From positions 1 to 37,800 of IMG/VR virus record IMGVR_UViG_3300047300_000247: a stretch of DNA of 37,800 nucleotides. One strand, written 5' to 3'. Below are positions 1 to 37,800 of this stretch, in pieces. Origin of the DNA: a virus. The translations under genes were made by a program, and so were the position numbers. The notes under the pieces were generated by a model, which saw only the letters and a list, made by a program, of their open reading frames with translations, made no database searches and had not been told where the DNA came from. How positions within the stretch are numbered: the first letter of the stretch is position 1; each line of letters opens with the position of its first letter.

Positions 1-53
1 ATTATTGAGTACTAAATGTAGTTAATTCAGTAGTAAAAACACTATAGGTAGAG

Positions 54-61
54 AGTATACT
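54..61. promoter_or_regulatory. AGTATACT palindrome, operator-like
   Basis: A perfect 8-bp palindrome in the left control region. The same 8-mer occurs in two other non-coding gaps, 34505-34512 and 37181-37188. ACTATAGG, which abuts the 37181 copy, is found nearby at 41-48. No binding protein is known; a regulatory role is inferred only from placement. Confidence 0.3.
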
Positions 62-246
62 AAGTAGTTGATTTACAAGGGATTTCCCTGTAGAAAAAAG
101 AAAAAGAAATTTACAGAGAAAAAGGAGAGAGTAAGTGATTACTAACTTGCTATAAAAATGTGTTATAAAGTACACAATTTTAGAGGTTTGTACACAATAA
201 GAAACCCTATATAACTAAAAGTTATGTCTATATAACAAAAAAATAC

Positions 247-275
247 TTGACAAAATTTAAAAGGTGTGGTATAAT
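247..275 (+). promoter_or_regulatory. Sigma70 extended -10 promoter, first late operon
   Basis: The sequence shows TTGACA (247-252), a 17-bp spacer ending in TGG, then TATAAT (270-275). Both hexamers match consensus exactly and the TGn adds the extended -10. Transcription would start near 282 and run into the terminase, methyltransferase and portal genes, leaving a structured leader of about 160 nt. Confidence 0.88.
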
Positions 276-282
276 AATTGTA

Positions 283-353
283 CTTAAGAGAAAACTTCTA
301 ATCTGTGCTCTTAAGCCTTGTTAGAGACAACAAATAATAGACTATCTGTTATT
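283..353 (+). promoter_or_regulatory. Structured 5' leader of the late transcript
   Basis: Three successive stem-loops lie directly after the predicted start site: CTTAAGAG (283-290) with CTCTTAAG (308-315); TTGTT (318-322) with AACAA (329-333); and AATAATAG (333-340) with CTGTTATT (346-353), the last with one G-U pair. None is followed by a U-tract, so they do not look like terminators. A 5'-terminal hairpin could protect the mRNA or bind a regulator; this is inference. Confidence 0.45.
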
Positions 354-443
354 AGGTTGCTCTAGAGAAAACTTTAAAGAATACTTTAAAGTAAACTAAT
401 TAGTAGCAATTCTCTTCTTGTCTAAGAAGGTAAAGGATAATTA

Positions 444-845
444 ATGGATATTGTCGATAAGCCAAAGGCTAAGAGAGGTCGTCCTCGTAAAGCTGATATA
501 CAAGCTTATAAGAAGCCTGGCAAAGTAGGCAGACCAGTAGGTGATACTGGACGAATACAAGAATTAAAAGCAAGATTGTTAGCGACTACTGGTGATAAGG
601 TCATTAACAAGATTGTAGAGATAGCAATGACTGATGGACATCCTGTTCAAGCAGCAGCGTTAAAGATGTGCATAGATCGTGTACTTCCAGTAAGCTACTT
701 TGAAAAGGATAAGAATACTAATGCGAGACCTTCAGTTAACATTACGATCACTGGTGTCGGTGGTGAAACGATTATCAGTGGCTCTGACACTAACGATAGT
801 GATATTGAGTTTACAGACGTGGAGTACGTGGAAGATGGCGAATAA
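444..845 (+). CDS. Putative terminase small subunit, AT-hook-like
   Basis: A 133-residue basic protein upstream of the large terminase. The N-terminus carries two GRP-core motifs resembling AT-hooks (GRPRK near residues 12-16 and GRPVG near 29-33), which would contact AT-rich DNA. The middle is helical (ELKARLLATTGDKVINKIVEIA) and the C-terminus is acidic. TerS proteins bind the packaging site and load DNA into TerL, and are commonly found two genes or fewer upstream. An AAGGA ribosome site precedes the ATG by 6 nt. The assignment rests on position and DNA-binding character, not a diagnostic motif, so another DNA-binding protein remains possible. The last 11 nt overlap the next gene. Confidence 0.6.
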   Translation: MDIVDKPKAKRGRPRKADIQAYKKPGKVGRPVGDTGRIQELKARLLATTGDKVINKIVEIAMTDGHPVQAAALKMCIDRVLPVSYFEKDKNTNARPSVNITITGVGGETIISGSDTNDSDIEFTDVEYVEDGE

Positions 846-1365
846 TACCGAGAATAATAAAAGACTAATAAGAGAGTATTTAGAGGCTAAAGGCTTTCCT
901 GATAACGCTATCCCGGCTATTATGGGTAACATTGAGGTAGAGACTGGTGGTACGTTTGACTACAAAGAAAAACAAAAAGGCAGAGGCAAAGCTGTTGGTT
1001 TATTCCAGTTTGATCCTCAAGGCGGTAAATATCAGGATTACAAAAAATACTTAGGTAAGTATAAAGATAATATGTTCCAACAAATTGACTATGTTTGGGA
1101 TACTATGTATGGCGATCGTCAACACGTTATTGGCTCAGGTAATGCTAAAAAACTTCGCGATTCTTTTGAAAACGACACTCCTGATATTATTGCTAGAAAT
1201 TTTTCAGATATCTGGCTGAAGCCTAGTAAACCACACATGGAACGTAGATTAGAAGCAACGCAAGCATATCTACCACCTGCTCAAGAAGAAAAACCTTTTA
1301 TGTCTAGAGATGAACTTTTTGGTGGTTTTGATTATCTTAAAAATATGTTTGGTTTTGGTAAGTGA
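835..1365 (+). CDS. Phage tail lysozyme-like protein
   Basis: A 176-residue protein. The ATG at 835, inside the end of the preceding gene, is chosen because the frame upstream of it encodes only sequence overlapping that gene. Residues about 8-65 resemble the phage tail lysozyme domain: a helix with NAIPAIMGNIEVETGG followed by GLFQFDP, where an early Glu in IEVE would be catalytic, as in goose-type or tail lysozymes. Such enzymes cut peptidoglycan, either during DNA entry as virion parts or at lysis. Its position between the two terminase subunits is odd for either role; the dedicated holin/DUF5675 pair lies at 22.3-23.1 kb. A virion-associated entry hydrolase is my preferred reading. Confidence 0.6.
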   Translation: MANNTENNKRLIREYLEAKGFPDNAIPAIMGNIEVETGGTFDYKEKQKGRGKAVGLFQFDPQGGKYQDYKKYLGKYKDNMFQQIDYVWDTMYGDRQHVIGSGNAKKLRDSFENDTPDIIARNFSDIWLKPSKPHMERRLEATQAYLPPAQEEKPFMSRDELFGGFDYLKNMFGFGK

Positions 1366-2627
1366 GCGAACAAAAGAAATTAAACTTTGAGTTATTACCT
1401 TGGCAACAGAAAGTCTTTGGTGATAAAACACGATTTAAAGTAATTGTAGCAGGTCGCCGTTGTGGTAAATCAAGATTATCTGCTGTATCGTTACTTGTAG
1501 AAGGTTTGAAGTGTCCTAAAGGATCAGCAGTGATGTATGTTGCTCCTACACAAGGACAAGCAAGACAGATTATTTGGGATCTCTTATTAGATCTTGGTAG
1601 AGATATCATTGCTAGTTCTCATGTGAACAACATGGACATTACTTTGATTAATGGAGCTAAGATATATGTTCGAGGATCTGATCGCCCTGACACTCTTCGC
1701 GGCGTGTCTCTTACTTATTTGGTATTAGACGAAGTAGCCGACATTAAAGAAGAGACTTGGGAGAAAGTCTTACGTGCTGCGTTATCTGATAAACAAGGAC
1801 GTGCACTATTTATTGGTACACCAAAGGGTCGTAACTGGTTCTTTGATATGTATAACTTAGGAGAGAGTGGCTCAGACGATGAATGGAAGTCTTGGCACTT
1901 TACTACTAAGGATAACCCATTAATCAATCCTAAAGAAATTGAAAATGCTAAGAAGACTTTATCAAGCTTCTCATTCAAACAAGAGTATGAAGCTTCTTTC
2001 GATAATGCAGGTTCTGGTGTTTTTAAAGATGAGTGGATCAAGTACGGTAAAGAGCCTCAATATGGTTCTTACTATATCGCTGTTGACTTAGCAGGCTTTG
2101 AAGATGTTGCTAAGGCTTCAGGCACTAAGAGAAAGCTAGACGAAACAGCTATCTCTGTAGTAAAAGTAACAGAAGAAGGTAAGTGGTTTGTCGATAAGAT
2201 AGAACATGGTCGATGGGATATTAAAGAGACTGCTCTTAAGATCATTACATTGATTAGAGATTATCAGCCGCTTGCAATTGGTATTGAACGTGGTGCTCTT
2301 AAGAATGCTGTGTTGCCATACTTAAGTGATTTGATGCGTAAGAATAACATCTATGCTCATATCGAGGACTTAACGCATGGTAATAAGAAGAAATCTGATC
2401 GTATCGTATGGGCACTACAAGGACGGTTTGAGCATGGTCGTATTGAGCTAAATAAAGAAGGTGATTGGGGTGACTTCATCGATCAACTGTTGATGTTCCC
2501 TACTCCACAAGTGCATGATGACTTGATTGACTCTTTAGCTTATATTGATCAATTAGCTATTACATCATACTTTGCAGATGATGAAGATGATGGTGTTGAA
2601 CCTTTAGATTTTATAAGTGGGTACTAA
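1362..2627 (+). CDS. terL: Terminase large subunit (packaging ATPase/nuclease)
   Basis: A 421-residue TerL, the motor that pumps DNA into the prohead and cuts it. The ATPase domain shows Walker A GRRCGKS (31-37) and Walker B LVLDE (120-124), and a GTPKG segment near 152-156 suits the coupling motif. The C-terminal RNase H-like nuclease shows YIAVDLAG (Asp 242), GIERG (Glu 309) and HDDLID (385-390) as the metal-binding acids. All key residues look intact. Translation starts at a GTG overlapping the previous stop by 4 nt (GTGA), so it is probably coupled. Length is slightly short for the family but complete. Confidence 0.95.
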   Translation: MSEQKKLNFELLPWQQKVFGDKTRFKVIVAGRRCGKSRLSAVSLLVEGLKCPKGSAVMYVAPTQGQARQIIWDLLLDLGRDIIASSHVNNMDITLINGAKIYVRGSDRPDTLRGVSLTYLVLDEVADIKEETWEKVLRAALSDKQGRALFIGTPKGRNWFFDMYNLGESGSDDEWKSWHFTTKDNPLINPKEIENAKKTLSSFSFKQEYEASFDNAGSGVFKDEWIKYGKEPQYGSYYIAVDLAGFEDVAKASGTKRKLDETAISVVKVTEEGKWFVDKIEHGRWDIKETALKIITLIRDYQPLAIGIERGALKNAVLPYLSDLMRKNNIYAHIEDLTHGNKKKSDRIVWALQGRFEHGRIELNKEGDWGDFIDQLLMFPTPQVHDDLIDSLAYIDQLAITSYFADDEDDGVEPLDFISGY

Positions 2628-2628
2628 T

Positions 2629-3327
2629 ATGAGTATTGTAACAAAACTATTTCCAGAGATTGCTGACGTAGCTTCAGGTGCTGCTAAGAAGTTATTTGAT
2701 GCTGCTCCTTCTAAAGTAGAACTACCCCCTGCAGAGAACTCAAGATTAACTCAGATTGTAGGTACAACTTCTACATACGAGAAAGCATATAAACTATTAG
2801 ATGACTTAGGCGTTCCTGGTGATCGTCTAGACTTCGGTGCAGGATTAGGTGTTGGTGCTCAAAAGGTAGGTGCAATGACTTATGAGCCGTTCCCTCCTCC
2901 TAACTTTAAACCTGACTTCCAATCTCCTGATGAAATCCCTAGTGATTCATTCAGTGCTGTTACTAACTTTAACGTACTTAATGTAGTGCCTAAAGAGACA
3001 CGTGATGAGATTGTACAAAACATTGGACGTATTCTAAAGCCTGAAGGTACAGCTATTATCACAACTCGTGGTAAAGACGTATTAAATGCTAAAGGTACTC
3101 CAGGTAATGAGCCTATGTCTCTTATCATTGGTAAGGGTGATAAAGCACGTTATCAAAAAGGATTTACACAAAAAGAATTACAAGAATACATCCAAGAAAC
3201 ATTAGGATCAGGTTTTGCAGTTAAGCCTGTTAAGCTAGGTGCTGCAGGTGTGCAGATTAAGAAGCTACCTATGGAGTACGAAGACATTACTGCATCAACT
3301 CTACCACAACCATTAGAAGGACTATAA
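2629..3327 (+). CDS. Class I SAM-dependent methyltransferase-like protein
   Basis: A 232-residue protein starting at ATG 2629; a GTG four codons earlier (2617) overlaps TerL and is less likely. The Rossmann-type motifs run in order: motif I DFGAGLGVGAQ, a YEPFP segment where motif II is expected, motif IV-like FNVLNVVP, and a post-IV helix then ILKPEGTAIITTRG. This resembles small-molecule or protein methyltransferases. I see no NPPY-type motif, so DNA N6-adenine methylation is not indicated. The first about 60 residues are a separate helical, Pro-containing stretch. The gene sits between TerL and portal, where morphogenesis genes are usually contiguous. The substrate is unknown. Confidence 0.7.
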   Translation: MSIVTKLFPEIADVASGAAKKLFDAAPSKVELPPAENSRLTQIVGTTSTYEKAYKLLDDLGVPGDRLDFGAGLGVGAQKVGAMTYEPFPPPNFKPDFQSPDEIPSDSFSAVTNFNVLNVVPKETRDEIVQNIGRILKPEGTAIITTRGKDVLNAKGTPGNEPMSLIIGKGDKARYQKGFTQKELQEYIQETLGSGFAVKPVKLGAAGVQIKKLPMEYEDITASTLPQPLEGL

Positions 3328-3328
3328 G

Positions 3329-5296
3329 ATGGACGAAAGATACGAAGAAATTGAACCAGTAGCGGAAGCAGAACAAGAACTAGTTCAGTTTGTTGTTGAG
3401 AAGTGTACTGCATGGCGTGATCATCGTAATACAAACCATTTAGATAAGTGGGAACAGTATGAACGCTTATTCATGGGTCAGTGGTCTGCAGAAGATAAAG
3501 CTCGTGAATCAGAAAGATCACGTATTGTAACACCTGCTCTACAGCAAGCGATTGAAGGTAAGCAAGCAGAAATCTCTGAAGCTATCTTTGGACGTGGTGA
3601 ATGGTTTGATATTCAAGACGATCGTCAAGATCAAGATAGGACAGATGTAGAAGCTGTGCGTCTACAGATGCATGAGGACTTCAAGTTTAGTAAAGTTAAG
3701 AAGTCTATCGATAACATCATTCTATTGGCTGAGATCTATGGTACAGGTATCGGTGAAATCATTGTAGAAGAAAAGAATATCTACTCACCTGCTACACAAG
3801 CTATCCCAGGAAACACAAACGCTGCTGCTATCGGTGTGATCGAGAAGACACACTTCATGGTTGGTTTGAATCCAGTATTGCCGACTAACTTCTTAATTGA
3901 TCCTAATGCATTGTCTGTTGATACTGCTCTAGGTGTTGCGATTGAAGAACAAGTATCATTACACGTTATCATTGAAGGTATGATGAAAGGTTTGTACCGC
4001 AAGTGTGACGTAGGCACAAGCAATGCCAATGACGTATTAGATACGACAAGCGATGACGTTAAGTATCAAAAAGATAAAGTAGATGTGATTCGTTACTATG
4101 GTTTAGTTCCTCGTGAATACTTATCAGGTATTGAAGAAGAGGATGTAGTTGATTTATTCTCTGAAGAAGCTGAAGACTATCAAGACATGGTAGAAGCTAT
4201 TATCGTTATTGCTGACGGTAAACATCTTCTTAAAGCAGAAGAATCACCTTACATGATGAAGGATCGTCCTGTAATAGCATATCAAGCTGATTCACTTCCA
4301 GGAAGCTTCTGGGGTCGCGGTACAGCAGAAAAAGGTTACAATATGCAAAAGGCGATGGATGCACAAGTACGTGCCCATTTAGATTCTTTAGCATTGACTA
4401 CAGCACCTATGATGGCGATGGACGCTACTCGCTTACCTCGTGGTGCTAAATACGAAGTTAAAGCCGGTAAGAACTTATTGGTTAACGGTAATCCTAATGA
4501 GATCATGATGCCATTTAAGTTTGGTGTTACTGATCCGGGTAATCTACAGACTGCTTCTACATTCCAAGCCATGTTATTACAAGCAACAGGCACTATGGAC
4601 GCTACAGCAATGCCAGGACAGGTAGCTGCAGGTGAAGCATCAGGTGCAGGCTTATCAATGGCTCTATCAGGCTTGATGAAGAAGAATAAGCGTACCTTGA
4701 TTAACTTCCAAGAAGACTTCTTAGTACCGTTTATTCAGAAAGCTGCTTGGAGATTCATGCAGTTTGATCCTGAAAGATATCCAGTACAGGACTTTAAGTT
4801 CATTCCTTTGTCTACAATGGGTATGGTGGCTCGTGAATACGAACAACAACAGATGGTCGGCTTAATGCAGACTCTAGGAAACTCTCCTATTACTCCTGTA
4901 TTGCTTCAAGGCATCGTAAAATCCTCTAGTTTGTCTAATAGAGAAGAGATTATTGTTGCATTGCAGAAGATGGCTAGTCCTACTCCAGAAGAACAGGCTA
5001 AAAAACAGCTTGAATTAGCCCAAATGCAGGCTCTGGTTGAACGAACTCAAGCCGAGGCAGCCCGTGCTATGGCTGAAGCTCAAAAAGCTCAAGCAGACGC
5101 TGCTAAAGCGATTGAACAAGCTAAGGCTGTAGTGCCTGATTTGCAGATTAAGGCTATGGATGCTATGAAACCTAACGGTGATCTACCTTTAGACTTCAAA
5201 ATGAGGAAAGAAATCGGCAATTTGCTAGTAAAAGAGCAAGATATCGCCTCAAATGAACGCATTGCAGCTATGCAAATGACTAAAAAATTACAATAA
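3329..5296 (+). CDS. Portal (head-tail connector) protein
   Basis: A 655-residue protein placed directly between terminase and scaffold/capsid genes. It would form the dodecameric ring through which DNA enters and leaves the head. The N-terminal half is typical of large podovirus portals (WEQYERLFMGQW, RSRIVTPALQQAIEGKQAEI, ILLAEIYGTGIGEI), with a GSFWGRGTAEKG segment in the middle. The C-terminus has a long Ala/Gln-rich heptad-like helix (AEAARAMAEAQKAQADAAKA), fitting the barrel or crown helix. AAGGA lies 8 nt before the ATG. The call rests on position, size and these segments. Confidence 0.85.
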   Translation: MDERYEEIEPVAEAEQELVQFVVEKCTAWRDHRNTNHLDKWEQYERLFMGQWSAEDKARESERSRIVTPALQQAIEGKQAEISEAIFGRGEWFDIQDDRQDQDRTDVEAVRLQMHEDFKFSKVKKSIDNIILLAEIYGTGIGEIIVEEKNIYSPATQAIPGNTNAAAIGVIEKTHFMVGLNPVLPTNFLIDPNALSVDTALGVAIEEQVSLHVIIEGMMKGLYRKCDVGTSNANDVLDTTSDDVKYQKDKVDVIRYYGLVPREYLSGIEEEDVVDLFSEEAEDYQDMVEAIIVIADGKHLLKAEESPYMMKDRPVIAYQADSLPGSFWGRGTAEKGYNMQKAMDAQVRAHLDSLALTTAPMMAMDATRLPRGAKYEVKAGKNLLVNGNPNEIMMPFKFGVTDPGNLQTASTFQAMLLQATGTMDATAMPGQVAAGEASGAGLSMALSGLMKKNKRTLINFQEDFLVPFIQKAAWRFMQFDPERYPVQDFKFIPLSTMGMVAREYEQQQMVGLMQTLGNSPITPVLLQGIVKSSSLSNREEIIVALQKMASPTPEEQAKKQLELAQMQALVERTQAEAARAMAEAQKAQADAAKAIEQAKAVVPDLQIKAMDAMKPNGDLPLDFKMRKEIGNLLVKEQDIASNERIAAMQMTKKLQ

Positions 5297-5300
5297 AGGC

Positions 5301-5329
5301 TTGACAAAACTCTAATTTTATGCTATAAT
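5301..5329 (+). promoter_or_regulatory. Sigma70 extended -10 promoter, capsid operon
   Basis: TTGACA (5301-5306), a 17-bp spacer ending in TGC, and TATAAT (5324-5329) give a full-consensus extended -10 promoter in the only sizeable gap between portal and scaffold. Transcription should start near 5336 and drive the two small genes, scaffold and capsid up to the terminator at 7694. Confidence 0.9.
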
Positions 5330-5375
5330 ATATCTATTATAACACAGAAAGTAATCTCCGTCAAGGAAAAAGATT

Positions 5376-5621
5376 ATGGATAGAGAACTACAAGACTATT
5401 ACGAGAACAGATTCGGACTATTCGGCACTAAAGGATGGAAAGAACTGATTGAAGACGTAACAAAGATTAAAGAGAGTGTTGATTCCTTACGAGGTGCTGA
5501 CACTTTAGAACAATTGTATTTTAAGAAGGGTGAGTTATCAATCCTTAATTGGATTCTCAACCTAGAAGACTCAAGCAAAGAAGTCTACGATCAGCTTCAA
5601 GAGGAAGCCAAAGATGCCTAG
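5376..5621 (+). CDS. Small conserved-looking phage protein, unknown function
   Basis: An 81-residue acidic, largely helical protein between portal and scaffold. It begins MDRELQDYYENRFGLF, and its C-terminal half is an amphipathic helix. AAGGA precedes the ATG by about 9 nt. It is the first gene after the 5301 promoter and overlaps the next gene by 8 nt, so the two are likely translated together. I recognise no domain. Position suggests a role in head assembly or a companion of portal, but that is inference. Confidence 0.75.
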   Translation: MDRELQDYYENRFGLFGTKGWKELIEDVTKIKESVDSLRGADTLEQLYFKKGELSILNWILNLEDSSKEVYDQLQEEAKDA

Positions 5622-5856
5622 AAGATTGTTTGAGTTTAAATGCACCAGTTGTAATTCTGTCACAGAAAATTTCGTAGATGATACGGTAAAAAAGGTCTTC
5701 TGTGAGGAATGCAAAACGGATACGGCAGAGAGAATCATCTCTCCCTGTGGTATCTACCTTGAACCGTTTAGCGGTCTCCATCCATCGAGTTATGACCGGT
5801 GGAATAGAGTGAGAGCTGAGAAGTTGGCACTGGAGAAGAAGAGAAACGGTGAGTAG
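5614..5856 (+). CDS. Zinc-ribbon protein (FmdB-like)
   Basis: An 80-residue protein with CTSC near residues 10-13 and CEEC near 29-32, the two knuckles of an FmdB-type zinc ribbon, followed by a basic helical tail (WNRVRAEKLALEKKR). Small zinc ribbons of this kind are common next to phage structural genes; their molecular role is not established. It overlaps the previous gene by 8 nt and is followed by a probable terminator hairpin. Confidence 0.75.
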   Translation: MPRRLFEFKCTSCNSVTENFVDDTVKKVFCEECKTDTAERIISPCGIYLEPFSGLHPSSYDRWNRVRAEKLALEKKRNGE

Positions 5857-5858
5857 TG

Positions 5859-5899
5859 GCTCATAAGCAGACGCTCTCTTGACTGCCGAGCTATTTTTT
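5859..5899 (+). terminator. Possible intrinsic terminator/attenuator before scaffold
   Basis: Two stacked stems, GCTC/GAGC (5859-5862 with 5888-5891) and GCAG/CTGC (5867-5870 with 5883-5886), precede TATTTTTT ending at 5899. The loop is large and the outer stem only 4 bp, so this would be weak or partial. If active it would lower read-through from the two small genes into scaffold and capsid, which is counter-intuitive; it could instead act as a processing hairpin. Confidence 0.35.
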
Positions 5900-5935
5900 A
5901 ATTTCCTAGAATCGTAAATACGACAGGAGGACAGT

Positions 5936-6748
5936 ATGGCTGAACTATTTGATCTGGACGAACCAGAGAACAACGAGAACGACAACCAAAACGAAGAACT
6001 TGATAATCAAGAAAACCTTCTAGATGGTGAAGATGAGAATAATCAGGCTCAAACACCTGAGTTACCTGATAAGTATCGTGGTAAATCTCTTGATGAGATT
6101 ATCAGGATGCACCAAGAAGCTGAAAAGTTAATTGGTAGACAGGCACAAGAGGTAGGAGAGACACGTAAACTCGTTGATGATCTGATCAAACAGCAAATCA
6201 ATAAACCTAATGTTGAGCCAGAGGCTAAGCAAGAGATTGATTTTTTTGAAGATCCGAACAAGGCTATTAATCAGGCGATTGATAATCATCCGGCAGTGTT
6301 ATCTGCCAAGCAAGCTGCAGAGCAATCTCGTATTACATCCGCAGTAGCAACGATTGAGAAACAACATCCTGATTATATGGAGGTAGCAAACAGTGCTGAA
6401 TTTGCTGAGTGGGTTAAGGCATCTAAAGTACGTTTGAATTTGTATGCAAGTGCAGTTAACTATGATGTTGACTCCGCTCTAGAACTCTTATCAACTTACA
6501 AGGCGATTAGAGGAGTGTCTCAGGCAAAAGCTGACTCACAGGTGGACGCAACTATCGAAGCTGACAAAGCACAACGTAAACAAAACCTCAAAGCCGCTTC
6601 TGTGCAAACAGGAGGTTCTGGTGAAACGCCTCAGAAGTTTTTCCGTAGGCAAGATATTTTACGTTTAATGATGTATGACCGTGAACGATACCACGCATTA
6701 GAACCTGAGATTCGTCAGGCTTATGCAGAAGGTAGAGTTAAAGGTTAA
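5936..6748 (+). CDS. Capsid scaffolding protein
   Basis: A 270-residue, acidic, helix-rich protein immediately before the major capsid gene. The N-terminus is Asn/Glu/Asp-rich and disordered, followed by a recognisable scaffold-like segment (LPDKYRGKSLDEIIRMHQEA, then EKLIGRQAQEVGE) and a basic C-terminal part (KFFRRQD, RVKG) of the sort that contacts capsid subunits. Scaffolds guide prohead assembly and then leave. An AGGAGGACAG ribosome site lies 4-5 nt upstream of the ATG, strong for this genome. No protease motif is visible. Confidence 0.85.
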   Translation: MAELFDLDEPENNENDNQNEELDNQENLLDGEDENNQAQTPELPDKYRGKSLDEIIRMHQEAEKLIGRQAQEVGETRKLVDDLIKQQINKPNVEPEAKQEIDFFEDPNKAINQAIDNHPAVLSAKQAAEQSRITSAVATIEKQHPDYMEVANSAEFAEWVKASKVRLNLYASAVNYDVDSALELLSTYKAIRGVSQAKADSQVDATIEADKAQRKQNLKAASVQTGGSGETPQKFFRRQDILRLMMYDRERYHALEPEIRQAYAEGRVKG

Positions 6749-6776
6749 TACTCTAACTTTATAAGGAAATTTAAAA

Positions 6777-7682
6777 ATGGCTTTAGGTACTAATCATCAA
6801 ACAATCACTACAGCAGCTAAGTTTATCCCTGAGTTGTGGAGTGACGAGGTCGTAGCAACTTACAAGAAGAATTTGGTTGCTGCTAATTTAATCAAGAAGA
6901 TGAACTTCAAAGGTAAGAAAGGTGATTCAATTCACATTCCTAAACCTGGTCGTGGTTCTGCAAACGCAAAAGCTGCTTCTACTCAAGTTACATTGAATAC
7001 AGATACAGCTACTGAAGTTATCGTTAACATTGATCAACACTGGGAATACTCAATCTTGATCGAAGACATCACTGAAGCACAAGCTTTGGCTTCTATGCGT
7101 CAATTCTACACAGACGATGCAGGCTATGCATTGGCTCGTAAAGTTGATAGCTCTTTGCTAGAGTTAGGTCGTGGTGTTAACGGTGGTGACGGTACAAACG
7201 CTTACACTGGTGCTTATAGTGGTGCTGACGGTACTACTGCTTACACTGGTACAGCAGGTGCGTTGACTGACGCAGCTATCCGCCGTTCTATCCAACGTTT
7301 GGATGACAGCGATACACCTATGGATGGTCGTTTCTTGATCGTTCCTCCATCAACACGTAACACATTGATGGGTATCGCACGTTTCACTGAGCAAGCTTTC
7401 GTTGGTGAGACTGGCGCAGGCAACACAATCCGCAATGGCGAAATCGGTAACGTATACGGTGTACCTGTATTCGTAACTTCTAACGCTGACGCGGCTGCTG
7501 ACGGCGATCGTATCTGCTTGTTAGGTCACCGTGACTTCGCGGTATTGGCTGAACAAATGGCTATCCGTACACAAACTCAGTACAAGCAAGAGTGGCTTGG
7601 TACATTGTTCACTGCTGACACATTGTTCGGCGTGAAAGAGTTGCGTGACGGTGCTGCTGTTGCGTTGGCTGTACCACAGTAA
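6777..7682 (+). CDS. Major capsid protein
   Basis: A 301-residue protein in the canonical place after scaffold and before a strong terminator. The N-terminus (TTAAKFIPELWSDEV, then KNLVAANLIKKMNF) and middle (TEVIVNIDQHWEYSILIEDI) resemble P22/HK97-fold coat proteins of podoviruses. It contains repeated GxDGT loops (NGGDGTNAYTG, GADGTTAYTG). Codon choice differs visibly from its neighbours: TTG for Leu, and GGT, CGT and AAC are favoured, as expected for the most highly expressed gene. An AAGGAAA ribosome site precedes the ATG. Confidence 0.92.
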   Translation: MALGTNHQTITTAAKFIPELWSDEVVATYKKNLVAANLIKKMNFKGKKGDSIHIPKPGRGSANAKAASTQVTLNTDTATEVIVNIDQHWEYSILIEDITEAQALASMRQFYTDDAGYALARKVDSSLLELGRGVNGGDGTNAYTGAYSGADGTTAYTGTAGALTDAAIRRSIQRLDDSDTPMDGRFLIVPPSTRNTLMGIARFTEQAFVGETGAGNTIRNGEIGNVYGVPVFVTSNADAAADGDRICLLGHRDFAVLAEQMAIRTQTQYKQEWLGTLFTADTLFGVKELRDGAAVALAVPQ

Positions 7683-7693
7683 TAGCTAGACTG

Positions 7694-7719
7694 ATCCCTC
7701 TTCGGAGGGGTCTTTCTTA
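7694..7719 (+). terminator. Intrinsic terminator with UUCG loop after capsid gene
   Basis: GATCCCTC (7694-7701) pairs with GAGGGGTC (7706-7713; one T-G pair) around a TTCG tetraloop, followed by TTTCTT (7714-7719). This is a compact, very stable hairpin just after the capsid stop codon. The broken U-tract suggests partial termination, allowing some read-through to the fibre genes. Confidence 0.8.
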
Positions 7720-7759
7720 AGGGCTCTACGGAGTCTTTAATAAAGACAAGGAGTTTCAA

Positions 7760-7924
7760 ATGGCAAGGTTTAAAGATATAGCTACTGGGAATGTGTTTGA
7801 GTTCACTAATGAACACGACATACAAACAATGCGTAAACACACAGAGTATGTAGAAGTTGTAGAAGAGAATCAAGAAGTAGTTATTAAACCTTCAGTAAAA
7901 CAAAAGAAATCAAAGGAAGTTTAA
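7760..7924 (+). CDS. Small basic protein after capsid gene
   Basis: A 54-residue protein (begins MARFKDIATGNVFEF, ends KKSKEV) in the gap between capsid terminator and fibre. AAGGAG precedes the ATG by about 6 nt, and the stop immediately abuts the fibre ATG at 7925. The N-terminal half looks like a small beta structure and the C-terminus is lysine-rich. Short genes of this type often follow the phage capsid gene, but I know no assigned function. Strong ribosome site and tight packing support it as real. Confidence 0.7.
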   Translation: MARFKDIATGNVFEFTNEHDIQTMRKHTEYVEVVEENQEVVIKPSVKQKKSKEV

Positions 7925-9325
7925 ATGACATTATATCGTGGAGCAGGTGGAGGCGGTAACTCTACAGACGATGCGTTAGTCACACAAGTACAAACATACG
8001 CTACGCAGGCTCAAACATCAGCAACTAATGCATCTACTTCTGCATCTAATGCAAGCACATCCGCAAGTGCTGCTGCTACGTCAGCTTCTAATGCTGCTGC
8101 TTCTGCTTCTACTGCAGCAAGTGCAATTAGTTCTGCACAATCTGCTGCTGCTCTAGCACAATCTCATGCGAATGCTGCAGATAACTCTGCTGATGATGCT
8201 GCTGAGGAAGCAATCTTAGCATCTTCATACCGACTACAAGCACAAAACTCTGCTGTAGCTGCTGCTGCGAGTGCTACTGAGGCTTCTCAACTAACTGCTG
8301 ACTTAGCTGCTGACTTAGCGGCTGTTGAATCTAATAAGAATGCTGCTCAGGCTGCTGAAACACAAGCAGGTATTTACGCAACTAACTCAGCTAACTCATC
8401 AACTTCTGCTGCAACTTCTGCAGCGAATGCAGCAACAAGTGCCTCTACAGCAACTACTCAAGCAAGTGCTGCTTCTACTTCAGCAACGAACGCGGCTGCT
8501 TCTGCATCTACTGCAGTATCTGCTTCTAATACAGCAACAACAAAAGCTAGTGAAGCTTTAGCAAGTGCTAATGCGGCTGCTGCTAGTGAATCTGCTGCTG
8601 CAACATCAGCATCTAACGCATCTACTTCAGCATCTTCTGCTTCTACTTCAGCAACTAATGCTGCCTCCAGTGCATCTAGTGCGTCTACTTCTGCATCTAG
8701 TGCAAGTACATCAGCAACTGCTGCTGCGGCTTCTGCTACATCAGCAAGTGGATCAGCTTCTACAGCAACTACTCAAGCAAGTAATGCATCTGCTTCTGCG
8801 ACATCAGCAGCTTCTAGTGCATCTGCTGCTTCAACAAGTGCAAATAATGCAGCAACATCAGCAACTAATGCGGCTGCTTCTGCAACTGCGGCTGCTAATA
8901 GTGCTTCTCAGTTTACTGATGCATATGTAAGAGGTTTAATCTCAGCAACAGGTAACTTGTCTTATAACGCTTCTACAGGTGTTATGAGTTATACTCAACC
9001 TAGTTATGCTGCTGTAGCTACAACAGGTGCTTATTCTGATCTAACAGGTAAGCCTTCTTTAGCGGCAGTTGCAACATCAGGCTCATACACAGATTTAATT
9101 AATAAGCCAACTATTCCTACTGCTGTAAGTCAGCTAACTAACGACAGTGCTTATATTACTCAAGCAGGTGCTCGTACAGCTATCAGTGCTAATAGTGGTT
9201 TAACATATAATAGCTCTACTGGTGTTATGGGCGCAGCTTCAGGCTATAACGGTTACGGTGTAAGAACGGTTTCTACTGCTGCTCCATCAGGCGGTTCTGA
9301 TGGTGACGTTTGGTATAAGGTGTAA
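7925..9325 (+). CDS. Ala/Ser/Thr-rich repetitive tail fibre
   Basis: A 466-residue fibre-like protein. Residues about 15-335 are an extreme low-complexity run of Ala, Ser, Thr and Asn in irregular SATSAS/NAAASAS units, like the long shaft of lambda side-tail fibres. Residues 335-466 change to phage fibre modules, with two related repeats of the type YAAVATTGAYSDLTGKPS. The protein ends in YGVRTVS...GGSDGDVWYKV, a C-terminal peptide shared with the short fibre at 15437-15889. The following Gly-rich gene is in the same reading frame, separated by one TAA and one codon. Likely a receptor-contacting fibre. Confidence 0.85.
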   Translation: MTLYRGAGGGGNSTDDALVTQVQTYATQAQTSATNASTSASNASTSASAAATSASNAAASASTAASAISSAQSAAALAQSHANAADNSADDAAEEAILASSYRLQAQNSAVAAAASATEASQLTADLAADLAAVESNKNAAQAAETQAGIYATNSANSSTSAATSAANAATSASTATTQASAASTSATNAAASASTAVSASNTATTKASEALASANAAAASESAAATSASNASTSASSASTSATNAASSASSASTSASSASTSATAAAASATSASGSASTATTQASNASASATSAASSASAASTSANNAATSATNAAASATAAANSASQFTDAYVRGLISATGNLSYNASTGVMSYTQPSYAAVATTGAYSDLTGKPSLAAVATSGSYTDLINKPTIPTAVSQLTNDSAYITQAGARTAISANSGLTYNSSTGVMGAASGYNGYGVRTVSTAAPSGGSDGDVWYKV

Positions 9326-9328
9326 TCA

Positions 9329-10318
9329 ATGACTATTAATATTAAAGACGGTGGTGTTTGGAAAGAAGCTACTATGTACGTCAAAGATGGCGGTACATGG
9401 AAAGCAGTTCAAGAAGGCTATATTAAAGACGCAGGAACTTGGAAACAATTCTTAATGAGTCGTGTATCTTCTTCATATACTTTTGCTGCAAATACTGCTA
9501 ATGCTTCTTTAAACTTATCTACAGTTGCAGGGTATGTTTCAGGTAAAACAGATATTACTGTTACAGTTAACTCAGGTGTTTACTTGTATGCTACTTCTAC
9601 AGGTGGTTATGCTTTAAATCTAACAGGCGGTGCTGTTGGTGATACCTTAACTATTGTAAATAATGGTTTTATTATGGGGCAAGGCGGTAAAGGCGGTGAC
9701 TACGGCGGAGGCGCTCTTAGGCAAGGCGGTACTGGTGGTCCTGCTATTAATTTTGGTTTTGGTATGTCTGGTGCAACTGTAACTAACACATCAGGATATA
9801 TCGGAGGCGGTGGTGGTGGTGGCTCGGGAGGTTCTGGTGAATATAGTGGCGGTGGTGGCGGTGCAGGCGGCGGTGCCGGTGGAAGTTCTATAGGGGCAGG
9901 TGGTGGTGCAGGTGGTGGAGTTGGTTCAACAGGTTCAAATGGAGCAGGCGGTTCTTATATGCCGTCTGAATCTGTAGTATATTCACAAGGCGGCGGAGGA
10001 GGCGGAAGAATAATGCCAGGAACAGGCGGTTCTGGTGCGCGAGCTGGCTATACTAGTGACCCTAATGGTGGCGGAGCAGGTGGCGGTGGTGGCTCAACCG
10101 GACAGACAGGTAGTGGTGCGGCAGGTGGTAGCGCAGGTAATGCAGGGTCAAGTGCCGGTTCGGCAGGGGGACCGAGCGGTGGCGGTTATGGAGCATCAGG
10201 TGGTTCAGGTTCTTATGGAAGCGCATCAGGTGGTAAAGCCATTAACTTAAATGCCAAGTCAATTACATGGACAGGTGGAGCATCTAGTTCTAGTAGGGCT
10301 TATGGGGCAGTTTCTTAA
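9329..10318 (+). CDS. Glycine-rich fibre tip / adhesin
   Basis: A 329-residue protein. The N-terminus has three tandem KDGGxWK-type motifs (about residues 6-11, 20-25 and 35-40; the third is KDAGTWK). Residues about 60-110 form a beta-rich module, and residues about 115-300 are dominated by Gly with poly-Gly runs (GGGGGGGSGGSG). Long Gly-rich stretches of this type form packed polyglycine II helices in the T-even/S16 gp38 adhesins that bind outer-membrane receptors, so receptor binding is the best guess. AAGG precedes the ATG by 8 nt. It lies in the same frame as the preceding fibre, raising the possibility of stop-codon read-through. Confidence 0.75.
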   Translation: MTINIKDGGVWKEATMYVKDGGTWKAVQEGYIKDAGTWKQFLMSRVSSSYTFAANTANASLNLSTVAGYVSGKTDITVTVNSGVYLYATSTGGYALNLTGGAVGDTLTIVNNGFIMGQGGKGGDYGGGALRQGGTGGPAINFGFGMSGATVTNTSGYIGGGGGGGSGGSGEYSGGGGGAGGGAGGSSIGAGGGAGGGVGSTGSNGAGGSYMPSESVVYSQGGGGGGRIMPGTGGSGARAGYTSDPNGGGAGGGGGSTGQTGSGAAGGSAGNAGSSAGSAGGPSGGGYGASGGSGSYGSASGGKAINLNAKSITWTGGASSSSRAYGAVS

Positions 10319-10330
10319 TAAGGTGTGACT

Positions 10331-10711
10331 ATGAAATATATTGTTAATGATTTAATAAACGGAAAAACTAAAGTATTTGATACTAATGAAGAAGCTATCG
10401 CCGCTTTACAACAAATTAAAGCAGATTATCTTGAACAAGAATCTTATAGGTTTACAGTTGCGCGTGAAATAGTAGACGGCAATAATACTACTTGGACTGC
10501 TGTTGATTTAGATACGGCAACAGAAGATGCGACGTATCATGTATTTAATACATTGACAGGACAACATGAATTAGTTGTTGGTGTTGAACCGGCAAAATTA
10601 AGACATTCTCAAATTAAAGAAGAGTTTTTAACGTCCAATGGTTTAGATGCACCAACTGAAGTAACAGACGAAGAAGCAATTAAATACACGCCGGTATTAA
10701 CTATAGCCTAA
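10331..10711 (+). CDS. Hypothetical protein next to adhesin, possible fibre chaperone
   Basis: A 126-residue acidic protein (MKYIVNDLINGKTKVFDTNE...). ATG 10331 is preferred over an in-frame GTG at 10325 because AAGG lies 8 nt before it. Composition is mixed alpha/beta with no Cys, no membrane segment and no motif I recognise. Small genes directly downstream of adhesins often encode assembly chaperones; this is inferred from position only. Its stop overlaps the start of the PP-loop enzyme (TAATG), so the two are probably co-translated. Confidence 0.65.
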   Translation: MKYIVNDLINGKTKVFDTNEEAIAALQQIKADYLEQESYRFTVAREIVDGNNTTWTAVDLDTATEDATYHVFNTLTGQHELVVGVEPAKLRHSQIKEEFLTSNGLDAPTEVTDEEAIKYTPVLTIA

Positions 10712-11625
10712 TGAAATATTACTTCCGCAAAAAATCTACGTTAAATTTAGGTACATTAGCGGAGTGTATGTGGGACCGTAACGAGATAGTTACACCAAAC
10801 TCAGACATTCTTTTGCTAACACCTATAGGCAAACTAAGTAGTATAAGTTTTTTAACTGCCTGTGAAAATAGAGGCAAAGAACTAGCTAACTTAGACAGCA
10901 AAATATATGTACTGTGGTCTGGCGGGTTAGATAGTACAACAGCATTTTTGGTACTAAGAGAAGTAGTGCCAGCAGAACAATTGGCTGTTTTGTACACGGC
11001 TGATAGCCTTACGGAATACCCCGGATTTTTTGATGCGCATATAAAAGGCATACACGAAAACCATAAGTTTAGTATGGCAACAATGGCGCAAACTATGGAA
11101 AAGTTTTGCAAGCTAGGGGTTATAGTTACAGGTGAAATTGGTGACCAACTATTTGGGAGCGCATGGAGCACCACTGGTACATCCCAAGAACTTAAAGATA
11201 ATTGGAAAAATTTTAAATATGGGGCTTTATTGAAAATACCAAGAGTTGAGCAATTTGTAGAAGCCTGTCCCAAAAAAATTGAAAATGCTTTAGATGTATT
11301 GTGGTGGTTTAACTACGCCATGAAATACCAGTACGTACAAATGCGTATGCTCCGTGATAACACTTCAACACAACTAAATAGTAATATCTACCATTTTTTT
11401 GATACACCAGACTTTAACGATTATGCGGTGTCTATAGACTCTGAAACTAGAATGCCTGAGTTTGATATGAAAAACTATAAATACCCAATGCGTGAAGTAA
11501 TATATAAGTTATCTGGTGATAAAGAGTACGCATTTAATAAGCCAAAAGTTAGGTCTTGGAACGCCCATGGGAATCCACTTGCTGAGGCTATTGACACTAA
11601 TTGGGTTAGATATGCAGATAATTAA
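10711..11625 (+). CDS. Asparagine-synthase-like PP-loop ATPase lacking glutaminase domain
   Basis: A 304-residue protein. Residues 70-76 are SGGLDST, the ATP-pyrophosphatase P-loop that adenylates a carboxylate. Residues 141-150 are GEIGDQLFGS, matching the G-x-G-D-E/Q-L-F-G motif of the asparagine synthase family rather than QueC or GuaA. The C-terminal part (YKLSGDKEYAFNKPK) has the basic residues found late in that fold. There is no N-terminal Cys-type glutamine amidotransferase domain, so ammonia or another amine would be the nucleophile, as in AsnB-like cyclases and ligases. Codon use (many ATA, TTT and TAT codons) differs from structural neighbours, suggesting recent acquisition. It overlaps the cupin gene by 14 nt. 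The substrate is unknown. Confidence 0.8.
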   Translation: MKYYFRKKSTLNLGTLAECMWDRNEIVTPNSDILLLTPIGKLSSISFLTACENRGKELANLDSKIYVLWSGGLDSTTAFLVLREVVPAEQLAVLYTADSLTEYPGFFDAHIKGIHENHKFSMATMAQTMEKFCKLGVIVTGEIGDQLFGSAWSTTGTSQELKDNWKNFKYGALLKIPRVEQFVEACPKKIENALDVLWWFNYAMKYQYVQMRMLRDNTSTQLNSNIYHFFDTPDFNDYAVSIDSETRMPEFDMKNYKYPMREVIYKLSGDKEYAFNKPKVRSWNAHGNPLAEAIDTNWVRYADN

Positions 11626-12208
11626 CGGTCTTTCTATAGTTAATTCAACTTCACAAGACCTGTACCAATACCGGTGCTATGTAAAAACACAGCCAATAAT
11701 TACTGATCAAAGATGCAGCTATTGGTATCTAAATGGTAGCGAAGTCGGGTGTTTTACCGGTAACGGCGAAGTATTTAATAGGTTTGACGTTTGCGTTGAG
11801 ATATTTGGCTATACCCCAGAAACACGTACTTCTACATATAGTCGGGGTACTGATTTACCTTATTTAAATGGGTGCAGTACTAAACAGTTAATACCGCCAA
11901 CACGCGTTGGTGACCCAACTTGGCAGTTATTGCAAATGCAGCCTAATACAACTGAACAAAACCACCATGTTCATTCAACAGCAAGAATTGTTTATGTTAT
12001 TTCAGGCAGTGGTGAATCAGTTGTTGGGATGCCTACTAACAAAAAAACACACAAATTAGAACAGGGAATGGTTTTAATTTTAGACAAACTTGAACCACAT
12101 CATTTTGTTTCTTATGATGACGGTTTAATTGTTGCACCGTTGCATATATTTAGTTCATCACAAAATGAATTTAATCATCCTATGTTTAATGGTACTCATA
12201 TTATTTAA
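11612..12208 (+). CDS. Cupin-fold protein paired with PP-loop enzyme
   Basis: A 198-residue protein starting at ATG 11612, inside the end of the PP-loop gene; longer in-frame starts would overlap that gene deeply. The C-terminal half is a cupin barrel: motif 1 HHVHS (His 118, 119, 121) followed by YVISGSGE, and motif 2 LEQGMVLILDKLEPHHF (His 163, 164). The His residues could hold a metal, though the usual motif 1 Glu is not obvious. The first about 100 residues contain three Cys, several aromatic residues and no domain I recognise. Overlap with the PP-loop gene suggests one pathway, perhaps making or modifying a small molecule, sugar or peptide. Confidence 0.75.
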   Translation: MQIINGLSIVNSTSQDLYQYRCYVKTQPIITDQRCSYWYLNGSEVGCFTGNGEVFNRFDVCVEIFGYTPETRTSTYSRGTDLPYLNGCSTKQLIPPTRVGDPTWQLLQMQPNTTEQNHHVHSTARIVYVISGSGESVVGMPTNKKTHKLEQGMVLILDKLEPHHFVSYDDGLIVAPLHIFSSSQNEFNHPMFNGTHII

Positions 12209-12223
12209 AAATAAAGGTAAGCA

Positions 12224-12433
12224 ATGAGCGATAACGTGACAGATAAAGACTTCGGAGCACTCGAAGCAGAAGTCAAAATATTAATTAATGAAGTACACTT
12301 GCTTCGTAAAGAGATGGCTCAGGTTAATGCTGTCATCAACCAAGGCAAAGGTGGATTATACGTGTTATTATTCTCTGCCGGTGCTATTGGATCAGCAGTG
12401 ACATTACTATTTAAGAAAATCTTTGGTGCTTAA
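12224..12433 (+). CDS. Small coiled-coil/one-TM membrane protein (holin- or XhlA-like)
   Basis: A 69-residue protein. Residues about 8-43 form an amphipathic helix with heptad-like spacing (LEAEVKILINEVHLLRKEM), followed by one membrane segment (GGLYVLLFSAGAIGSAVTLLF) and a short basic tail (KKIFGA). This topology is like XhlA-type lysis accessory proteins or virion membrane anchors. AAAGG precedes the ATG. It is far from the lysis pair at 22.3-23.1 kb, so it may be an accessory holin or a structural protein. Confidence 0.7.
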   Translation: MSDNVTDKDFGALEAEVKILINEVHLLRKEMAQVNAVINQGKGGLYVLLFSAGAIGSAVTLLFKKIFGA

Positions 12434-12768
12434 TGGAATACTCATCAGTATCTGTAGGACATAATCTAACAGCAGGGGCTACTACTTGTGTGTACAAAGT
12501 ACCTACAGGGTATGCTGCTAAGTGGAACTTAATGTATTTACACAATGCATCAGGTAACACTAAGACAATCACTGCTAAATGGTATGATTTAACAGCTAAT
12601 GCTGAGTATAACGTTTTAAACGGCTATAGCATGGCATCTAAAGACTATTTAAAGTTTGATGGCGGTGCTTATGTTGTATTAGATGAAGGAGATGAGGTTC
12701 GTCTTACTCCTGAAGCAGCTTCTGATTTCTCATCAATCAATACGTTTGAACTAATAAGGAAGAAATAA
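12433..12768 (+). CDS. Beta-rich structural-type protein, unknown
   Basis: A 111-residue protein with alternating short beta strands (KWNLMYLHNASGNTKTITAKW, then EVRLTPEAASDF), no Cys and no membrane segment. The pattern suits a small virion decoration or fibre-associated beta sandwich. Start overlaps the previous stop (TAATG) and its own stop overlaps the next start in the same manner. I cannot name the family. Confidence 0.7.
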   Translation: MEYSSVSVGHNLTAGATTCVYKVPTGYAAKWNLMYLHNASGNTKTITAKWYDLTANAEYNVLNGYSMASKDYLKFDGGAYVVLDEGDEVRLTPEAASDFSSINTFELIRKK

Positions 12769-12929
12769 TGGCTACTAAAAAACAACAAGCAAAAGTAGGT
12801 AAAGTAATGCATGAGTTTAAGACAGGTACTTTACATTCTGGTAAGGGCGGTAAAGTAGTTAAGAACCCTAAACAAGCAGTAGCTATTGCGATGTCCGAAG
12901 CAGGTATTAAACAAAAGAAGAAGAAATGA
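12768..12929 (+). CDS. DUF6496-like small basic protein
   Basis: A 53-residue Lys-rich protein. The core VGKVMHEFKTGTLHSG then NPKQAVAIAMSEAG matches my memory of DUF6496, a short basic family in phages and bacteria with no known role. The tail is KQKKKK. It overlaps both neighbours (TAATG at the front, ATGA at the back). High charge suggests nucleic acid binding, perhaps packaged with DNA; that is inference. Confidence 0.7.
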   Translation: MATKKQQAKVGKVMHEFKTGTLHSGKGGKVVKNPKQAVAIAMSEAGIKQKKKK

Positions 12930-13204
12930 AAAAAGACTCTAGATTAGAACGTGCCGGTGTATCGGGATATAATAAACCCAAGGCTACCCCAAGTCACCCT
13001 ACTAAGTCTCACGTAGTAGTGGCTAAAGAAGGCGATCAAGTTAAGACTATTCGCTTTGGTCAGCAAGGTGTTAAAGGTGCAGGAGCTAATCCTAAGACTG
13101 AGGCAGAGAAAGCACGTAAAAAGAGCTTTGAAGCACGCCATGCCAAGAATATCGCTAAAGGTAAAATGAGTGCGGCTTACTGGGCAGATAAGGTAAAGTG
13201 GTAA
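12926..13204 (+). CDS. Conserved small basic phage protein
   Basis: A 92-residue very basic protein with KSHVVVAKEGDQVKTIRFGQ and a C-terminal RKKSFEARHAKNIAKGKMSA...WADKVKW. I recall this signature as widespread in marine and environmental phages without an assigned function. The pair with the DUF6496-like gene, overlapping by ATGA, suggests joint expression. It ends just before the promoter at 13212. Nucleic-acid binding is plausible from charge only. Confidence 0.7.
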   Translation: MKKDSRLERAGVSGYNKPKATPSHPTKSHVVVAKEGDQVKTIRFGQQGVKGAGANPKTEAEKARKKSFEARHAKNIAKGKMSAAYWADKVKW

Positions 13205-13211
13205 ATAAAGC

Positions 13212-13240
13212 TTGACTTTTTAATAATTGTATGGTATAAT
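13212..13240 (+). promoter_or_regulatory. Sigma70 extended -10 promoter abutting connector gene
   Basis: TTGACT (13212-13217), a 17-bp spacer ending in TGG, and TATAAT (13235-13240). The connector ATG is at 13246, only 5 nt after the -10 box, so transcription should start at or within a nucleotide or so of the start codon. It is the same promoter class as 247 and 5301. Confidence 0.85.
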
Positions 13241-13245
13241 ATATT

Positions 13246-13899
13246 ATGACTTATTTAGAACTAGTAAATGAAGTACTTAAGAGACTCCGAGAAGACGAAG
13301 TTACGTCTGTCGGGGATACTAACTATTCTAAATTAATAGGTGCTTACGTCAATGATGCTAAGATGGACGTAGAAAACGCTTATTCTTGGAATGCTTTATC
13401 AGATACTTTAACGGTCAATACTGTTACAGGTATCTTTAACTATGCTTTAGTTGGCTCAGGTCAACGATTTGAAGTCATCGATGTATGGAATAACAACTCA
13501 GGAAAGAAATATTTCCTTAAGAAGTCTCCAGTAAGTCGTATGACATATCTTTTATTAGGTCAGAATCCTGATAGAAATTCTCCTACAGAGTTTTGCTTTA
13601 ACGGTGAAGACACTAACGGAGATACGCAAGTAGATTTATATCCTATTCCGGATGGTGCTTATCAGTTATTCTTTAATATCTGTAAGCCACAGACTGAGTT
13701 AACTGCAGATAATACACGTATTCTAGTCCCTTCTTTACCTGTTATTATGGGTGCTTATGCAAGAGCATTGGCAGAACGTGGTGAAGATGCAGGCATTGGA
13801 TCTGCAGATGCTATGGCAATGTATAATAAAACATTAGGTGATGCTATCGCTATTGAATCTAATCGTTATGTAGAAGAATCTAACTGGAGTGCCTGCTAA
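13246..13899 (+). CDS. Tail tubular A / head-tail adaptor-like protein
   Basis: A 217-residue protein opening with MTYLELVNEVLKRLRE, typical of the T7 gp11-like adaptor that joins portal to nozzle. The helical N-terminus, central beta region and a C-terminal helix (VIMGAYARALAERGEDAG) fit that family. There is no ribosome binding site upstream; the -10 box of its promoter ends 5 nt before ATG, so the primary transcript would be leaderless. Its stop overlaps the nozzle start (TAATG). Confidence 0.8.
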   Translation: MTYLELVNEVLKRLREDEVTSVGDTNYSKLIGAYVNDAKMDVENAYSWNALSDTLTVNTVTGIFNYALVGSGQRFEVIDVWNNNSGKKYFLKKSPVSRMTYLLLGQNPDRNSPTEFCFNGEDTNGDTQVDLYPIPDGAYQLFFNICKPQTELTADNTRILVPSLPVIMGAYARALAERGEDAGIGSADAMAMYNKTLGDAIAIESNRYVEESNWSAC

Positions 13900-15440
13900 T
13901 GGCAGAGCAGTTAATATCACAATCAGTAGCAGCACCGGGATTCTATGGCTTAAATACACAAGACGCAAGTGTACAGCTAGAAAGTGGTTTTGCTTTACAA
14001 GCCTTTAACGCTGTTATCGATAAGTTTGGTCGTATTGGTTCTAGGAAGGGTTGGGTTAAAGCTAATACAACTTCTCCTACAGCTTTAAACAATCAAGAGA
14101 TTCAACAGATTTACGAATTAGTAGGTACTGATGGAACTAAATATGTACTCGCCACAGGAAACAACAAACTATTTAAACTTGTGGGTACTACACTATCAGA
14201 GATTACTTATGGCGGTGGAGGAGCTGCACCTACGATCACTGCAAACAATTGGTCTATTGCTTCTCTTAACAACAAAGCATACTTCTTCCAATCAGGACAT
14301 GATCCATTAGTATTTGATCCTGCTTTAAGCACATCACAGTATCGTAGAATTTCAGAGCATTCTACTTATGCAGGAACTGTACAGCAAAACGATATCGTAT
14401 TATCTGCTTATGGTCGATTATGGGCAGCTAGTACAGCAACAGATAAACAGATTGTACGCTTCTCAGATGTAGCAGCAGGTACTGTTTGGTTTGGTGGTAC
14501 ATCAGGCTATATTGATGTATCTCAAGTATGGACTAATGGTACTGATGAGATTACTGCACTAGGTGCTCATGGTGGTTTCTTAGTTATCTACGGTAAGAGA
14601 CAAACTCTTATCTATCAAGGTGCTCAAGATCCTAATACAATGACACTATTAGAAGGTATCAATGGTGTGGGTTGTGTTGCTAGAGATACTGTAAAGAGTA
14701 TTAGTAACGATTTATTATGGCTATCTGACTCAGGCATCAGATCTTTTGCACGTCTAGTAACTGAAAAGTCTATGCCAATGCGTGACGTAAGTAAGAACGT
14801 ACGTGATGATTTATTAGCAGTATTAGCAGGTGAAGACTTAAGTAAAGCAAGAGCAACATACAATGAGAAGGATGCTTTCTATATCGTATCTTTCCCACAA
14901 TCAGATATCAGCTACTGCTTTGACGTTAGAGCACCTTTACCTGATGGAGCAGCGAGACCTACAGCATGGACTTTAGCACCTTCTGCTTTGTATTATGATA
15001 CATCACGTAGAATGTTGATGGGCTTCCCAGGATACATTGGCGTTTATTCAGGAAATGATGATAACGGTTCATCATATCCTTTTATTTATTTTACTAACTA
15101 CTTTGATTTTCAATCACCAACAACTGAAAAGATTCTTAAGAAGATTGGCTATACAGTAGTAGGCGGTGTTAATCAAGAAGTAACAGTTAAATGGGGTTTT
15201 GATTATCAGAACAACTATAGATCTGAGACTTCAGTAGTAGGTGATCAAGTAGTTTATGAGTATGGTGTAGCCGAATACGGTATCGCTGAATACTCAGGTG
15301 GTGTCGAGATTGACCAAAAGAAAGTCAATGCACATGGAAGAGGTAAGGTCTTGCAGATTGGTTTTGAAACTAATATTTCAGGGCAACCTATATCTATCCA
15401 GAAGATTGATGTCTATGTGAAACAAGGACGAGTATTATGA
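13899..15440 (+). CDS. Tail nozzle / tail tubular B-like protein
   Basis: A 513-residue beta-rich protein following the adaptor gene, the usual order for gp11-gp12-type podovirus tails. It begins with a segment common in phage nozzle or stabilisation proteins (APGFYGLNTQDASVQLESGF) and contains multiple propeller-like strand repeats (YVLATGNNKLFKL, GRLWAAST, GFLVIYGKRQTLIYQG). It would form the hexameric tail tube tip that anchors fibres. No enzymatic motif is visible. The stop overlaps the short fibre start (ATGA). Confidence 0.75.
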   Translation: MAEQLISQSVAAPGFYGLNTQDASVQLESGFALQAFNAVIDKFGRIGSRKGWVKANTTSPTALNNQEIQQIYELVGTDGTKYVLATGNNKLFKLVGTTLSEITYGGGGAAPTITANNWSIASLNNKAYFFQSGHDPLVFDPALSTSQYRRISEHSTYAGTVQQNDIVLSAYGRLWAASTATDKQIVRFSDVAAGTVWFGGTSGYIDVSQVWTNGTDEITALGAHGGFLVIYGKRQTLIYQGAQDPNTMTLLEGINGVGCVARDTVKSISNDLLWLSDSGIRSFARLVTEKSMPMRDVSKNVRDDLLAVLAGEDLSKARATYNEKDAFYIVSFPQSDISYCFDVRAPLPDGAARPTAWTLAPSALYYDTSRRMLMGFPGYIGVYSGNDDNGSSYPFIYFTNYFDFQSPTTEKILKKIGYTVVGGVNQEVTVKWGFDYQNNYRSETSVVGDQVVYEYGVAEYGIAEYSGGVEIDQKKVNAHGRGKVLQIGFETNISGQPISIQKIDVYVKQGRVL

Positions 15441-15889
15441 GCGATTACATTAAAACAACAAATTTTTCAATTAAAGATACGTTACCTTCTGGTAATGCAA
15501 ATAAAGTTGTTAGAGGTACAGAGTTAAACGATGAGTTTACTGCTATTCAGTCAGCAGTACAGTCTAAGGCGGATAAGGATTCTCCTGCTTTAACAGGAAC
15601 TCCTACTGCACCTACTGCTGCTTCAGGCACTAACACAACACAACTAGCAACTACTGCTTTTGTTAAGACTGCTGTAGATACTTCTGCAGCTACTCTTACA
15701 ACAAGCATTGGAACTAAAGCAGATAAGACTACTACTATTACTGCAGGAGCAGGTTTAACAGGTGGTGGTGATTTATCTTCTAATAGAACTTTATCTATTG
15801 CTTCTACTTCTATGGGATATGGTACACGTACAGTGTCTACTTCAGATCCTACAGGAGGTACTGATGGCGATATTTGGTTAAAGGTTTAA
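15437..15889 (+). CDS. Short tail fibre / fibre-anchor protein
   Basis: A 150-residue protein with fibre-type low complexity. It has an N-terminal attachment-like segment (YIKTTNFSIKDTLPSGNANK), a KADKDSPALTGTPTAPTAAS repeat of the kind found in phage collar and fibre shafts, and an end YGTRTVS...GGTDGDIWLKV that mirrors the C-terminus of the long fibre at 7925-9325. Position after the nozzle suggests the part that joins fibres to the tail. The shared terminal peptide suggests interaction with or duplication from the long fibre. Confidence 0.8.
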   Translation: MSDYIKTTNFSIKDTLPSGNANKVVRGTELNDEFTAIQSAVQSKADKDSPALTGTPTAPTAASGTNTTQLATTAFVKTAVDTSAATLTTSIGTKADKTTTITAGAGLTGGGDLSSNRTLSIASTSMGYGTRTVSTSDPTGGTDGDIWLKV

Positions 15890-15892
15890 TGC

Positions 15893-16180
15893 TTGAAAGT
15901 ACCTGTAGTAGAGACTAATGAGTTTATACTCTACTTAGAAGAAGATCACGGATTTACTTTTATCCATTGTGATGTATTAGTTAGATGGACAAGAGAAGTT
16001 AAGAATAACTTAACTAATAAGTTTAAAGAATTAACAACATTATATGGGAAACCGCTTTATGCGATCCATAGTAAAGAAGATAAGAAGCACGAGAAGTTCT
16101 TAAAGATGTATGGGTTTTCTTATCAGAATACAATCAAAGGATTGGATAATAATGATTATGACATTTATGTTTGGAGATAG
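15893..16180 (+). CDS. GNAT-like (gp13-like) virion-associated protein
   Basis: A 95-residue protein starting at TTG 15893; the frame is closed just upstream by TAA and AAAGG lies at 15880-15884. The C-terminal half (KKHEKFLKMYGFSYQNTIKG then DIYVWR) resembles the last strands of a GNAT acetyltransferase fold, as in T7 gp13-type proteins encoded before internal core proteins. It is too short for a full GNAT domain, and catalysis is not supported. Likely an assembly factor. Confidence 0.6.
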   Translation: MKVPVVETNEFILYLEEDHGFTFIHCDVLVRWTREVKNNLTNKFKELTTLYGKPLYAIHSKEDKKHEKFLKMYGFSYQNTIKGLDNNDYDIYVWR

Positions 16181-16182
16181 TT

Positions 16183-17226
16183 ATGGGTATTGAAGCCGCT
16201 CTTATTGGTGGTGGATTAGGCTTAGTCGGCTCTATGATGGGTGCTAATGCTGCAGAGGATGCTGCTAATACTTCTGCAGGTGCTCAAATACAGTCAGCTA
16301 GAATTGCTGCTGATGCTGCTAGATTCCGTCCTGTCGGAGTTACTACACGATTCGGTCAATCTAATTTCACTACAGATGCTCAAGGTAATGTTGTATCAGC
16401 AGGCTCTACAGTAGCTCCTGATATTGCTGCTCTACGTGATAGATTGTTAGCCTCTGCCGGTGGCTTTAACTATGACGTATCAGGAATGACTAATCAGTTT
16501 GCTCCTGCTGCTCAGAAACTATTCGGCTTAGGTTCACAATACTTAGCCGCATCTCCTGCAGAAGCAGAGAATCAATATATTGCTCGTACACAAGCTGCAT
16601 TAGCTCCAGGAAGAGAACAAGAATTAGCTAACGTACGTAATCGTTTATATCAAACAGGTCGTGGTGGTTTAGCTACTGGCGGTAGTATCGATAGCAATAT
16701 GGCTGCTGCTAATCCTGAGTTAGCTGCTTTGTATAACGCAAGAGCATTACAAGATTTAAACATTGCTCAGACAGCACAGCAACAAGCTCAAGCACAAACT
16801 CAATTCGGTGCAGGTTTATTCGGTACTGGTGCAAATATTCTTGGCTTAACTCCTTCACTTGCTAATCAGTATCTTGCTCCGATCCAAGGATATATTGGTA
16901 CAGGTTCTACTCTAGAACAACTAGGTCAATCTCCTTTAGATATCGGTGCTCAGTTAGGTGGAAGACAAGCTCAATCAGGTGCTGCTCAAGCACAGGCTCT
17001 ATTGACAGGTGGTATCGGTGCTGCTCAAGCACAACAAGCAGGTCAACTAGCAGGCTTAGGAATGTTTGGTAACACATTGTCTGGTCTAACTTCTAACTTA
17101 TCAAGAATGCAACCTAGCAACCCTAATGCGGGATTGTTTGGCGGTATCTTTAATACTAACAGTACAGCAAGTCCTTTCTTTAATACAGGGACATATCAAG
17201 CAGGTCAGATCGTTGACGATTTCTAA
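16183..17226 (+). CDS. Internal virion / ejection protein (gp14-like)
   Basis: A 347-residue protein. ATG 16183 is chosen because GGAG lies 6 nt upstream; an in-frame TTG at 16171 is possible. It starts with a hydrophobic Gly-rich segment (AALIGGGLGLVGSMMGANAA), then Ala/Gln-rich helices (AQTAQQQAQAQTQFGAGLFG, AAQAQALLTGGIGAAQAQQA). This is typical of podovirus ejection proteins that leave the head first and make the channel through the cell envelope. Position after tail genes and before the giant core proteins agrees. Confidence 0.7.
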   Translation: MGIEAALIGGGLGLVGSMMGANAAEDAANTSAGAQIQSARIAADAARFRPVGVTTRFGQSNFTTDAQGNVVSAGSTVAPDIAALRDRLLASAGGFNYDVSGMTNQFAPAAQKLFGLGSQYLAASPAEAENQYIARTQAALAPGREQELANVRNRLYQTGRGGLATGGSIDSNMAAANPELAALYNARALQDLNIAQTAQQQAQAQTQFGAGLFGTGANILGLTPSLANQYLAPIQGYIGTGSTLEQLGQSPLDIGAQLGGRQAQSGAAQAQALLTGGIGAAQAQQAGQLAGLGMFGNTLSGLTSNLSRMQPSNPNAGLFGGIFNTNSTASPFFNTGTYQAGQIVDDF

Positions 17227-17240
17227 GATAGGAAATAATT

Positions 17241-17855
17241 ATGGCACAACAAGGTTTATTTGGAATGTATGATCCGGCTGCTATTTTACAGCAACGTAAT
17301 GAGCAGTTAGGTAAAGAAGCTTATATGGCTTCACAAGGCGGTGGTGCTTATGCTCCTTTATTAAATGCTGCTTATCGTTTAGGTGACGTAGCAGGTGCAG
17401 GTATCGGTAAACTATTTGGTTTAGAAGACCCAGTACTTAAGAAAGCTGCTCTTGCGGATGAGGCTACCAAGGCTGTACAAGGCATGGATATTGATATGTC
17501 AGATCCTAAGCAATTGTATCCTGCTCTTATCAAGCAACTACAAGTACGTGGCTTATCAGATATGGCTTTGCCTTTAGTAAAACAATATCAAGATGCGTTA
17601 TCTGCAGAGTCTCGTATGAAGTATGAACAAGCAATGGCAGAGAAGATTGATAAAGATCGTTTTGAGTTTAAACTTGATCCTGCATACGGTAAGTTTGCTT
17701 TGAAGTATAATCAACGTACAGGCGATTACGAAGTAGTTCCTCTTAAAGCAGGTACTACAGGTGGTGCTGCTCCGTCTACTACACCGACTGCTTCTAGTTC
17801 TCCTTCTGCTCCTCCAAAACGGAGAGATATTCTCGACGCTTACGAAAGAAAATAA
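17241..17855 (+). CDS. Internal virion protein, gp15-position
   Basis: A 204-residue protein following the gp14-like gene. The N-terminus (GLFGMYDPAAILQQRNEQ) and Ala/Gly-rich helix are reminiscent of core proteins; the C-terminus is a Thr/Ser/Pro-rich linker (SSSPSAPP) ending in a basic tail (KRRDILDAYERK). AGGAAA precedes the ATG. The stop overlaps the next start (TAATG). Function is inferred from the conserved order of ejection proteins. Confidence 0.6.
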   Translation: MAQQGLFGMYDPAAILQQRNEQLGKEAYMASQGGGAYAPLLNAAYRLGDVAGAGIGKLFGLEDPVLKKAALADEATKAVQGMDIDMSDPKQLYPALIKQLQVRGLSDMALPLVKQYQDALSAESRMKYEQAMAEKIDKDRFEFKLDPAYGKFALKYNQRTGDYEVVPLKAGTTGGAAPSTTPTASSSPSAPPKRRDILDAYERK

Positions 17856-19555
17856 TGGCTACATTTAACTATTTTAAAGCAAAAGAGTTTGGTTACTCTG
17901 ATGCTGAAATAGCAGACCATCTAGCCAAAGATAAAACTGATTTTAATGTTGCAAAAGCTAGAGAGTTAGGCTATTCAGATAAAGAAATTATCGGACACTT
18001 AGCTTACGGTTTAGACCCTAATACAACTACGTCGGGTAAAGCAGTAAAGAAAGGCTTAACACAGGGTTTTTCTGATTTACAAACCGGCTTTGAGCAATTA
18101 AAAGACTCTCCTACAATGACAGGAAAGTTTTTTGATCCTATCTTTAGATTAAGAGACTCTATCACAGGTGCTTTAGGCGCTAAACCTGAAACACCTGAGC
18201 AACGTGCTGAAATGCGTTCTCAAAATATTCGTGATGAGTTTGAATATGAAATGTTTAAAGATCAAGGATATAAACTGGAATCAATGGGTGGTTATGGTGT
18301 AGGTACTGCAGCTAACCCTGTTAACTGGATTGGTGGTGCAGGTGGGGTAGTTCCTAAAGTTATGACATTAGCTAAGGAAGCTGCTGTGCTAGGCGGTATT
18401 CAAGGCATAATGAACCCTGTGTATGAGGAAGATACCGACGGCGGTCGTGTTAAGTCCGGTGCTATTGGTGTTTCTATAGGCTTTCTTACTGGGTTTGGTT
18501 TAGGTAAGTTGTTTTTTGGTAAAGCAGAAAAAGAAGCAGCCGCAGCCGCTAAAGCAGCTAAAGCAGCTAAAGACGGAATACCTACTCCGAAAACTGAGCC
18601 TGGTTCTGGTATGGCGGATGAACTAGGGAAAGCGTCTACTAAGCAAGCAGAAGAGGTTGTGCCTTCTGGAGCAAGTGATCAGATTATTCCTGATACTTTC
18701 AAGCAAAACGATCAAAATATTCCTACAAGTAGAGTAGATGAGGCAGGTGTTCCTTTACCTTCTACAGGAGCAGCCGATGGTTTTGTTGATCCTTACTCGT
18801 TTACTTTTGACCCTAAAGTACAAGGCTCTCCTAAACCAAAACTAGGAAAATATTCATTAGAGTTTGAATCTGATTTAGATAAAGCTTTATATATTATTGG
18901 TAATAGAAAAGAACTTTCTAAAGCTGATGATAAATTTATAGATTGGCTAAAGAACGCTACTGGCAAAACCACAGAAGAGATCCTACAGCTTGCTCAAAAA
19001 GCTAAGCAACAAAGAAATGTGGTTGTTGATGAAGCTAATAAGGTTGCACGTGTAGAGCGTTCTAACCTACCTGATTTACTGCCTCCACAACAACAAACAG
19101 CGTCTTCTATTGTTACACCAGTAACCACTAAACCAACGCCTGAAAATCCGTTTCCTAACTTAGTTAAAGAAACTCCTCCATATATTGGTCAAACAGCTAG
19201 TGTGTTTGCTAATAACACAAATGCATGGAATTCTCTTGACAAAGTTTCGCAAAACCTGTATAATATAGGTAGAAAATTAAGCGAAGCAGAAAGCTTAGGA
19301 GTAAGACCCGCTATCAGATCGCCTGACTATGAACAAGCCGGTCGTCTTATGAAAGAAATGTTTCCAAAAGACACTGCTGCGGAAATGGTTTCTAAACTAA
19401 AAAGCTATGCTGATTTTGTCGATGATCTAGGAAGATCGATGGGGGATGATTTTACTCCTCCTAGTCTTTCTCGTATGGTTAAAGGAGAATTAGATGAGAT
19501 TTACTGGCAAAAGATGTTTAAAGAAGGTGAGTTTGATGGGTGTAATCTACTATGA
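17855..19555 (+). CDS. Large internal virion protein, part 1
   Basis: A 566-residue protein. Residues about 1-50 contain two copies of a short helix-turn-helix-like repeat (FGYSDAEIADHLA and LGYSDKEIIGHLA). Residues about 145-225 hold Gly/Ala-rich hydrophobic helices (GGYGVGTAANPVNWIGGAGG, GAIGVSIGFLTGFGLGKLF) that could insert in a membrane. The rest is polar and Pro-rich. Together with the next two genes it probably forms the DNA-ejection core (T7 gp16 position). A perfect sigma70 promoter lies inside the gene at 19236. I see no transglycosylase motif here. Confidence 0.65.
   Translation: MATFNYFKAKEFGYSDAEIADHLAKDKTDFNVAKARELGYSDKEIIGHLAYGLDPNTTTSGKAVKKGLTQGFSDLQTGFEQLKDSPTMTGKFFDPIFRLRDSITGALGAKPETPEQRAEMRSQNIRDEFEYEMFKDQGYKLESMGGYGVGTAANPVNWIGGAGGVVPKVMTLAKEAAVLGGIQGIMNPVYEEDTDGGRVKSGAIGVSIGFLTGFGLGKLFFGKAEKEAAAAAKAAKAAKDGIPTPKTEPGSGMADELGKASTKQAEEVVPSGASDQIIPDTFKQNDQNIPTSRVDEAGVPLPSTGAADGFVDPYSFTFDPKVQGSPKPKLGKYSLEFESDLDKALYIIGNRKELSKADDKFIDWLKNATGKTTEEILQLAQKAKQQRNVVVDEANKVARVERSNLPDLLPPQQQTASSIVTPVTTKPTPENPFPNLVKETPPYIGQTASVFANNTNAWNSLDKVSQNLYNIGRKLSEAESLGVRPAIRSPDYEQAGRLMKEMFPKDTAAEMVSKLKSYADFVDDLGRSMGDDFTPPSLSRMVKGELDEIYWQKMFKEGEFDGCNLL
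19236..19264 (+). promoter_or_regulatory. Consensus sigma70 promoter inside virion gene
   Basis: TTGACA (19236-19241), 17-bp spacer, TATAAT (19259-19264): both hexamers are perfect consensus although the DNA also encodes SLDKVSQNLYNIG. Transcription would start near 19271, about 280 nt before the next gene, and supply the second and third core proteins plus holin and endolysin. Spacing and hexamer quality equal those of the intergenic promoters. Confidence 0.65.
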
Positions 19556-20178
19556 AATGTAAAATTTCTAAATATGCTTGGATGCTTCCAAAGAAAGCTC
19601 AGCCTCTTACTAAAAAACAAATTGAAATGTTTGGGCAGATGGATGCTAATAGGCAGTCTAACTATGTAGGTTTTAGAGCATGGCTAGATGCTGCTGATGA
19701 GCAAGCATTACATAACGTAGCTGCGATTAAAAATAAACAGTTTGCTGATCAGTCTATGCGTGGTTGGTCTAAGATTAAACAGCAAATGGCTATTAATAAA
19801 CAAGCCGAAGATATTTCTAAACAAATTAGAGAAGTTAACGGAACGTCTTTAAATGATGTTGGTATGCAAATGCTAATGAATCGTGTTAGAGGAGATGTGT
19901 TCAACGCTGCTGAAAAAGAAATCGTAGCAAAAACATTCTTACAACGCGTTAATGGGATGGAGTTTCTTGCTGATCGTATTCAAGACGCTATTAATAAAGG
20001 CGACGAGGCTGCTCTAAAGTTACTAAGTGTTGAGATGAATAAAACAACAGGGGCAATTGCTGCATACTTAGGCGATATCAACGCTACGTCTGTGGCTTTT
20101 GCTCATATTAAAAAACTAAACCAGGACATTGCTAAGGGTCGTAAGTTAGCTAAGCTATTTCCTGATGGGGGTTGTTAA
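19552..20178 (+). CDS. Internal virion protein, part 2
   Basis: A 208-residue helical, basic protein starting at ATG 19552, overlapping the previous stop by ATGA and ending with TAATG into the next gene. No motif recognised. Its sequence reads like an inner segment of a long helical core protein (MFGQMDANRQSNYVGFRAWL, IKQQMAINKQAEDISKQI). The three consecutive ORFs may be a naturally split version of a single gp16-type protein. The ribosome sites at both junctions are weak, so coupling is likely. Confidence 0.6.
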   Translation: MKCKISKYAWMLPKKAQPLTKKQIEMFGQMDANRQSNYVGFRAWLDAADEQALHNVAAIKNKQFADQSMRGWSKIKQQMAINKQAEDISKQIREVNGTSLNDVGMQMLMNRVRGDVFNAAEKEIVAKTFLQRVNGMEFLADRIQDAINKGDEAALKLLSVEMNKTTGAIAAYLGDINATSVAFAHIKKLNQDIAKGRKLAKLFPDGGC

Positions 20179-22298
20179 TGGTAGAATTTAAAGATTGTTT
20201 ACAAAGATTAGCAAGTGGTATCAAATCATTAAGCAACTCAAACTTCATTGATCCGGGTGCTGAGCAAGCTGCTAAAGTAAAGATGATGTATAAGGCTGCA
20301 ACACAGCCAGGGTTTATGCGTCGTCTAGATGCATACATTCGTAATATGTATCTATCAGCACTTCCTACACAAGTATTAAACGTTGCCTCCAACGTGTTTA
20401 ATATTGCATCACAGCCTTTAATCACTCTTGGTCAATCAGCTTTTAATAAGAACGTAGAAGCAATGGATTCTTTACGTATGTTAAAAGGCATGGGCATCGG
20501 AATGGGTCTTGCTTTCCCTCGTTTTTGGAAAAGTTTATCCGGTACGTGGACACAAGGCGGTATTGGTTTTGTGCCAGAAGCCGGTAAAGAAGCTGCCTAT
20601 TTAGGCGGCGGTAAGATAAGTGATACAGCTTTCTTAAATAAACTATTTACTCTACCAATTAACATGACTAAAGCCTTAGACGAAGGCTCTAAAGCTTTGT
20701 TAGAATCTATGGGCGCAGAAGTAGCTAAAGCTCGTATGATTGACGATCCTAGAATACTTAAGTTTGCTCAAAAGCAAGGTATTAAAGCTGATGAATTAGC
20801 TACTGAGATTGGGCATTATTTAAGAGGAGATACTAGCAAACTAGATCTTCTTGATCAAGTTGCTGATATAGGTAAATATAAAAAAGATATTGAAATGTTT
20901 GCTGATTTTAATACTTATAATCAAGCACTAGGCAATTCAACAATTGATAAGATTGCTAAAAAGGTAGAAGGTATTCGAGAAGCACTTCCAGGTATCGGTT
21001 CATTCTTAGTTCCTTTTATTAAGATTCCGGTCAACGTTGCTAAAGAAGGCGCAGGATATGTTCCTTTATTAGGTGAGTTGCGTGTGTCTCAAGCTAAAGA
21101 AGATGCAGCACGTGTTGCTGACATGATGCTAAAAACTAAAGATAAGCTACTAGACGCAAAAAGAGATTATACACAGGCTTTAAAAGATCCTTTAAACTCT
21201 GCCGTTGCTGATTTAGCTCAAGCACGTGTTGAGAAGTTGTCTAAAGAAATGGCAACACTGCAAGGTGCTAAAGAGTTCTATGAGAAACTACCAAGCCGCT
21301 TTAGAACACAGCAACTGATTGGCGCAGGTCTTGCTCTTAGTACTGTTTCGTTAGCGTATAACGGATTAATGACAGGACATTTTTATGATCCGCAAACAAG
21401 AGCAAAAATGAAGGCAGCAGGTATTCCTGAGATGTCTGTTAAAGTAGGGGGTTACTGGCTTCCTTATGGGCGTATCGAGCCGTTTGCAACTGTTATGGGC
21501 TTGACTGCTGATTTCGTACAATATCATAAAGACATGGCAGCCGAAGGTAAGTCCTTCATTGATCCGAAAATAGTAGAAGTAGCTCCTAAGATATTTGCTC
21601 AAAACTTCTTGAATAAAACTTTTACAGAGTCTTTAGGTCAAATGTATATGGCTATACAAGACCCGGCTAGATATGGTTCTTATTATGCTAACCTAGTTGG
21701 TGGTGTTGTTCCTGCGTTTATAACTCAAATAGCTAAGGCACAAGACCCTATTCAAAGACAAACAAAAGAAGGTTTAGAAAGTGTTCCAAACGTAATTAAG
21801 TCACGTATCCCGGGATTAAGAAAAACTCTTGCACCTCAAGTAGATATTTTAGGCGAGCCTGTAATGGCTGTCAATTCTCCTGTAGAAGCAGTGCTTGGTA
21901 AAACACCTGTGACGACTGCTGTAGAAGCAGCTATTGGATTAAAACCTAGAGAGCAGAATGTTGTACAAGCTGCTCTTATGAATCCTTACGTAAGAGTAGG
22001 TGATATGTCTAAAAAAGCTTTAGGTGTTGAATTAACTCCAAAGCAAATTGCAACAATGAAGACACAAGCGGGTAAGAATATCGCTGCTGAGATATACGAA
22101 CAAGTTACTGATCCTGACTTTAAAACCTTAACACGCCCTGAGCAAGCAGCACGAATTCATCGTATTTTTGAAAGAGAACGTCGAATGGCTTCTAAAGAAA
22201 TGATCGGAACATTGATTGATGAAAACCCAGATATCGAAATTGAGGTAGAGAAGCCTAAGAGAAAACGTAGAGGCGATGTTCCTGATACAGCTTTCTAA
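20178..22298 (+). CDS. Large internal virion protein, part 3
   Basis: A 706-residue protein starting at ATG 20178 in a TAATG overlap, preceded by a G-run (GGGGG) that may serve as ribosome site. It contains hydrophobic and amphipathic helices (MLKGMGIGMGLAFPRFWKSL, QLIGAGLALSTVSLAYNGLM, PGIGSFLVPFIKIPVNVAK) separated by charged helices. The C-terminus is strongly basic (EVEKPKRKRRGD). Membrane-active segments in a late-gene giant protein next to the lysis genes fit a DNA-ejection channel component. No catalytic motif identified. Confidence 0.65.
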   Translation: MVEFKDCLQRLASGIKSLSNSNFIDPGAEQAAKVKMMYKAATQPGFMRRLDAYIRNMYLSALPTQVLNVASNVFNIASQPLITLGQSAFNKNVEAMDSLRMLKGMGIGMGLAFPRFWKSLSGTWTQGGIGFVPEAGKEAAYLGGGKISDTAFLNKLFTLPINMTKALDEGSKALLESMGAEVAKARMIDDPRILKFAQKQGIKADELATEIGHYLRGDTSKLDLLDQVADIGKYKKDIEMFADFNTYNQALGNSTIDKIAKKVEGIREALPGIGSFLVPFIKIPVNVAKEGAGYVPLLGELRVSQAKEDAARVADMMLKTKDKLLDAKRDYTQALKDPLNSAVADLAQARVEKLSKEMATLQGAKEFYEKLPSRFRTQQLIGAGLALSTVSLAYNGLMTGHFYDPQTRAKMKAAGIPEMSVKVGGYWLPYGRIEPFATVMGLTADFVQYHKDMAAEGKSFIDPKIVEVAPKIFAQNFLNKTFTESLGQMYMAIQDPARYGSYYANLVGGVVPAFITQIAKAQDPIQRQTKEGLESVPNVIKSRIPGLRKTLAPQVDILGEPVMAVNSPVEAVLGKTPVTTAVEAAIGLKPREQNVVQAALMNPYVRVGDMSKKALGVELTPKQIATMKTQAGKNIAAEIYEQVTDPDFKTLTRPEQAARIHRIFERERRMASKEMIGTLIDENPDIEIEVEKPKRKRRGDVPDTAF

Positions 22299-22309
22299 GG
22301 AGAATAATC

Positions 22310-22684
22310 ATAGATCCGATTACCGCACTCGCTGCCTTCGCTCCGCTAGGAGTAGAGTTAGGCAAGTCATTAATAGCTAGATTCGTAGCTCCTGATGAGT
22401 TTAAACCTTCTACAATAGAACACTGGGTTGCAATGAAGGAGATGGATCTTAAGTGGTTCACTGCTTTAAACAACGCAGGAGGCACTAATCCTACTTATAT
22501 GTGGGTAGAGGCTATAGTTAGATTACAACGTCCTCTAGTAGCTGCTATAGCTCTTCTAACATGGTCTTATACACATACTCTAGGCACAATATCTACTGAT
22601 GTGGATAACTTTGCAGCAGTGATTGGCTTCTACTTATTCGGTGATCGTACTCTATTCTATACTAAGAAGGCTTTAGCTAAATGA
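22310..22684 (+). CDS. Holin, GTA-type 3TM family, apparent ATA start
   Basis: A 124-residue protein if translation begins at ATA 22310. It opens as DPITALAAFAPLGVELGK, a holin-like N-terminus, continues with ALNNAGGTNPTYMW, and has membrane segments PLVAAIALLTWSYTHTL and FAAVIGFYLFGDRTLF. This pattern fits the 3TM holin family that permeabilises the inner membrane at lysis. AAGGAG (22297-22302) lies 7 nt before ATA; no ATG, GTG or TTG occurs in frame near it. The first ATG (22433) would remove about 40 residues including the first hydrophobic helix. Either a rare ATA start or a G-to-A error or mutation. Overlaps the DUF5675 gene by ATGA. Confidence 0.75.
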   Translation: MDPITALAAFAPLGVELGKSLIARFVAPDEFKPSTIEHWVAMKEMDLKWFTALNNAGGTNPTYMWVEAIVRLQRPLVAAIALLTWSYTHTLGTISTDVDNFAAVIGFYLFGDRTLFYTKKALAK

Positions 22685-23109
22685 AACTATTACTTAAGCG
22701 TATACACTTTGGAGAAAACTTTACAGTAGGTCAACTATACGAAGATACAGGGTTTAGCTTAGCTCCTATATGTTATACTCTTGAGGATAAGTTTAGAGAA
22801 GTTGAAGGAGTACCTGTTAAGGACTGGAAGGTACAGAATAAGACTGCTATACCGCGTGGTACATACAGTGTTGATATCACATTGTCTAATAGATTTAAGA
22901 CAAAGCTACCTCTACTGAATAATGTAGAAGGATTCGAAGGTATAAGGATTCACTCAGGAAATTCTTCAGAGAATACTGAAGGATGTATCTTAGTCGGTAT
23001 GACTTGGGATGGTAGATCTGATTGGATTGGATCTAGTAAAGTTGCTATGAGTTCTTTAATGCCTCTCTTAGAAAACTCTACTAGTCCAAACTCTATTCAG
23101 ATTACATAG
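22681..23109 (+). CDS. DUF5675 protein, endolysin candidate
   Basis: A 142-residue protein. The sequence YTLEDKFREVEGVPV...TAIPRGTYSV, then FEGIRIHSGNSSENTEGCILVG, matches the DUF5675 family; the IHSGN and TEGCILVG motifs give a conserved His and Cys reminiscent of L,D-transpeptidase-type active sites. Family members often stand where phage endolysins do. The 4-nt overlap with the holin makes a holin-endolysin pair very likely, though enzymatic activity is not proven. Its last 8 nt overlap the end of the convergent early operon. Confidence 0.75.
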   Translation: MKLLLKRIHFGENFTVGQLYEDTGFSLAPICYTLEDKFREVEGVPVKDWKVQNKTAIPRGTYSVDITLSNRFKTKLPLLNNVEGFEGIRIHSGNSSENTEGCILVGMTWDGRSDWIGSSKVAMSSLMPLLENSTSPNSIQIT

Positions 23110-23251
23110 GTCTATAGGTAGTAAATAATAACCTTAAGAAACCTAGATCTAGTACTACAAAAACTCCTACTTCATCTTCTCCTACGTCATCGCCATTGAC
23201 GTATTCTAAGCCAAAGCATAAGCCTTTAATCACGCTTAGTTCAATACTCAT
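23102..23251 (-). CDS. Small hypothetical protein at early operon end
   Basis: A 49-residue acidic protein (begins MSIELSVIKGLCFGLEYV, ends TYRPM), with GDDVGEDEVGVF in the middle. ATGA overlap with the upstream gene supports it. It is the last leftward gene and its stop lies inside the end of the rightward DUF5675 gene, a tail-to-tail overlap of 8 nt. No function recognised; a small regulatory or host-directed role is possible. Confidence 0.6.
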   Translation of the reverse strand: MSIELSVIKGLCFGLEYVNGDDVGEDEVGVFVVLDLGFLRLLFTTYRPM

Positions 23252-23442
23252 TGTTTATTCTTCCTTCTCCAGTCCTGAAACTCTTGCCATTCTTCTCGGA
23301 TATCGAACAATCTTTGTAGCTCTCCTCGAGTATGTGCTACTTGGTCTTTCATCTTATTAATCCAGTCATAAAGATAGAAGACACCTAGAGTACCTGCAAT
23401 ACCTAGTAAACATCCCCAAAACAATAGTAATAATTCTCTCAT
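23248..23442 (-). CDS. Small membrane protein with basic tail
   Basis: A 64-residue protein. Residues about 2-26 are a single hydrophobic segment (LLLLFWGCLLGIAGTLGVFY), followed by a charged helix (TRGELQRLFDIREEWQEF) and a Lys/Arg-rich end. It looks like a type I signal-anchor protein. Start ATG 23442 overlaps the upstream stop (TGATG). An i-spanin-like or lysis accessory role is conceivable because it lies near the lysis genes, but it is on the opposite strand. Confidence 0.65.
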   Translation of the reverse strand: MRELLLLFWGCLLGIAGTLGVFYLYDWINKMKDQVAHTRGELQRLFDIREEWQEFQDWRRKNKQ

Positions 23443-23585
23443 CACAATCTCTTCATCAAAGCACTTAATAGGTCAGATACTCCTGCCTCTTTAGTGTACA
23501 TAATCTTAAATCTACTAAACACCCTGTTAGAGATATCTCCTTCGGCTGCTGTAGACATCTTTCGCCATGCTTTCATCTTACCCAT
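23442..23585 (-). CDS. Small basic hypothetical protein
   Basis: A 47-residue basic helical protein (MGKMKAWRKMSTAAEGDISN...LMKRL). AAGGAG precedes ATG 23585 by 5 nt, which is strong for this genome. Its stop overlaps the next start (TGATG). No domain recognised. Support comes from the ribosome site and coupling. Confidence 0.6.
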   Translation of the reverse strand: MGKMKAWRKMSTAAEGDISNRVFSRFKIMYTKEAGVSDLLSALMKRL

Positions 23586-23670
23586 AACTACTCCTTAAAA
23601 TGAGGGTACTTGCTATTGGATAGTCACCCTGAAGTCTGCGATCTTCTTTGGTTGCTTTCCCCTCTAAACC

Positions 23671-25578
23671 TTAAATACTACACCCACCCGCTGTACAAGA
23701 TAACATCTGAGCACCTTCTACGTTATCATCATACTCCTTAAAGTTATCCCAGTTTACTTCTTCCGGTACTAACATACGAAGCTGATTGTATTGCTCTTCA
23801 GTACACTCTTCATAAGGTGCTTGGCGATATGTGCCACCATCATAAGGCAGGAACGATACTCCTGTACACTCATCAAAGTGCTCATACACCCATGCTCCAA
23901 CTTCCATCCATTCATCTTCTTTAACACTGATAGTTACTGAAGGTTTATGTTCACAGTAATGACGTTGGAACAACAACCATAACTTCAAGTGCTTTAGTGC
24001 AGACAACTCTTCACGTAGTAATGCTCCATCAGCTACCTTCACAGGGAATGAAAACACTGTAGTACTCTCAGGTTTCATCACACATGGTTCAGCTACGAAG
24101 CCTGACTGAATCATGAACTGTGTTAGAGGATCTTTGTTATCAGCCCTAACTCTTCTAATATAATACTTACTATGCTGAGGATGAATCCCACTAGCAGTAC
24201 TACATAGCTGAGAAACTGTACCCTCTGGCTTGATTGCAGTGACAGCAACAGATTGATTGATGCCCAAATCAGCAGCAAATACAGCATTAGTGTCGACAGC
24301 AACATCTCTTAATCTCTCCAATCGTTTAGGTAACTCAACATCATCAGGATTATTCAACAACGCATTATCTAGAATGCCTGTCATTGATACACCTAACAAC
24401 GCTTCTTCTTCAGTGTTCTTCTGCCATACTTTACGTAGGTAAGGGAAGTTCGTTAACGTTGCTTGAAAAGTTCCAAGAATCGTTGCCAAACGTATCTTAC
24501 GCTCAAGCGTGTCCATAGTATCATCAGAGCGAACAATGCAGCTAGAAAGATTGCAGAACTGGTAAGGGCGAAGGATAATCTCCGAGCAAGGGTTCGTACC
24601 AAAGTCGTATGTAGCGTCTCTTCTCCCATTCTTTGCAGCCTGTTTCTGTGATGCATCACGATTAAAAATTCCTCTCTCACCTGAATGTGATTCATAAATA
24701 CTAGTCCACTCTCTCATGAACTGACCGATGCTTGGCTTCTCAGTATATGTTGCTGAGTTGTTAGCCAATGCTCTCTGTCCTTGTCCATCCCACCATGATC
24801 CTGCTTTAGCGTGTGCCATCTTATCATCTGCTAAGTCAGACAATGAGATCATCGCAGATCTACGTACGCCACCCACGACAACAACTTCCCCGATCTTACA
24901 CAGAATATCATGACACTCCAATGATGATAACCTGCGACCGGTGGAGGCACGGAACTTACTAATAACAAATCTGAACAAGTCTTCCAAAGGCTTAGCTCCG
25001 GAGGCTCTTCCTCCAAATGTCTTAAGTCTTGCACCCGCAGGACGAACTTTTGAGAGGTCAAACTTTGGAACTTCGCCAGAGTATAGAAGAGCCAGTAGTT
25101 GACGAAGCGACTTTGCCCATCCTTCTTTACTATCGGAAACCACAATAGTAGTCTCACTATCAAACAACTTATCCGGTACTTCAGGTAACTGCTTAACATA
25201 TTGTTGCTCCACACTAAAACCTACACCAGTACCACATAACAAGATATACATAGCTTCATCAAATGCTTTAGGGTCATCGATAGGAAGGTATGAACAATTA
25301 AATGCAGCCACGTTCTGACGCTCTAATGCTGCACCTGCAGTCATAATAGCTCTCATACTAGGTACTACATCTAAGTGTACTACTGCATCTTCTAACTCTG
25401 CACGTAATTCAGGTGTTAAAGTATAGCCGTTCTTCTCTTTCAAGTTCTTAGTCATGAAATCAAAGTAACGTGCTACTGTTTCTCCCCAGTGTTCTCTACG
25501 ACCTAAGTCGTCCAAGTAGCGGGAGTATCTACTTTTAGCAATAAACGTATTGTAGGGTGTTAATTCATATCTACTCAT
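23671..25578 (-). CDS. nrdJ: Class II (B12-dependent) ribonucleotide reductase
   Basis: A 635-residue monomeric-type class II reductase, making deoxynucleotides from ribonucleoside triphosphates using adenosylcobalamin. Key residues compared with the Lactobacillus leichmannii enzyme: N329-P-C331-S-E333 (thiyl Cys and Glu), C342 and C95 (redox pair), and the C-terminal CTAGGC shuttle. ATG 25578 is chosen; it overlaps the preceding gene by 8 nt. It is about 100 residues shorter than the L. leichmannii enzyme; the spacing between C95 and C331 is 53 residues less, so an insertion in the dimer-mimic region is probably reduced. The host must supply or import B12. Confidence 0.93.
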   Translation of the reverse strand: MSRYELTPYNTFIAKSRYSRYLDDLGRREHWGETVARYFDFMTKNLKEKNGYTLTPELRAELEDAVVHLDVVPSMRAIMTAGAALERQNVAAFNCSYLPIDDPKAFDEAMYILLCGTGVGFSVEQQYVKQLPEVPDKLFDSETTIVVSDSKEGWAKSLRQLLALLYSGEVPKFDLSKVRPAGARLKTFGGRASGAKPLEDLFRFVISKFRASTGRRLSSLECHDILCKIGEVVVVGGVRRSAMISLSDLADDKMAHAKAGSWWDGQGQRALANNSATYTEKPSIGQFMREWTSIYESHSGERGIFNRDASQKQAAKNGRRDATYDFGTNPCSEIILRPYQFCNLSSCIVRSDDTMDTLERKIRLATILGTFQATLTNFPYLRKVWQKNTEEEALLGVSMTGILDNALLNNPDDVELPKRLERLRDVAVDTNAVFAADLGINQSVAVTAIKPEGTVSQLCSTASGIHPQHSKYYIRRVRADNKDPLTQFMIQSGFVAEPCVMKPESTTVFSFPVKVADGALLREELSALKHLKLWLLFQRHYCEHKPSVTISVKEDEWMEVGAWVYEHFDECTGVSFLPYDGGTYRQAPYEECTEEQYNQLRMLVPEEVNWDNFKEYDDNVEGAQMLSCTAGGCSI

Positions 25579-25756
25579 CTTCTTCGTCTTCTCCATCATA
25601 ATCAACCTCATTCATTAGTCGATCAAAGTTATCTTCAATACGGTCTATAAACATTTCGACTATCTCCTCCGAAGTTACATCTAGTAACTCAAGAAGAGAT
25701 AGCTCATCTAAACGTTTCAGCCTCTCTTGTAATTCTTGTAGCGTCAACGGATACAT
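25571..25756 (-). CDS. Small acidic hypothetical protein before nrdJ
   Basis: A 61-residue Leu/Glu-rich helical protein (LQERLKRLDELSLLELL) ending in a poly-acidic tail (YDGEDEEDE). Its end overlaps the reductase start by 8 nt, so it is translated just ahead of it. A modulator of RNR or a DNA mimic is conceivable from charge and context, but no family is recognised. Confidence 0.7.
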   Translation of the reverse strand: MYPLTLQELQERLKRLDELSLLELLDVTSEEIVEMFIDRIEDNFDRLMNEVDYDGEDEEDE

Positions 25757-25758
25757 TG

Positions 25759-26103
25759 TTATTTACGTTGCTTTGTTACTCGTGGTTCTACTTTGATTGG
25801 CTCTTTCTTCTTTTCTTTTCGAGCAGCTTTCACTTGTTCAATAAACTCAATAGCTTTACCTGTTGCCTCATGAATAGCCTTAAGCTGTATCAACGTTGTG
25901 TCTTTGTCATCTAGCCAAGTGTATAGATTTACAGAGCGTCCAACACCGTTTTGAATTGTTAAGTCTAAACCAAAGTCATCAAAGAATACGTTGTTATTTG
26001 CATTGTTTGGATCATAGTTTCCTTTTAACGCCACATACGAATCCATATCAGGGAAAAACTTATTAAAACTTACTGTCTTTTTGCTTGCTTTCTTAGTTGC
26101 CAT
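25759..26103 (-). CDS. Hypothetical protein with Lys-rich ends
   Basis: A 114-residue protein. ATG 26103 (GGACAG upstream) is preferred over an ATG 15 nt earlier. It starts with a basic segment (ATKKASKKT), has a central acidic beta-rich domain (VFFDDFGLDLTIQNGVG, SVNLYTWLDDKDTTLIQL), then a helix and a very basic tail (KAARKEKKKEPIK). The plan resembles nucleic acid-associated proteins, but no domain is identified. It overlaps the DUF3310 gene by 11 nt. Confidence 0.7.
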   Translation of the reverse strand: MATKKASKKTVSFNKFFPDMDSYVALKGNYDPNNANNNVFFDDFGLDLTIQNGVGRSVNLYTWLDDKDTTLIQLKAIHEATGKAIEFIEQVKAARKEKKKEPIKVEPRVTKQRK

Positions 26104-26428
26104 TTTCTGTCCTTTCAATTAAGTATTCTAAATAATGCTTAGCCTTCTTCAAGTCCTCAACACCGTTCTTATATTTATAACGTAGTATATATTTTACCAC
26201 ATTTCCTGCCCAATAATCAAGCCCCCATACAGAAATAATATCCCAAGGTTGTATCTCTTTTTGATAATGAGTACCTCCTACTTGCTTACTCTGTACAGTT
26301 TCTTCTTTATCGTGTAGCTTATTAAGATTGGCAAAGTATTCCTCTAGAGTAATTCCTTGAGGGATCTCTATCGCCTCTCCTGGCATAGCTACCGGACAGT
26401 CATAGTGTCTATATCCTTCCTTAATCAT
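26093..26428 (-). CDS. DUF3310 protein (gp1.7 nucleotide-kinase-like)
   Basis: A 111-residue protein. Residues about 50-105 match the DUF3310 signature: VGGTHYQKEIQPWDIISVWG, then YWAGNVVKYILRYKYKNG and the helix EDLKKAKHYLEYLIE. The family includes T7 gp1.7, a nucleotide kinase acting on dTMP/dGMP, so a role in dNTP supply with the neighbouring RNR is likely. ATGA overlap with the upstream exonuclease gene. Confidence 0.85.
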   Translation of the reverse strand: MIKEGYRHYDCPVAMPGEAIEIPQGITLEEYFANLNKLHDKEETVQSKQVGGTHYQKEIQPWDIISVWGLDYWAGNVVKYILRYKYKNGVEDLKKAKHYLEYLIERTENGN

Positions 26429-27159
26429 AACGGCTTTACCTCCACTGCTGATGTAATCTGCTTAGTACCTTGTGACCATGATCCGCAGCTACGACACTGA
26501 TATCTCTGATACGAAGCAGTAGTTGTAACAGCAGTACCACGCTTTTGTATGTTATGGCTACCACAAGAAGGACAGACGTGCTCATCGCTACTATGATTAT
26601 GATTAGGATGTCCTTTAATCCAAGGTAACAATCTAACATATAACTTCTCAAGTAAGATAACGTCTTGCTTATTATACTCTTCCATGCGTTTCCAAGCATC
26701 TTTATCCTTCGCCATGCATTTAACCCACAACTCATGCCCTTCATGAGAAGTTTTCTTACCGAGTCCAAGCCGTTGTGATACATAGTCTAACTTATTGCTA
26801 GGGAATCTAAACTGACTACGTACTTGTTTCAATAGATCGATCTGCTTATAAGGTGCAGGAGGATTCATATTATGTAACAAGAACTCTTTATTCAGTGTAG
26901 GCATATCAAACTTAGTACCGTTGTAGTGAACCACCGCATCTGCTGCGGAGATTAGATCATGTATTCGCCGCAACATTGCTTTAGGTTTACTCACGTGTAC
27001 TGAATCAAACATTACCTCTTCTTCACCTAGCCATTTAGCAGCCCAACACAACACATAAGAAGATTCCATCAACTGATTTAATCCTACGTTCTGTTGCCAG
27101 ATTCCCCATACGTGTGCTACGTTAGGACTGCTTTCAATATCAAGAAGTAGTATTTTCAA
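26425..27159 (-). CDS. DnaQ-like 3'-5' exonuclease with C-terminal zinc ribbon
   Basis: A 244-residue protein. The RNase H-fold exonuclease motifs are Exo I LLLDIES (Asp/Glu), Exo II HYNGTKFDMPTL and Exo III EYNKQDVILLE. Residues about 192-225 add a zinc ribbon, CPSCGSHN...YQCRSCGSW, which may guide nucleic-acid binding. Translation begins at TTG 27159 with AAGGAG 5-6 nt upstream. The polymerase here has its own exonuclease domain, so this enzyme probably works in recombination, host DNA breakdown or end-processing. Confidence 0.85.
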   Translation of the reverse strand: MKILLLDIESSPNVAHVWGIWQQNVGLNQLMESSYVLCWAAKWLGEEEVMFDSVHVSKPKAMLRRIHDLISAADAVVHYNGTKFDMPTLNKEFLLHNMNPPAPYKQIDLLKQVRSQFRFPSNKLDYVSQRLGLGKKTSHEGHELWVKCMAKDKDAWKRMEEYNKQDVILLEKLYVRLLPWIKGHPNHNHSSDEHVCPSCGSHNIQKRGTAVTTTASYQRYQCRSCGSWSQGTKQITSAVEVKPL

Positions 27160-27316
27160 GTTTGCTCCTTACGTCCCATCCATAAACACCGTTTAAGAAG
27201 TCATAGAATAACTCAGCAACTTCCTCTATCTGTGCGTTCTCAGCTACTAATACGTTATGTGTTACTGTCCTATCGTAGCCATCTTGGTACTGAAATGTAT
27301 ATCGTTTATCTTTCAT
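27140..27316 (-). CDS. Small hypothetical protein
   Basis: A 58-residue acidic protein (MKDKRYTFQYQDGYDRTV..., ending KLENTTS). It overlaps the upstream gene by ATGA and the downstream exonuclease start by 20 nt; the downstream ribosome site lies inside it. The beta-then-helix layout suggests a compact fold. No family recognised. Confidence 0.65.
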   Translation of the reverse strand: MKDKRYTFQYQDGYDRTVTHNVLVAENAQIEEVAELFYDFLNGVYGWDVRSKLENTTS

Positions 27317-27525
27317 CCGCGTTTCTCCATAGTGTTACACCACACTTCTTGAATAACCTTTAATCGATCAGCCTCGTTACTTTTAACCATTAACAATAGA
27401 GCATCTACTTGTTTGATCAGCATCGTATTCTCATCTTCTAAGCGATTCATACGTGCTCTCATCTGTCGATTCTCTTGTTCTAGTGTAGCGATATCTGATT
27501 CGTAACAGTGATTACCACAACTCAT
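27313..27525 (-). CDS. Coiled-coil small protein
   Basis: A 70-residue protein with two N-terminal Cys (MSCGNHC) and a long coiled coil (IATLEQENRQMRARMNRLE). ATG 27525 is chosen since it makes an ATGA overlap and has AAGGA upstream; an earlier ATG at 27558 would overlap the membrane gene by 37 nt. Could be an adaptor or anti-host protein; unknown. Confidence 0.65.
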   Translation of the reverse strand: MSCGNHCYESDIATLEQENRQMRARMNRLEDENTMLIKQVDALLLMVKSNEADRLKVIQEVWCNTMEKRG

Positions 27526-27893
27526 TTTACCATCCTTGCAATCTCTTTTATTAACCATACTTTAGGTGCAAACCATACCATTAATAAAGAAGATAAGTTC
27601 GCTAAGATTAAAATACCCGATCCTATTGTAGCAGCACCCCCCATCATCATGACAAAGCCGTGAACCTCTTCCCACGAATCTCTATTTTTAAATCCCCATC
27701 GAGCAACGAGAAAACATAAAATAAAAACTGTAGCAAAGATTGAAATATAAATAGATTCACTAACTCGTCCCCATGTTATATATTGCATAGCGATATCAGG
27801 TAATTGCTCTATAGCAAAGTCAGACGCTTTACCGACCGCTGTCTGAATACCTGTAAGAATTTCTACTAATTTTCCCTGCAATTCTTCTTTCAT
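27522..27893 (-). CDS. Two-TM membrane protein, unknown
   Basis: A 123-residue protein with an amphipathic N-terminal helix (residues about 1-38) and two membrane segments, about 47-68 (YISIFATVFILCFLVARWGF) and about 80-107 (GGAATIGSGILILANLSSLL). The short linker between them is charged (KNRDSWEEV). It sits among replication genes, not lysis genes, so it may tether the replication complex to the membrane or alter host membranes; a second holin is the alternative. Start overlaps the nuclease stop (ATGA). Confidence 0.7.
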   Translation of the reverse strand: MKEELQGKLVEILTGIQTAVGKASDFAIEQLPDIAMQYITWGRVSESIYISIFATVFILCFLVARWGFKNRDSWEEVHGFVMMMGGAATIGSGILILANLSSLLMVWFAPKVWLIKEIARMVK

Positions 27894-28222
27894 TTAACTA
27901 ACTCCTTAAAGAAATATTCCGCATCCACAATCACTAACGGCTTAGATCTGTTCTGCTTAATAACTACTAATGGCTCACCTCTGCCATGTGCCTCAGCTTG
28001 TTCATAAAACTTATAAACTGCTATGCGTGCATTACTCTTGCACTCGACAGTGAATGGAAATAATTCCCTCGCTGCTGCACTTAACTGAACGTCTTCGCCG
28101 CCGTTACCCATAGAAGTACTACGTACATCATCAATGGTTAGAGAAGGGAACTTCTTTAGTATCCTGTCCTTTACCCAATTCTGTAGCAGTCTTCCTTTGT
28201 TTTTTGCGGATGCTGTTTTCAA
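27890..28222 (-). CDS. PD-(D/E)XK nuclease, resolvase-type
   Basis: A 110-residue protein. The catalytic core GGEDVQLS (Asp) followed by FPFTVECKSN (Glu-Cys-Lys) gives the D...ExK triad of small endonucleases; the N-terminal KTASAKNKGRLLQNWVKD helix is a usual feature. In T7-like replication modules this position is held by Holliday-junction resolvases needed for concatemer processing. It begins at TTG 28222 and overlaps the upstream gene by 92 nt. The N-terminal helix is part of the fold, so this start is preferred despite the overlap. Confidence 0.8.
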   Translation of the reverse strand: MKTASAKNKGRLLQNWVKDRILKKFPSLTIDDVRSTSMGNGGEDVQLSAAARELFPFTVECKSNARIAVYKFYEQAEAHGRGEPLVVIKQNRSKPLVIVDAEYFFKELVK

Positions 28223-28442
28223 GTTTAATTTCCTTACGTTTAAGTATCATTCTCTTAGGAAGAGTAATACTATTGTTACACATACCATGAGTAATAGTAC
28301 CTGCTAATTCTATTTGCTCATCATCTTCGTAGACTACATAACCAACAGTCTTACAAGCTAAGTCTTCTCTCTTTGCCTCGTGCCACTCACCTTGAGCCAG
28401 TGCATCAAGCCATTCAATTAAGACAAGCTTGGGGGTTGCCAC
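28131..28442 (-). CDS. Hypothetical phage protein, SH3-like core
   Basis: A 103-residue protein if GTG 28442 is the start (reads M-ATPKLVLIEWLDALAQGEW). Residues about 5-70 have strand pattern and motifs (IEWLDA, VGYVVYEDDEQIELAGTI, SITLPKRMILKRKEI) that I recall from small phage proteins without function. The last about 30 residues are basic, low-complexity and fully overlap the nuclease gene in another frame, so they may be a non-conserved extension. No clear ribosome site is visible; coupling to the exonuclease stop (25-nt overlap) is likely. Confidence 0.6.
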   Translation of the reverse strand: MATPKLVLIEWLDALAQGEWHEAKREDLACKTVGYVVYEDDEQIELAGTITHGMCNNSITLPKRMILKRKEIKLENSIRKKQRKTATELGKGQDTKEVPFSNH

Positions 28443-29101
28443 AATTGGTTTGGTAATCTTCTTATCCACAATAGCTGACCGTTCTCCAAGACTCGCTCCT
28501 CGTTTCCCTCGTAGGCTTCGAGTACAGCAAGATACATTTCCTTTTCGTTTGTACATTTTTCAAGAATCCTTTTCGCTTTAACTTCTCCAATTCCTTTGAT
28601 ACCGATGATATTGTCAACTCTATCTCCTGTTAATACTTGTTTATAGAAATTAAAGATAGCCTCTTCATCAGTGATATCGTAGAATAAATCCTTAACAAAG
28701 TTGTAGTGATTACCGCGTATCATGTCTAGGTCTTTGTCTATACTACAGATAGAAAACTCTCCTACGTCCATCTCATACGCTCTAATCCCTATTGCATCGT
28801 CTGCCTCCTGATCCTCAATTAATTTAAACTCCCAGTCACTAAGAAGATACTCTCTTAAGAAGTTGTAATGTTTTGGTTTAGGTTGCTTACGATTACCCTT
28901 GTATGTTGCGGTTACTGCAATGTCTTTTCTATAGTTAGAAGATCCTGATATGAATCCTTCAAAGCTATCAAAGCCATTGAACAATATTAAATCCTCAACA
29001 AACTCTCTCATTCTAGACTTGGCTATCGCCTCAGAAGAATCCTCCGAAGCGAAGCCAATACGATACACTAAAATATCTGCATCGATTAAAGCTAATCTCA
29101 C
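28418..29101 (-). CDS. 5'-3' exonuclease (T7 gp6/FEN family)
   Basis: A 227-residue protein. Metal-binding acids are seen in LIDADILVYR, EDQEADDAIG and CSIDKDLDMI; the helix-hairpin-helix DNA-binding motif is GIKGIGEVKAKRIL after TGDRVDNI. It removes RNA primers and degrades DNA ends during replication and recombination. Starts at GTG 29101 overlapping the SSB stop (GTGA). The C-terminus ENGQLLWIRR...NQLWQPP looks like a natural end, which fixes the correct frame here against the overlapping one. Confidence 0.92.
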   Translation of the reverse strand: MRLALIDADILVYRIGFASEDSSEAIAKSRMREFVEDLILFNGFDSFEGFISGSSNYRKDIAVTATYKGNRKQPKPKHYNFLREYLLSDWEFKLIEDQEADDAIGIRAYEMDVGEFSICSIDKDLDMIRGNHYNFVKDLFYDITDEEAIFNFYKQVLTGDRVDNIIGIKGIGEVKAKRILEKCTNEKEMYLAVLEAYEGNEERVLENGQLLWIRRLPNQLWQPPSLS

Positions 29102-29589
29102 AGAGCCTCTTCTTCTTCCTCAGCAGTTAATGCATTGCTAGGCGGTACATACTCAATCAACTCTGTAATCTTAAGCTTTTGAATCTGCGGTTGCACTAAA
29201 GGTTTACCATTGTACATAACGCGGTATGCTGATACAGTAGCGATTGCTTTAGACTTATTAGCAATACGTGTGTATAGTGGATTACCTTTGTCATCACGTT
29301 TAACCTCAGTAGAACCATCAGCATTCTTAACCCACTGACCTAATTCATTACCTTCTTTATCAAAAGTATTGATAACATAATTCTGAGACTTAGCTGTGAC
29401 GTAATAACCTTGCTCAGGTTTCTTAGCATCATCACGTTTAACTTCAATACCTAAGTCCTGCAGTGCACGTACAGCGTCCTCTGATAAGTTGCACAAGTCT
29501 ACTGTATAGTATTTACCTTGCTTATTCTTAACATAGTTAGAACACCAGAATACATCTGCCTTAATTAACTTAATTGCTTTATCACTCAT
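29098..29589 (-). CDS. Single-stranded DNA-binding protein (gp2.5-like)
   Basis: A 163-residue protein with an OB-like beta-rich body (DVFWCSNYVKNKQGKYYTVD, YYVTAKSQNYVINTFD) and an acidic C-terminal tail EEEEEAL, the hallmark of gp2.5-type SSBs that contact polymerase and helicase. Its place between polymerase and exonuclease genes fits. AGGAGTTATTAA precedes the ATG, and a sigma70 promoter lies 46 nt upstream, making it separately expressed. Confidence 0.78.
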   Translation of the reverse strand: MSDKAIKLIKADVFWCSNYVKNKQGKYYTVDLCNLSEDAVRALQDLGIEVKRDDAKKPEQGYYVTAKSQNYVINTFDKEGNELGQWVKNADGSTEVKRDDKGNPLYTRIANKSKAIATVSAYRVMYNGKPLVQPQIQKLKITELIEYVPPSNALTAEEEEEAL

Positions 29590-29634
29590 TTAATAACTCC
29601 TATTAGTAATCAAACTCGCTAGGCGAGTACATAT

Positions 29635-29664
29635 ATTATACCACATTTTTTACTGCATTGTAAA
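29635..29664 (-). promoter_or_regulatory. Sigma70 extended -10 promoter for SSB operon
   Basis: On the minus strand, TTTACA (29664-29659), an 18-bp spacer ending in TGG, then TATAAT (29640-29635). The -10 and TGn match the other phage promoters. Transcription would begin near 29628 and cover SSB, exonuclease and nuclease genes. Confidence 0.7.
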
Positions 29665-29814
29665 GCTTGATGGGATATCTTCTTTAATAATATCAATCAC
29701 ATCTAGAAGGACTGCCTCTGTTTCATCGGCATCCAATCGAGACAAGATATGAATGTATCCTTCTGCGTCTAAGCCTACTGCAATTACTTGTTCAATTCCT
29801 TTATCAAACTTCAT
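29650..29814 (-). CDS. Small acidic hypothetical protein
   Basis: A 54-residue protein (MKFDKGIEQVIAVGLDAEGY..., ending SSFTMQ). ATGA overlap with the upstream gene. Its 3' end contains the -35 element of the SSB promoter. The mix of a short strand and an acidic helix (ADETEAVLLDVIDIIKED) suggests a small folded protein; no family recognised. Confidence 0.65.
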   Translation of the reverse strand: MKFDKGIEQVIAVGLDAEGYIHILSRLDADETEAVLLDVIDIIKEDIPSSFTMQ

Positions 29815-29990
29815 GGTCTATGATCCGCGTCTTTGTATGCACGATGAAAGTCTGCCATGTCGTGATTAGGTTCATAGAGTTTTACATGATTCAACATCCC
29901 ATGTGCTAACTCAATAGATTTCATAATCTCTTCGGGCTGTTCTCCCATACGTAGCATCTCTAAGATGCACTGCTTAAGTTTACTATTCAT
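29811..29990 (-). CDS. Small helical protein after DNA polymerase
   Basis: A 59-residue helical protein (MNSKLKQCILEMLRMGEQPE...ADFHRAYKDADHRP). ATG 29990 overlaps the polymerase stop (TGATG). An upstream in-frame TTG is less likely. No domain recognised; position suggests co-expression with the polymerase. Confidence 0.65.
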   Translation of the reverse strand: MNSKLKQCILEMLRMGEQPEEIMKSIELAHGMLNHVKLYEPNHDMADFHRAYKDADHRP

Positions 29991-31717
29991 CAATGTGTTT
30001 CCTTCCAGTTGTTACCTACGTTATATTCACCAGTAAGAGGGCATCTCATGTTGAGGACTTGTCCTGCCTCAGCGATTGATTCTACTCCTAACTTACCTGC
30101 CTCTTCTGCTTTTGATTCCTCTACTTCTATCTGCCATTCATCATGTACGTTAGCAACAAACTTGTAATCAATCTTCGCTGACTTAAGTTTCTCATCTAAC
30201 AACACCAATGCCTGTTTCATTACTACAGCACCTGCACCTTGTAAGAGTGTGTTGAGTGCTGAGTGTTCCGATCTAACCTGTAACCTACGACCATCAAGAC
30301 TTGGCAACGTCCCCGACTTCTGATAGATAGCTGAAACTTTCTCTCGAAGCTCCTTAAGTTTAGGGGTGTTCGATAGAAATCTATCAATAAGTCTTTGCCC
30401 CTCCGTTGCTCCACCACCAGTAATCTTCCCAATCTTGGTCGCACCTGCCCCATAGAGGAAGGCATAAATAAATGTCTTAGCTTGGTTGCGGTTCTCAAGC
30501 CCTGCAGCGATTTGATTCGCTGTATGAATGTCACCGTCAATAACTTCATTTGTATACGCATCGTCATTCATATAGTGAGCAAGCATTCGCAACTCTAAAC
30601 CGGAAGCGTCAATACCTACTAACTTATACCCTTTCTCTACAGTCCATAACTCTCTACATTCTTTACCATACACTGCAGAACTATTAGGTACTTGTGCCAT
30701 GTTAGGACTGTGATGTGTCATACGTCCTGTAACTGCACCATTAGTAATAACTCTGCCATGCACTCTACCATCTTTAGCTATCGCATCGATCCAAGATTCT
30801 ACTTGAGCAATACGCTTTTGTAACATCAAGTATTCTGCGATTGCTTTCGCCTCGGGGATGTCGACTTCTTCGAGGGTTGTTTCGTCAACTTTTGGTTGCC
30901 CTGTTTCTGTGAAGACTTTTGGTTTCCATCCTTTCTCGATAAGTCGTTCACCAATTTGCTTGCGGCTTCCGGGGTTGAATACTTCGACCGCATCTCGGAG
31001 ACGCTTGCCTGTCTTTTCTGAATATCTTTCAGTTGTTTTCGTTGGGAATATACTCTGTAGTTTAACTTCAATATCGCTAAGCTTATCTTTAAACTCCGTA
31101 AGAAGTCCGATAGCTTTTCTCTCATCCAACTTGAAACCGTTCTTTTCTTGTTGACTGATGATTTCTTGTACTTTGTGCTCAAGGTAATAACTCCTCCAAT
31201 TAAATTTCTGTTGTTCAAAATCTGATACTAACTTTTTATAAAGCTTACTAGTTACTGCTGTGTCCTGAATACAGTACTCATACATTAAGTCAAAGTCCGG
31301 ATCATCAAACCATTCACCTTCGTAATAACCGTTATACTTACGAGCACCGCCACCATCGTTCCACTTCTTAAGATCTAACCATCTCTGCTTATAGTCTGTC
31401 TTAAAGAATTGTAAACGTTTACCCCATGCGGATAAGCTATGTCCTCCTTCAAGGCTTGGATTTAACAGTCTGCTTAGTACGAGCGTATCTAACACTTGGT
31501 TCGAAGTCATCGTAATCTTCCAATTCTTTTCTAGTATTGGGCGATCGAAGGCGATACCGTTGTGCATGATAATCAAATCGCAACTGTCCAAATAACTTTG
31601 CAACCCGCTTACTTCCTTCCATACCTTTACCTCATCTGTTTCAATATCACGAGTAACTACACACCAGATAGTGCTATAGTTAGTATTAGTTTCAATATCA
31701 AGTATAATCTTTTTCAT
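29990..31717 (-). CDS. Family A DNA polymerase with 3'-5' exonuclease
   Basis: A 575-residue T7-type replicative polymerase, shorter than T7 gp5 (704). Exonuclease motifs: LDIET (Asp 7, Glu 9), HNGIAFD (Asp 58) and YCIQDT (Asp 152). Polymerase motif A is DASGLELR (Asp 370), motif B AKTFIYAFLYGAG (Lys 414, Tyr 418) and motif C VHDEW (Asp 526, Glu 527). Tyr 418 is equivalent to T7 Tyr 526. The ATG follows a -10 box by 6 nt and has no ribosome site, so the message appears leaderless. The T7 thioredoxin-binding loop is not evident; the shorter length suggests it is missing. Confidence 0.95.
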   Translation of the reverse strand: MKKIILDIETNTNYSTIWCVVTRDIETDEVKVWKEVSGLQSYLDSCDLIIMHNGIAFDRPILEKNWKITMTSNQVLDTLVLSRLLNPSLEGGHSLSAWGKRLQFFKTDYKQRWLDLKKWNDGGGARKYNGYYEGEWFDDPDFDLMYEYCIQDTAVTSKLYKKLVSDFEQQKFNWRSYYLEHKVQEIISQQEKNGFKLDERKAIGLLTEFKDKLSDIEVKLQSIFPTKTTERYSEKTGKRLRDAVEVFNPGSRKQIGERLIEKGWKPKVFTETGQPKVDETTLEEVDIPEAKAIAEYLMLQKRIAQVESWIDAIAKDGRVHGRVITNGAVTGRMTHHSPNMAQVPNSSAVYGKECRELWTVEKGYKLVGIDASGLELRMLAHYMNDDAYTNEVIDGDIHTANQIAAGLENRNQAKTFIYAFLYGAGATKIGKITGGGATEGQRLIDRFLSNTPKLKELREKVSAIYQKSGTLPSLDGRRLQVRSEHSALNTLLQGAGAVVMKQALVLLDEKLKSAKIDYKFVANVHDEWQIEVEESKAEEAGKLGVESIAEAGQVLNMRCPLTGEYNVGNNWKETH

Positions 31718-31723
31718 ACTATT

Positions 31724-31752
31724 ATTATACCACGAATAATTTAATTAGTCCA
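31724..31752 (-). promoter_or_regulatory. Extended -10 promoter abutting DNA polymerase gene
   Basis: On the minus strand, TGGACT (31752-31747, 4/6 match), a 17-bp spacer ending in TGG, then TATAAT (31729-31724). The -10 overlaps the stop codons of the upstream membrane-protein gene, and six bases separate it from the polymerase ATG. The expected start site coincides with the A of ATG at 31717. Confidence 0.7.
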
Positions 31753-31931
31753 CCAAGATACATAAGAACTGCAACTATTTCTACTACAAATAATGCAAAG
31801 TCCTTCTCACGTAATCCTGCCCATGCCCACAATCCTGAACCAATGAACCCGAACCATAGATTCAATGGAAAGATGTTAAGACTTGTCAGTGCTATCCCTA
31901 TCAGGCATAGTAGTGTTCCGAGCCATTTCAT
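31725..31931 (-). CDS. Small membrane protein upstream of DNA polymerase
   Basis: A 68-residue, mostly hydrophobic protein with two to three membrane spans (WLGTLLCLIGIALTSLNIF, LWFGFIGSGLWAWAGL, FVVEIVAVLMYLGGLIKLF). ATG 31931 is preferred to a longer start because GGACA lies upstream. I recall similar small membrane proteins near polymerase genes in environmental phages. It ends in TAA TAA TAG, partly inside the polymerase promoter. Function unknown. Confidence 0.7.
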   Translation of the reverse strand: MKWLGTLLCLIGIALTSLNIFPLNLWFGFIGSGLWAWAGLREKDFALFVVEIVAVLMYLGGLIKLFVV

Positions 31932-32040
31932 GTTTGTCCTTCTTCTTAAAGATACTATCCCAGTTACTATCAAACTTCTCTCTATCTTTTATCGGTCTTG
32001 GTGTATCACCTTTACCATTACCGCAAGGTCTATGCTTCAT
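31876..32040 (-). CDS. Small conserved-looking phage protein (RPCG...GDTPRP)
   Basis: A 54-residue protein whose first 35 residues carry a recognisable small phage signature (MKHRPCGNGKGDTPRP, then FDSNWDSIF). The remaining about 18 residues overlap the next gene by 56 nt and are probably unconstrained. ATGA overlap with the upstream gene supports the start. No known role. Confidence 0.65.
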   Translation of the reverse strand: MKHRPCGNGKGDTPRPIKDREKFDSNWDSIFKKKDKHEMARNTTMPDRDSTDKS

Positions 32041-32312
32041 TTAATCCCATGCCTTTCTTCTATTGCCCTGACAAAATCAACAATCTGTCCATGTTCTTCT
32101 AACCAGTAATCTTGATAAATTTCTCTTATTTCCTCATCACTTAATGGCTTTGAACCTACAATAACTTCAAGTCGATTAACTAACAAACTATTCTTGTACT
32201 CCAACTCTTCAATTCTATCCTGCATTTTCTTAAGCTCGTCACAAGGAACTAAGACTGTGTTGTTAGGTCTTGCATTAACTCTGCGAGATCTCTCTAGTTC
32301 TGATTCACTCAT
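32037..32312 (-). CDS. Coiled-coil hypothetical protein
   Basis: A 91-residue protein (MSESELERSRRVNARPNNTV). ATG 32312 is chosen since it makes an ATGA overlap and AAGGA lies 5 nt before it. It has a coiled-coil core (LKKMQDRIEELEYKNSLLV) and an acidic C-terminal helix (DEEIREIYQDYWLEEHG). Function unknown; placed between helicase and polymerase genes. Confidence 0.65.
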   Translation of the reverse strand: MSESELERSRRVNARPNNTVLVPCDELKKMQDRIEELEYKNSLLVNRLEVIVGSKPLSDEEIREIYQDYWLEEHGQIVDFVRAIEERHGIK

Positions 32313-32464
32313 ACATCCTTCCATTTCTGTAGTTCTTTCTCAAGGTCTTCTACTTTACATTTTAAATTACCTACCTCAAGACTTAGTTCCCATTTTTCTT
32401 GAAAGTATTTACTAGCTTTATTAACTAGGTCTCTATATTCATCTTCATTTAAAATATACATCAT
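32309..32464 (-). CDS. Small coiled-coil protein after primase-helicase
   Basis: A 51-residue helical protein (MMYILNEDEYRDLVNKASKY...LQKWKDV), nearly all coiled coil. ATG 32464 overlaps the helicase stop (ATGA); its own stop overlaps the next start likewise. The paired short coiled-coil genes here could form a complex with each other; speculative. Confidence 0.65.
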   Translation of the reverse strand: MMYILNEDEYRDLVNKASKYFQEKWELSLEVGNLKCKVEDLEKELQKWKDV

Positions 32465-34101
32465 AATGCTTTCTCCTCATCAGGTAACTCACTCATACGC
32501 CCAGTAGTACGACTATATAACAAGCGACACGCCTTACCTGTTAGTCCACTAAATCGATTCTTTAACACACGTACATGAGTAGTGTTACGCTCAGTCATAT
32601 CTTCATGCTGACCATTACGCTCAAGTCCAATAACGATATCACTTAGCTGAGCAATAGATCCTGAACCGCGTAGCTGAGCAAGCGAAGTCGCCGCACCTTC
32701 CTCATGTCCTTTATCACTAGGACGCTTGAGATGTGATACAACAAATAAGCAGATGCCTGTCTCTTGTACTAGCATACGTAGCTTAGTCATTATCTCATCC
32801 AGTGCCTTTCGTTCATCGCCACTTTCTTGTGCAGATATGACAATCGAAACGTGATCCAAGAAAACATAATTACAACCCAACCCACGAGCCATGAACCGAA
32901 CACGATTGATGATGTTATCGATAGAAGTACTACCGAAATGATCAAACAAAAATAATCTATCAGTGCCAAGAGTCCTGTCAAAAGCATCTTTACGTTCTTC
33001 ATTTGTAGCCTCACTATCCGGTAAATGTAATGGTTTATTAACTGCTAAGCTCATCAAAGATTGAGCGGTTTTCTTCACTGATTCTTCTAAGAACATCAAG
33101 CCAATGTTATCCTCAGTAGTGTTCAAGATCTGCCACACAATCTCACGTAAGAACTGAGACTTACCTAGTCCTGATCCTGCAGTCACAGTTACTAACTCAC
33201 CCTTGCGGATGCCATACGTTAGATCATTCAATCCATAGTAGGGATACTGAGTATCTGCCTTAGCTACTGGCTGATTCACTAACTCCCATAGTCCTGATCC
33301 TGCAACGATACCATCAGGCACATACTTCTCAGCACTCCACCACTTATCTACAAAAGTCTTTGAATCGTTACGCGCTAGGTACTCACAAGCATCTTTGTAT
33401 TGTGTGCCTTGGTGTTTGAATACGTGTGCTTTAGATCCGAACAACTCAGCAACCTGATTAGATGCAGTGACACCTTGCTCATCAGCATCAAAGCAGATAA
33501 CGATACGATCAAAGCTCATGAGGTACTCATACTGAGCACGACAATCCTTCAATGCGTTGCCTGCACCATTGCGGATAGATACTACAGGATACTTTGAACC
33601 AGTCATTTGAAAGCAAGCCATTGCATCGAACTCACCCTCAGTAATAGTCACTGCTCGACCACCGGCAGGGAATAACTGCTGACCAAACAAAGTACCATCA
33701 CCCCACGATCCATCACTGCGGAATGTTTTCTCAGTAGTACCACGTGTCTTACACGCTACTAAGTTTCCATCCTGATTGTAGTAAGGGAAGTACACCTTCT
33801 CATCAGTGAATTTCACATTGTAAAACTCTGCAGTCTTCTGTGATAGTCCCCGCTCAGGTACTGATTTATATGAAGCATCCTCAGGAATGCCATTAAAACG
33901 CTCTGTATTCAATTTCTTTTCTTTCTTAATAGGTGTGCCTACATCGTTACCTGATTCGTTCTTGGCGGGCTGTTTAGTGGTACTACAACTGAAACAATGT
34001 GTGTGCCCATCCTCATAAATAGCTAGTGCGTCAGAACTTCCACAGTCTTGGCATGGTTGGTGTGTTCTAACTGCTCTAGATTTCTCTTCTAAATCAATCA
34101 C
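32461..34101 (-). CDS. Primase-helicase (T7 gp4-like)
   Basis: A 546-residue bifunctional replication protein. N-terminal zinc ribbon: Cys 17, 20, 36, 39. TOPRIM primase: TEGEFDAM (Glu 154) and FDADEQG (Asp 204, 206). RecA-like DnaB-type helicase: Walker A GSGLGKS (308-314), a downstream LMFLEE segment, and Walker B-like YVFLDHVSIV. It primes lagging strands and unwinds DNA as a ring. Starts at GTG 34101 with AGGAG 6 nt upstream, overlapping the preceding stop. All key residues are present. Confidence 0.95.
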   Translation of the reverse strand: MIDLEEKSRAVRTHQPCQDCGSSDALAIYEDGHTHCFSCSTTKQPAKNESGNDVGTPIKKEKKLNTERFNGIPEDASYKSVPERGLSQKTAEFYNVKFTDEKVYFPYYNQDGNLVACKTRGTTEKTFRSDGSWGDGTLFGQQLFPAGGRAVTITEGEFDAMACFQMTGSKYPVVSIRNGAGNALKDCRAQYEYLMSFDRIVICFDADEQGVTASNQVAELFGSKAHVFKHQGTQYKDACEYLARNDSKTFVDKWWSAEKYVPDGIVAGSGLWELVNQPVAKADTQYPYYGLNDLTYGIRKGELVTVTAGSGLGKSQFLREIVWQILNTTEDNIGLMFLEESVKKTAQSLMSLAVNKPLHLPDSEATNEERKDAFDRTLGTDRLFLFDHFGSTSIDNIINRVRFMARGLGCNYVFLDHVSIVISAQESGDERKALDEIMTKLRMLVQETGICLFVVSHLKRPSDKGHEEGAATSLAQLRGSGSIAQLSDIVIGLERNGQHEDMTERNTTHVRVLKNRFSGLTGKACRLLYSRTTGRMSELPDEEKAL

Positions 34102-34280
34102 TTACAACTCCTAATCTGTTTTATTAAATTACAATAATCTTCCCAGTCCTCATGAAAACCATTGAGTGCTTTGATAGGATCGTTATAGTATTTAGGGAAC
34201 GCAGTATGTAAAGCATCAAGCCACTGTATCCACAGATCTAAATCAACAACGATCTTGTCAATCTCAGAACTCACTCTCAT
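34098..34280 (-). CDS. Small hypothetical protein before primase-helicase
   Basis: A 60-residue protein (MRVSSEIDKIVVDLDLWIQW...LIKQIRSCK), acidic helical with several Trp. It overlaps the helicase start (GTGA) and the upstream gene by 17 nt. Role unknown; strict coupling suggests it is made together with the helicase. Confidence 0.65.
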   Translation of the reverse strand: MRVSSEIDKIVVDLDLWIQWLDALHTAFPKYYNDPIKALNGFHEDWEDYCNLIKQIRSCK

Positions 34281-34422
34281 GCATCCTGTTAAACATGGCT
34301 TTATGATAGTAATCTGCTAAGTCTTCTTGAACAACATCCCATCCGTACAACTCCATGTACTCGACAATATCCGACAATGTAAAATGATATCTAGCTTGTT
34401 CTGCCTCTTCATCATGAAACAT
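34264..34422 (-). CDS. Small acidic protein, first gene after promoter
   Basis: A 52-residue acidic protein (MFHDEEAEQARYHFTLSDIV...MHESEF). AAGGAG lies 5 nt before ATG 34422. It is the first gene behind the 34551 promoter, heading the helicase operon, with an untranslated leader of about 95 nt. A pI this acidic would suit a DNA-mimic or regulator; no family recognised. Confidence 0.65.
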   Translation of the reverse strand: MFHDEEAEQARYHFTLSDIVEYMELYGWDVVQEDLADYYHKAMFNRMHESEF

Positions 34423-34504
34423 ATAAACTCCTTACTTATTAGTTACTTATTAATAATAAATATATATTAGTTATCTCTAGAGTTACTTAAAAGAAAGACT
34501 CATT

Positions 34505-34516
34505 AGTATACTATAG
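34505..34516. promoter_or_regulatory. AGTATACTATAG element at predicted start site
   Basis: Contains the AGTATACT palindrome and lies exactly at the predicted transcription start of the helicase operon. An identical 12-mer is found at 37181-37192. An operator or start-site element is plausible; binding is not shown. Confidence 0.35.
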
Positions 34517-34522
34517 AGTTAA

Positions 34523-34551
34523 AAAATACCACGAATAATACTAATTGTCAA
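34523..34551 (-). promoter_or_regulatory. Sigma70 promoter for primase-helicase operon
   Basis: On the minus strand, TTGACA (34551-34546), a 17-bp spacer ending in TGG, then TATTTT (34528-34523; 4/6). The spacer and -10 start share the 14-mer ATTATTCGTGGTAT with the polymerase promoter at 31724-31752. The predicted start near 34516 coincides with the first base of a CTATAGTATACT element. The -35 overlaps the end of the upstream zinc-protein gene. Confidence 0.7.
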
Positions 34552-34759
34552 TACGAGAATCCAAAAAGTCAGTATCGTATCCCAAATCAGATTGCTCAGT
34601 CTCTTCTTCATCGTATAAATCGTATCTCTCAAAGCTTAAAACTTGTTTGTCAATTGTTGCGTAGCACTTGTTGCACATATCCAAGTACTCCCCTGTATTG
34701 ATGTGCTTACGTGTTGCCTCGAAGTCACTCAATCGTTTGTCACAGCATCTGCATCTCAT
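34541..34759 (-). CDS. Small zinc-finger-like phage protein
   Basis: A 72-residue protein with CRCC near the N-terminus and CNKC near residue 30 as a likely four-Cys zinc site, the signature DFEATRKHINTGEYLDMC, and a strongly acidic C-terminal half (YDEEETEQSDLGYDTD). I recall this short family from many T7-like environmental phages. ATG 34759 makes an ATGA overlap with the upstream gene. Possibly a host-takeover or transcription factor; unproven. Confidence 0.7.
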   Translation of the reverse strand: MRCRCCDKRLSDFEATRKHINTGEYLDMCNKCYATIDKQVLSFERYDLYDEEETEQSDLGYDTDFLDSRIDN

Positions 34760-34947
34760 AGTAAGCACTCCCCAACTTTGTTATATGCCCAAGTATATGC
34801 ATCAGTCTTCTTGTTAAAAACTTTGTGCATAACTATTGTATCACATCTGAACCGACTGTCAAGAGACAACAGTTTATCACGTTCGTAAGTGTCCTTAACT
34901 ACGCGGTATAAGTTGTTATCTTCATCGTATATCTTGTAAATTCTCAT
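34756..34947 (-). CDS. Small hypothetical protein
   Basis: A 63-residue protein (MRIYKIYDEDNNLYRVVKDTYER...NKVGECLL), mixed alpha/beta. It overlaps both neighbours by ATGA. Its coding sequence contains a promoter-like element (34835-34862). No domain recognised. Confidence 0.65.
   Translation of the reverse strand: MRIYKIYDEDNNLYRVVKDTYERDKLLSLDSRFRCDTIVMHKVFNKKTDAYTWAYNKVGECLL
34835..34862 (-). promoter_or_regulatory. Possible internal sigma70 promoter
   Basis: On the minus strand, TTGACA (34862-34857), a 16-bp spacer ending in TGA (TGn), then TACAAT (34840-34835; 5/6). It lies inside a small gene and would serve the zinc-finger-like gene and possibly the helicase operon. Spacer is one base short of its peers. 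Confidence 0.4.
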
Positions 34948-35192
34948 AACTTTTTTAACTCCTCTAAGGTTAAATCGTAACTCTCTTGCATATCTACCAC
35001 ACCCGCGTCATCGAAGTAGTCATAGATATTGACAGAGATTATACCATCTTCATCGTAATCGTGCACGTTAATGGCTACGTTATCTAGATACCACCACCAA
35101 TCCTCAATAACAGGAGGCTCAAATAAATCGTAGTGATCTATAATCTCATGCAAGTGTGCTCTGATGATGTCTTTATACTCAGATCTTAACAT
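34944..35192 (-). CDS. Acidic hypothetical protein, DNA-mimic-like composition
   Basis: An 82-residue, very acidic protein (HYDLFEPPVIEDWWWYLDNV, YDYFDDAGVVDMQE) with many aromatic residues. Small acidic early proteins of phages often mimic DNA to block host restriction or polymerase (for example T7 Ocr), but similarity is only in charge. GGAGGAAT precedes ATG 35192. ATGA overlap downstream. Confidence 0.65.
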   Translation of the reverse strand: MLRSEYKDIIRAHLHEIIDHYDLFEPPVIEDWWWYLDNVAINVHDYDEDGIISVNIYDYFDDAGVVDMQESYDLTLEELKKL

Positions 35193-35320
35193 TCCATATT
35201 CCTCCGTTTAAACGCATCTAATGAGGCGGGTGCGTGTTCTTTTAACCACTCTATCAACTCCCAGTACTGATCCTCTAGCTTATCGTATGCTTGCTCTAAT
35301 TCATGTTCTCTGTAGCTCAT
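35186..35320 (-). CDS. Small helical hypothetical protein
   Basis: A 44-residue protein (MSYREHELEQAYDKLEDQYW...RRNMEC), one long helix with basic end. GGAGGGTACT precedes ATG 35320; it overlaps the upstream gene (ATGA) and the downstream gene by 7 nt. Function unknown. Confidence 0.55.
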   Translation of the reverse strand: MSYREHELEQAYDKLEDQYWELIEWLKEHAPASLDAFKRRNMEC

Positions 35321-35466
35321 AGTACCCTCCAAAGATAATAACCAACATGTACGATAACATATACGCTAGTGATAAGCAATAGCCAGTGTGCTTGTCGCTC
35401 ATGCTTACGATTAATCGATGCCTCTTCTAAGAATTGCTTGCGATATGGTGTGCCAAAGTCATACAT
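35317..35466 (-). CDS. Small one-TM membrane protein
   Basis: A 49-residue protein with a charged N-terminus (LEEASINRKHERQAH) and a single C-terminal membrane segment (WLLLITSVYVIVHVGYYLW), a tail-anchor layout. GGGAG precedes ATG 35466. It overlaps the next gene by ATGA. Could be an early membrane-acting protein; no family known. Confidence 0.6.
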   Translation of the reverse strand: MYDFGTPYRKQFLEEASINRKHERQAHWLLLITSVYVIVHVGYYLWRVL

Positions 35467-35468
35467 AA

Positions 35469-35702
35469 TTATACTCCCACTACGTCTAAGATAGATTCTT
35501 TATCAATGGCTCTGTAGCCCTCTGATTTTAGATCATAGACAATAATAAACTTGTCCTTATCTAGAGTACATTGCCCACCTTTTAAATGCTTAGTAACGCC
35601 TAGTCTACCATTAAGTACTCTGATAGAGCCGTCCTTCTTTAAGAACGTTACTGTAAAAATCTTGCCATTACTATTTAGTATTCTCTCAATCTTACTCATC
35701 AT
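35469..35702 (-). CDS. Small SH3-like-fold hypothetical protein
   Basis: A 77-residue protein with signature FLKKDGSIRVLNGRLGVTKH then LKGGQCTLDKDKFIIVYDL, a set of short strands like an SH3 barrel. I recall similar sequences in many phages without function. ATG 35702 overlaps the upstream stop by ATGA; a second ATG follows at once. Probably a nucleic acid or protein interaction domain. Confidence 0.7.
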   Translation of the reverse strand: MMSKIERILNSNGKIFTVTFLKKDGSIRVLNGRLGVTKHLKGGQCTLDKDKFIIVYDLKSEGYRAIDKESILDVVGV

Positions 35703-36088
35703 TTCACCTCATAATAAAATATAACTCTGCAACGTGCCCCTGCTTGTGATTCATGAGCATCATACCACACTCCATCAATTAATGCAACTGCGTGACCTCG
35801 TTTTGTGACAATAAATCTACCCTTTGGATTATCTCTAGCAAATTGTGCGAATGTTGGCTCATCCAATACTCTAACCATTCCTTGGGGACGATTAGTAATC
35901 AATTGTAATGCCTTATCCATAGTGTATATAGTAACGCCTCTGCGTGGTTTTCTGCCTACTGCAGAGTATGCCTTATGTACCTCTAGATATGGTTTATTCA
36001 GAGCGAGACTAGTAGCCCGTACCGTGCAGTCATTACTCTCTCTCAGATCCGCCGGACGTGGATTAGCACTAATAAAATTTTTACTCAT
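35699..36088 (-). CDS. Papain-like cysteine-peptidase-fold early protein
   Basis: A 129-residue protein. Cys 21 in SNDCTVRATSLAL starts a helix as in papain-like or C39-like enzymes; His 99 in KRGHAVALIDG and Asp 105/110 provide a likely catalytic pair. The order Cys-His-Asp and spacing match small transglutaminase/papain folds. It lies among early genes, so it could cleave or modify a host protein. Activity is inferred from arrangement of residues only. Start ATG 36088; coupled to the next gene (TGATGA). Confidence 0.65.
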   Translation of the reverse strand: MSKNFISANPRPADLRESNDCTVRATSLALNKPYLEVHKAYSAVGRKPRRGVTIYTMDKALQLITNRPQGMVRVLDEPTFAQFARDNPKGRFIVTKRGHAVALIDGVWYDAHESQAGARCRVIFYYEVK

Positions 36089-36291
36089 TATTTTTTCTCC
36101 ATTACTTTATCATAAAGTCTAATAAAATCTGCATTACCTAACTCTGTCAAAAAACAATCAATCATCTCTTCAATATCATACTTGAATGCCTCGGGATTAT
36201 CTAGCATTTTCTCTAGAATTTTCTTATGCTGATTATCGCGTACTGCATCATCTAGTTTAGGTAACTGACCATATTCAAATAGTGACCTCAT
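36088..36291 (-). CDS. Small acidic helical hypothetical protein
   Basis: A 67-residue protein if ATG 36291 is used (GGAG 9 nt upstream); an in-frame ATG at 36306 would add five residues and overlap the upstream gene by 13 nt. Composition is helical and acidic (AFKYDIEEMIDCFLTELGNA) with a basic end (KVMEKK). Function unknown. Confidence 0.6.
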   Translation of the reverse strand: MRSLFEYGQLPKLDDAVRDNQHKKILEKMLDNPEAFKYDIEEMIDCFLTELGNADFIRLYDKVMEKK

Positions 36292-36293
36292 AA

Positions 36294-36488
36294 TCAAATG
36301 CTCCATTCTATAAATTTACTATCTAAGTTGCGTACTAATTCTAACTCTTTTTTATAATCCTCGATAATATCTGAGGGAGAATCTAGCTCAATCTTAAGCT
36401 TTAAATGAGCCTCTAATTCTCTCTCTTTTGCCCATAATGAGCGTAATAATAGACAGCGTTCTTCTGCAGATAGTTTATATGTACTCAT
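36294..36488 (-). CDS. Small helical hypothetical protein
   Basis: A 64-residue protein made of two helices (EERCLLLRSLWAKERELEAH, then DIIEDYKKELELVRNLDSK). AAAGGG precedes the ATG. It follows the GP88 gene with only a 4-base gap. No domain recognised. Confidence 0.65.
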   Translation of the reverse strand: MSTYKLSAEERCLLLRSLWAKERELEAHLKLKIELDSPSDIIEDYKKELELVRNLDSKFIEWSI

Positions 36489-36492
36489 TATA

Positions 36493-37146
36493 TTACCCTT
36501 TCACTGATAAAATTTTAATAACTTTAGCCATTTTAACACCATGAGCTTTATAGGCGATAACTGATACGTCCTTACTATAACACGCTCTGCACCCGTTGCA
36601 CTTGCCCTCATGCTCATAAGCTCTGCAGATAAACTCATCACCTTTTAATTGTGATTCATCGCTAAAAATCACGCTAGTATTCTTACCCTCGATTCTTGAG
36701 CCGTTAACCTCATCGGATGATTTTCTCAATACTACATTAGGCAATGCCTCAAGCTTAGACAAAACCTCATTGTATTTTTTAAACTTATACATACGTGTAG
36801 GAATCCAAAACTTAACCCAATTGGCTTTAGTGCACAATTCTAAAATCTTTTCTGCTAGCTCTACAGTATAAATATCGCCACTATCAAAGAATCTGAAATA
36901 GCGTGATGAATCTAACGCGATAAGCATATCAGATACCCATGAATCGCGTTGCCAGTCTTTTTTGTTAAACTCTCTAGGTGCTTTAACGTTACTAAACCTA
37001 TAATTGCCAGTAGTAGCGTAGCATCCCTTGCAAGCCGGTACTAGCTCGCCGTCCTTACCAATTGAACCTTGGCAAGTATCTAGAGCGTTAAGTGACCAAG
37101 ATAGAATGCCGTCTAGCTTGCTAGTCTTACTTAGTTTAACTGTCAT
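36493..37146 (-). CDS. GP88-family Cys-rich phage protein
   Basis: A 217-residue protein of the phage GP88 (gene product 88) type: SKTSKLDGILSWSLNALDTC, then ACKGCYA (Cys 25, 39, 42), a FRFFDSGDIYTVELAEKI segment, and a C-terminal CNGCRAC group (Cys 174, 183, 186, 189). Two Cys clusters suggest metal or iron-sulfur binding; related Gp37/Gp68-like proteins look like radical SAM relatives, but I see no CxxxCxxC. AGGAGG precedes the ATG. Being among the first early genes hints at host takeover or RNA modification; function is not known. Confidence 0.75.
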   Translation of the reverse strand: MTVKLSKTSKLDGILSWSLNALDTCQGSIGKDGELVPACKGCYATTGNYRFSNVKAPREFNKKDWQRDSWVSDMLIALDSSRYFRFFDSGDIYTVELAEKILELCTKANWVKFWIPTRMYKFKKYNEVLSKLEALPNVVLRKSSDEVNGSRIEGKNTSVIFSDESQLKGDEFICRAYEHEGKCNGCRACYSKDVSVIAYKAHGVKMAKVIKILSVKG

Positions 37147-37180
37147 ATTAAAACCTCCTATTAATTACTAGTATTTTAAA

Positions 37181-37192
37181 AGTATACTATAG
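37181..37192. promoter_or_regulatory. AGTATACTATAG element upstream of GP88 gene
   Basis: Same 12-mer as at 34505-34516, in the 81-bp gap before the GP88 gene. The gap also has a TATACT that could be a -10 on the minus strand, without a good -35. Likely a control site; the factor is unknown. Confidence 0.35.
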
Positions 37193-37227
37193 GATTCTGC
37201 CTATTAGGTAAAACCCTATATATGCTC

Positions 37228-37455
37228 TCAATCTTCTAGGACGTAATCTACATTTAATTTAAAACTCTGTAATGCCGTTACTACTTGGCGTGGTATTTCG
37301 TATACTCCATCATAGTCTACTAGCTCATTGTTGATAAACCACAAACCGCCCTCCGTGCCGTCCTCCTGATTCTCAAAGCATCCGTATTGCTTTTCAGTGT
37401 CTACGTGTACTAGCCAGTCGCCTACTTGGTTTACTAGATTGAAATTATAAGCCAT
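37228..37455 (-). CDS. First early gene, small hypothetical protein
   Basis: A 75-residue acidic protein (MAYNFNLVNQVGDWLVHVDT...LNVDYVLED). ATG 37455 is chosen because AAGGAG lies 8 nt before it; an upstream in-frame ATG at 37491 lacks a ribosome site. Being nearest to the right-end control region it may be the first early transcript. The fold appears beta-rich (YGCFENQEDGTEGGLWFINN). No family recognised. Confidence 0.65.
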   Translation of the reverse strand: MAYNFNLVNQVGDWLVHVDTEKQYGCFENQEDGTEGGLWFINNELVDYDGVYEIPRQVVTALQSFKLNVDYVLED

Positions 37456-37566
37456 TTTGTATACTCCTTTTGCGTTGTTGATAAGTACCATTGTAATGGT
37501 TTTATAGAATTGTACAATGAATTATTACTATTGAGTTTAACGATTGTGATAGACAGAGACTATTAG

Positions 37567-37605
37567 ATAGTGGTACTAAATAGTGGTACTAGATAGTGGT
37601 ACGAA
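37567..37605. repeat. Three tandem 13-bp repeats (iteron-like)
   Basis: ATAGTGGTACTAA, ATAGTGGTACTAG and ATAGTGGTACGAA follow one another without gap (37567-37579, 37580-37592, 37593-37605), then a partial ATAGG. Strict 13-bp periodicity in non-coding DNA is not expected by chance. Candidates are protein-binding iterons for replication, or operators for the first early promoter. Confidence 0.8.
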
Positions 37606-37706
37606 ATAGGTGCTTTTCCACCCCACACTTTCCCTACTCTGTCAAGTATTCTATAGACAATTTAGTAATAAACTTAGCAGAAACTAGCTAGAATTCTAAT
37701 AAGTGT

Positions 37707-37742
37707 TGCGTAAAAACAACGGGGGAGGGGTATCATTACGCA
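37707..37742. repeat. Inverted repeat flanking a G-rich core
   Basis: TGCGTAA (37707-37713) and TTACGCA (37736-37742) are exact inverted copies around 22 bases holding GGGGGAGGGG (37721-37730), in otherwise AT-rich DNA. A hairpin, terminase recognition site or genome-end landmark is possible. Confidence 0.6.
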
Positions 37743-37800
37743 GTTTTCTTACGGGGTACTGATCAGGCTCACGAAAAAGAGTAAATTGAGATCAATTATT

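Follow-up and report, generated by a model that had tools for sequence, protein, structure and literature searches.

Organization of the locus

The window, by which we mean the whole stretch of DNA analyzed here, is an IMG/VR virus record of 37.8 kb whose gene set is that of a tailed phage of the podovirus type, an uncultured virus of bacteria. Structural genes for a terminase, portal, major capsid protein, fibre, adhesin, SU10-type adaptor, and internal virion protein are present, and the opposite strand carries genes for ribonucleotide reductase, DNA polymerase, and primase/helicase. A gene for a PP-loop ligase and a gene for a cupin lie between adhesin and adaptor, within the following set of features:

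7925..9325, plus strand, tail fibre, Ser/Ala/Thr-rich (PHROG tail fibre, 3e-12)
9329..10318, plus strand, Gly-rich receptor-binding adhesin (PHROG 2056, "tail fiber protein; host specificity," 7.5e-6; PHROG 10745, 2.4e-20)
10331..10711, plus strand, adhesin companion, 126 aa (hidden Markov model [HMM] of proteins downstream of adhesins, 89 bits)
10711..11625, plus strand, AsnB-type PP-loop synthetase without a glutaminase domain, 304 aa (motifs, predicted fold, and conservation)
11612..12208, plus strand, cupin, bicupin-like, 198 aa (Cupin_2, model, and conserved His residues)
8896..12216, plus strand, exchangeable receptor-binding segment (no collinear DNA match in the closest relative, L216)
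12224..12433, plus strand, small holin-like gene (83% identical in L216)

The initial annotation had placed the ligase and cupin genes between adhesin and connector genes, and this position was borne out, with the fibre and the Gly-rich adhesin upstream and the SU10-type adaptor at 13246 (Pfam match, 7e-14) downstream. It had also reported a 14-nt overlap between the two genes, which is exact, and a codon use unlike that of the structural genes, which was recovered for both (z = -6.5 for the PP-loop gene and -3.5 for the cupin gene); the 126-aa gene was ordinary in this respect (z = -0.9). The TAATG that ends the 126-aa open reading frame (10331-10711) is at the same time the start of the PP-loop gene. 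The fibre is the last conserved structural gene ahead of the exchangeable segment, which takes in its C-terminal part, and the holin-like gene is the first conserved gene past it.

The PP-loop protein resembles the synthetase domain of AsnB

The PP-loop protein carries SGGLDST at residues 70 to 76 and GEIGDQLFGS at residues 141 to 150, as first read, and, with an N-terminus of MKYYF and a length of 304 aa, it has no class II glutaminase domain with Cys1. Used as a single query, it matched nothing in Pfam at an E value of 0.1, nor any PDB sequence or viral contig; the family was reached through an alignment of three relatives, which recovered 44 viral loci with TGEIGDQ-type proteins. The strongly conserved positions of the family are DR(T/N), SGG(I/L)DST, E102, GEIGDQ, KYQ, YK, D..Y, and K.K..S, most of them retained at 86 to 98% among 74 sequences. 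Across these sequences, R23, SGGxDST, E102, GE..DQ, K257, K277, and K279 were conserved, with S70, G71, G72, D74, and S75 of the SGGxDS motif at 95 to 98%. A loss of P-loop residues in relatives, considered at the outset, was thus not seen, the P-loop, GE..D, and Lys residues being kept at 87 to 98%.

An AlphaFold2 model of the protein (pLDDT 80) was compared with known structures by Foldseek, and every top PDB match was an asparagine, beta-lactam, or carbapenam synthetase (probability 1.0, E of ~2e-4), in line with the asparagine-synthase-like fold raised by the initial annotation. As modeled, the protein has the synthetase fold of asparagine synthetase B; its PP-loop is intact, and a glutaminase domain is lacking. 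The GE..D.(L/V)FGG motif aligns with that of Escherichia coli AsnB (VTGEIGDQLFGS versus VLSGEGSDEVFGGY). At the C-terminus, FFDT..F, YK.P.R, and K.K..S are conserved in the order of PFLD, K..LR, and R.K..F in AsnB; over the C-terminal third, automatic methods gave no usable alignment with E. coli AsnB, and the motifs that include the equivalent of the catalytic Lys449 were not placed there. Against the cut-off of the Asn_synthase family (PF00733), the window protein gave no match, and 4 of 17 relatives matched weakly (best E value, 5.8e-4).

The protein therefore shares with the AsnB, beta-lactam, and carbapenam synthetases of PF00733 the synthetase-domain fold, SGGxDS, GE..D.(L/V)FGG, and probably the conserved C-terminal lysines, but differs from them in its size of about 304 aa without an N-terminal glutaminase or glutaminase-like domain, in lying below Pfam detection, in the family's own DR(T/N) and TGEIGDQ motifs, and in its cupin partner. 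The model also matched six phage proteins of BFVD (TM of 0.66 to 0.73, ~20% identity). Phage proteins in BFVD that are automatically annotated "Asparagine synthase" (e.g., A0A6J5LYZ2 and A0A8S5PBV1) have the same fold, but this is an annotation only, and neither a function nor a cupin partner is described there. The lasso peptide cyclase LasC is likewise derived from AsnB and forms amides. The window protein differs from it in having no glutaminase-like domain and in its cupin partner. Lasso-cyclase-like chemistry, suggested earlier, found no backing in the neighborhood, since no precursor or leader peptidase (B protein) gene was seen among the adhesin, companion, cupin, holin-like, and adaptor genes.

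The cupin has a conserved histidine pattern

The cupin gene runs from an ATG at 11612 to 12208 and encodes 198 aa, with HHVH at residues 118 to 121 and EPHH at residues 161 to 164, as noted before. Cupin_2 (PF07883) matched the window protein at 1.1e-8 (35.1 bits versus a cut-off of 27.2) and matched 13 of 13 aligned members. The model (pLDDT 82) was most similar in Foldseek to bicupins, namely, (S)-ureidoglycine aminohydrolase, BacB, and DR1152/DUF861, with which it shares the barrel and the His metal-ligand pattern. The identity to these proteins is 9 to 15%, and the window family is set apart by invariant NGC, GDPT, and HPM..GT motifs and by R125, an invariant Arg at the position where many cupins carry a Glu ligand. 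The cut-offs for ectoine synthase (22 bits versus 128) and ureidoglycine aminohydrolase (13 versus 200) were missed. In the conservation count, H119, H121, and H163 were kept at 98 to 100% and the C-terminal tail H-P-M..T at 93 to 98%. The three histidines probably bind a metal.

Ligase and cupin are partners in phages and bacteria

The association between PP-loop homologues and the cupin, checked here by HMM, was found in 56 of 67 cupin-seeded viral loci, a count that includes L084, whose PP-loop hit is weak and of the PAPS-reductase type. The 11 loci counted as lacking a PP-loop gene include L073 and L092, short contigs in which the stretch adjoining the cupin is cut off, and four (L105, L109, L110, and L111) in which the cupin lies beside a PAPS-reductase-type PP-loop gene. 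In the latter, the cupin belongs to a cassette of ParB, PAPS-reductase-type PP-loop, and ParB (L084:3645-6573, L105:3647-6579, L109:5183-9016, L110:1369-4805, and L111:3614-6465). In several loci, this cassette adjoins the terminase. The cupin family thus also has a second, different PP-loop enzyme as a partner. No PP-loop match was found in the cupin-seeded loci L053 to L056 and L063.

Seeded with the PP-loop protein, 20 of 44 viral loci had a cupin, and some of the others had tandem PP-loop genes or a sodium:solute symporter. Altogether, 86 loci, dereplicated to 37 distinct pairs, held a PP-loop gene and a cupin gene no more than 3 kb apart in several gene orders. Since these pairs come from both phages and bacteria and most cupin loci carry the ligase, the pair is not a chance neighborhood but a genetic partnership that spans both groups. 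The mirror-distance correlation of the two proteins was modest (r = 0.27; the maximum of 2,000 permutations was 0.279).

Bacterial carriers include Bacteroidota, Planctomycetota, and Bdellovibrionales. The order is cupin, 127-aa gene, and PP-loop gene in Tenacibaculum, Aquimarina, Fulvivirga, and Roseivirga and PP-loop gene then cupin in Lewinella, Planctomycetota, and Sulfidibacter; in a Bdellovibrionales genome, the pair is accompanied by a symporter gene, a carbamoyltransferase gene, and others. Within the family of the Tenacibaculum genome, each gene was present in a single genome out of 199, and this was the same genome for both, which indicates that the bacterial copies are rare accessories there. 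No adhesin accompanies the bacterial copies, and the pairs of large phages are located outside fibre regions.

Some PP-loop relatives adjoin a sodium:solute symporter, whose nearest solved relative is the urea symporter DUR3, both in CPR and other bacteria (L125, L129, L131, and L132) and in phages (L012, L017, and L046). The bacterial symporter-linked loci also hold a gene of about 220 aa. Tandem divergent PP-loop paralogues without a cupin were observed on phage contigs (L024, L027 to L030, L033 to L035, L011, and L017). Among the phage isolates searched, only Pseudomonas phage Cygsa01 has PP-loop relatives, two of them (L004:3691-5840) with a 90-aa gene between, after a Gly-rich adhesin. 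They are annotated as mnmA, which is probably a misannotation; the phage is described in PMC11256456, and its main text does not mention mnmA. No cupin was found in the GenBank phage isolates searched, and a defense-system search with the window finding gave no match. Full-text literature searches brought up no relevant publication on an AsnB-like enzyme paired with a cupin in phages. The partnership, common to phages and bacteria, is uncharacterized and amenable to biochemistry.

The pair lies in an exchangeable receptor-binding cassette

Phages with the backbone of the window were gathered with two anchor proteins, giving 160 loci, many of them short contigs. None of the 160 had a PP-loop or cupin match, nor did the 26 listed relatives with at least about 3 kb upstream of the anchor. 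The closest relative, L216, has a capsid protein that is 90% identical; its DNA is collinear with positions 4843-8895 and 12217-15544 of the window but differs in the stretch between them. This segment (8896..12216) holds the end of the fibre gene, the adhesin, the companion, the PP-loop gene, and the cupin, and its right edge falls 8 bases past the cupin stop.

A second exchange was seen between L002 and L003, two otherwise unrelated phages whose sole common DNA is a 2.64-kb block of 70% nucleotide identity (L002:153-2793 and L003:3955-6597). In both phages, the left edge of the block lies inside the adhesin gene, past the N-terminal anchor, and the right edge is exactly the cupin stop. In this lineage, the pair moves as one DNA block with the receptor domain of the adhesin. 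Together with the segment replaced in L216, the shared block defines an exchangeable receptor-binding cassette. With the adhesin-domain HMM, the adhesin was located upstream of the pair in the window, in L002 and L003, in L076, and, within a separate lineage, in 17 of 18 loci; in L115, it precedes the PP-loop gene alone, and one of the 160 backbone relatives has the adhesin without the pair. A link of the pair to receptor-binding genes, as the initial annotation proposed, is thus supported by adhesin adjacency in several lineages and by the L002/L003 block.

The pair is one filling of a slot behind the adhesin

With the adhesin domain as the seed, 73 viral loci were recovered, 53 of which have at least 1.5 kb downstream. 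The pair was absent from 51 of the 53, L002 and L003 being the only carriers, which rules out a model in which the adhesin requires the pair. In 39 of the 53 loci, the gene directly after the adhesin encodes a small protein belonging to a single cluster, and an HMM of such proteins scored 89 bits on the 126-aa protein of the window in a ten-sequence test set. The 126-aa gene is therefore a companion of the adhesin, for which we infer an assembly or chaperone-like role, contrary to the earlier suggestion that it could be a partner or substrate of the enzymes. Small open reading frames ahead of other PP-loop genes were, for most of those tested, not detectably homologous to it.

Other enzymes sometimes take the place of the pair after the adhesin and companion (L298, L306, L321, L353, L356, and L366), including a 2OG-Fe(II) oxygenase (PF13759, 4.6e-11), a methyltransferase (1.5e-14), and a weak ATP-grasp match; cupin-like proteins after the adhesin in other phages were recognized by eye. 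These observations indicate an enzyme slot behind adhesins, of which the ligase-cupin pair is one filling. As most of these adhesins lack the pair and many pairs lie away from adhesins, a functional connection with receptor binding does not apply throughout. That phages carry enzymes as cargo is already known, since 2OG-Fe oxygenases are a frequent class among marine phage auxiliary genes (PMC10436341). No description of slot-like enzyme placement behind adhesins was found in the literature searched.

Possible functions of the ligase-cupin pair

Taken together, the pair probably tailors something in or around the virus-host contact. AsnB-class enzymes adenylate a carboxylate and then hand it over to ammonia or another amine. 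By analogy, the synthetase would spend ATP on converting a carboxylate into its adenylate, attack by free ammonia or an amine substrate would then give an amide, and the cupin would isomerize, cyclize, or oxidize the product. More tentatively, the substrate may be a small acid or sugar acid instead of the adhesin itself, and the product might alter a cell-surface receptor or an infection-relevant metabolite of importance to the neighboring adhesin, for example, by masking the receptor on the infected cell. A small-molecule or surface-precursor target is favored because bacterial copies occur without any adhesin, an absence that also speaks against a fibre-only role, because some of these copies lie beside solute symporters or a carbamoyltransferase, and because adhesins often lack the pair. 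We lean toward a two-enzyme tailoring module in the slot behind the adhesin that forms an amide on a small acid or sugar acid, an explanation that we place just short of an even chance. Points against it are the position in the late operon, which fits modification of the virion at least as well, the many adhesins without the pair and pairs away from adhesins, the missing Asn_synthase match of the window protein, and the modest mirror-distance correlation.

Indeed, the pair may act on a virion protein, converting a side-chain or terminal carboxylate of the adhesin, fibre, or companion into an amide or crosslink that the cupin finishes, with a change in receptor binding or stability. Such a role would suit a pair lying within a late structural operon, co-transferred with the adhesin receptor domain and preceded directly by the adhesin in another lineage (17 of 18 loci), L076, and L115, and the oxygenase, methyltransferase, and ATP-grasp-like enzymes of the slot resemble peptide-tailoring sets. 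However, 51 of 53 loci of the same adhesin family do without the pair, bacterial copies have no adhesin beside them, and the pairs of large phages lie outside fibre regions, and we regard this role as unlikely.

Rather less probable is that the pair is auxiliary-metabolism cargo for amides or nitrogen, lodged in a recombination hotspot by the host-range genes and functionally unconnected with the adhesin. The variety of enzymes in the slot, the symporter association in bacteria, and the dispensability of the pair among the 160 backbone relatives, many of them short contigs, would agree with cargo, but the precise boundaries of the L002/L003 block, one within the adhesin gene and the other at the stop codon of the cupin, and the recurrence of adhesin adjacency in separate lineages argue against it. 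A tRNA or nucleic-acid modification enzyme, for which the PP-loop and the mnmA annotation in GenBank of the Cygsa01 relatives might speak, is very improbable, as the best fold matches are of the AsnB class and not MnmA or TilS, tRNA_Me_trans (the MnmA-type Pfam family) did not match the window protein and matched 1 of 17 relatives at 0.029, and a cupin partner has no known role there. The location among virion genes could also suit a degenerate or structural, inactive protein, but the intact frames and the retained P-loop, GE..D, and Lys residues make this the least credible reading.

The usual account of phage host range rests on the fibre sequence alone. Returning to the tailoring module, the movement of an enzyme pair with an adhesin receptor domain suggests that chemical tailoring belongs to phage-host recognition; alternatively, it may mean that receptor-masking chemistry travels along with the matching adhesin. 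We raise, tentatively and with more doubt than for the module itself, the broader idea that receptor-binding cassettes carry swappable tailoring enzymes that chemically adjust the adhesin or the receptor it reads. If so, host range would be set jointly by protein sequence and phage-encoded chemical modification.

Downstream of the exchangeable segment, a 92-aa protein encoded at 12926-13204 of the window (AGVSGYNKPK..KSHVVVAKEGD) has at least 596 viral matches, at several genomic positions.
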